Positions 1 through 42,479 of a stretch of 42,479 nucleotides of DNA are shown here, in pieces; the stretch's first letter is position 1; every line of letters begins with the position of its first letter. The notes beneath the pieces are model-generated. The model saw only the letters and a list, made by a program, of their open reading frames with translations. It was not told the origin of the DNA and did not search any database. A program made the position numbers and the translations under genes. Source of the DNA: Pseudomonas synxantha (GTDB lineage Bacteria > Pseudomonadota > Gammaproteobacteria > Pseudomonadales > Pseudomonadaceae); the NCBI GenBank assembly GCA_945874835.1, contig CAMCJM010000002.1:1-42479 (forward strand), written 5' to 3'.

Positions 1-2
1 AC

Positions 3-533
3 GAGTTGGCGCACCAACAGTTGTATGTGGCGGATGACACAGCGTTCAACGAATCCTTCGCCAGCTTTGTCGAGCACGAAGGCCTGCGCCAATGGCGTTC
101 TGCACGTGGCTTGGCGGCCCGCGATCCGGCCCGCGATCCGGCTGGCGAACAGCAGCGCGAGCACTTTATCGCCCTGGTGCTGGCCAGCCGCGCTCGCTTG
201 GCGCAGCTCTACGCCAGTGACCTGCCCGCGACTCAGGTGCGCGTGCGCAAAGCCGCTGAGTTCGAGCGGTTGCGCACGGAGTACCACGCCCTGCGTGAAC
301 GCCAATGGGCTGGCCAGGGGCGTTACGACAACTGGATCAACACGCCGATGAACAACGCCAAGCTGCTGCCCTTTGGCCTCTATGATCAATGGGTGCCGGC
401 TTTTGCCGCGCTGTTCGAGCAGGTTGACCGCGACTGGCCGCGCTTTTATGAGCGCGTCGCCGCCCTCGGCCAGCTGCCCGAGGCGCAGCGGCATCAAGCG
501 TTGACGGACTTATTGGCCGTTACGCAGAACTAA
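3..533 (+). CDS. Predicted aminopeptidase (PF10023-type), C-terminal part; 5' end outside window
   Basis: Open frame from the window edge; translation ELAHQQLYVADDTAFNESFASFVEHEGLRQW resembles the metal-binding region of this family; stop at 533. Confidence 0.75.
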   Translation, partial: ELAHQQLYVADDTAFNESFASFVEHEGLRQWRSARGLAARDPARDPAGEQQREHFIALVLASRARLAQLYASDLPATQVRVRKAAEFERLRTEYHALRERQWAGQGRYDNWINTPMNNAKLLPFGLYDQWVPAFAALFEQVDRDWPRFYERVAALGQLPEAQRHQALTDLLAVTQN

Positions 534-592
534 GGGACGGCACAGACAGTCCACATCCATGTCATCGATGTTCACGCAAAAAGGAGCAGGCC

Positions 593-823
593 ATGAACAA
601 ACTCACCCTCGGCGTACTGTTAGCGCTGACCAGCACCAGCCTGTTGGCTGTACCCAAGCCCTGCGAAGAACTGCGCGCGGAGATTGAAGTGAAAATCCAG
701 GCCGCTGGCGTGGCCAGCTACACCCTGGAAATCGTGCCCAACGACGAAGCGCAAGACCCGAGCATGGTGGTCGGCAGCTGCGATGGCGGCACCCAGAAGA
801 TTATTTACCAGAAGAACGGCTAA
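593..823 (+). CDS. DUF1161 family small secreted protein
   Basis: 76 aa, signal peptide MNKLTLGVLLALTSTSLLA, then KPCEELRAEIEVKIQAAGV...VVGSCDGGTQKIIY; upstream aaggagca RBS. Confidence 0.75.
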   Translation: MNKLTLGVLLALTSTSLLAVPKPCEELRAEIEVKIQAAGVASYTLEIVPNDEAQDPSMVVGSCDGGTQKIIYQKNG

Positions 824-837
824 GTGTCGGCTGGGTA

Positions 838-899
838 GCCGTAGGTTGGGTTGAGACGCGCAGCGACGAAGCCCAACGAATGCCCCAGCCCAACTAGCG
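838..899. repeat. REP-like palindromic repeat (GTAGGTTGGGTTGAGACGCGCAGCGACGAAGCCCAAC)
   Basis: Inverted GTTGGG/CCCAAC arms with GTAG at one end, between convergent genes; related to GTTGGGCTTCGTCG at 4684. Confidence 0.6.
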
Positions 900-1556
900 T
901 ATAAACGCCCGATGCAACTCCGCCAGGCTGTGGAAGTGATAGGTCGGCGCTTCAGCGTGCAGCTCGGCAAAACTGCCAAAGCCATAACCCACGGCGGCCG
1001 CATCCAGGCCGTTGCGTTTGGCACCAATCAAATCGTGCTTGCGATCGCCGATCATCAGCGTGCGCTCCGCTGGCAGTTGTTCCTGTTGCAGCAGGTGGGC
1101 GATCAGCTCGACTTTGTCAGTGCGTGTGCCGTCCAACTCGCTGCCGTAGATCACCTTGAAGTGCTTCGCGAAACCAAAGTGCTTAGCAATCTGCTCGGCA
1201 AACACCGTCGGCTTGCTGGTGGCGATGTACAGCGTGCGCTGCTGGTTTTGCAGCAATTGCAGTAACTCGCCCACGCCGTCGAACAGCAGGTTTTCATACA
1301 ACCCCACCTCGCGAAAACGCTCGCGGTAATGGCTCACCGCCTGCCAGGCGGTGGCCTCGTCAAAGCCGTAGCTGTGCATAAAACACTGCAGCAACGGTGG
1401 GCCGATAAAGTGCTCCAGCGCCTGCAAATCAGGCTCAGCAATGCCCAGCTTGGCCAGCGCATGCTGCACCGAGCGGGTAATCCCTTCGCGCGGGTCGGTG
1501 AGGGTGCCGTCGAGGTCAAACAGGATGTTCTGGTAGTGCATCACGGGTTCGCTCAT
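894..1556 (-). CDS. HAD-superfamily hydrolase, phosphoglycolate-phosphatase-like
   Basis: N-terminal ILFDLDGTLTDP motif, central ATSKPT, C-terminal MIGDRKHDLIGAKRNG. Confidence 0.85.
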   Translation of the reverse strand: MSEPVMHYQNILFDLDGTLTDPREGITRSVQHALAKLGIAEPDLQALEHFIGPPLLQCFMHSYGFDEATAWQAVSHYRERFREVGLYENLLFDGVGELLQLLQNQQRTLYIATSKPTVFAEQIAKHFGFAKHFKVIYGSELDGTRTDKVELIAHLLQQEQLPAERTLMIGDRKHDLIGAKRNGLDAAAVGYGFGSFAELHAEAPTYHFHSLAELHRAFIR

Positions 1557-2098
1557 CAGCCGGCATAGCCTTCCAGCAAGTGTTGGTCTTTCAAACGCAC
1601 GTAGTTGGCGGCGCTGTAGCTGAAGAAGTTGCGCTCTTTGTCCGTCAACGGCCGTGCTTGTTTCACCGGGCTGCCGACATACAAAAAGCCGCTTTCCAGC
1701 ACCTTGCCCGGCGGCACCAGAGAGCCGGCACCGATCACCACCTCATCCTGCACCACCGCGCCGTCCATGATGATGCTGCCCATGCCGACCAGAATACGGT
1801 TACCCAGGGTGCAACCGTGCAGGGTGACGTTGTGGCCGACGGTCACTTCATCGCCAATGATCAGCGGGTAGCCGTCCGGGTTGAACGGCCCTGCATGGGT
1901 GATGTGCAGCACGCTGCCGTCCTGAATGCTGCTGCGCTCGCCGATGCGGATGCGGTGCATGTCGCCGCGAATCACCACCAGCGGCCACACCGAGCTGTCG
2001 CTGCCGATTTGTACATCGCCCAGCACCACGGCTGAGACGTCGACAAACACCCGCTCGCCAAGCTGCGGGGTGAACTCTTGGTAGGTACGAATCGCCAC
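1556..2098 (-). CDS. Gamma-carbonic anhydrase family / hexapeptide-repeat protein
   Basis: Left-handed beta-helix hexapeptide pattern; SSVWPLVVIRGDMHRIRIGERSSIQDGSVLHITHAGPFNPDGYPLIIGDEVTVGHNVTLHGC. Confidence 0.88.
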   Translation of the reverse strand: MAIRTYQEFTPQLGERVFVDVSAVVLGDVQIGSDSSVWPLVVIRGDMHRIRIGERSSIQDGSVLHITHAGPFNPDGYPLIIGDEVTVGHNVTLHGCTLGNRILVGMGSIIMDGAVVQDEVVIGAGSLVPPGKVLESGFLYVGSPVKQARPLTDKERNFFSYSAANYVRLKDQHLLEGYAG

Positions 2099-2229
2099 GA
2101 TAGAAATCTCTTGGGCTGCGGGAAAGCTTGATTGTAATTAAGATGGCCCCCATGTCGGGTGATATCACGTCAGGCGAGTTGCCCATCGTCTGCGCCCAGC
2201 CCTTTTCCCTTCGCTACAGGTGCCTTGTT

Positions 2230-4278
2230 GTGACCGCCACTAATCCCCTGCTGCACGCCTTCGACCTGCCGCCCTACAGCGCCATCCGCCCGGAGCACGT
2301 AGAGCCGGCCATTGAGCAGATTCTGGCCGACAACCGCGCCGCCATGAGCCGCCTGCTGGAACAACAGGCCGCCGACCCAAGCTGGGACGGCCTGGTGCTG
2401 GCTCTGGATGAACTGGGCGCGCGTCTGGGTCAAGCCTGGAGCCCGGTCAGCCACCTGAATGCGGTGTGCAACAGCGCCGAACTTCGCGCGGCCTACGAGG
2501 CCTGCCTGCCCAAGCTGTCCGAATACTGGACCGAAATCGGCCAGAACCAACCGCTGTTCCAGGCCTATCAGAAGCTGGCCGCAAGCCCGGCAGCCGCCGG
2601 TTTCGATGTGGCGCAGAAAACCATCCTCGAACACGGCCTGCGCGACTTCCGCCTGTCCGGTATCGACCTGCCCGCCGAGCAGCAAAAGCGCTACGGCGAG
2701 ATTCAGATGAAGCTGTCCGAGCTGGCCAGCAGCTTCTCCAACCAGTTGCTCGATGCCACCCAGGCCTGGACCAAGCACGTGACTGACGAGGCCGCGCTGG
2801 ATGGTCTGACCGATTCAGCCAAGGCGCAGATGCAGCAAGCCGCCGAGGCCAAGGGGCTGGACGGTTGGCTGATCAGCCTGGAATTCCCCAGCTATTTCGC
2901 GGTGATGACCTACGCCAACGACCGCGCCCTGCGCGAAGAGTTGTATGCCGCCTACTGCACCCGCGCCTCCGATCAGGGGCCGAATGCCGGGCAGAACGAC
3001 AACGGCCCGGTGATGAACGAAATCCTCGCCCTGCGTCAGGAACTGGCCAAGCTGCTGGGCTTCGGCAACTACGCCGAGCTGAGCCTGGCCAGCAAAATGG
3101 CTGAGAGCACCGAGCAGGTGCTGAGCTTCCTGCGAGATCTGGGCGTACGCGGCAAGCCGTTTGCTGAACAAGACCTGCGCGAACTGCAAGCCTTTGCCGC
3201 TGAACAGGGCTGCAACGAGCTGCAAAGCTGGGACGTCGGCTACTACAGCGAGAAGCTGCGCGAGCAGCGCTACAGCATTTCCCAGGAAATCCTGCGGGCC
3301 TACTTCCCCATCGACAAGGTGCTGACCGGCCTGTTCGCCATCGTCGAGAAACTCTACGGCATCCAGATCAGCGAGCTGTCCGGCTTCGACACCTGGCACC
3401 CGGATGTGCGCCTGTTTGAAATCAGCGAAAACGGCGCGCATGTCGGGCGTTTCTTCTTCGACCTCTACGCCCGCGCCAACAAACGCGGCGGCGCGTGGAT
3501 GGACAGCGCGCGTGACAAACGCCGCACGGCCGATGGCACGCTGATCAGCCCGGTGGCCAACCTGGTGTGCAACTTCACCCCGGCAGTCGGCGGCAAGCCA
3601 GCACTGCTGACCCACGATGAAGTCACCACCCTGTTCCACGAATTCGGCCACGGCCTGCACCACTTGCTGACCCGCGTTGAACACGCTGGCGCGTCGGGCA
3701 TCAACGGTGTGGCCTGGGATGCCGTGGAGCTGCCGAGCCAGTTTATGGAGAACTGGTGCTGGGAGCCGGAAGGCCTGGCGCTGATCTCCGGCCACTACGA
3801 GACCGGTGAGCCGCTGCCACAGGACCTGCTGGATAAGATGCTGGCGGCGAAGAACTTCCAGTCCGGCTTGATGATGGTGCGGCAGATCGAGTTCAGCCTG
3901 TTCGACTTCGAACTGCACGCCACCCACGGCGACGGTCGCAGCGTGCTCGACGTACTCGAAGGCATCCGCGCGGAAGTCTCGGTAATGCGTCCACCGGCCT
4001 ACAACCGCTTCCCCAACAGTTTCGCGCACATCTTCGCCGGTGGTTACGCGGCCGGTTACTACAGCTACAAGTGGGCCGAAGTGCTGAGCGCCGATGCCTT
4101 CTCCAAGTTCGAGGAAGAAGGCGTGTTCAACAGCGCCACCGGCCAAGCCTTCCGCGAGGCGATTCTGGCCCGCGGCGGCTCGCAGGCACCGACGGTGCTG
4201 TTTGTCGATTTCCGTGGCCGCGAGCCGAGCATCGACGCCCTGCTGCGCCACCTCGGTCTGAGCCAGGAGGCCGCATGA
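2230..4278 (+). CDS. prlC: Oligopeptidase A (M3 metallopeptidase)
   Basis: HEFGHGLHHLLT zinc motif and M3 family sequence throughout; GTG start at 2230 gives VTATNPLLHAFDLPPYSAIRPEHVEPAI. Confidence 0.93.
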   Translation: MTATNPLLHAFDLPPYSAIRPEHVEPAIEQILADNRAAMSRLLEQQAADPSWDGLVLALDELGARLGQAWSPVSHLNAVCNSAELRAAYEACLPKLSEYWTEIGQNQPLFQAYQKLAASPAAAGFDVAQKTILEHGLRDFRLSGIDLPAEQQKRYGEIQMKLSELASSFSNQLLDATQAWTKHVTDEAALDGLTDSAKAQMQQAAEAKGLDGWLISLEFPSYFAVMTYANDRALREELYAAYCTRASDQGPNAGQNDNGPVMNEILALRQELAKLLGFGNYAELSLASKMAESTEQVLSFLRDLGVRGKPFAEQDLRELQAFAAEQGCNELQSWDVGYYSEKLREQRYSISQEILRAYFPIDKVLTGLFAIVEKLYGIQISELSGFDTWHPDVRLFEISENGAHVGRFFFDLYARANKRGGAWMDSARDKRRTADGTLISPVANLVCNFTPAVGGKPALLTHDEVTTLFHEFGHGLHHLLTRVEHAGASGINGVAWDAVELPSQFMENWCWEPEGLALISGHYETGEPLPQDLLDKMLAAKNFQSGLMMVRQIEFSLFDFELHATHGDGRSVLDVLEGIRAEVSVMRPPAYNRFPNSFAHIFAGGYAAGYYSYKWAEVLSADAFSKFEEEGVFNSATGQAFREAILARGGSQAPTVLFVDFRGREPSIDALLRHLGLSQEAA

Positions 4279-4553
4279 GCGACGCACCCGTGACCATCAC
4301 CGCCAAACGCTTTATCGCCGGGGCCGTCTGCCCGGCGTGCAGCGAAATGGACAAGATCCAGATGTGGAATGTCGACGGCGTACCCAACCGCGAATGCGTG
4401 GCCTGCGGCTACGCCGACACCCTGGACGAGCGCGGCAACTCGGTGCCGAAAGAGCTGCCTACACGGGTCAATACCAGCGCCCTGAAACCCAAGGCACCTG
4501 ATCCGAAAGTGCAGGCGGTGCAGTTCTTCCCGAATCCGAAACTGAAAAAATAG
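4275..4553 (+). CDS. yheV: YheV-family putative zinc ribbon protein
   Basis: MSDAPVTITAKRFIAGAVCPACSEMDKIQMW...ECVACGYAD (two CxxC); ATGA overlap with prlC stop. Confidence 0.85.
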   Translation: MSDAPVTITAKRFIAGAVCPACSEMDKIQMWNVDGVPNRECVACGYADTLDERGNSVPKELPTRVNTSALKPKAPDPKVQAVQFFPNPKLKK

Positions 4554-4658
4554 CCGGGAGCTATTTTTAACGTCGCGCAGCGACGGCCCGCAGGGTGGCC
4601 GCCAGGGATGGCAGGCCATAAAAAATAGCCGGGCGCTACTTTTAACGCCGCCCAGCGA
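4545..4658. repeat. Direct repeat of a ~40-bp unit, AAAAAATAGCCGGG(A/C)GCTA(T/C)TTTTAACG(T/C)CG...CAGCGA
   Basis: Copy 1 at 4545-4584, copy 2 at 4620-4658, separated by a GC-rich stretch CGGCCCGCAGGGTGGCCGCCAGGGATGGCAGGCC. Confidence 0.75.
4546..4568 (+). terminator. Hairpin AAAAATAGC-CGGGA-GCTATTTTT
   Basis: Perfect 9-bp inverted repeat ending in a T run, overlapping the yheV stop codon (TAG lies in the left arm). Confidence 0.7.
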
Positions 4659-4694
4659 AGCCCAACAGGTACTCATGTATCACGTTGGGCTTCG
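4656..4694. repeat. Inverted repeat CGAAGCCCAAC-N17-GTTGGGCTTCG
   Basis: 11-bp perfect arms; outer CCGCCC/GGGCGG can extend the palindrome; shares GAAGCCCAAC with the repeat near 870. Confidence 0.75.
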
Positions 4695-4731
4695 TCGTTT
4701 GGGGGCGGTGAATGTGCCCGTATACGCCTGA

Positions 4732-5172
4732 TCAGCGGCGGTACTTCTGGATCACATTGAGGAAGAAAATCAGGCTCCCCACGCCCGCGACCAGCATCAG
4801 TATGATTGGCCCCCAGTGGCCGACCAATGCCTGCGCGCCTTCCAACAACAGGCTGCTCAGGTATGTCCGGTTACCTGATGAATTTGGCACATAAACGCCC
4901 TGCTGCCAGGTGTTATAGGCCCCGAGTAACGGCAATAAACTCAGCGGTAACAGCAGCAAACACAACCAATAGCCGGCGTTGTTGGAGGCGAATAAATCTC
5001 TTGGCCGGTAGCTTTCCTGAATCAGGCGCAGGCTGCAAAACCCGACATAGGCGATGCCGCCGAAAATCAGATAAGACGAATAGTTGCCCGGAGTTCTCCA
5101 TATCGCCATCAGGGTGAACGCACCCAGTGGCAGAAACAGCAGCGTCCAGATCGTCAGAAAAACAAACTTCAT
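4732..5172 (-). CDS. Small multi-pass membrane protein of unknown function (146 aa)
   Basis: ORF with about four hydrophobic segments (MKFVFLTIWTLLFLPLGAFTLMAIW..., SSYLIFGGIAYVGFCSL, GYWLCLLLLPLSLLPLLGAY, WGPIILMLVAGVGSLIFFLNV). Confidence 0.65.
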   Translation of the reverse strand: MKFVFLTIWTLLFLPLGAFTLMAIWRTPGNYSSYLIFGGIAYVGFCSLRLIQESYRPRDLFASNNAGYWLCLLLLPLSLLPLLGAYNTWQQGVYVPNSSGNRTYLSSLLLEGAQALVGHWGPIILMLVAGVGSLIFFLNVIQKYRR

Positions 5173-5179
5173 GCAGCCC

Positions 5180-7024
5180 TCAAAACAACGCTAACTGGTT
5201 GCTGTCCTCTGCCGCCACCGGTACTGGCGCAGGTCTGTCAGGCGCGGTTGCCAGCCGCTCAGCCAAGCCGGCCGCGCGCTCGGCGCGGGTGGCGACGGCT
5301 TCGCTCAAGCGGGCGGGTAAGGCCCAGATTTCCACCTTGTGTTTGGCGCGGGTGATGCCGGTGTAGAACAGGCTGCGGCTGAGCAAGGGGCTGGGCAGTT
5401 CGGGCAGCACCAGCAGCACTTCGGCAAATTCCGAGCCCTGACTTTTATGCACGGTCATGGCGAAGGCGCTGTCGTGGCTGGGCAGGCGGGCCGGGGCGAA
5501 GGGACGGTAGCCGTCTTCGCCTTCAAAAAAGACGCGCAGGCCGTATTCAGTGTGCAAGCAGATGCCGATATCGCCGTTGAACAGGCCGAGGGCGTAGTCG
5601 TTCTGCCGCACCATCACCGGCCGGCCGACATACCAGCGCTCGCGGCTGGCCACCTGGCTGCGGCGTTTGATCCGCGCTTCCAACGCTTCGTTGATCCTGG
5701 CCACGCCCCAGGCCCCTTCACGCTGAGCGCAGAGCGCGCGAAAGGCATTGAACGCGGCGAAGGCGGCGGCGGGGTCGGCGCTTTTGGCGGCGCTGATAAA
5801 GGGCGCGTAGCCTTGATCCAGACGCTCCAGCAACTCGTTGGGCGTCGGCGTGGCAATCCAGGTCAGGTCACTGCGGCCTTCCTTGAGCAGGTTGAGCGTG
5901 CCGCTGACATCGCCGCCATTAATGCGCCGCGCCAGTTCGCCGATGCCGCTGTCACCGGCAAAGCGGTGGCTGTGGGTGAGCAGCACCACCGCATCGCCCA
6001 GTTGCGAGGTCGGCTGGCTGACCGGCACCTGCTGGCCGGTGATGCGTTGCAGTTCGTTCGCCGCTTGGGCATCAAAGCCACGGCCCTCGCAGAGTTCGGC
6101 AAACACCGCGCCGGCTTCCACGGCGCACAGTTGGTCTTTATCGCCGAGCAGGATCAATCGCGCAGTGGGCGGCAGCGCATCGAGCAGTTTGGCCATCAGC
6201 GCCAGATCGACCATCGACGCTTCGTCCACCACCAGCACATCCAGCGCCAGCGGATTGGCCGCGTGATGGCGCACTTGCGGGCTGTCGCCCCGGCTGCCGA
6301 GCAGGCGATGCAGGGTGCGCGCCTCATCCGGCAGCGCGGCTTTGATTGCCTCGCTGACCGGCAACTCGGCTTTGGCATTACGGATCGCTTCGGCCATGCG
6401 CGCAGCGGCTTTGCCGGTGGGAGCGGCCAGGCCGATGGCCAGCGGAGCGCCGCCCGGATGTTCGCAATCGGGTTGTTCAAGCAGCGCCGCCAGCAAGCGC
6501 ACCACGGTGGTGGTTTTGCCGGTGCCGGGGCCGCCTGAGATCACCGCCAGCTTACGCCGCACCGCTTGCGCGGCGGCCAGGCGCTGCCAGTCGGGTTGCT
6601 GTTGGTTAAAGGCAAATAGTCGGGTCAGGCTTTCACTGAGTTGGGCTTCATCCACCTCGGGCAAATCGGCGGCACGTTGCAGCAACTGCTCGGCCAACTG
6701 GCGCTCATAAGCCTGATAACGCGCCAGATAGAGGCGGCCATGCTCAAGGATCAGCGGTGTGAAAGCGCCCTCGCCGCCGACCAACGCGGATGCCTGCAAC
6801 TGCGCCTGCCAGTCCGCCAGTTTCGGCAGGTTGAAGGCATGCTCCGGCCAAGGCCGCTGCCCGGCCATGCGCACCAACGGCAGGCAGACATCACCCTTGT
6901 CCAACGCCATACACAGCAGCGCCGCTGACGCCAAGACCACCGGCGACGCCTGCGGATCAAGGCGCTGCAAGCTGGCGACCAGTGCGCGCTCCAGCGGGCC
7001 AAGAGGCAAATCAGTAAGGTTCAT
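5180..7024 (-). CDS. recD: Exodeoxyribonuclease V alpha subunit
   Basis: Walker A GGPGTGKTTTVVRLLAALL, VLVVDEASMVDLALMAKLLDALP, FAMTVHKSQGSEFAEVLLVLP. Start MNLTDLPLGPLERALV; the longer ORF to 7141 runs into repeat DNA. Confidence 0.92.
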   Translation of the reverse strand: MNLTDLPLGPLERALVASLQRLDPQASPVVLASAALLCMALDKGDVCLPLVRMAGQRPWPEHAFNLPKLADWQAQLQASALVGGEGAFTPLILEHGRLYLARYQAYERQLAEQLLQRAADLPEVDEAQLSESLTRLFAFNQQQPDWQRLAAAQAVRRKLAVISGGPGTGKTTTVVRLLAALLEQPDCEHPGGAPLAIGLAAPTGKAAARMAEAIRNAKAELPVSEAIKAALPDEARTLHRLLGSRGDSPQVRHHAANPLALDVLVVDEASMVDLALMAKLLDALPPTARLILLGDKDQLCAVEAGAVFAELCEGRGFDAQAANELQRITGQQVPVSQPTSQLGDAVVLLTHSHRFAGDSGIGELARRINGGDVSGTLNLLKEGRSDLTWIATPTPNELLERLDQGYAPFISAAKSADPAAAFAAFNAFRALCAQREGAWGVARINEALEARIKRRSQVASRERWYVGRPVMVRQNDYALGLFNGDIGICLHTEYGLRVFFEGEDGYRPFAPARLPSHDSAFAMTVHKSQGSEFAEVLLVLPELPSPLLSRSLFYTGITRAKHKVEIWALPARLSEAVATRAERAAGLAERLATAPDRPAPVPVAAEDSNQLALF

Positions 7025-7034
7025 ATTGCCTTCC

Positions 7035-7105
7035 CGTAGGGTGGATGACGCTTCACCCATCCACCGTTGACCGTGGTGGATGAAAACAGTGTCATCCACC
7101 CTACG
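7035..7105. repeat. REP-like/REPIN-like palindrome with outer CGTAGGGTGGATGAC / GTCATCCACCCTACG
   Basis: Perfect 15-bp outer arms plus inner CATCCACC/GGTGGATG; GTAG...CTAC ends. Confidence 0.85.
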
Positions 7106-7126
7106 CAACCCATCTGTGTCGATCCC

Positions 7127-7196
7127 GTAGCCCGGATGCAATCCGGGGCATGCGTGAGGCGGTGCGATGACCGTTCCCGGATTGCATCCGGGCTAC
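7127..7196. repeat. REP-like palindrome GTAGCCCGGATGCAATCCGGG...CCCGGATTGCATCCGGGCTAC
   Basis: Perfect 21-bp inverted repeat with GTAG/CTAC ends. Confidence 0.88.
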
Positions 7197-7205
7197 TCGG
7201 CAACA

Positions 7206-10200
7206 TCATTTACCCTCCGCAAACAAGGTATCCAGCGCATCCAGCAGCCCATCGCTGGGCCGCGAGAAGTACACCCCGGCGCTCGGCATGCCGCGCAGAA
7301 ACAGGTAGTACGCGCCGCCCAGCTGCTCATTCTGGAAGTCATCCAGGCGCTGACGCAGGAAGCGCCGCAGCGCCACCAGGTAGATCAGGTATTGCAGGTA
7401 GTAATGCTCGGCGGCCAGGGCGTGCAGCAGGCGTTCGCCGCCGTAGTAGCTGGCGTCCGGGCCGAGACAGTTGGACTTGTAGTCGGCAATGTACCAGCGT
7501 CCGTCGTGCTCAAACGTGAGGTCGATAAAACCCTTGAGAAAGCCCTTGAGGCTGTCGAATTCAAGCCGCGCCGCCGCCTCACGCATCGGTGCGGCCAGGC
7601 CATGCGCCGGGTCGCAGAGAATCGCGCGCAAACGCTGCACATCCAGACCGGCCAGGGGGAAGGTAAAGCCCAGCTCGGGCAAGCGGCGCGTCGGATTCAG
7701 ACCAGCTAGGGTCAGACCATTGCCGTCCAGATCGGCGTCGATCACCTGTTGCAGATGGTCAAGCGCCACGGCCAGCCAGTCGTTGCTGATGCCGTGGCCG
7801 CTCAGCCCCGGCTCGATCAGCTCAGCCAGCGCGCCTTTGCCGCGCGCCCAGTCTTCGAGGATGGCGTGCAGGCAAGTACCGGCGCGCGCACCACGGGGGA
7901 AGGCGAAAAAGCCCGTGCCCGGCTCGCTGGCGTCCGGCAGCACCAAGCCGTCGCGGTCCGGGGCTTCCATGTGCATACCGGCGGCCAACCCGGAGAAGCT
8001 GCCGATGCGCCAGGCGCTGTGCAGGCTGCGCTGCAAGGTGGCGAGTTGCTGCGGGGCCGGGGCGCGTTGTTCACCGGCGGCGCTGGCTTCGCTGTCACGC
8101 AACGGCTGAAGGGCCATCTGGCCTTGGCTGCTGGCGATCAACTGTTCGACTTCCGCACGCAAACCCTGCGGGCTGAGGTTTTGCAGGTGGCCGGCCAGTT
8201 CGGCGAGGGCATCTTCACCCGGCAATGCGCGGCCGTGCAGCAGCCAGGCCAGGGCGCTGCTGTGCAGACCGCTGTCGCCGAGGGTGCCGTCCTTTTTCGG
8301 TTTGCAGTCCACCGGCCCCCAGTGCAGCCACAAGCGATCGCGCGCGCGGGTCAAGGCGACGTAGGTCAGGCGCAGTTTTTCGGCGAAGCGTTCGTGGCGG
8401 GCGCGCTCGCGGTGCACGTCGAGCTGTTCGCTGCCGAGGTCCAGCAGCGGCGTGCCGTCGTCGGCGTGGCAGCTGATGTCTTCATGCTGGCGTAGCAGCG
8501 CGCCGTCCCACAGGTAGGGGCAGAACACCAGCGGGTATTCCAGGCCCTTGGAGGTGTGGATGGTGACGATCTGCACCCGTTCGGCATCGCTTTCCAGGCG
8601 CAGCAAGGCGTCTTCGCCATGGGCCTCGGCGCTGCGCTGGGCGTTGAACCAGGCGAGTAATTGCTCCAGACCGGGCCGTTGCAGGCTTTCGGTTTGCAGC
8701 AGCTCGGCCAGGTGCAGCAGGTTGGTCAGGCGGCGCTCGCCATCGACCAGGGCCAGCAGGCGCTGGGCCACTTGCTGCTCATCCAGCCAGGCGCGGAAGG
8801 CGCGCATAAAACCCTGTTGTTGCCAGAGTTGGTGGTAGCGCTCGGCGGCTTCGCGCTCGCGGTCCCAGGCTTGGGTATCCTCGCTGCAGGCGGCCAGATC
8901 GGCGGCGCTGCGGCCCAGCAAACGGCTGGCCAGGGCATAACGCAATGCGCCCTCGCGGCCCGGTTCGGCGTAGGCAGCGAGCACGGCGGACAGCTCATCG
9001 GCCTCTTCGCTGTGCCAGACGTTCTCCTTGCCCCGGCGCACGCTGGGCACGCCACGGGCGGCCAGCTCGGCAGCCACTTCGCCAGCCTGACGGTGACTGG
9101 CGACCAGCACGGCGATATCGCCGCCCTTTAACGGCGTATGGATACCCGACTGTTCGAAATAGGCCTCCCCCCGGCTGCTGGCGCTTAGCACGGACGCGAT
9201 TCGCCGGGCCGTATCCCGCGCCACCAACGCCCCCGCTTCACCCTTGCCCAGGTAGTCGTTATCCAGCCAGACCAACGCCAGCGGTGCGTCGGTTTCATCC
9301 TCAATACGCGGCAACACCAGTTGCGCCCGCGTCTTGCTGCTGGCCCCGACCTGCTGGTAAGCCAAGCCCTTCTCGGCAAAGGGCATGGGCCGGTCGAACA
9401 GCTGATTCAGTGCGGCGATCAGCTCGGGCGTAGAGCGGTGGTTGGTGGCCAGGCTGTACTGGCGCGCGGCTTCGCTGCGGGCTTTTAAATACGTGGCTAA
9501 GTCGGCACCGCGAAACGCATAGATGGCCTGCTTAGGGTCCCCCACAAAACACAGGTCGCCCGCCTGGCTACTGCGCGCCTCGCTGACTACGTCAGTTCCT
9601 CGCTCAGGGCTCGCCGTACAGCCAGTACTGTCTCGCCCTTCGCTCGGAGCCTTCCTTGCCAGCAAGTCGCTCGCTACGCCAGGGTTTGAATAGATACGAT
9701 GAAACACCCGGTATTGCACCGGGTCGGTGTCCTGAAACTCGTCGATCAGCGCCACCGGGTATTGCGTGCGCAGGGTGCTCGCCAAGTGCTCGCCGCCTTC
9801 GCTTTGCAAGGCCTGCTGCAGTTTGTTGAGCAGGTCATCGAAGGCCAGCAGGCGTTGCGCCGCTTTGCGTGCGGGCAGTTGCTCGTTGAGTTGATGGATC
9901 AAACGCACCTGCAGGTCGATCAGGCGTTGCTCGGCTTCGGGTTGCGCCGCATCCAGCGCATCGCAGAGTTCCTGCAGCGCAGCGGCCAGCGGATTGGCCG
10001 GGGCTTCGCAGCCCTTCTTGCTGGCCTTGTTCAGCCCTTCGCGGGCCAGCCGGCGGTGTGCTTCGGTCTTGCTGAACAGCGCAGCGGCGTCGCTGAAATA
10101 ACCGTCCAACTCAGCCTGCCAAACGCTCAGCTTGGCCGCGTTGCACATATTGCTTTTGAAGCCGTCAAAGGCCTTGAGCTGCGCCAGCCAGCCTGCGCTT

Positions 10201-10871
10201 TCGCCCTGCCAAAGACGCTGCGCCTGCTGCCAGGCGGCACGCAGGGCGCTCATCTCGCTGCGCGTGCCGGGTTGCGGTTCGATGCGCAGATAGGGTTTGC
10301 CCAAGTGATTGCGCAAACGCTGACGCAGAACCTGCGGAGTGATTTTCTGCTGCACCAGAAACGCCGCCCATTCCGGCTCGGCGCTGGCCAGTTCATGCCG
10401 CCAAAGATCGGCGAGCAGAGCGTCGATAATTTCGCGGTCGTCGTGGGTGAGTTCGTTGTCAAAATCGCCACCTGCTTCAAACGCGGCGTCCTGCAAGGCG
10501 CGCTGGCAGAAGCCGTGGATGGTGAAGATCGCCGCCTCGTCAAAACCGTGCACCGCTAGCAGCAAACGCCGGTGGCTGGCGGCATCCGGGTACTGGGCGT
10601 GCAGCGCATTAAGCAAGGCGTCGTCGCCCGGCCCTTGTTCATACACCGCCAGCAAATCGGCCAGGCGCTTACGAATGCGCTCGCGCAGCTCGGCGGTGGC
10701 GGCGGTGGTAAAGGTCACCACCAGAATCTGGCTGACGTTGAGCTGCTTCTCCAGCAACAGGCGCGCGTACAACGCGGTCAGGGTCCAGGTTTTGCCGGTG
10801 CCGGCGCTGGCCTCGATCAGCGAGCGGCCGGTGAAGCTGTCGTGCAGCAGGTTCAGGCTGGCGCTGCTCAT
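7206..10871 (-). CDS. recB: Exodeoxyribonuclease V beta subunit
   Basis: EASAGTGKTWTLTALYARLLL, ALIDEFQDTDPVQYRVFHRIY, GDPKQAIYAFRGADL, C-terminal nuclease motif DLTFEHDGRWYIADYKSN. Confidence 0.94.
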   Translation of the reverse strand: MSSASLNLLHDSFTGRSLIEASAGTGKTWTLTALYARLLLEKQLNVSQILVVTFTTAATAELRERIRKRLADLLAVYEQGPGDDALLNALHAQYPDAASHRRLLLAVHGFDEAAIFTIHGFCQRALQDAAFEAGGDFDNELTHDDREIIDALLADLWRHELASAEPEWAAFLVQQKITPQVLRQRLRNHLGKPYLRIEPQPGTRSEMSALRAAWQQAQRLWQGESAGWLAQLKAFDGFKSNMCNAAKLSVWQAELDGYFSDAAALFSKTEAHRRLAREGLNKASKKGCEAPANPLAAALQELCDALDAAQPEAEQRLIDLQVRLIHQLNEQLPARKAAQRLLAFDDLLNKLQQALQSEGGEHLASTLRTQYPVALIDEFQDTDPVQYRVFHRIYSNPGVASDLLARKAPSEGRDSTGCTASPERGTDVVSEARSSQAGDLCFVGDPKQAIYAFRGADLATYLKARSEAARQYSLATNHRSTPELIAALNQLFDRPMPFAEKGLAYQQVGASSKTRAQLVLPRIEDETDAPLALVWLDNDYLGKGEAGALVARDTARRIASVLSASSRGEAYFEQSGIHTPLKGGDIAVLVASHRQAGEVAAELAARGVPSVRRGKENVWHSEEADELSAVLAAYAEPGREGALRYALASRLLGRSAADLAACSEDTQAWDREREAAERYHQLWQQQGFMRAFRAWLDEQQVAQRLLALVDGERRLTNLLHLAELLQTESLQRPGLEQLLAWFNAQRSAEAHGEDALLRLESDAERVQIVTIHTSKGLEYPLVFCPYLWDGALLRQHEDISCHADDGTPLLDLGSEQLDVHRERARHERFAEKLRLTYVALTRARDRLWLHWGPVDCKPKKDGTLGDSGLHSSALAWLLHGRALPGEDALAELAGHLQNLSPQGLRAEVEQLIASSQGQMALQPLRDSEASAAGEQRAPAPQQLATLQRSLHSAWRIGSFSGLAAGMHMEAPDRDGLVLPDASEPGTGFFAFPRGARAGTCLHAILEDWARGKGALAELIEPGLSGHGISNDWLAVALDHLQQVIDADLDGNGLTLAGLNPTRRLPELGFTFPLAGLDVQRLRAILCDPAHGLAAPMREAAARLEFDSLKGFLKGFIDLTFEHDGRWYIADYKSNCLGPDASYYGGERLLHALAAEHYYLQYLIYLVALRRFLRQRLDDFQNEQLGGAYYLFLRGMPSAGVYFSRPSDGLLDALDTLFAEGK
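9563..9683. repeat. Putative repeat-derived in-frame segment inside recB
   Basis: Separates the helicase motif around DEFQDTDPVQYR from GDPKQAIYAFRGAD with low-complexity ASDLLARKAPSEGRDSTGCTASPERGTDVVSEARSSQAG; the DNA has CTGAC-TAC-GTCAG and CCTGGC/GCCAGG ends. Confidence 0.55.
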
Positions 10872-13800
10872 GCTTCGTCCTCGTCACTGTCTTGCAGGGC
10901 GTCCAGCGCCGGGCCGTAGAGTTGTTCGGCGAGCGCTTCAAAGCGTTCGTCCAGCGGCTCGCGGTCGCGGAAGGCCAGGGCGTTCCAGGGGTCTTGGCCT
11001 TCGCCGGTCATAAAGTCATTGCCTTGCCACATCACCCGCGCTTCGCTGCGGGCGGCGTCAATCGGCTCTTTTCGCCCGGCGTTGCGCCATTTGCGGGCAA
11101 AACCGTAGCTGCACTTGGCGAACAGCGGCAGCGGCTCGCACAGTGCGCTTTTGTAAGCTTCGAGCCAGGGCAAGAGCAGCTCACGGGCATTGGCCAACGC
11201 GCCCAGACGCCATTCGCTTTTCGGCGAGAGCAGGCGGCTGTCGCGGCTGATGTCGGGGCTGGCGGCGCAGTTGAGCAGCAGATGGCGCAGCCAGAACGGT
11301 GCCAGCTCCCAAGCGCCAAGATCACGCAGGCGGTAATCAAACAACCCTTCACTGGTCACGCCATCCAGCCAGCCGTGGATGCGCACACCGGCCAGTTCGA
11401 TATCGACCAACAGCGGTTGCGGCGCGTCATCCGGGCGCTCGTCGAACAGGGTCGGCGCAAAGGCGCGGATCGGCCCGCGAATCTGCCCCCAGTGCGCCTG
11501 GCCCAGTTCGCCCACCGGCAGCCAGCCGGAAGCCGCCGCCACGGCGCGCTCTTCACGCTCGCTCCAGTCGCGCTCGACGGCCTGCAGTGCCAACTGGCGC
11601 AGGCCGTGCTGGCTGGTCCACTCGACACTGAAAGGCTCGTCACCGGCTAGGGCTTCCTCGGCCTGTGCCAAACGCAGGCCGAGGCGTTGTTCCAGCAGGT
11701 AGCGCGCCGGGTGTTTGAAACAGTGAATCAGCTGGCTTGGTTCGATGCTTAACCCGTCCGCATCCGGTGCATCCAGAGCGCTGGCAAAGGGCGCAGGGGC
11801 TTGCACCGCCTGACTCAAACGCTGCGCGGCGTGGAACCAGGGCGCGGCAAAGCCGGCATGGCGGTTGCCGGCGAAGTTGCCTGGGGCGAAGGGCTGTAGC
11901 GGATGGTGATGGGTGATATGGGCGCTGGCATTTTCGCCGGTCTCAGATTCGTCGCGGCTAAAGCGGGGTGCCGCCCAGCCCCTCCCACAATCACTTTCAC
12001 AAACAGCGGTGAGGTCGACTACATCCAGCAGTTCGCTGACCAGTACCGAAGGCGGCAGCTCGGCGTTGCTGCGCGGGTCGCGGCCGACGTAGCTGAGGTA
12101 CAGGCCGCCACGGGCTGAGAGCAAAATTTCCAGCAGCAAGTAACGGTCATCCAGCCGCCGGGCGCGGTCGCCGCGGCGGGGCTTCTGGCCGATCAGGTCA
12201 AAGCCCGCTGCCGGGGTGCGGCGTGGCAAGGCACCGTCATCCAGACCGAGCAGGCAGACCAGACGAAACGGCAGGCTGCGCATCGGCACCATGGTGCAGA
12301 AGGTCACCGCGCCGGTGAAAAAACCGGAGGCTGCGCTGCCCTGCTCCAGGGCGGCAGTCAGTTGCTGGCGGATCAACGCCAGTTCAATTGGCCGCTCAAC
12401 CCCCGAGGCGTCGCCCTGCTCTTTGAGCGTTGCGCAGGCCTTGGACAGCAGCAACAGGGTGTCACCGGCCTCGCGCTCATCGAACAACTGATCAATCAGC
12501 CCTTGCAGGGACTCGGCCCATTCGCCCAGGGCGCGCGGCCGTTGCAGGCTCTGCGCCAGCGCGGCCAAACGCTCGACAAAACCGGCCAAGCGCCCGAGCA
12601 GTTGTGCGCGGCCACCTTCCAGCGCATCCAGCGGCCAACTGTCGCCCAGCAACGGCGCAGCCAGACCGGCCAACTGCGGCGGCGCGGCAAAGCCCAGCAG
12701 CAGGCGGTCCAGCCCTTGCCGCCAGGTAAAGGCCGCGTCTGCCGGCAGGCCCAGTTGCTCACGGTGCGTTTCATCACGGCCCCAGCGCACGCCCGCGTCG
12801 CGCAGCCAGTCGCGCAGCAGCGGTAAATCTTCGGCTTCGATACCCGCACGGCGGGCAATAGATGGCTGTTCCAGCCAGGCCAGAATTTCTTCGGCGGCAA
12901 AGCGGCTGTCCGGCAGCGCCAGCAGGTTGAGAAAGGCTTCGATCAACGGAATTTCTGCGCGCAGGCTACGGTCGGCCAGGCTAAACGGCACGCGCGGCAC
13001 ACCTTCACGCGGGGCAAACACCGCTTCGATATAGGGCGCATAGCGCTCAATGTCCGGGGTCAGCACCACCACCTGATCGGGCGTCAGCGCGGGGTCGGCG
13101 GCAAAGCGTGCGAGCAACTGGTCATGCAGGATTTCCACTTCGCGCAGCGGCGAGTGGGCGACGTGCAGCTCCAGCGAGCGGTCGTCCTCACGCAGCAGCA
13201 AACGTTCATCGGCAGTGCGGGTGCGCAGGCGCAGGATGTCGTTCTGCAATGCCTGCAACAGGCTGGCGTCGTGCAGGTCTTCATCTTCGGAATACAGGCC
13301 GATTTCCTGACTGCCCTCGCTGGACGCCAGGCTGAACAGGCTGTCGAAAAAGTCGCGGCCCTGCTTGCCCAGGCTGGCCAGTAATGGATGGCCGACATCC
13401 AGATACCAGTCTTCTGGGTTGGCTTCGGGTTGCCGCGCCAGTTCACGGATATCGCGAATCTCGCCCCAGGCTTCGCGGCACGGGTTGAGGGCAAAAATAA
13501 TCACCTCGGTGTGCCGCGCCAGTCCTTCCAATACACGCATATGATGCGGCGGCAGCGAGCTGATGCCGAACACCAGCACGCGCTCGGGCAGCCCGGCGAT
13601 GGGCGTGGCGTCATACAGGCGGGTGAGCAGCTCTTCCAGCAATCGCGCGCGGTGTGGATGACCGTCCTTCGTCAGCTCGCGCCAGAGCAGCGCTTGCCAG
13701 GCTTCATCCGGGCCGAGATCAAGCTGCTCGTTGCGTTCCCAGGCAGCCAGCCAGTCGTCGCGATACAGCAGGTATTGGTCGAATACGTCGGCGATCTTGA

Positions 13801-14179
13801 CGGCCAGCGACAGTCTTCTGCGTTCATCGCCACCGTCCAGGTAATGCGCCAGACGCGGCGCTTCGGCCAACTGAGCGGGCTCGCACAGCCAGTCATACAA
13901 GCGCCAGCTCAAACTGCTGGGGCTGAACGCCGATTGCTCCGGCAACTGCCCCAGGCACAGGCGCGAGACGTCCCAGACGAACTTGGCTGGCAGTTGCACC
14001 TCCAGCTGCATGGCAATGCCCTGCTTGCGCGCAAGCTCCAGGGTCAGCCAGCGCCCCATGCCCTGACTCGGCACCACCATCAAGGCGGCTGCAAACGGTT
14101 CGCGCATTGGCGTGGCGAGCAGCGTGGTGGCCAGTTCGCCCAGGGTTTCCAGATCGGCAGCGTGGTAAAGAGTGAGCAT
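10868..14179 (-). CDS. recC: Exodeoxyribonuclease V gamma subunit
   Basis: MLTLYHAADLETLGELATTLL...VPSQGMGRWLTLELARKQGIAMQLEVQLPAKFVW and RecC-like sequence throughout; 4-nt overlap with the recB start. Confidence 0.93.
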   Translation of the reverse strand: MLTLYHAADLETLGELATTLLATPMREPFAAALMVVPSQGMGRWLTLELARKQGIAMQLEVQLPAKFVWDVSRLCLGQLPEQSAFSPSSLSWRLYDWLCEPAQLAEAPRLAHYLDGGDERRRLSLAVKIADVFDQYLLYRDDWLAAWERNEQLDLGPDEAWQALLWRELTKDGHPHRARLLEELLTRLYDATPIAGLPERVLVFGISSLPPHHMRVLEGLARHTEVIIFALNPCREAWGEIRDIRELARQPEANPEDWYLDVGHPLLASLGKQGRDFFDSLFSLASSEGSQEIGLYSEDEDLHDASLLQALQNDILRLRTRTADERLLLREDDRSLELHVAHSPLREVEILHDQLLARFAADPALTPDQVVVLTPDIERYAPYIEAVFAPREGVPRVPFSLADRSLRAEIPLIEAFLNLLALPDSRFAAEEILAWLEQPSIARRAGIEAEDLPLLRDWLRDAGVRWGRDETHREQLGLPADAAFTWRQGLDRLLLGFAAPPQLAGLAAPLLGDSWPLDALEGGRAQLLGRLAGFVERLAALAQSLQRPRALGEWAESLQGLIDQLFDEREAGDTLLLLSKACATLKEQGDASGVERPIELALIRQQLTAALEQGSAASGFFTGAVTFCTMVPMRSLPFRLVCLLGLDDGALPRRTPAAGFDLIGQKPRRGDRARRLDDRYLLLEILLSARGGLYLSYVGRDPRSNAELPPSVLVSELLDVVDLTAVCESDCGRGWAAPRFSRDESETGENASAHITHHHPLQPFAPGNFAGNRHAGFAAPWFHAAQRLSQAVQAPAPFASALDAPDADGLSIEPSQLIHCFKHPARYLLEQRLGLRLAQAEEALAGDEPFSVEWTSQHGLRQLALQAVERDWSEREERAVAAASGWLPVGELGQAHWGQIRGPIRAFAPTLFDERPDDAPQPLLVDIELAGVRIHGWLDGVTSEGLFDYRLRDLGAWELAPFWLRHLLLNCAASPDISRDSRLLSPKSEWRLGALANARELLLPWLEAYKSALCEPLPLFAKCSYGFARKWRNAGRKEPIDAARSEARVMWQGNDFMTGEGQDPWNALAFRDREPLDERFEALAEQLYGPALDALQDSDEDEA
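11951..11992. repeat. REP-like sequence embedded in recC (minus strand GATTGTGGGAGGGGCTGGGCGGCACCCCGCTTTAGCCGCGAC)
   Basis: Resembles the common Pseudomonas TGTGGGAGGGGCTTTAGCCGCGAC dispersed repeat; translates as DCGRGWAAPRFSRD inside RecC. Confidence 0.6.
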
Positions 14180-14226
14180 GGTGGGCAGGCTGTCTTGGCG
14201 GAGTCGGTAGGGTAACCAGTATCACT

Positions 14227-14257
14227 CACCTGTGCGACAGAGGGTGTCGCACAGGTG
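14227..14257. repeat. Perfect hairpin CACCTGTGCGACA-GAGGG-TGTCGCACAGGTG
   Basis: 13-bp perfect inverted repeat with 5-nt loop in the permease-recC intergenic region; no T run. Confidence 0.85.
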
Positions 14258-14275
14258 GTGGTTGCAGGACGGAAG

Positions 14276-14310
14276 CGTCTGAGCCGAGCCCAGGGCATCC
14301 GCTCAGACGA
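14276..14310. repeat. Inverted repeat CGTCTGAGC-N16-GCTCAGACG
   Basis: 9-bp perfect arms just after the permease 3' end. Confidence 0.7.
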
Positions 14311-14317
14311 TTCAGGC

Positions 14318-15829
14318 CTAATCGTTGCCGGTGGAGGGACTGGCGGATACCGCAGGCTGCTCCCCGCGCCAGATATACCAGGCGAAAAACAGTGCCATCA
14401 GCAGGTAGCCATGGACGAAGTCCGGGGCGGCGTACCAGGCCAGCTTGGGCGCGTGCATCAGACCGACGAAAGACAGGCCCGCCGCCACCAAGGCAAAGGC
14501 CGTGGCTTGGCGAAATTGGCGATCAATCACGGCTGCGGTCATGGCACCCAGCAAGATGGCGGTGAACATAGCGCCCTGGCCCAGTGCGGAGATTGCTGGC
14601 GAGATGCCTTCCAGCACTTGGGGTGCACCGCGACTGAAGCGGGTCATCAGGTAGTTGGCAAAGTACGGCAGCATGGCCAGGGCCACCGCCGGGTAGTAGC
14701 GCGCGTGGTTGCTGTTAAAGGCGGTGGCGATCATCGACATGCCGACAAACACCAGAATCGGCGCGACCACGGCCACGGGAATCAGCGCGGCGATAAAGGC
14801 GATCAGGCCAAACATCGTCGCCAGGCCATACACCGCGCCATTGAGCAGGCTGTAGCCGCGACCTGCGCCCATCCATTTCGAGCCAACCGTGGCGATGTAG
14901 ACGGTGGTCGGGAACACCCCGCCGAACAGCGCACCGAGCAGGGTACCCGCGCCATCCACCGCCTGACATTCACGCACGCTGTAACGGTCGCCGGCCGCGC
15001 TCATGGCTTCGACGTTGTTCATGGTTTCGATGGCGTTGTACAGGGTGATCGGCAGGATCACCGTCATCAGGGCCAGCAGGCTGGTGAACAGCAGGCCCAA
15101 ACCTTCATACCAGGCCAGATTGGGCAGCAGCGGGTAAAAACCGAGGTGAGTGAAGGCATCGCTGAATTTGCTGCTATCGGCTGCGCCAGTCAGGTAAGCC
15201 AGCGCGGTGCCAATCAGGATGGCGAACAGTGAAGCCGGCAGACGAAACGGCATGCTCACCCGCGCCACCAGGCCGACAATGGTGATGGCCAGCACCAGCA
15301 GGCCGATCATGGGAATCTCCAGGGTTTTGAACAGCATCTCGCCGGCGATAAAGGTCAGCGCCACACCGGCAACGGCTCCGAGCATGGCCGGGCGCGGCAA
15401 GTTGCGTTGCACCCAGCCGCCGATCAGGCTGACCAGCATCTCGATGGCCCCGCTGATCAGGCAGGCGGCCACAGCCACTTTCCAAGCCAGCTCCGCATCG
15501 CCTGTCAGAGTCTTGGCAGGCAGCAACACGCCGAACAGAAACACGAACATGACCGGTGTGCTGATACCGTAAGAGAGTGCCGTGACATCGGCGCGGTTCT
15601 CTTGGCGTGCCAGCCGTGCCGCGCTCCAGGCGTAATAGAAATTACCGGCCATGACCGCCACGGCAGCGCCTGGCAAGACCTGCCCGTAGACGATCTCCGC
15701 CGGAAAGCCCATGCCCAGCATGCTGATGGCGATGATGACAAAGTTGGCGATGTTGTTCTGGAACAGGGCGAAGAAGGCATCGGTGTCCTCCTTCTTGTAC
15801 CAGGGGTAGTGAACCGGGGCGTTCGACAT
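14318..15829 (-). CDS. NCS2/AzgA-type purine (xanthine/uracil) permease family membrane protein
   Basis: 503-aa polytopic protein; MLGMGFPAEIVYGQVLPG, ALSYGISTPVMFVF, GALFGGVFPTTVYI, HARYYPAVALAMLPYFANYL. Confidence 0.78.
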   Translation of the reverse strand: MSNAPVHYPWYKKEDTDAFFALFQNNIANFVIIAISMLGMGFPAEIVYGQVLPGAAVAVMAGNFYYAWSAARLARQENRADVTALSYGISTPVMFVFLFGVLLPAKTLTGDAELAWKVAVAACLISGAIEMLVSLIGGWVQRNLPRPAMLGAVAGVALTFIAGEMLFKTLEIPMIGLLVLAITIVGLVARVSMPFRLPASLFAILIGTALAYLTGAADSSKFSDAFTHLGFYPLLPNLAWYEGLGLLFTSLLALMTVILPITLYNAIETMNNVEAMSAAGDRYSVRECQAVDGAGTLLGALFGGVFPTTVYIATVGSKWMGAGRGYSLLNGAVYGLATMFGLIAFIAALIPVAVVAPILVFVGMSMIATAFNSNHARYYPAVALAMLPYFANYLMTRFSRGAPQVLEGISPAISALGQGAMFTAILLGAMTAAVIDRQFRQATAFALVAAGLSFVGLMHAPKLAWYAAPDFVHGYLLMALFFAWYIWRGEQPAVSASPSTGND

Positions 15830-15851
15830 GCTGTGCCTCTGCTGGATTTTT

Positions 15852-15872
15852 CAGTACGCAGCCTGTGTACTG
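15852..15872. promoter_or_regulatory. Candidate operator, dyad CAGTACGCAGCCTGTGTACTG
   Basis: 21-bp near-perfect dyad (mismatched only at one symmetric pair and the centre) 23 bp upstream of the permease start. Confidence 0.4.
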
Positions 15873-16040
15873 GGCCGCGCAGTTTAACCATCCCGGCGAG
15901 GCAGACCAAACCATGCTGTGAGGCAGGAAAGCTGTATACCATGGTGGGTATCGCTCGCCGTGCATACTTGGCATGTGACTCATGGCCAATGATGGCTGTC
16001 GTTTTAGCGGTGTTTATTCAGGTTCAACGAGGTCTCAGAT

Positions 16041-16775
16041 ATGCCGTACAAGCATCAGGTCATTCCCTTGGTGGGACGCGCGGCGGGCGGGGAGAGTGCC
16101 GAGGAGGCGTTGCAAAGCATAGTCGACGGCTTCAAGCGCTTTCGCAGTGATGTCTTCCCGCAGCAGGAAGAGTTGTTTAAGAAGCTCGCCACTGCACAAA
16201 ACCCGCGCGCCATGTTCATCACCTGCGCCGACTCGCGCGTGGTGCCTGAGCTGATCACGCAAAGCTCGCCAGGCGATTTGTTCGTCAACCGCAACGTCGG
16301 CAATGTGGTGCCGACTTACGGGCAGATGATGGGCGGCGTCTCCACCGCCATCGAATACGCGGTGTTGGCCTTGGGCGTGCAGCACATCGTCATTTGCGGG
16401 CACTCCGACTGTGGCGCGATGAAGGCGGTACTCAACCCCGATTCGTTGGAAGGCATGCCCACGGTCAAGGCCTGGTTGCGCCATGCCGAAGTGGCGCGCA
16501 CGGTGGTGGCGCAGAACTGCAACTGCAGTAACGACCAGGAAACCCTCGCGGTGCTCACCGAAGAGAACGTCGTGGCCCAGCTCGACCACTTGCGCACGCA
16601 TCCCTCGGTGGCGGCCAAACTAGCCCGTGGTCAGCTGTTTATTCACGGCTGGGTGTACGACATCGAAAGCTGCGAGATCAAAGCGTACGACTCGGAAAAA
16701 GGCGAGTTTCGCCTGATCGGCGACGGGCCGCTGCCCATGGCCACGCCCCGCGCCCGCTATTTGCCAAGCGCTTAA
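16041..16775 (+). CDS. Beta-class carbonic anhydrase
   Basis: CADSRVVPELI, GDLFVNRNVGN, HIVICGHSDCGAMKA zinc-binding motifs. Confidence 0.93.
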   Translation: MPYKHQVIPLVGRAAGGESAEEALQSIVDGFKRFRSDVFPQQEELFKKLATAQNPRAMFITCADSRVVPELITQSSPGDLFVNRNVGNVVPTYGQMMGGVSTAIEYAVLALGVQHIVICGHSDCGAMKAVLNPDSLEGMPTVKAWLRHAEVARTVVAQNCNCSNDQETLAVLTEENVVAQLDHLRTHPSVAAKLARGQLFIHGWVYDIESCEIKAYDSEKGEFRLIGDGPLPMATPRARYLPSA

Positions 16776-17428
16776 CCCGCCGCGCGGCGCTCTGTCAGCG
16801 CCAGCTCCACGCCCAGCTGACGCGACAGGCACGGCCAGCGCTGCCAGGCCGCTTCGGTTTGCGGGCTGTGCAGGCGCTCGCGGTAGGCTTGTACGGAGGC
16901 CTGGGCAAAGCTGCTGTCGTCAAGCATGCCGTCAACGGCGTGTTGTACGGCTTCATCCAATTGATTGGCAAACGGCTCGCCGATCAGTTGATGGGCAATC
17001 AGGTTGGCAACAGTGGTGTCGAGCGGAATCAACGGCGCACCTAAGTGGCGGATATAGCGGTCGTTCACTTCTTCCACCAGGCGATGTGCCAGGTAGGCTT
17101 CATCGAGCAACCCCTCAAGCCCTTCATGCCCGTCCATCAAGGCCGGTGGATGCAGAAAGAACGCCTCGGCGACTTTCAGCACGGGCTTTATTTGCGCCTC
17201 AATACCGGCTTCTTGTGCCACCTCGTGGGCCGCTTGCAGCATCTCCGGCACCTGCTCGATATAGGCACTGATAAAGCGCAGCAACACCGCGTCAGTGTCG
17301 ATGCTGGGCAGGCGGATAGACGGGTGTAACTGGTCCAAATGGCCCTGCATCTGCTTGGCCAACTGACCCGTAGTGGCTTCGTGTTGTAGCGCCTGCTGGA
17401 TCAAAGGGTGCAATGCGGCAATATTCAT
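16772..17428 (-). CDS. Conserved hypothetical protein
   Basis: 218-aa ORF, codon-consistent, convergent with the carbonic anhydrase; no family recognised. Confidence 0.6.
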   Translation of the reverse strand: MNIAALHPLIQQALQHEATTGQLAKQMQGHLDQLHPSIRLPSIDTDAVLLRFISAYIEQVPEMLQAAHEVAQEAGIEAQIKPVLKVAEAFFLHPPALMDGHEGLEGLLDEAYLAHRLVEEVNDRYIRHLGAPLIPLDTTVANLIAHQLIGEPFANQLDEAVQHAVDGMLDDSSFAQASVQAYRERLHSPQTEAAWQRWPCLSRQLGVELALTERRAAG

Positions 17429-17785
17429 GACGGCTCCTGAATGTAGGACATGGGCGAGAACCTTAGCTGCCTCAGTGCTGTGAGTAAGAATAGATTGTCA
17501 TAAATATTAAACAGTTATTCGAATCAGCTATACACGTTGCCGATTTTTTGTCGCCGCAGCGGTCGCCGCGGTGCTCAGGCTAGGGCGATTTTTTACTGCT
17601 CATTTCGACCGGCGCGTTGCCAGGTCTAGAGCCCTGGCTATACTCAAAATCGCAAGGCAGTACCTGATAACTCCGAGTCAGCTGCGGCATCCAGCGTTTT
17701 TGCCTGTTTCTTCCTTTTGGAATATGGGCTGAACGGGCCGCCGACTGGGTCGTTGCATAACAAGAACAATCAAGGGGAACCCGCA

Positions 17786-18910
17786 ATGACGCGACATCCA
17801 CGAGTTTGGATGGGCCTTCTGTTGTGGCTGGTATTCAGCTCGGCGCACGCCAGCTGGGGTGTCAACATGACGCCAGGTGCCACCGAGGTCAGCCGCTCCG
17901 TATTTGATTTGCACATGACCATCTTCTGGATCTGCGTCGTAATCGGCGTGATCGTATTCGGCGCGATGTTCTGGTCGATGCTCGTTCACCGCCGTTCCGT
18001 CGGCCAGAAACCCGCCCATTTCCATGAAAGCACCACCGTCGAGATTCTCTGGACCGTGGTGCCGCTGCTGATCCTCATTGTCATGGCGATCCCCGCCACC
18101 AAGGTGCTGATCGATATCTACGACACCAGCGAGTCGGAACTGGATATCCAGATCACCGGCTATCAATGGAAGTGGCACTACAAGTACCTGGGTGAAGACG
18201 TCGAGTTCTTCAGCAACATGTCCACCCCTAGGTCGCAAATCGAGAACCGCTCCGCTAAGGGTGAACATTACCTGTTGGAAGTGGATGAGCCGATGGTCGT
18301 GCCTGTAGGCACTAAAGTACGCTTCCTGATTACGTCCGCCGACGTTATTCATTCCTGGTGGGTGCCGGCGCTGGCAGTGAAGAAAGATGCCATCCCCGGC
18401 TTTATCAACGAGTCCTGGACGCGCATCGAAGAGCCCGGCATTTACCGTGGCCAGTGCACCGAGCTGTGCGGCAAGGATCACGGCTTTATGCCGGTGGTGG
18501 TCGAAGCCAAGTCCAAAGAGGATTACGCCGACTGGCTCGCCGAGCGCAAACAACTCGCGGCCGCCGAGAAGGAGCTGACCAGTAAGGAATGGACCATGGA
18601 CGAACTGATGGTGCGCGGCGAAAAAGCCTACGTGACCGCCTGCGCGGCCTGTCACATGCCCGGTGGTGAAGGGTTGCCGCCGATGTTCCCGGCACTCAAA
18701 GGTTCGGCCATTGCTGTCGGCCCGGCCAAGGGGCACATCGACATCGTTGTCAATGGCAAGCCCGGTACCTCAATGGCTGCCTTCGGCAAGCAACTCTCGG
18801 AAGTCGATATCGCCGCGATCATCACCTACGAACGCAATGCCTGGGGCAATGCGGTAGGCGACATGGTCACGCCAAAAGACATCCTCGCGTTCAAACAGGC
18901 TCAGGAGTAA
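17786..18910 (+). CDS. coxB: Cytochrome c oxidase subunit II with C-terminal cytochrome c domain
   Basis: CuA motif CTELCGKDHGFM, haem c motif CAACHMPGGEG, two N-terminal TM segments. Confidence 0.94.
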   Translation: MTRHPRVWMGLLLWLVFSSAHASWGVNMTPGATEVSRSVFDLHMTIFWICVVIGVIVFGAMFWSMLVHRRSVGQKPAHFHESTTVEILWTVVPLLILIVMAIPATKVLIDIYDTSESELDIQITGYQWKWHYKYLGEDVEFFSNMSTPRSQIENRSAKGEHYLLEVDEPMVVPVGTKVRFLITSADVIHSWWVPALAVKKDAIPGFINESWTRIEEPGIYRGQCTELCGKDHGFMPVVVEAKSKEDYADWLAERKQLAAAEKELTSKEWTMDELMVRGEKAYVTACAACHMPGGEGLPPMFPALKGSAIAVGPAKGHIDIVVNGKPGTSMAAFGKQLSEVDIAAIITYERNAWGNAVGDMVTPKDILAFKQAQE

Positions 18911-18914
18911 GGAC

Positions 18915-20519
18915 ATGAGTGCAGTGATCGATCCGGGCCACGTTGGCCACGGTCATGCCGGACATGACCATCACCACGGCCCGGCCAAGGGCCTGATGCG
19001 CTGGGTGTTGACCACCAACCATAAAGACATCGGCACCATGTACCTGTGGTTCAGCTTCGCCATGTTCCTGCTCGGCGGGTCGATGGCCATGGTGATCCGT
19101 GCCGAGTTGTTCCAGCCGGGCCTGCAGATTGTGCAGCCGGAGTTCTTCAACCAGATGACCACCATGCACGGCCTGATCATGGTCTTCGGTGCGGTGATGC
19201 CGGCCTTTGTCGGCTTGGCTAACTGGATGATCCCGCTGATGATCGGCGCGCCGGATATGGCCCTGCCGCGCATGAACAACTTCAGCTTCTGGTTGCTCCC
19301 AGCAGCCTTTGGCCTGTTGGTCAGTACCCTGTTTATGGAAGGCGGCGGGCCAAACTTTGGCTGGACCTTCTATGCCCCGCTGTCGACCACCTACGGGCCG
19401 GAAAGCACCACCTTCTTTATCTTCGCCGTGCACCTGATGGGCATCAGTTCGATCATGGGCGCGATCAACGTGGTCGCCACCATCCTCAACCTGCGTGCGC
19501 CCGGCATGACCTTGATGAAGATGCCGCTGTTCGTCTGGACCTGGCTGATCACCGGCTTTTTGCTGATTGCCGTGATGCCGGTGCTGGCGGGCTGCGTGAC
19601 CATGATGCTGATGGATATCCACTTCGGTACTAGCTTCTTCAGTGCAGCCGGTGGTGGTGATCCGGTGCTGTTCCAGCACGTGTTCTGGTTCTTCGGTCAC
19701 CCCGAGGTGTACATCATGATCCTGCCGGCGTTCGGCGCGGTGAGTGCGATCATCCCGGCCTTCGCGCGCAAGCCATTGTTTGGCTACACCTCAATGGTCT
19801 ACGCTACCGCAGCGATCGCTTTCCTGTCGTTTGTGGTTTGGGCGCACCACATGTTCACCGTGGGCATTCCGCTGACCGGCCAGCTGTTCTTTATGTACGC
19901 CACCATGCTGATTGCCGTACCCACCGGGGTGAAGGTGTTCAACTGGGCTAGCACCATGTGGCGCGGTTCGATGACCTTTGAAACGCCGATGCTGTTCTCC
20001 GTGGCCTTCGTCATTTTGTTCACCATCGGTGGTTTCTCCGGGTTGATGTTGGCCATCGCCCCGGCGGACTTCCAATACCACGACACCTACTTTGTGGTGG
20101 CGCACTTCCACTACGTGCTGGTGCCGGGTGCCATCTTCGGCATCTTCGCCTCGGCGTATTACTGGCTGCCCAAGTGGACCGGCCACATGTATGACGAAAC
20201 CCTCGGCAAGCTGCATTTCTGGATGAGTTTTGTCGGCATGAACCTGGCGTTCTTCCCGATGCACTTCGTCGGGTTGGCCGGCATGCCACGGCGCATCCCC
20301 GACTACAACATGATGTTCGCCAACTTCAACATGGTGTCTTCGATCGGTGCCTTTATGTTCGGGGCCACCCAGTTGTTGTTCCTGTTTATCGTCATCAAGT
20401 GCATTCGTGGTGGTAAACCGGCTCCGGCCAAACCCTGGGATGGGGCTGAAGGGCTGGAGTGGTCAGTGCCATCGCCTGCGCCTTATCACACCTTCAGCAC
20501 GCCGCCTGAAGTGAAATAG
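18915..20519 (+). CDS. coxA: Cytochrome c oxidase subunit I
   Basis: WFFGHPEVYIMILPAFG, VWAHHMFTVG, HFHYVLVPGAIFGIF haem-copper oxidase motifs. Confidence 0.96.
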   Translation: MSAVIDPGHVGHGHAGHDHHHGPAKGLMRWVLTTNHKDIGTMYLWFSFAMFLLGGSMAMVIRAELFQPGLQIVQPEFFNQMTTMHGLIMVFGAVMPAFVGLANWMIPLMIGAPDMALPRMNNFSFWLLPAAFGLLVSTLFMEGGGPNFGWTFYAPLSTTYGPESTTFFIFAVHLMGISSIMGAINVVATILNLRAPGMTLMKMPLFVWTWLITGFLLIAVMPVLAGCVTMMLMDIHFGTSFFSAAGGGDPVLFQHVFWFFGHPEVYIMILPAFGAVSAIIPAFARKPLFGYTSMVYATAAIAFLSFVVWAHHMFTVGIPLTGQLFFMYATMLIAVPTGVKVFNWASTMWRGSMTFETPMLFSVAFVILFTIGGFSGLMLAIAPADFQYHDTYFVVAHFHYVLVPGAIFGIFASAYYWLPKWTGHMYDETLGKLHFWMSFVGMNLAFFPMHFVGLAGMPRRIPDYNMMFANFNMVSSIGAFMFGATQLLFLFIVIKCIRGGKPAPAKPWDGAEGLEWSVPSPAPYHTFSTPPEVK

Positions 20520-20529
20520 GAGAACGGCC

Positions 20530-21096
20530 GTGAGCGAAGGAATCAGTACCCGCGCCCTGGTCAGCCGCCTCTTGGTGGTAGTGGTGGTGATGTTCTGTTT
20601 TGGCGTCTTCGTCCTGCCGCCCTTCTATGACGCCATGTGCCGGGTATTTGGCATTAATGGCAAAACGGCCGATGCCTATCAGGGCGTGCAAACGCAGGAC
20701 GATAGCCGTCAGGTGCGCGTGCAATTTCTCGCGACCAATGCCGCAGGGATGCTCTGGAGTTTCGGGCCCACGGCGGACGAGTTAACGGTGCACCCTGGCG
20801 AGGCGCGCGACATGCTGTTTATTGCGCACAACCCGACTGATCAACCCATGAGCGCGCAGGCTGTGCCCAGCGTTTCACCCGCGCGCGCCGCGGCTTTTTT
20901 CCACAAGACCGAATGCTTCTGCTTTACCCAACAAGTGCTGCAACCCGGGGAGCGTATCGAAATGCCGGTACGCTTTATCGTCGACCGTGACCTGCCCAAG
21001 GATGTTCATCACCTGACCCTGGGCTACACCCTGTTTGACATCACGGCGAGCAAACCGCCGGTTGCCCACGTGACCCTTGCCCGGGCGGCACAATAA
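20530..21096 (+). CDS. ctaG: Cytochrome c oxidase assembly protein Cox11/CtaG
   Basis: VQFLATNAAGMLWSFGP, FFHKTECFCFTQQVLQPGE copper-binding CFCF motif. Confidence 0.94.
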   Translation: MSEGISTRALVSRLLVVVVVMFCFGVFVLPPFYDAMCRVFGINGKTADAYQGVQTQDDSRQVRVQFLATNAAGMLWSFGPTADELTVHPGEARDMLFIAHNPTDQPMSAQAVPSVSPARAAAFFHKTECFCFTQQVLQPGERIEMPVRFIVDRDLPKDVHHLTLGYTLFDITASKPPVAHVTLARAAQ

Positions 21097-21108
21097 GGAG
21101 AACAACCC

Positions 21109-21996
21109 ATGTCGACTCACGAACAGTATTACGTTCCCGCGCAAAGCAAGTGGCCGATTATTGCCACCCTCGGGCTGCTGATTTCGTTCTACGGTCTTGG
21201 CACTTGGTTCAACGACCTGTCTGCAGAGCGTGACGCTTCAAACGGCCCGCTGATCTTTTTCATTGGCAGCCTGTTTTTGGCTTACATGCTCTTTGGCTGG
21301 TTTGGCAATGTGATCAAGGAGAGTAGCGACGGACTCTACAGCCCGCAGATGGACCGCTCCTTCCGCTGGGGCATGAGCTGGTTCATCTTCTCCGAAGTGA
21401 TGTTTTTCGCCGCTTTCTTCGGTGTGCTGTTTTACGTGCGAACCTGGGCGGGCCCCTGGTTGGGCGGGGAAGGCGACAAAGGGTTGGCCAACATGCTCTG
21501 GCCAGGTTTTGAGTACAGCTGGCCGATGCTCAATACGCCTGATCCCAAGCTTTATCCAGCACCCAGCGGCACCATCAGCGCCTGGGGCCTACCGCTGATC
21601 AACACGCTGTTGCTGGTGGCTTCCAGCATCACCTTGACCTTTGCCCACCATGCGCTGCGCAAGAACCATCGAACCGCACTGACGCGTTGGTTGGCGCTGA
21701 CGGTTATTTTGGGCATCGCCTTTTTGATTCTGCAGGTCGAGGAATACATCTACGCCTACAACGAACTGGGCCTGACGCTGGGTTCGGGGATCTACGGCGC
21801 GACCTTCTTTATGCTGACAGGCTTTCACGGCGCGCATGTCACCTTGGGCACTGTGATGCTCGTCATCATGCTGGTGCGAGTGATGCGCGGACACTTTACT
21901 CCCGAGCAGCACTTCGGCTTTGAAGCTGCTGCCTGGTATTGGCACTTTGTTGATGTGGTGTGGATTGGTTTGTTTGTTTTTGTCTACGTGATTTAA
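21109..21996 (+). CDS. coxC: Cytochrome c oxidase subunit III
   Basis: FRWGMSWFIFSEVMFFAAFFGVLFY, LTGFHGAHVTLGT, AAWYWHFVDVVWIGLFVFVYV. Confidence 0.95.
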   Translation: MSTHEQYYVPAQSKWPIIATLGLLISFYGLGTWFNDLSAERDASNGPLIFFIGSLFLAYMLFGWFGNVIKESSDGLYSPQMDRSFRWGMSWFIFSEVMFFAAFFGVLFYVRTWAGPWLGGEGDKGLANMLWPGFEYSWPMLNTPDPKLYPAPSGTISAWGLPLINTLLLVASSITLTFAHHALRKNHRTALTRWLALTVILGIAFLILQVEEYIYAYNELGLTLGSGIYGATFFMLTGFHGAHVTLGTVMLVIMLVRVMRGHFTPEQHFGFEAAAWYWHFVDVVWIGLFVFVYVI

Positions 21997-22001
21997 CGCG
22001 G

Positions 22002-22205
22002 CTACCAGGTGACTTGGGGCACCAGTTGGCCGCTGTAGAAACCCCAGGCAATCAGCGCAACGGTCAATGCCGTGAGGGTGACGCGCACGGTCAGCGCATT
22101 GACCAGCCGTGCGGAGTGACCTTCATCTTTGACTAAGAAGAACAAACCGCTGAACAGGCTAATCAGTGTTGCCAGCAGTAACAGGACGATCGCGGCCTTG
22201 AGCAT
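22002..22205 (-). CDS. DUF2909 / twin transmembrane protein
   Basis: 67 aa, two hydrophobic helices, antisense within the cox cluster, a position known from other pseudomonads. Confidence 0.75.
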   Translation of the reverse strand: MLKAAIVLLLLATLISLFSGLFFLVKDEGHSARLVNALTVRVTLTALTVALIAWGFYSGQLVPQVTW

Positions 22206-22288
22206 GCGTAACTCCCATGATGTCGGGGTGGGGAAATGTACTTCAGTCGCAGTATAGCCAGGCTCTACCCGCTGACAGGGTGCATGTC

Positions 22289-23020
22289 ATGAATGGTTTT
22301 CGGCCTGGCTGGCTGCCCAGCGTCGTGGTGCTGCTGCTGTTGCCCTGCCTGATTGCCTTGGGTTTCTGGCAACTGGCGCGTGCCGAGGAAAAACGCATGC
22401 TGCTGGCCAGTTATGAGGCGCAACAACAAGCTTCGCCGATCAATCTGGATGCATTTGAGCGCGAATCCGATCCGGCCTACAAACGGCTACGCCTGCACGG
22501 TTTTTTTGATGCCCGGCATAGCTTGCTGCTGGATAACCGCATTCGTGACGGCAAGGTTGGCGTTGAGGTGTTGCAACCGTTTTACGATCAGCCCAGCGGT
22601 CTTTGGGTGTTGCTCAATCGCGGCTGGTTGCCTTGGCCGGATCGGCGCATTACGCCGCGCTTCGCCACGCCGGACACCCCACTCACGCTGCAAGCCACCG
22701 TCTATGTGCCGCTGGGCGAAGCGTTTCAACTGCAAACCGCACCACCCTCGAATGATTGGCCGCGCCTGATCAGCGAGGTCAAAGTCGATGCCCTGTGGCA
22801 GCAATTGGGGCGCGGCGGTTTGGCTTACGAGGTGCGCCTTGAACCTGGCCCGGCTTCCTTCCAGGTCAGCTGGCCGGTGGTTGCCATGAGCCCTGACAAA
22901 CACACGGGATACGCCGTGCAATGGTTCGCCCTGGCGGCGGCTTTGCTTGGTTTGTTTATTTATTTAGGTCTAGTTAACGCACGGGAGATTCACCATGAAC
23001 CCAGCCATCGCCCTGCCTGA
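22289..23020 (+). CDS. SURF1 family cytochrome oxidase assembly protein
   Basis: LIALGFWQLARAEEKR, LLDNRIRDGKVGVEVLQPF, WVLLNRGWLPWPDRR, GYAVQWFALA. Confidence 0.88.
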   Translation: MNGFRPGWLPSVVVLLLLPCLIALGFWQLARAEEKRMLLASYEAQQQASPINLDAFERESDPAYKRLRLHGFFDARHSLLLDNRIRDGKVGVEVLQPFYDQPSGLWVLLNRGWLPWPDRRITPRFATPDTPLTLQATVYVPLGEAFQLQTAPPSNDWPRLISEVKVDALWQQLGRGGLAYEVRLEPGPASFQVSWPVVAMSPDKHTGYAVQWFALAAALLGLFIYLGLVNAREIHHEPSHRPA

Positions 23021-23579
23021 GGTTTCACCTGGCCAGCGCCTGCGTGGTCGGCTGCAACTGATCATGATTCTGGCTGTCGTTATCGCCCCGATGTTGCTGG
23101 CCAGCGCCATGTATCACTTGCGTTTCTGGGTGCCGGAAACCCGCAGCTATCACGGCGAACTGATCGGCACCGGTCAGACCTTGGCTGATCTGGGCGTGGC
23201 GGGCGTTAATCAAGAGAGCTGGCAATTGCTGGTTACCGTGCCGCAGCACTGCGATGAACGCTGCAAAGAGTTGGTGTATGTCGCGCGTCAGGTGCACATC
23301 GGGCTCAATCGCGAGGTAAGCCGTGCCAGTCATGCTTTGGCCAGTGCGCTGCCACTGAGCGTTGAATATGACGCTAAGCTGCGCCTGGAGTACCCGCAAC
23401 TGGCGCGTTACCCGTTGCAGCCAGATGCCTACAGTAAAACCGCCGGTAAGGTCGAAGGCGCACAACTGTGGATTGTCGATCCGCACGGTAATCTGGTGCT
23501 GCGCTACGACAGCAGCAGTAAGGGTAAAGCCATTCTTAAAGACCTGCGTCATCTGCTGAAAATTTCGCAGATCGGCTAG
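22995..23579 (+). CDS. Conserved protein of the cytochrome oxidase cluster (Sco/thioredoxin-like fold possible)
   Basis: N-terminal TM segment; CDERCKELVYVARQVHIGL; LWIVDPHGNLVLRYD; overlaps SURF1 and precedes ctaA. Confidence 0.7.
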   Translation: MNPAIALPEVSPGQRLRGRLQLIMILAVVIAPMLLASAMYHLRFWVPETRSYHGELIGTGQTLADLGVAGVNQESWQLLVTVPQHCDERCKELVYVARQVHIGLNREVSRASHALASALPLSVEYDAKLRLEYPQLARYPLQPDAYSKTAGKVEGAQLWIVDPHGNLVLRYDSSSKGKAILKDLRHLLKISQIG

Positions 23580-23607
23580 CCGCTGCTGTGAAGGGATGTT
23601 GTGAATC

Positions 23608-24669
23608 ATGGTTTACAGCAAGGAGTTCCAGATGGCTAAACCCGGATACCGTTTTGCTCTTTTCGCCACGGCCCTAACGTTGCTGGTGGTGCTGTTGGGG
23701 GTATACACGCGCCTGACCCATGCCGGTCTGGGCTGCCCAGATTGGCCGGGCTGTTATGGGTTTATCGGCGTGCCCATGAGTGAGCACAAGCAGGCCATCG
23801 CTGAAGCGCGCTTTCCCGATGCCCCCGTGGAAGTGGCCAAGGGCTGGTACGAGATGATCCACCGTTATTTTGCTGGCGCATTGGGCTTTGTCATTCTGGG
23901 TTTAGCCGTGCATGCGCTGCGTCGCCGCAGCAACGTTGAACAACCGTTGAAGCTGCCTTTGGCGCTGCTGGCGCTGGTGACGCTGCAGGCGGCCTTTGGT
24001 ATGTGGACGGTGACCCTCAAACTCTGGCCGCAAGTGGTCACGGCGCACCTGCTGGGCGGTTTTGCCACCCTCAGCTTGGTGTTCCTACTCACCCTGCGCC
24101 TCTCCGGACGCTTCCCTCCACTAAATGCCACACCGCGCCTGCGCGCGTTGGCTGCCACCGCACTGCTAGTGGTGGTGGGCCAGATTGCGCTGGGCGGCTG
24201 GGTTAGCAGTAATTATGCCGCCGTGGCCTGTGTCGATTTGCCCACTTGCCATGGCGAGTGGTGGCCTGCGATGGATTTCGCCAACGGATTTCACCTGACC
24301 CAGCAGATCGGCCCGAATTATCTCGGCGGCCAGCTCGACAGTGACGCGCGCACCGCCATTCATATGAGTCACCGTATCGGTGCTGTGCTGGTCACCTTGG
24401 TGCTGTTGGCATTGGCGTGGCAGCTCAAGCGCCATGCCCAGCCGCGCTTGGCCGCATTGCTGGTAGCGGCCCTGGTGCTGCAGATCAGCCTGGGCATCAG
24501 CAACGTAGTGCTGCACCTGCCGCTGCTGGTGGCGGTGGCACATAACCTCGGCGGTGCGGCGCTGCTGCTAACCGTGGTATTGATCAACTATCGATTGCGC
24601 AGCCGCCTCTGGCAGCGCGCTACCGTTTCTGATGCGCCTCGCGGCTTTGTCGCGATACCGAGCAAATAA
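23608..24669 (+). CDS. ctaA: Haem A synthase (COX15/CtaA); start may be 23632
   Basis: LGVYTRLTHAGLGCPDWPGCYGF, MIHRYFAGALGF, HMSHRIGAVLVTL. Confidence 0.92.
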   Translation: MVYSKEFQMAKPGYRFALFATALTLLVVLLGVYTRLTHAGLGCPDWPGCYGFIGVPMSEHKQAIAEARFPDAPVEVAKGWYEMIHRYFAGALGFVILGLAVHALRRRSNVEQPLKLPLALLALVTLQAAFGMWTVTLKLWPQVVTAHLLGGFATLSLVFLLTLRLSGRFPPLNATPRLRALAATALLVVVGQIALGGWVSSNYAAVACVDLPTCHGEWWPAMDFANGFHLTQQIGPNYLGGQLDSDARTAIHMSHRIGAVLVTLVLLALAWQLKRHAQPRLAALLVAALVLQISLGISNVVLHLPLLVAVAHNLGGAALLLTVVLINYRLRSRLWQRATVSDAPRGFVAIPSK

Positions 24670-24691
24670 CAACAATAAAAGGAGAGACCCT

Positions 24692-25591
24692 ATGGCTACT
24701 CTTGCGCGCGAACAACAGGCTCATGCCGGCTGGCGTGATTACCTGGAACTGACCAAACCCAAGGTCGTGGTGCTGATGCTGATCACCTCGCTGGTTGGCA
24801 TGTTCCTCGCCACCCGAGCGGGGGTTTCCTGGCAGATTCTGATCTTCGGCAACCTCGGCATTGGCTTGTGTGCCGGTGCGGCGGCGGCGGTGAACCATGT
24901 GGTTGATCGGCGCATTGACTCGATCATGGCGCGCACCCTCAAACGCCCTGTGACCGCCGGGCGCATCTCGCCCAGCGCCGCGTTGGGTTTCGCCCTGCTC
25001 TTGGCCGTAGCCGGGATGGCGCTGCTACTGACCTTCACCAACGAGCTGGCGGCCTGGCTGACCCTCGCGTCCCTGCTGGGCTATGCGGTGCTCTACACCG
25101 GTTTTCTCAAGCGGGCTACGCCGCAGAACATTGTTATTGGTGGTCTGGCCGGGGCTGCGCCACCGTTGCTCGGCTGGGTAGCTGTAACCGGGCACATCAG
25201 CGCCGAGCCGTTGCTGTTGGTGCTGATCATCTTCGCCTGGACACCGCCGCACTTCTGGGCGCTGGCCATTCACCGCAAGGAGGAGTACGCCAAGGCCGAT
25301 ATCCCCATGCTGCCGGTGACCCATGGCGAGCACTACACCAAGGTGCACATTCTGCTTTACACCCTGGTCATGTTTGCCGTGACCCTGCTGCCCTACGCCA
25401 TTCACATGAGCGGCCTGCTCTATCTGGCCTGCGCGGTGCTGCTGGGTGGGCGGTTCCTCTATTGGGCCAGCGTGCTGTACCGTGACAGCCGGCCGCATGC
25501 GGCGATCAACACCTTCAAATACAGCATCTGGTATCTTTTCGCGCTGTTTATCGCCCTGCTGGTGGATCACTACCTGCTGCTCAATCTCTGA
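24692..25591 (+). CDS. cyoE: Protoheme IX farnesyltransferase
   Basis: YLELTKPKVVVLMLITSLVGMFLA, AAAAVNHVVDRRIDSIMARTLKRPV, WTPPHFWALAIHRKEEYAKADIPMLPV. Confidence 0.95.
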   Translation: MATLAREQQAHAGWRDYLELTKPKVVVLMLITSLVGMFLATRAGVSWQILIFGNLGIGLCAGAAAAVNHVVDRRIDSIMARTLKRPVTAGRISPSAALGFALLLAVAGMALLLTFTNELAAWLTLASLLGYAVLYTGFLKRATPQNIVIGGLAGAAPPLLGWVAVTGHISAEPLLLVLIIFAWTPPHFWALAIHRKEEYAKADIPMLPVTHGEHYTKVHILLYTLVMFAVTLLPYAIHMSGLLYLACAVLLGGRFLYWASVLYRDSRPHAAINTFKYSIWYLFALFIALLVDHYLLLNL

Positions 25592-25597
25592 GGCCCC

Positions 25598-26230
25598 ATG
25601 ACTCGAACCCAGACCACCGTATTTGTCCTTGTCACCCTCGTTGCGCTGGTGCTGGGGTTGACCGTTAACAAGGTGTTGAACAGCAAAGGACAGGGTGATC
25701 CGACTGTGTTGCTGGATGCCGGTATTGTGCTGCTGCCGCAGAGCCGCAGCCTGCCGGAACTGAGCCTGACCAATCAGGATGGCCAGACGGTGGCCGTCGA
25801 CCAACTCAAGGATCAATGGAGCCTGTTGTTCTTTGGCTACACCTTCTGCCCGGACATCTGTCCGGCCACCCTCGCCCAGTTGCGCCAGTTGCAAGGTCAA
25901 TTACCGCCGGCGACGCTGAGTAAGTTGCGCATCATCATGGTCACGGTGGATCCGCACCGCGACACGCCGGAGCAGTTGAAGAAGTATTTGGATTATTTCG
26001 ATGCTGGCTTTATCGGCCTGACCGGTGAGCAAGCCACCATCCAGAAATTGGCCAATGGCGTAAGTATTCCGTTTATTCCGGCTGATACCAGCAAAGAGAA
26101 TTACACCGTCGACCACAGCGGCAACCTGGTGCTGCTCGGGCCGGATGGCAAGCAGCGTGGCTTTATCCGTGCGCCGATCAACAATGCCAAACTGGTCGCA
26201 CAGTTGCCGGGCTTGCTGGGCCGCCCCTGA
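25598..26230 (+). CDS. SCO1/SenC family copper chaperone
   Basis: LLFFGYTFCPDICPATLAQLRQL CxxxC motif; VTVDPHRDTPEQLKKYLDYF; DHSGNLVLLGPDG. Confidence 0.92.
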   Translation: MTRTQTTVFVLVTLVALVLGLTVNKVLNSKGQGDPTVLLDAGIVLLPQSRSLPELSLTNQDGQTVAVDQLKDQWSLLFFGYTFCPDICPATLAQLRQLQGQLPPATLSKLRIIMVTVDPHRDTPEQLKKYLDYFDAGFIGLTGEQATIQKLANGVSIPFIPADTSKENYTVDHSGNLVLLGPDGKQRGFIRAPINNAKLVAQLPGLLGRP

Positions 26231-26265
26231 TCTACTTGCCTTGCGCTGTTGAGCGTACTGCCAAC

Positions 26266-26307
26266 AAAAAAATGCCGTTCACCCCTGTGGGTGAACGGCA
26301 TTTTTTT
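26266..26307. terminator. Bidirectional rho-independent terminator AAAAAAATGCCGTTCACCC-CTGT-GGGTGAACGGCATTTTTTT
   Basis: Perfect 19-bp inverted repeat with 4-nt loop between convergent Sco and metQ genes. Confidence 0.95.
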
Positions 26308-26345
26308 CGGGCGGGGTTTGGCGTTATGAACGCCTGCGCGACGTC

Positions 26346-27116
26346 TTAGAACGCCGGCACCACTGCACCTTGGTACTTCTCGGCGATAAAGGCTTTAACC
26401 GCGTCGCTGTTCAGCGCCTTGGCCAGTTTCTGCAGGCCAGCGTTGTCTTTGTTGTCGGCACGGGCCACCAGAATGTTGACGTACGGCGAGTCGCTGCCTT
26501 CGATGGCCAGCGCGTCTTTGGTTGGGTTGAGCTTGGCTTCCAGGGCGTAGTTGGTGTTGATCAGCGCCAGGTCAACCTGAGTCAGCACGCGCGGCAGGGT
26601 GGCGGCTTCCAGCTCACGCACCTTGATGGCTTTGGCGTTCTCAACGATGTCTTTCGGCGTAGCGAGGATGCTGGCTTCCGGCTTCAGGGTAATTACCCCG
26701 GCCTTTTGCAGCAGCAGCAGCGCGCGGCCGCCGTTGGTGGCATCGTTGGGGATCACCACGTTGGCGCCTTGCGGCAAGTCGTTCAGGCTTTTGTGTTTGC
26801 TCGAGTACGCACCAAAGGGCTCAACGTGCACACCGGCAATGCTGACCAGCTCGGTGCCACGGCTTTTGTTGAATTCATCGAGGTATGGCTGGTGCTGGAA
26901 GAAGTTGGCGTCCAGGCGCTTTTCCGCCACTTGCACGTTGGGCTGCACGTAGTCGGTGAACACCTTGATGTTCAGCTCAACCCCTTCGGCAGCCAGGGTC
27001 GGTTTAACGAATTCGAGGATTTCCGCGTGGGGTACGGCGGTGGCGGCGATGTTCAGGCTTTCGGCCTGGGCCGAGAAGGCAGCCAGTGCCGCGACAGCAG
27101 CGAGCAGTTTTTTCAT
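26346..27116 (-). CDS. metQ: D-methionine-binding lipoprotein/periplasmic protein of an ABC transporter
   Basis: MKKLLAAVAALAAFSAQAESLNIAATAVPHAEILEFVKPTLAAEGVELNIKVFTDYVQPN (NlpA family). Confidence 0.93.
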   Translation of the reverse strand: MKKLLAAVAALAAFSAQAESLNIAATAVPHAEILEFVKPTLAAEGVELNIKVFTDYVQPNVQVAEKRLDANFFQHQPYLDEFNKSRGTELVSIAGVHVEPFGAYSSKHKSLNDLPQGANVVIPNDATNGGRALLLLQKAGVITLKPEASILATPKDIVENAKAIKVRELEAATLPRVLTQVDLALINTNYALEAKLNPTKDALAIEGSDSPYVNILVARADNKDNAGLQKLAKALNSDAVKAFIAEKYQGAVVPAF

Positions 27117-27203
27117 GGTGAAACTCCTTGTGGGATCGCTTGGTGCGGCGGGTGGCCGCAAGAGGTCAGCGTCGGTGCCAGCCGGCTGGCACCGGGCGCG
27201 AAT

Positions 27204-27881
27204 TTATTTACGTGAGAAGTGCACCACCAGCTTGTCACCGACGGTCTGCAGCACTTGCACCAGCACCAGCAGCAGAATCACGGTGACGGCCATGACATCC
27301 GGCTGGTAGCGCTGATAGCCATAGCGCACGGCCAAATCGCCGAGGCCGCCGCCGCCAATCAGGCCGCTCATGGCGGTGTAGGACACCAGGGTGATGGCCG
27401 TGACGGTGATGGCGGCAATGATGCCCGGCAGCGCCTCGGGCAGCAGGGCATTGACCACGATTTGTCGGGTGGTTGCGCCCATAGCCTGCGTGGCTTCGAT
27501 GATGCCGCGGTCGACTTCGCGCAGTGCGGTCTCCACCAGGCGAGCGAAGAACGGCGTGGCCCCGACCACCAGCGGTGGGATGGCCCCGGCAACGCCGAGC
27601 GAGGTGCCGGTGACGATCACCGTGAAGGGGATCATCACGATCAGCAAAATCACGAACGGCACCGAGCGCAGGATGTTCACCAGCAGCGACAGCAGGCCGT
27701 AAAAGGCTTTTTGTTCGAACATCTGCCGTGGGCTGGTGAGAAACAGCAGCACGCCCAGCGGCAGGCCGAGCAGGACGGTAAACAGCATGGAACCGCCGAG
27801 CATGCTGAGGGTGTCGAGGCTGGCGTAACCGATTTCTGTCCAGTCAACGTTGGGTAACAGGCGGGTCAATAAGGCGTCCAT
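27204..27881 (-). CDS. metI: Methionine ABC transporter permease
   Basis: LDTLSMLGGSMLFTVLLGLPLGVLLFL, EATQAMGATTRQIVVNALLPEALPGI, MSGLIGGGGLGDLAVRYGYQRYQ. Confidence 0.93.
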   Translation of the reverse strand: MDALLTRLLPNVDWTEIGYASLDTLSMLGGSMLFTVLLGLPLGVLLFLTSPRQMFEQKAFYGLLSLLVNILRSVPFVILLIVMIPFTVIVTGTSLGVAGAIPPLVVGATPFFARLVETALREVDRGIIEATQAMGATTRQIVVNALLPEALPGIIAAITVTAITLVSYTAMSGLIGGGGLGDLAVRYGYQRYQPDVMAVTVILLLVLVQVLQTVGDKLVVHFSRK

Positions 27882-28888
27882 CAGCGCAGCACCTCCAGAT
27901 GCACATCGGCGGCATTAAAGCGCGCCAGCGCGGCGTCGATGTCGCCGCCGGTCAGGGCCAGGGTGAGTTGGCCGTAGGGGGTGTTTTTGATGCGGTCGAT
28001 GCGGCCAGCGAGGATGCTGTAATCCACCCCGGTTTCGCGCGCGATGGTGCCCAGCAGTGGCGCGTAAGTGGCTTCACCCTGAAAGGTCAGGCGCAGAATG
28101 CGGCCCGGCACATGGGCAAAATCATCGTGCTGTTCGTTTTCGTTAACCTGCTCGGCTTCCTGCACGAAGCGCTTGGTGGTGGCGTGTTGCGGGTGCAGAA
28201 ACACCTCAGCCACCGGGCCGGATTCGACGATCACCCCGGCATCCATCACGGCCACGCGATCACAGACGCGGCGGATTACATCCATCTCATGGGTGATCAG
28301 CACGATAGTCAGGTTCAGCTCACGGTTAATCTCGGTAAGCAGTTGCAGCACCGAGGCGGTGGTTTGCGGGTCGAGGGCGCTGGTGGCCTCGTCACACAGC
28401 AGAATTTTCGGCTCGGTGGCCAGGGCGCGGGCAATGCCGACACGCTGTTTCTGACCGCCGGAGAGCTGCGCCGGGTATTTGTGGGCGTGATCCTGCAGGC
28501 CGACGCGGGCTAGCAACTCGGTCACGCGGGCGTTGATCGCGCTGCGCGGCAGTTCGCCGGCCAGCTTGAGCGGCAGGGCCACATTGTCGGCAACGGTCTT
28601 GGAGGACAGCAGGTTGAAGTGCTGGAAGATCATCCCAACTTGCTGGCGGAAGCGCCGCAGTCCCGAAGCGTCGAGCGCGGTGACATCTTCCGCGTCGATT
28701 TCAATGCGCCCGCCGGACGGCTCTTCCAAGCGGTTGATTAGGCGCAGCAGGGTACTTTTACCCGCGCCGGAGTGGCCGATGATGCCGAACACTTCGCCAC
28801 GGGCAATGTGCAGGTCGCTCGGTTGCAGGGCGGGGATATCCTGGCCATTGACGCGATACGCCTTATGGACCTGATGAAAATTGATCAC
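27881..28888 (-). CDS. metN: Methionine ABC transporter ATP-binding protein
   Basis: [60 protein letters not shown]-terminal NIL domain. Confidence 0.94.
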
Positions 28889-29085
28889 GCGTTAAACCTT
28901 TTGGGTTTCTGGAGTTGCCGGGTAGGCCGAATCGGGCGGCTAGTCTACCCGGCGCTGTTTAGGCCGCAAAAATCTTTGTAGACCTATGGTTATAGCTAAA
29001 TTGCATTATTGAGTGCCGCTTCCGACGGGGTGTGTCGGCTTGCAGGCAAATGACCGCAACGTCCGCTCGAGTGGCCTGCAGATCC

Positions 29086-29940
29086 TTAAGGCTGTGGGCT
29101 GAGGACCAGTTGCGGCGCTTTGTCCGGGTTGACCACATGGCTCAGGCGCGCGCTAAACGTGGGATCAAGACGTTTGATGCGGGCATTGAGCAGTGAAGCG
29201 ACCCAGGGGAAATCCTTGGCTTCGCGTACTTCGATGCGCACCGCGCAGCGAAAGGTCACCACATCGGCGGCCACTGCATCGAGCAGGCTGCGCAGGCGGG
29301 CGTTGTCCTGAATGTCCAGCATAGGCAGGGCAATCATACTGCGTGCGGCGCTGGGGTCGATCAAGCGCGCTTGCGGCTTTGCCGGGGCGGGATCTTCGAC
29401 GACCGGCGCATTGGCTAATGCAGTGGCTTGCAGGGCGGCGGCCTGACGTTCAGCCGCCAAGCGCAGTTGGCGCGCTTGTTCAAGGCGTTCGCGCTCGGCG
29501 AGGGCCGCGGCGTCCACTTCGGCGCGGCGCTGTTGTTCAGTGGCGGCGAGTTCAGCTTCGCGGGCATTGGCGATGGCCGTGTCGAGGCCTTGGGTCAGTG
29601 CCGGTGCTTGTGGCATCAGGCCGCGCGCGCGGCTCAGGGCTTGGGTGGCGCTATCCAGATCACCGGCTTGCAGGGCTTTTCGCCCCTGCCGCAGATGGGC
29701 TTCGCTTAACTGGCGTTGGTACTGCTCCAGGCGTGTATCCCCGGCGGCGCGTTGTTGCAGGCTACCGAGCTGGCTTTCGGCACCGCTCAGGTCGCCGCTG
29801 GCGAGGCTCTGGTCGAGCTGGCGAAAGGCACTGACCAAGTCATCGACCTGCAGGTTGGCGGGCTGCTGTGGCGAGCTTTGACAGCCGGCCAGCAGCAGAA
29901 CCAGGATCAAGGGAAATCCACGAAAAACGAACGATTTCAT
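29086..29940 (-). CDS. Lipoprotein (PA5502-like), unknown function
   Basis: Lipobox LLLAGC at start MKSFVFRGFPLILVLLLAGCQSSPQQ; coiled-coil-like Ala/Arg/Gln-rich middle. Confidence 0.8.
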   Translation of the reverse strand: MKSFVFRGFPLILVLLLAGCQSSPQQPANLQVDDLVSAFRQLDQSLASGDLSGAESQLGSLQQRAAGDTRLEQYQRQLSEAHLRQGRKALQAGDLDSATQALSRARGLMPQAPALTQGLDTAIANAREAELAATEQQRRAEVDAAALAERERLEQARQLRLAAERQAAALQATALANAPVVEDPAPAKPQARLIDPSAARSMIALPMLDIQDNARLRSLLDAVAADVVTFRCAVRIEVREAKDFPWVASLLNARIKRLDPTFSARLSHVVNPDKAPQLVLSPQP

Positions 29941-30009
29941 TACTGCGCGTCTCGGATTGTGCAAAAAACGCGCAAGTCTACACTGCGCCAAGGCCTTCAC
30001 CAACCGCTT

Positions 30010-30244
30010 AGGCCGTGCGCCGTGGCAGGCTCACCGTAGGGTGGGTTAGCGACGCCATGCTCCTTACTTACGGGCACCGCCTCTTTGGCGCGTCGCGTAA
30101 CCCACCAGGCAATCTGCGTGTTGCGTCGATGGTGGGTTACGGCGCAACGGAAAATCGCACAGACCATTCAGCGTTCAACAAGCGCCTAACCCACGCTACG
30201 AGAAACCGTTTAAGCCTTGGTTTCAGGCCGTGCGCCGTGGCAGG
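30010..30244. repeat. REP-like block (GTAGGGTGGGTTAG...GTAACCCACC...GGTGGGTTACG...CTAACCCACGCTACG) bracketed by a 20-bp direct repeat AGGCCGTGCGCCGTGGCAGG
   Basis: Direct repeat copies at 30010-30029 and 30225-30244; several TGGGTTA/TAACCCA arms between them. Confidence 0.85.
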
Positions 30245-31011
30245 GCGAAGCTCAGCAAAAACAGGGCGGCGGCGGTCACCACAATCGACGGCCCGGCGGG
30301 GGTGTCCTGAAACCACGACAGGCTCAGCCCGCCACACACGGCGGCAATCCCCACTAGGCTGGCACCGAAGGCCATTTGTTCCGGCGTGCGCGAATGGCGC
30401 TGGGCGGCGGCGGCCGGAATGATCAGCAGGGAGGTGATCAGCAGCACGCCGACAATTTTCATCGCCACGGCGATCACCACGGCGATCAGCAGCATCAGGC
30501 TCAGGCGAATTGCCGCCACGGGCAGCCCCTCCACCCGCGCCAGTTCTTCGTGCACGGTGATCGCCAGCAGCGGTCGCCAGAGCAAGGCCAGCAGCACTAA
30601 AACCAGCGCGCTGCCGCCGATGATCCAGGCCAGATCTGTAGGGCCGACGGCGAGCAAATCACCGAACAGATAACCCATCAGGTCGATACGCACATCGCGC
30701 ATAAAACTCAGTACCACCAGGCCCAGCGACAAGGTGCTGTGCGCGAGGATGCCGAGCAGGGTGTCGGAGGCCAGCGGTTGGCGGCTTTGCAGGGTGACTA
30801 GCAACACGGCCAGCAGCACGCAGCCCACGGTGACGGCCAGGGTCGGGCTAACGTCGAGCATCAGCCCCAAGGCCACGCCGAGCAGCGCGGCATGCGACAG
30901 GGTGTCGCCGAAATAGGCCATGCGTCGCCACACAACAAAGGAACCCAGCGGGCCGGCAACCAGTGCCAGCGCCAGACCGGCAAGCAAGGCATTCAGTAGA
31001 AAATCAGCCAT
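30223..31011 (-). CDS. znuB: Zinc ABC transporter permease
   Basis: ABC-3 family: [55 protein letters not shown]. Confidence 0.93.
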
Positions 31012-31810
31012 GCGTGCAGCCATCTCCGTGAATATGTGGTTTGACTGGGCCTTTGATGCTCAGGCCGCTGGCAGGGTCGTTGACCACTGCACCGTGCAGG
31101 TCGTGGGCGTGATCATGGCGATGGGTATAGATGGCCAGGCTCTTGGCATCTTCGCCAAATAACTCGACAAAGGCCGGGTCGAAGCTGACTTGTTCGGGGT
31201 GCCCGGAGCAGCACACGTGACGGTTCAGGCAGACCACCTGATCAGTGGTGCTCATCACCAGATGCAGGTCGTGCGACACCATCAGCACCCCGCAGCCGTG
31301 GCGGTCGCGCAGTTGCGTGATCAGCCGATAGAGCTCGGCCTGACCGGCAACATCGACGCCTTGCACCGGCTCATCCAGCACCAACAGTTCCGGCTTGCGC
31401 AGCAGCGCGCGGGCCAGCAGCACGCGCTGCAACTCGCCGCCGGAGATGCTTTGCAGCGGGCTGTCGATCACCTGCTCGGCACCCACTTCGGCCAGCGCCG
31501 CTTGCACATCCGTGCGTGTCACGCCCGGCACCAAGCGCAGAAAGCGCAGCACGGAGAGGGGCAGCGTGGCATCCACGTGCAGCTTTTGCGGCATGTAGCC
31601 CACGCGCAGTTTGGCTTTACGCCAGACGCTGCCGGTATCGGGTTTGAGCAGGCCGAGCACGGCCCGCACCAAGGTGGTTTTGCCTGCACCGTTGGGGCCA
31701 ATCAGGGTGACGATCTCGCCGGGCTTTACGCTCAGCTGCACATCATCCAGCACGCGTTGCCCGGCGAAGGTCACGCCCACACCGCTCAGGCGGATCAGCG
31801 CATCACTCAT
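31004..31810 (-). CDS. znuC: Zinc ABC transporter ATP-binding protein
   Basis: [61 protein letters not shown]. Confidence 0.94.
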
Positions 31811-32298
31811 GACGGTGTCCGGCAGCCTGCACAGAGGCCGACCACTTCCACGGTTTGCCCTTCCACGGCAAAGCCGACCCCGTTGGCGGCGTTGACAATG
31901 GCCTGGCTGATCAGCGGTTGCTCCAGCTCAATGGCCGCATGGCAGCCCCGGCAAATCAGAAATTGACCCTGGTGAGCGTGTTCCGGATGGCTGCAGCCGA
32001 CAAAGGCGTTCAGCGAGGCAATGCGATGCACCAGGCCGTTTTCCAAAAGAAAATCTAGCGCTCGGTACACCGTTGGCGGCGCGGCGCGGCGGCCGTCTTC
32101 CTCACTCAGCACGCCCAGAATGTCGTAAGCGCCGAGCGGTTTATGGCTGGCCCAAACCAGCTCCAGTACGCGCTTGCGCAGTGCCGTCAGGCGCAAACCC
32201 TGGCGCGCGCAGATGCTTTCGGCCTCAGCCAGGGCATGGCTAACGCAGCGGGAATGGTCATGGGGGCGTGAGGCCAGCGGTGCTTGAGTCATGGGCAA
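31807..32298 (-). CDS. zur: Fur-family zinc uptake regulator (Zur/Np20)
   Basis: [63 protein letters not shown]. Confidence 0.92.
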
Positions 32299-32318
32299 CG
32301 ACGAATCAGGTGGGGGAC

Positions 32319-32331
32319 GTTATTATATTAC
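32319..32331. promoter_or_regulatory. Putative Zur box GTTATTATATTAC
   Basis: Imperfect palindrome resembling the GTTATAATATAAC consensus in the zur/znuA divergent intergenic region. Confidence 0.65.
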
Positions 32332-32349
32332 CCGTTCCTTCTTGCTTGA

Positions 32350-33309
32350 GTGCTTCCCGTGTTGCGTCTTTTTCCGGCCTTAGGCCTGCTGTTGCTTACT
32401 TTTGTCATGAGTGTGTCGGTACAGGCGCAGGTTCAGCCGCGCGTGCTGACCAGCATCAAACCGCTGCAACTGATCGCCGCCGCCGTGCAGGATGGCGTCG
32501 GCCAGCCCGAGGTGCTGCTGCCGCCGGGCGCCTCGCCGCATCATTACGCGCTGCGTCCCTCGGACGTGCGCCGGGTGCGTGAGGCCGACCTGCTCTACTG
32601 GATCGGCCCTGATCTGGAGAGCTTCCTGCCGCGCGTATTGGAAGGCCGCAGCAAGCCAAACGTGGCGGTGCAAGACGTGCCCGGTATGACCCTGCGGCAT
32701 TTTGGCGATAGCCACGCTGAAAAATCCGAGCATCACCATGCCGACCATGGCCAGCCTGCGGATCAGCATGACCACGATCATCGTCCCGGCAGCCTAGACG
32801 CGCACCTGTGGTTGCTGCCCGCCAATGGCCGGGTGATCGCCCACAAAATGGCTGCTGATTTGGCGCAACTCGATCCGGCCAATGCCGCGCGGTATCAGGC
32901 CAATGCCGAGGCTTTTGCTCAGCGACTGGATGCGCTGGATCAGCGCTTGAAAAGCCGCTTGAGCGGCTTGGCCGGTAAGCCTTACTTCGTCTTCCACGAA
33001 GCCTACGACTATTTTGAGGCCGCCTACGGCCTCAAGCATGCGGGTGTCTTCAGCGTACTGGGCGAAGTGCAGCCGGGCGCTCAGCACGTCGCTGCCATGC
33101 GCGAGCGCCTGCAACAGGCTGGCCCCAGCTGTGTGTTCAGTGAGCCGCCGTTTCGCCCGCGTTTGGCACAAACCCTGACCGCTGGATTGCCCGTCACCCT
33201 AGCGGAGCTGGATGCCATGGGCGGCAACCTGGCAGCCGAAGCCAGCGGCTATGAGGTCTTGCTGGAAAACCTGGCTGGTGAGTTGGCGGGGTGTCTGGAG
33301 GCGTTGTAA
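32350..33309 (+). CDS. znuA: Zinc ABC transporter substrate-binding protein (start 32350 or 32359)
   Basis: Signal peptide, TSIKPLQLIAAAVQDGVGQPEVLLPPGASPHHYALRPSD, His-rich loop EHHHADHGQPADQHDHDH. Confidence 0.93.
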   Translation: MLPVLRLFPALGLLLLTFVMSVSVQAQVQPRVLTSIKPLQLIAAAVQDGVGQPEVLLPPGASPHHYALRPSDVRRVREADLLYWIGPDLESFLPRVLEGRSKPNVAVQDVPGMTLRHFGDSHAEKSEHHHADHGQPADQHDHDHRPGSLDAHLWLLPANGRVIAHKMAADLAQLDPANAARYQANAEAFAQRLDALDQRLKSRLSGLAGKPYFVFHEAYDYFEAAYGLKHAGVFSVLGEVQPGAQHVAAMRERLQQAGPSCVFSEPPFRPRLAQTLTAGLPVTLAELDAMGGNLAAEASGYEVLLENLAGELAGCLEAL

Positions 33310-33449
33310 TTCCTTGCGCGTACATGCAGATGTAATCCGAGAACTTTACGCGGGGACAACATCGACCCTGGTTTTATTCGGGTAGTCCCTCTGCTGTAAG
33401 CTGCGAGCCATTCTCCTCACATGCTGACTTTGTTCAGGGATGACCTGTT

Positions 33450-36281
33450 ATGCCCTTAAGCTGGAACGAAATCAAAAGCCGCGCCTTGGCGTTCTCCCGC
33501 GAATGGGCTGACGAAACCAGCGAAGACGCCGAAGCCAAACCGTTCTGGAATGACTTTTTTAATGTCTTTGGCGTGAGTCGTCGCCGGGTGGCCAGCTTTG
33601 AGTCGCGGGTTAAAAAAATTGATGGCAAGGACGGCTACATCGACCTGCTCTGGAAGGGCATGCTGCTGATCGAGCACAAGTCGCGTGGCAAAGACCTCGA
33701 CCGTGCCTACAGCCAAGCGCTGGATTATTTTCCCGGCTTGAAAGAGCGCGAACTGCCTAAGTACCCGATCGTTTCCGACTTCGCGCGTTTCCGTTTGTAT
33801 GACCTCGACGACGGCACGCAGCACGATTTTGCTCTCGCCGATTTGCACAAATACGTGCGCCTGTTCGGCTTTATTTCCGGCTACCAAACCCACGTTATCC
33901 AAGAGCAAGACCCGGTCAATATCAAGGCTGCCGAGCGCATGGGCAAGCGGCACGACCAGTTGCAGGCGGTCGGTTACGACGGCCATCCGCTGGAGTTGTA
34001 TCTGGTGCGCCTGTTGTTTTGTTTGTTTGCCGAAGACACCGGGATTTTCGAGCGTCAGCAGTTGCAGGACTACCTCGAACAGCGCACCAGCGAGGACGGC
34101 AGCGACCTTGGCGATCGCCTCGCCAGCCTGTTCCACAACCTCAACAGCCCGCCCGGCAAACGCCTGAAAAACCTCGACGAACAGTTGGCCGCCTTCCCTT
34201 ATATCAATGGCAAATTGTTTGCCGAGCAACTGCCGCCAGCGGCGTTTGATGCCGCCATGCGGCAGAGTTTGCTCGACTGCTGCGCGCTGGACTGGTCGCG
34301 GATTTCCCCGGCGATTTTTGGCTCGCTGTTTCAGTCGATCATGGACAAGCAGGCGCGACGCAATTTGGGTGCGCACTACACCAGCGAAAAGAACATTCTC
34401 AAGTTGCTCAAACCGTTGTTTCTCGACGAGCTTTGGGCCGAGTTCCACAAGGCCAAAAGCAACCGCAACAAGCTCTTCGAGTTTCACAATAAGCTGCGCA
34501 GCCTGACCTTTCTCGACCCGGCCTGCGGCTGCGGCAATTTTTTGGTAATTACCTACCGTGAGCTGCGCCTGCTGGAGCTGGAGGTGTTGCGCCAGTTGCA
34601 CCTGCAAGCGCAGCAATCGGGCCAGACGGAAAACATCGCCACCCTAGTGCGCCTCGATGTGGACCAGTTCTACGGCATAGAGATCGAGGAGTTCCCCGCG
34701 CAAATCGCCCAAGTGGCCATGTGGCTGATGGATCACCAGATGAACCTGCAAGTGTCACAGGAGTTTGGCCTGTACTTCGCCCGGATTCCCTTGGCCGCCA
34801 CCGCCCATATCGTCTGCGCCAATGCGCTGCAAATGGACTGGAACGATTTAATCGCGGCGCAGGGTTTGAGTTATCTGCTGGGTAATCCACCGTTTGTCGG
34901 AGCCAAGCTGCTGGATGATGGCCAGCGTAGCGATGTCGCGACCGTATTTGCCGGGATCAAAAACGCCGGCCTACTGGATTTTGTCGCCGCTTGGTACGTC
35001 AAGGCTGCTATGTATATGGCCGCTAAGCCGAGCATTCGCTGCGCGTTTGTCTCAACTAACTCGATCAGCCAAGGCGAGCAGGTTGGCGTGCTTTGGAGTT
35101 GGATGCTGGCGCAAGGGGTTAAAATCCATTTTGCCCACCGCACTTTTCAGTGGAACAGCGAGGCACGCGGTAAGGCCGCCGTGCATTGCGTGATCATCGG
35201 TTTTGGCCTGGGCGATGTGGCGGAGAAGTGGCTGTTTGAATACGCCGATATCAAGGGTGAGGCGCAGGCGCTCAAGGCCAGCAATATCAACCCGTATCTT
35301 GTGGATGCTCTGGATCTGACGCTGGATAAACGTAGAACGCCGTTATCCGCTCCTCAGGAGCTAGTGTTCGGCAACATGCCGAACGATGGAGGCCATCTCT
35401 TATTTGATGACGCAGAGAAGGCACTATTTGTCGCTAAAGAACATCAGGCTGACGCCTACATCAAACGCTTCATCGGCTCTGAGGAGTTTATCAATAGCAT
35501 AGACCGCTGGTGTCTCTGGCTTGTTGATGCCCAGCCGACAGCTCTCAAGTCTATGCCCTTGGTTATGGGCAGAGTGGCCAAGGTCAAAGAGTGTCGTCTT
35601 GGTAGTTCAAGAGCGGCGACTCAAAAGTTAGCGGGGACACCTTCGCTGTTTGGCGAGATTCGTCAGCCGCAATCTGACTACATCGCGATCCCTAAGACTT
35701 CATCGGAAAAGCGGGCTTACATCCCGATGGGGCTGGTATCCAAAGACACTATTGCCAGTACGGAAATTTTTACCGTTGCAGACGGTAGTCTCTTCATGCT
35801 CGGTGTTCTTTCTTCCGTGATGCACATGTCGTGGGTACGAGCAGTTTGCGGTCGACTTAAAAGTGATTACCGCTACTCCGCGGGCATCGTCTACAACAAC
35901 TACCCCTGGCCCGACTTGCCCACCCCGCAAGCCGATGCGCCGGCCAGCGCCGAGAGTTTGCGCGCCATTAAACTGCGCGCCGCCATCGAAACCGCCGCCG
36001 AGGCGGTGCTGGCCGCCCGCGCGCAATTTCCCGAGGCGACCTTGGCCGATCTGTACGACCCGCTAAGCATGCCGCCAGCCTTGCTCAAGGCCCATCAAAG
36101 CCTCGATAAAGCGGTAGACGCGGCCTACGGCAAAACCCGCTTCAACAGCGAAGCCGAGCGCGTGGCTTTTCTCTTCGACCTGTACTTGAGCTACAGCCAG
36201 CGCTTGGCGGCCAGTAAGCCAGCCGCTAAAAAGCCTGCAAGGTTGAAGGCGGTAGCGAATGACAGTGAGCTTGCCGTATGA
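33450..36281 (+). CDS. Type IIL (MmeI-like) single-chain restriction endonuclease / adenine-specific DNA methyltransferase
   Basis: Nuclease motif D-X9-EHK (DLLWKGMLLIEHK, residues 65-77); MTase motif I LDPACGCGNFLVITYRELRLLE; motif IV GNPPFVGAKLL; TRD-type RFIGSEEFINSIDRWCLWLVDA; 943 aa, close to MmeI in size. Confidence 0.88.
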   Translation: MPLSWNEIKSRALAFSREWADETSEDAEAKPFWNDFFNVFGVSRRRVASFESRVKKIDGKDGYIDLLWKGMLLIEHKSRGKDLDRAYSQALDYFPGLKERELPKYPIVSDFARFRLYDLDDGTQHDFALADLHKYVRLFGFISGYQTHVIQEQDPVNIKAAERMGKRHDQLQAVGYDGHPLELYLVRLLFCLFAEDTGIFERQQLQDYLEQRTSEDGSDLGDRLASLFHNLNSPPGKRLKNLDEQLAAFPYINGKLFAEQLPPAAFDAAMRQSLLDCCALDWSRISPAIFGSLFQSIMDKQARRNLGAHYTSEKNILKLLKPLFLDELWAEFHKAKSNRNKLFEFHNKLRSLTFLDPACGCGNFLVITYRELRLLELEVLRQLHLQAQQSGQTENIATLVRLDVDQFYGIEIEEFPAQIAQVAMWLMDHQMNLQVSQEFGLYFARIPLAATAHIVCANALQMDWNDLIAAQGLSYLLGNPPFVGAKLLDDGQRSDVATVFAGIKNAGLLDFVAAWYVKAAMYMAAKPSIRCAFVSTNSISQGEQVGVLWSWMLAQGVKIHFAHRTFQWNSEARGKAAVHCVIIGFGLGDVAEKWLFEYADIKGEAQALKASNINPYLVDALDLTLDKRRTPLSAPQELVFGNMPNDGGHLLFDDAEKALFVAKEHQADAYIKRFIGSEEFINSIDRWCLWLVDAQPTALKSMPLVMGRVAKVKECRLGSSRAATQKLAGTPSLFGEIRQPQSDYIAIPKTSSEKRAYIPMGLVSKDTIASTEIFTVADGSLFMLGVLSSVMHMSWVRAVCGRLKSDYRYSAGIVYNNYPWPDLPTPQADAPASAESLRAIKLRAAIETAAEAVLAARAQFPEATLADLYDPLSMPPALLKAHQSLDKAVDAAYGKTRFNSEAERVAFLFDLYLSYSQRLAASKPAAKKPARLKAVANDSELAV

Positions 36282-37924
36282 CCCTGGAAAACCAGCATCT
36301 CGACCGTAAGTCCCTGCGTAAGGTGACCGGCAAAACTGCTAACTGGCAGGAGCTGGCCTCAGATTGCGTCTGTTTCGCCAACAGCGCAGGCGGTCAACTG
36401 TTGATCGGTATCGAAGACGCTAGCGAGCTGCCGCCGGCCGAGCAGCGAATAGAACCGGGGTTGCTGGATATTCTGCGCCGCCGTGTGCAAGAGCTCACGG
36501 TCAACGTTATTGTCGCTCCGCGCTTGGTAACGGCCGAGAACGGCGGCCAGTATGTCGAGCTCACGGTTGCCAAGGCGTTTGGTGTGGCCTCCACCTCCGA
36601 TGGCCGCTATTTCCTACGCGTGGGCGACAGCTGCCAGCCGGTGCTGGGTGATGACGTAATGCGCCTTCTTAACGAGCGCCCTGGCGCGCCTTGGGAAGCG
36701 TTGAGTAACCTGCAGGTGCCCCGCGCAGCTGTCGACGCAGGCAAGCAGGCTGAGTTACTGCAGCGCTTGCGCGCCTCGGATCGGGTCAAGACAAACACTA
36801 AGGAAAAGAGCGATCCCGAGCTGCTCGACCACTACGGCTTGGTCGATGGTGAATGGCTGACCAATCTCGGCGTGCTGATCCTTGGTACCGTCCGTGATCG
36901 TGCCCGCCTCGGCACCGCGCCAATGGTGCAAGCGCTGAAGTACGACGAGCAGGGCGACAAGGTGAATAAGTGGCTGTGGGATGACTACCAGCAGTCGCCT
37001 ATCGAACTGGTGGATGCCATCTGGCGCGAGGTGGCGGATTTTCGCGAAAGCTACGAACTGCCCGACGGCCTCTATCGCCAACATATCCCCGCCTTCGATG
37101 AGCGGGTGGTACGTGAATTGTTGGTGAGTGCTCTGGTACACCGCCCGTATACCCAGCGCGGTGACATCTACCTGAACCTGCACCCAGATCGGCTTGAGGT
37201 GGTAAATCCTGGCCGCCTGCCCTTTGGTGTTACGCCCGGCAATATCCTGCACGCCAGCCGCCGCCGTAATGATCGGATGGCAGCACTTTTCCACGATTTG
37301 AAAATGATGGAGAAGGAAGGTACAGGTTTCGACTTGATGTACGACGTGCAGCTATCCCAGGGCCGTCCCGCCCCTGAGACTAGCGAAGGACCAGATTCAG
37401 TTCGCGTCACTATCAGGCGCCGCATCGTGCGCCCGGAAATGATCGGTTTGTTGAAAACCGTAGATGAGCGCTTCCAGCCCACTCGCCGCGAGCGAATCAC
37501 CCTTGGGCTACTCGCCCAACACGAAGGCATGACCGCCAGCGAGTTGGCATCCGCCCTAGAACTCAGCTCAACCGATGAGCTAAAACCTTGGTTCGGTCGC
37601 CTGCGTGATTGGCAATTGGTGAGTGAAAGTGGGCGCACCAAGGCAACCCGCTATTTCGTCGCACCTGAATGGCTACGTGGCAGCGGTCTTGAGGGAAAAA
37701 CCACCCTTACCCGCATCGAGCCGCATCGGTTGCGCGCGCTGATTTTGGAAGATCTTCAGCGCTATCCTGGCTCATCCTCCAGCGAAATCAACGCGCGCAT
37801 CGGTGGTGAAATCTCTAACCGTACTGTTAAGCGCGCATTGGATGAATTGATTGAGCAGAAGCAGGTTCGCCGCGAGGGTGAGGTGCGCTGGCGACGTTAT
37901 TGGTTAACTGGGCAGGCCAGCTGA
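36278..37924 (+). CDS. AlbA_2 (Schlafen-like) / HATPase_c_4 protein with C-terminal winged helix
   Basis: ASDCVCFANSAGGQLLIGIED (AlbA_2), RELLVSALVHRPYTQRGDIYLNLHPDRLEVVNPGRLPFGVTP...MMEKEGTGFDLMYD (HATPase_c_4); ATGA overlap with the upstream RM gene. Confidence 0.85.
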   Translation: MTLENQHLDRKSLRKVTGKTANWQELASDCVCFANSAGGQLLIGIEDASELPPAEQRIEPGLLDILRRRVQELTVNVIVAPRLVTAENGGQYVELTVAKAFGVASTSDGRYFLRVGDSCQPVLGDDVMRLLNERPGAPWEALSNLQVPRAAVDAGKQAELLQRLRASDRVKTNTKEKSDPELLDHYGLVDGEWLTNLGVLILGTVRDRARLGTAPMVQALKYDEQGDKVNKWLWDDYQQSPIELVDAIWREVADFRESYELPDGLYRQHIPAFDERVVRELLVSALVHRPYTQRGDIYLNLHPDRLEVVNPGRLPFGVTPGNILHASRRRNDRMAALFHDLKMMEKEGTGFDLMYDVQLSQGRPAPETSEGPDSVRVTIRRRIVRPEMIGLLKTVDERFQPTRRERITLGLLAQHEGMTASELASALELSSTDELKPWFGRLRDWQLVSESGRTKATRYFVAPEWLRGSGLEGKTTLTRIEPHRLRALILEDLQRYPGSSSSEINARIGGEISNRTVKRALDELIEQKQVRREGEVRWRRYWLTGQAS

Positions 37925-37936
37925 AACCGAGCAGCT

Positions 37937-37992
37937 CATAAAAGACAAACCTTCGGCAATCCGCTTCACTTCTATCGGCTTTGTCTTTTATG
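37937..37992. repeat. Inverted repeat CATAAAAGACAAA-N30-TTTGTCTTTTATG
   Basis: Perfect 13-bp arms 12 nt after the stop of the AlbA_2 gene. Confidence 0.85.
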
Positions 37993-38086
37993 GCATTCCC
38001 CGGGCCTCGAAGAATATACCTCACGCTAATGGACACGCTTTGATGTATGCGTAGTCATGTCCAATAGACGTTCATCGGAGGTGGAT

Positions 38087-39037
38087 TTAGAAGGCAAACG
38101 GCAACGCCAGCTCAACGTGTTGGCGCTGCGCCAGACGACGCCGAAATTCGTCTGGGTCGTGGATCAGTACTTCCTGGCCCGCAAAGGATTGCGCGGCGAT
38201 CAGGCGCGACAGCCAGAAGCGCACACAAGCGATGCGCAGCATGGCTGGCCACAACTCGGCTTCCGCCGCCGTGAATGCCCGCAACCCAGCGTAGGCACCC
38301 AGCAGCGCTTGCGCGCGTTTGGGGTCGAGGCTGCCATCCTCGTGTGAGCACCAATCGTTCAGGGCAATCGCCAGGTCGTAGAGCATCGGCCCTGAGCAGG
38401 CGTTGTAGAAATCAATCACCCCGGCCAGATGGTTGCCATCAAACAGCACGTTATCGCGGAACAGGTCGGCATGCAGGTTGGCTTGTGGCAAGGCGAGCAG
38501 GCGTGGCTTGAGCGTGTGGATTTCGGTCAAGGCATCACGCAGCAACGGCAGCTGGTCATCGGGTAGCTGTAAAGCCAGACTCGGCCCTTCGGCCAGCATC
38601 CAGTCCAATCCCCGGTCACTTTTGCGCGGCAGCGGTTGCGCCCGTGTCGCCAGGTGAATGCGTGCCAACAGTGCGCCGACTTCCTGGCAATGATGCGCAT
38701 TGGCATCGTGCACATGCTTACCGGCCAAACGCGGCTGCAGCAGCGCCGGTTTACCGGCCAGGCTGCGCAGCGCCTCGCCCGTTGTTGTACGTAAGGCATA
38801 GGGCACAGGCAGGCCCGCGCCGTGCAGTACATCAAGCAGGTCGATAAAGAACGGCAGATCACCGCTCGGCCCCCGCTCGATCAGGGTCAATACGTATTCA
38901 CCCCGTTCTAGGCTGACGAAGAAGTTGCTGTTCTCACTGCCTGCGGCAATGCCCTGAAAGTCGCGCAGGCGACCCAGTTCATACGGGGCGAGAAACGCCT
39001 CAAGCTCAGGTCGCTCAAGCGGGGTAAACACAGACAT
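38087..39037 (-). CDS. thrB: Homoserine kinase (APH-fold, ThrB type II)
   Basis: MSVFTPLERPELEAFLAPYELGRLRDFQGIAAGSENSNFFV, LPQANLHADLFRDNVLFDGNHLAGVIDFYNAC. Confidence 0.93.
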   Translation of the reverse strand: MSVFTPLERPELEAFLAPYELGRLRDFQGIAAGSENSNFFVSLERGEYVLTLIERGPSGDLPFFIDLLDVLHGAGLPVPYALRTTTGEALRSLAGKPALLQPRLAGKHVHDANAHHCQEVGALLARIHLATRAQPLPRKSDRGLDWMLAEGPSLALQLPDDQLPLLRDALTEIHTLKPRLLALPQANLHADLFRDNVLFDGNHLAGVIDFYNACSGPMLYDLAIALNDWCSHEDGSLDPKRAQALLGAYAGLRAFTAAEAELWPAMLRIACVRFWLSRLIAAQSFAGQEVLIHDPDEFRRRLAQRQHVELALPFAF

Positions 39038-39048
39038 GGATTAACGCC

Positions 39049-39333
39049 TTACCACTTAAAGATTTCCCACTGCGGAATCAGCATGTCGGGCTGGTCGGAG
39101 CGGATAAAGTTGCCTTCACTGCCATCGGCGCGCACCAGGAAGTAGGGTTTGCCCTTTTTCGGGGTGATCTTGATCGCGTAGAGAAAGCCGTTCTGCCGGT
39201 ATTCGGTGATGGTGCGGTCGCCATCCTGGCGAATGGTCACATCCGGGTCGGCCGTCACCGGGTCTTCGGCGTGGGCGGCCAAGGTGGTGAATGCCAGCAG
39301 AGTGGCCAACAACAGGCGATTGAGTGTGCGCAT
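39049..39333 (-). CDS. DUF2782 family periplasmic protein
   Basis: 94 aa; signal peptide; DVTIRQDGDRTITEYRQNGFLYAIKITPKKGKPYFLVRADGSEGNF. Confidence 0.85.
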   Translation of the reverse strand: MRTLNRLLLATLLAFTTLAAHAEDPVTADPDVTIRQDGDRTITEYRQNGFLYAIKITPKKGKPYFLVRADGSEGNFIRSDQPDMLIPQWEIFKW

Positions 39334-39407
39334 GATAACCTTGTCCCTTTGATTGCTATGGTGCAGCCATTCTACCGCTGCCCCTGCTGAAAAGGTTGAT
39401 CCTGCTC

Positions 39408-42263
39408 ATGAGCCAAGCCCCTCTCGTTCTGGTTGACGGTTCGTCTTACCTGTACCGCGCCTTCCATGCCCTGCCGCCGTTGACCACCTCCAAAGGCCTG
39501 CCAACCGGCGCGGTCAAGGGTGTGCTGAACATGCTCAAGAGCCTGCGCAAGCAGTACCCGAAAAGCCCGTTTGCCGTGGTGTTCGATGCCAAAGGCGGGA
39601 CCTTTCGCGACGAGTTGTTTGCCGATTACAAAGCCAATCGCCCGTCGATGCCCGATGACCTGCGCGTGCAGGTCGAACCGCTGCATGCCAGCGTCCGCGC
39701 CATGGGTTATCCGTTGCTGTGTGTCGAAGGCGTCGAAGCCGATGACGTGATCGGCACCCTGGCCCGCCAATGCGCCGCTGAAGGCCGCGACGTGATCATC
39801 TCCACCGGCGACAAGGACATGGCCCAGCTGGTTTGCCCGCACGTTACGCTGGTCAACACCATGACCGGAAGCGTCTACGACATTGATGGCGTAAAAGCGA
39901 AATTCGGTGTCGGTCCTGAGCTGATCATCGACTACTTGGCGCTGATGGGCGACAAGGTCGACAATATTCCCGGTGTGCCGGGCGTCGGTGAAAAAACCGC
40001 GCTGGGTTTGCTGGTCGGTATCGGCGGTGGCCTCGATGTGTTGTACGCCAACCTCGAAAAAGTGCCGGAGCTGCCGATTCGCGGGGCCAAGAACCTGCCG
40101 GCCAAACTCATCGAACACAAGGACATGGCCTACCTGTCTTATCAGCTGGCCACCATCAAGCTGGATGTGCCGCTGAATATCGCCATCGAGTCGCTGCACC
40201 CAGGCGAGATGGATGTACCTGCACTGGTCGAGTTGTACGCTGAGCTTGAGTTCAAAACCTGGCGTGATGAGTTGCTGCGCAGCAACCCGGCCCGGGCCGT
40301 CAAAGCCCCGGTCGCAGCGCCTGCCGATGACCTGTTTGCCCTTGCCCCAAGCGCCAGTGCCGCCCCTGCAGTCGTGCCAGTTCCAGCCGTTGCTGAGGCA
40401 CCAACCGCTGATGCGGCGGTTGGCGAGTTGCCCGCAGTGGCAGCCTTGGGTGATTACCAGTGCGTTCTGACGCAGGCGCAGTTCGATGAATGGCTGGAGA
40501 AGCTGCGCAACGCCGAGCTGATCGCCTTCGACACCGAAACCACCGGCCTGGATGCTCAAAAGGCCCAATTGGTCGGCCTGTCGTTTGCGGTCAAAGCGGG
40601 TGAAGCGGCCTATATCCCGGTGGCGCACAGCTACATGGGCGTGCCGACGCAGTTGGATCTTGATGCGGTGCTCAAGGCGCTCAAACCGATCCTTGAAGAC
40701 CCGAAGAAGTCCAAGGTCGGGCAGCACGCCAAGTACGACATCAACATCCTCGCCAATGCCTCAACGCCGATCCACGTGCAGGGCGTAGCGTTCGACACCA
40801 TGCTTGAATCCTACGTGCTGGACTCCACTGCCACCCGTCACGACATGGACAGCCTGGCGCTCAAGTACCTGGATCACAGCAACATCCGTTTCGAAGACAT
40901 CGCCGGTAAGGGTGCCAAGCAGCTGACCTTTGACCAGATCGATCTGGCTCAGGCCGCGCCTTATGCTGCCGAAGATGCCGATGTGACCCTGCGTTTGCAT
41001 CAACACCTATGGGCCAAGCTGTCGGCTGAAGCGAGCTTGGCCAAGGTGCTGCAAGAAATCGAAATGCCGCTGGTGCCGGTGCTGGCGCGTATTGAGCGTC
41101 AAGGTGCGCTGGTGGATGCCAAGCTGCTGGGTTTGCAAAGCAACGAGTTGGGCGAGAAGCTGGTGGCGCTGGAGCGTCAGGCGTTTGAGATCGCCGGTGA
41201 AGAATTCAACCTGGCTTCACCCAAACAGCTTGGGGTGATTCTGTACGAGAAGCTCGGGCTGCCGGTGATCAGCAAAACCGCCAAAGGGCAGGCTTCCACG
41301 GCAGAAGCGGTGCTGGCCGAATTGGCCGAACAGGATTTTGAACTGCCCAAAGTGCTGATGCAGTACCGCAGCTTAAGCAAGCTGAAAAGCACCTACACCG
41401 ATCGCTTGCCGGAGCAGATCAACCCACGCACCGGGCGCATTCACACCAGCTACCATCAGGCCGTCACTGCAACTGGGCGTTTGTCTTCTTCCGACCCGAA
41501 CCTGCAAAACATCCCGATTCGCACCGCCGAAGGCCGGCGTATTCGTCAAGCGTTCGTCGCCCCCAAGGGCTACAAACTGCTGGCGGCGGACTACTCGCAA
41601 ATCGAACTGCGCATCATGGCGCACCTGGCCCAGGATGAAAGCTTGCTGGACGCCTTCCGCCATGGCCGCGACGTGCACAAAGCCACCGCTGCTGAAGTAT
41701 TTGGCGTGCCGTTGGAGGCTGTCACCACCGATCAACGCCGCAGCGCCAAGGCGATCAACTTCGGTTTGATTTACGGCATGAGCGCCTTCGGCCTAGCTAA
41801 ACAGATTGGTTGCGACCGCAAGCAGGCGCAGGCTTATATCGACGTATATTTCCACCGCTATCCCGGCGTGCTGGCTTATATGGAGCGCACCCGCGAGCAG
41901 GCCTCGGAGCAAGGCTATGTCGAAACCCTGTTCGGCCGTCGTCTGTACCTGCCGGATATCCACGCGAAGAACCCGGCGCTGCGCAAAGGCGCCGAGCGCA
42001 CGGCAATCAACGCACCGATGCAGGGCACAGCCGCAGACATCATCAAGCGCGCCATGGTCACGGTAGACAACTGGTTGAGTGAGTCGGGCCTGGATGCGCG
42101 GGTCATCCTGCAGGTGCACGACGAATTGGTGATGGAGGTGCGCGAAGAGTTGGTCGAGCAAGTCACCGAGCAGATCAAGCCGCTGATGGGCAACGCCGCC
42201 GCCCTGGATGTGCCGCTCTTGGTCGAAGTGGGTGTGGGTGATAACTGGGATGAGGCGCACTGA
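39408..42263 (+). CDS. polA: DNA polymerase I
   Basis: 5' nuclease [18 protein letters not shown], 3'-5' exo [20 protein letters not shown], polymerase [27 protein letters not shown]. Confidence 0.97.
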
Positions 42264-42277
42264 TCGTTATGATCCAG

Positions 42278-42307
42278 CGTCTGCGAAAGCGGGCGTTGTG
42301 CTTTTTG
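42278..42307 (+). terminator. Probable polA terminator CGTCTGC-GAAA-GCGGGCG followed by TTGTGCTTTTTG
   Basis: 7-bp stem (two G-U pairs) with a GAAA tetraloop and T-rich tail 15 nt after the polA stop. Confidence 0.6.
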
Positions 42308-42339
42308 AGTATTAGGTAGTTTGTTTTTATAGCCTGAAT

Positions 42340-42479
42340 TCAACTCATAAGTGCAACGCTCACCCCTGCATACACTTCGTACGGTGTCTTCCAGCCCAAG
42401 CGTTTGCGTGGTCGTAAATTGATCTTCGCAACGACCCGATTCACGCTTTCCACCGTCAGCGCACTGAAGTCACTGCCCT
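42340..42479 (-). mobile_element. IS30-family transposase, C-terminal end (truncated by window)
   Basis: My translation of the minus strand: GSDFSALTVESVNRVVAKINLRPRKRLGWKTPYEVYAGVSVALMS*; INxRPRKxLGWKTPxEV is typical of IS30 C-termini. Confidence 0.85.

Follow-up and report, generated by a model that had tools for sequence, protein, structure and literature searches.

An MmeI-family restriction-modification gene coupled to a Schlafen-type gene in a Pseudomonas genome: a putative chimeric defence unit with a readable junction

Between znuA and thrB of a Pseudomonas-like MAG (3.3 Mb, 277 contigs, 87% complete) lies a pair of overlapping genes, an MmeI-family restriction-modification gene (gene 1) and a Schlafen-type gene (gene 2), and the joint between them most likely derives from the 3′ end of an hsdS gene. 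The pair was found in a window of 42,479 nucleotides, the term window denoting here the whole stretch of DNA analysed; its features are collected in Table 1. By analogy with known systems, the reading that is somewhat favoured is that of a chimeric two-gene defence unit, in which MmeI would restrict and the Schlafen protein, whose gene would come from a Type I operon, would act as a latent RNase back-up. The pairing and the readable scar are new; the protein family of gene 2 is already known. A sequence-only reading of the window had presented the pair as an under-described module, and this stands for the association with a Type IIL enzyme, which is new to us, but not for the family, which is generally known. 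In the literature searched, no paper was found in which a Schlafen gene is described next to a Type IIG/IIL enzyme.

Table 1. Features of the gene pair and its insertion site (positions in the window)
Feature	Position	Strand	Basis
Inserted segment between znuA and thrB	33310..38086	.	znuA-thrB adjacency in same-genus genomes
MmeI-family Type IIL restriction-modification enzyme (gene 1), 943 aa	33450..36281	+	Open ORF, Pfam, PADLOC, 5hr4 alignment
Replaced block relative to G286 homologue, aa 457-825 (MTase C-terminal half and target recognition domain)	34818..35924	+	dS comparison
Putative junction scar: last MmeI codons (SELAV*) matching hsdS 3′ end (..GELAV*), including ATGA overlap	36262..36281	+	L083 DNA identity, HsdS tails
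Schlafen-type accessory protein (gene 2), 548 aa (AlbA_2 - GHKL/HATPase_c_4 - winged helices)	36278..37924	+	Open ORF, Pfam, fold
SLFN/AlbA_2 domain, aa 4-121, predicted triad E4, D9, D47	36287..36640	+	Pfam, conservation
HATPase_c_4 (GHKL-like) match, aa 296-379	37163..37414	+	Pfam
Winged-helix region, aa 402-543	37481..37906	+	HTH matches below cut-off; fold matches
Perfect 12-bp inverted repeat, ATAAAAGACAAA / TTTGTCTTTTAT	37938..37991	.	Between convergent SLFN and thrB stops; sequence read

The locus between znuA and thrB

The two open reading frames overlap by the four nucleotides ATGA at 36278-36281, as had been noted before, and this overlap supports the view that they are likely co-translated. 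The pair was also thought to be an accessory insertion, znuA and thrB being neighbours in several other pseudomonads. Both points are borne out. The two genes are separated by 4.78 kb in the window and lie no more than 1.5 kb apart in 26 of 29 sampled same-genus genomes; the gap is 19-450 nt in most, and 19 nt in the nearest sampled genome. In G1157 and G286, the genomes in which the nearest relative of one or the other gene was found, znuA and polA are ~1.6 and ~1.9 kb apart, which leaves no space for such an insert. The pair is flanked by znuA/zur on one side and thrB/polA on the other. Target-site duplications and att repeats were looked for at the insertion and none were found, and plasmids searched for this insert gave no match. 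In another Pseudomonas (G026; L227:7033-10036), the space between znuA and thrB is occupied by a different and apparently unrelated 3-kb insert, which indicates that this gap tolerates insertions.

The inverted repeat downstream of gene 2 is likely a bidirectional terminator, with predicted RNA folds of -20.9 and -28.4 kcal/mol on its two strands. No hsdR remnant is seen 3′ of gene 2, where 162 nt in all are left before thrB. The same genome has a separate Type I system (L215, contig C54) with the order hsdM-hsdS-unknown-Fic-hsdR and without a Schlafen gene.

The MmeI and Schlafen pair was seen in one MAG only. A contig that falsely joins mmeI to the Schlafen gene would be consistent with an assembly of 277 contigs and 87% completeness, with the absence of the joint from any second genome and with the lack of a plasmid match. 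However, at the joint mmeI and hsdS have no homology by which an assembler might be misled, the joint keeps the reading frame and lies only a few codons ahead of the stop, and the native znuA and thrB are found on both sides in the expected order. An assembly chimera is an extremely improbable explanation.

The two encoded proteins

Enzymes of the MmeI family methylate one strand of their site and cut unmodified DNA ~20 nt away (20/18). In gene 1 the five Pfam domains of MmeI (PF20473, PF20466, PF20467, PF20465 and PF20464) are all matched above cut-off, with E values of 4e-25 to 5e-90, and its alignment with the solved MmeI structure (PDB 5hr4; 1205 bits) runs over the full length. A PADLOC run, suggested by the sequence-only reading, matches gene 1 to its Type IIG model with E=0. 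The single chain combines a gamma-class adenine MTase, with an NPPF motif around aa 479-482, an MmeI target recognition domain (TRD) and a C-terminal domain. At its N-terminus is a PD-(D/E)XK nuclease in which D65 and E75-H-K77 align with D70, E80 and K82 of MmeI, residues whose mutation abolishes cutting (PMC4833311). The nuclease and methyltransferase first noticed in this gene are thus both recognised, and gene 1 is predicted to encode a complete MmeI-family (Type IIL) enzyme. An omega of 0.022 points to purifying selection on its backbone.

Contact residues of gene 1, read against PMC4833311, are R and E at MmeI positions 723 and 738 for a C at site position 1, F/M at 642/645 for an A at position 2, and K/D at 806/808 for a G at position 6; those for positions 3 and 4, K/T and E/R, are ambiguous. 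The predicted site, offered with low confidence, is approximately CAGNAG, in which the fifth base, an A, would be methylated; C, A, A and G at positions 1, 2, 5 and 6 have the best support.

Gene 2 matches SLFN_AlbA_2 (PF04326) with E 3e-9 and 37.7 bits, against a curated cut-off of 25.3, and HATPase_c_4 with E 5e-18 and 65 bits, also above the curated cut-off. Both domains had been named from the sequence together with winged helices; the latter are found in the predicted fold, their Pfam matches lying below cut-off (HTH_20, E 3e-5). The structure model has a pLDDT of 85.8, and its top fold match is PDB 3lmm (DIP2311; E 2e-27). Matches to the N-domains of the eukaryotic Schlafens SLFN11-14 are of marginal significance and weak over the whole protein, with a query-normalised TM of ~0.16 that covers the N-domain only.

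The acidic triad of the AlbA_2 domain is conserved, with E4 and an acidic residue at position 9 each in 35 of 35 sequences and D47 in 31 of 35. In sequence, its spacing of 5 and 38 equals that of E205/E210/D248 in rat SLFN13, residues that are required for tRNA cleavage (PMC5862951). The nucleotide-binding part is altered. The N-box (aa 280-288, just upstream of the HATPase_c_4 match) carries N284S where 34 of 34 relatives have N, the G2-box carries S349T where 34 of 34 have S, and most other departures from conserved residues also fall in aa 284-403. ATP-dependent control may have been altered or lost in this protein. In aa 1-186, the half without the altered residues, an omega of 0.045 (window versus L083, a Type I locus described below) points to purifying selection.

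Three roles for gene 2 had been suggested. The first is that of a transcriptional regulator, whose winged helices would set restriction-modification expression in the manner of a C protein. The winged-helix matches agree with this, as does the earlier annotation of such proteins as DNA-binding or helicase-like. The case is weakened by the position of gene 2 downstream of the enzyme and by the separate small HTH gene (68 aa) that many Type I relatives have directly upstream of the Schlafen gene; moreover, the acidic triad is conserved though dispensable for DNA binding. A regulator is quite unlikely. Second, gene 2 might place cutting or methylation by MmeI under ATP-dependent control, a role consistent with the translational coupling, with the GHKL-like domain and with the relatedness of the Type I and MmeI MTase-TRD cores (PMC3874165). 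Yet enzymes of the MmeI family restrict and methylate without any partner (PMC3874165), the N-box Asn is lost, and gene 2 is absent from the other MmeI loci surveyed, so that such a modulator is very unlikely. The third suggestion, a second effector, fares best: the conserved triad and the published architecture of BREX back-up RNases (PMC12839542) argue for it by homology.

Origin of the pair

Relatives of gene 2 were collected at 77 loci by a scan of genome contigs and plasmids, most at 55-66% identity. Type I genes lie within 6 kb at 43 of these loci; two others are beside Type III genes, two beside a DUF1156-type methylase/helicase locus and one beside a PglX-like gene. The remaining 29 have no detected restriction-modification gene within 6 kb, several being on short contigs or truncated, and include Rhizobium/Sinorhizobium plasmid copies; linkage to restriction-modification is thus not obligatory. 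Phage records contain only distant partial relatives. A Klebsiella IncC plasmid (L019:6001-6303) carries, near transposases, a piece of the Schlafen gene that covers aa 442-542 at 65% identity.

The sequence-only reading had envisaged a specific module of MmeI-like and AlbA_2 genes that would recur side by side. No MmeI gene is present in the fetched flanks of the gene 2 relatives (0/77), and no AlbA_2 protein at 40 MmeI-like loci, in wide flanks where the contig allowed (0/40; best E 0.12, as against E=6e-268 for gene 2 with the same profile). A recurrent module is not supported by these counts.

The joint itself resembles the Type I arrangement. In Type I loci, an HsdS ending in LLPRLMSGELAV* or ..GEIAV* overlaps the Schlafen gene by the same ATGA; the tails GELAV*, GEIAV* and NGELAV* are found in L043, L084 and L083. 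The last of these loci, from Pseudomonas sp. UBA2684, has the order hsdM-hsdS-SLFN with the same overlap, and a transposon cuts its Schlafen gene short at aa 187. Only aa 1-186 were found in the UBA2684 genome, the rest being lost or unassembled behind the transposon. The window and L083 share 86% DNA identity from 36262 to 36836, where L083 breaks off, and no similarity is detectable upstream of 36262. The identity begins 16 nt before the gene 2 start codon and 13 of these 16 nt match, for which the chance at a fixed position is ~4 in a million by a binomial estimate. The MmeI tail, ..NDSELAV*, has no counterpart in 16 other MmeI proteins (0/16); the closely related G286 enzyme ends ..KKEVRL*. 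Taken together, the L083 identity and the HsdS-like tail indicate that hsdS is the most likely source both of the last MmeI codons and of the coupling overlap.

The gene 2 tree pairs the window with L083 (100/100); both fall in a clade of 14 members, most of which have hsdS upstream. The dS of gene 2 against L083 is 0.70, close to the polA dS of 0.75 between those genomes, a value consistent with an old Schlafen lineage to which MmeI was added later. At another locus (L073:6026-8004), an orphan HsdS tail, ..SGELVT*, precedes a Schlafen gene with other open reading frames in between, and the same joint may have served there for a second exchange.

MmeI has a mosaic history of its own. Compared with the enzyme of G286, another genome of the genus, it is 82% identical overall, ~99% in aa 1-456 and ~98% in aa 826-921, and the block between, which holds the target recognition domain, is very different. 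The dS is 0.13 in the N-terminal backbone, 0.18 in the C-terminal backbone and 2.8 inside the block. Between the same two genomes the polA dS is 1.09 as against 0.13 for the shared backbone, which points to a recent transfer of the backbone between lineages. The G286 gene is coupled by ATGA to a Bro-N gene (L194:6838-7680, minus strand) and occupies another genomic site, next to a gene that we take from its sequence to be cyaA (class I adenylate cyclase). At L203, MmeI overlaps by 4 nt a Shedu-type gene (SduA_C, PF14082). The slot 3′ of MmeI thus holds different genes in different genomes, and it is empty in many others; the Schlafen gene would be one of several exchangeable accessories plugged in there. 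Some distant MmeI-like methyltransferases (34-39% identity; L197, L198, L207, L209, L210, L212 and L213) are followed by a conserved helicase-like gene of 640-690 aa (APPASGKSRALMF) and then a gene of 390-430 aa, and form a separate multi-gene system.

In such a slot the Schlafen gene could be a passenger carried along by chance, with no functional tie to MmeI, acting alone, as its solitary relatives may do, or decaying. The 29 relatives without a detected restriction-modification gene, the Rhizobium/Sinorhizobium plasmid copies among them, are consistent with this, as are the clustering of N284S, S349T and several other departures in aa 284-403 and the single observation of the pairing. On the other hand, the frame, triad and coupling are intact, the exact overlap is preserved at the joint, and omega is low in aa 1-186, though this is not the altered half. 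A passenger is an unlikely alternative.

Proposed working and comparison with known systems

The favoured reading, a chimeric defence unit, can be set out as follows. Gene 2 would have been captured from a Type I operon ordered hsdM-hsdS-SLFN-hsdR, in which the MmeI gene replaced hsdM-hsdS and was joined within the last hsdS codons, so that the ATGA translational coupling was inherited. MmeI restriction would be the first line. The Schlafen protein would be a latent metal-dependent RNase, probably directed against tRNA, kept silent by its own GHKL and winged-helix regions, by touching the MTase-TRD core, or by both. Failed or inhibited restriction would release it, and translation would stop in the infected cell. 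The domains, the conserved triad, the chimeric joint and the context of the relatives are the observations from which we infer an RNase activity, its silencing, its trigger and any contact with MmeI. What makes a link between the two proteins plausible is that the TRD of MmeI can be superimposed on the S subunits of Type I enzymes and that a resemblance to Type I MTases has been proposed for the MmeI dimer (PMC3874165). The single occurrence and N284S/S349T keep our confidence in the proposed function close to one half.

The readable scar suggests that such partners may be re-pluggable between unrelated restriction systems. A broader hypothesis, which is doubtful at present, is that Schlafen-type guards are system-agnostic: a guard docking on an MTase-TRD core could be transferred from a translocating Type I complex to a single-chain Type IIL enzyme without losing its function, because the MmeI core resembles the Type I M-S core, and accessory effectors would form an exchangeable layer apart from the restriction-modification enzyme. 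If the transplanted partner works, back-up effectors would be portable between unrelated restriction systems, and the locus would be a natural experiment on what they sense. As MmeI has no ATP-driven translocase, sensing that requires HsdR would be excluded in this setting. A small single-chain MmeI with one further gene would also provide a simple test bed for the silencing of Schlafen-type RNases, which otherwise has to be addressed in the large complexes of Type I or BREX systems. Even with an inert partner, the readable scar documents accessory gene swapping behind restriction-modification enzymes.

The closest published parallel in architecture is found in BREX, where RNases composed of SLFN, minimal histidine kinase and wHTH domains are proposed as back-up effectors in at least 1017 taxa (PMC12839542). 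Gene 2 has the same domain order, and in both cases a back-up RNase is proposed beside a DNA-targeting defence. It differs in its host, a single-chain Type IIL enzyme without translocase or PglZ, in the replaced GHKL N-box Asn, and in that znuA/zur and thrB/polA rather than a BREX core are its neighbours.

Gene 1 shares with MmeI (PDB 5hr4) all five domains, including the D..ExK nuclease, the NPPF MTase, the TRD and the C-terminal helices. Its contact residues predict another site (C, A and G at positions 1, 2 and 6), and the window adds the ATGA-coupled Schlafen gene and the HsdS-like tail. The solved structure closest to gene 2 by sequence (E 4e-23) as well as by fold is DIP2311, at 22% identity; the entry states neither a function nor a restriction-modification link.

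The gene order of EcoprrI is hsdM-hsdS-prrC-hsdR, and relatives of gene 2 likewise sit between hsdS and hsdR. PrrC is sequestered in EcoprrI (PMC3874165, PMC3710099), and a latent RNase guarding a restriction-modification enzyme is what is proposed for gene 2. PrrC, however, is an ABC-ATPase/HEPN anticodon nuclease with domains unrelated to gene 2, which has no HEPN or ABC ATPase Pfam match and no hsd genes beside it. The likeness between the two would be one of working logic only.
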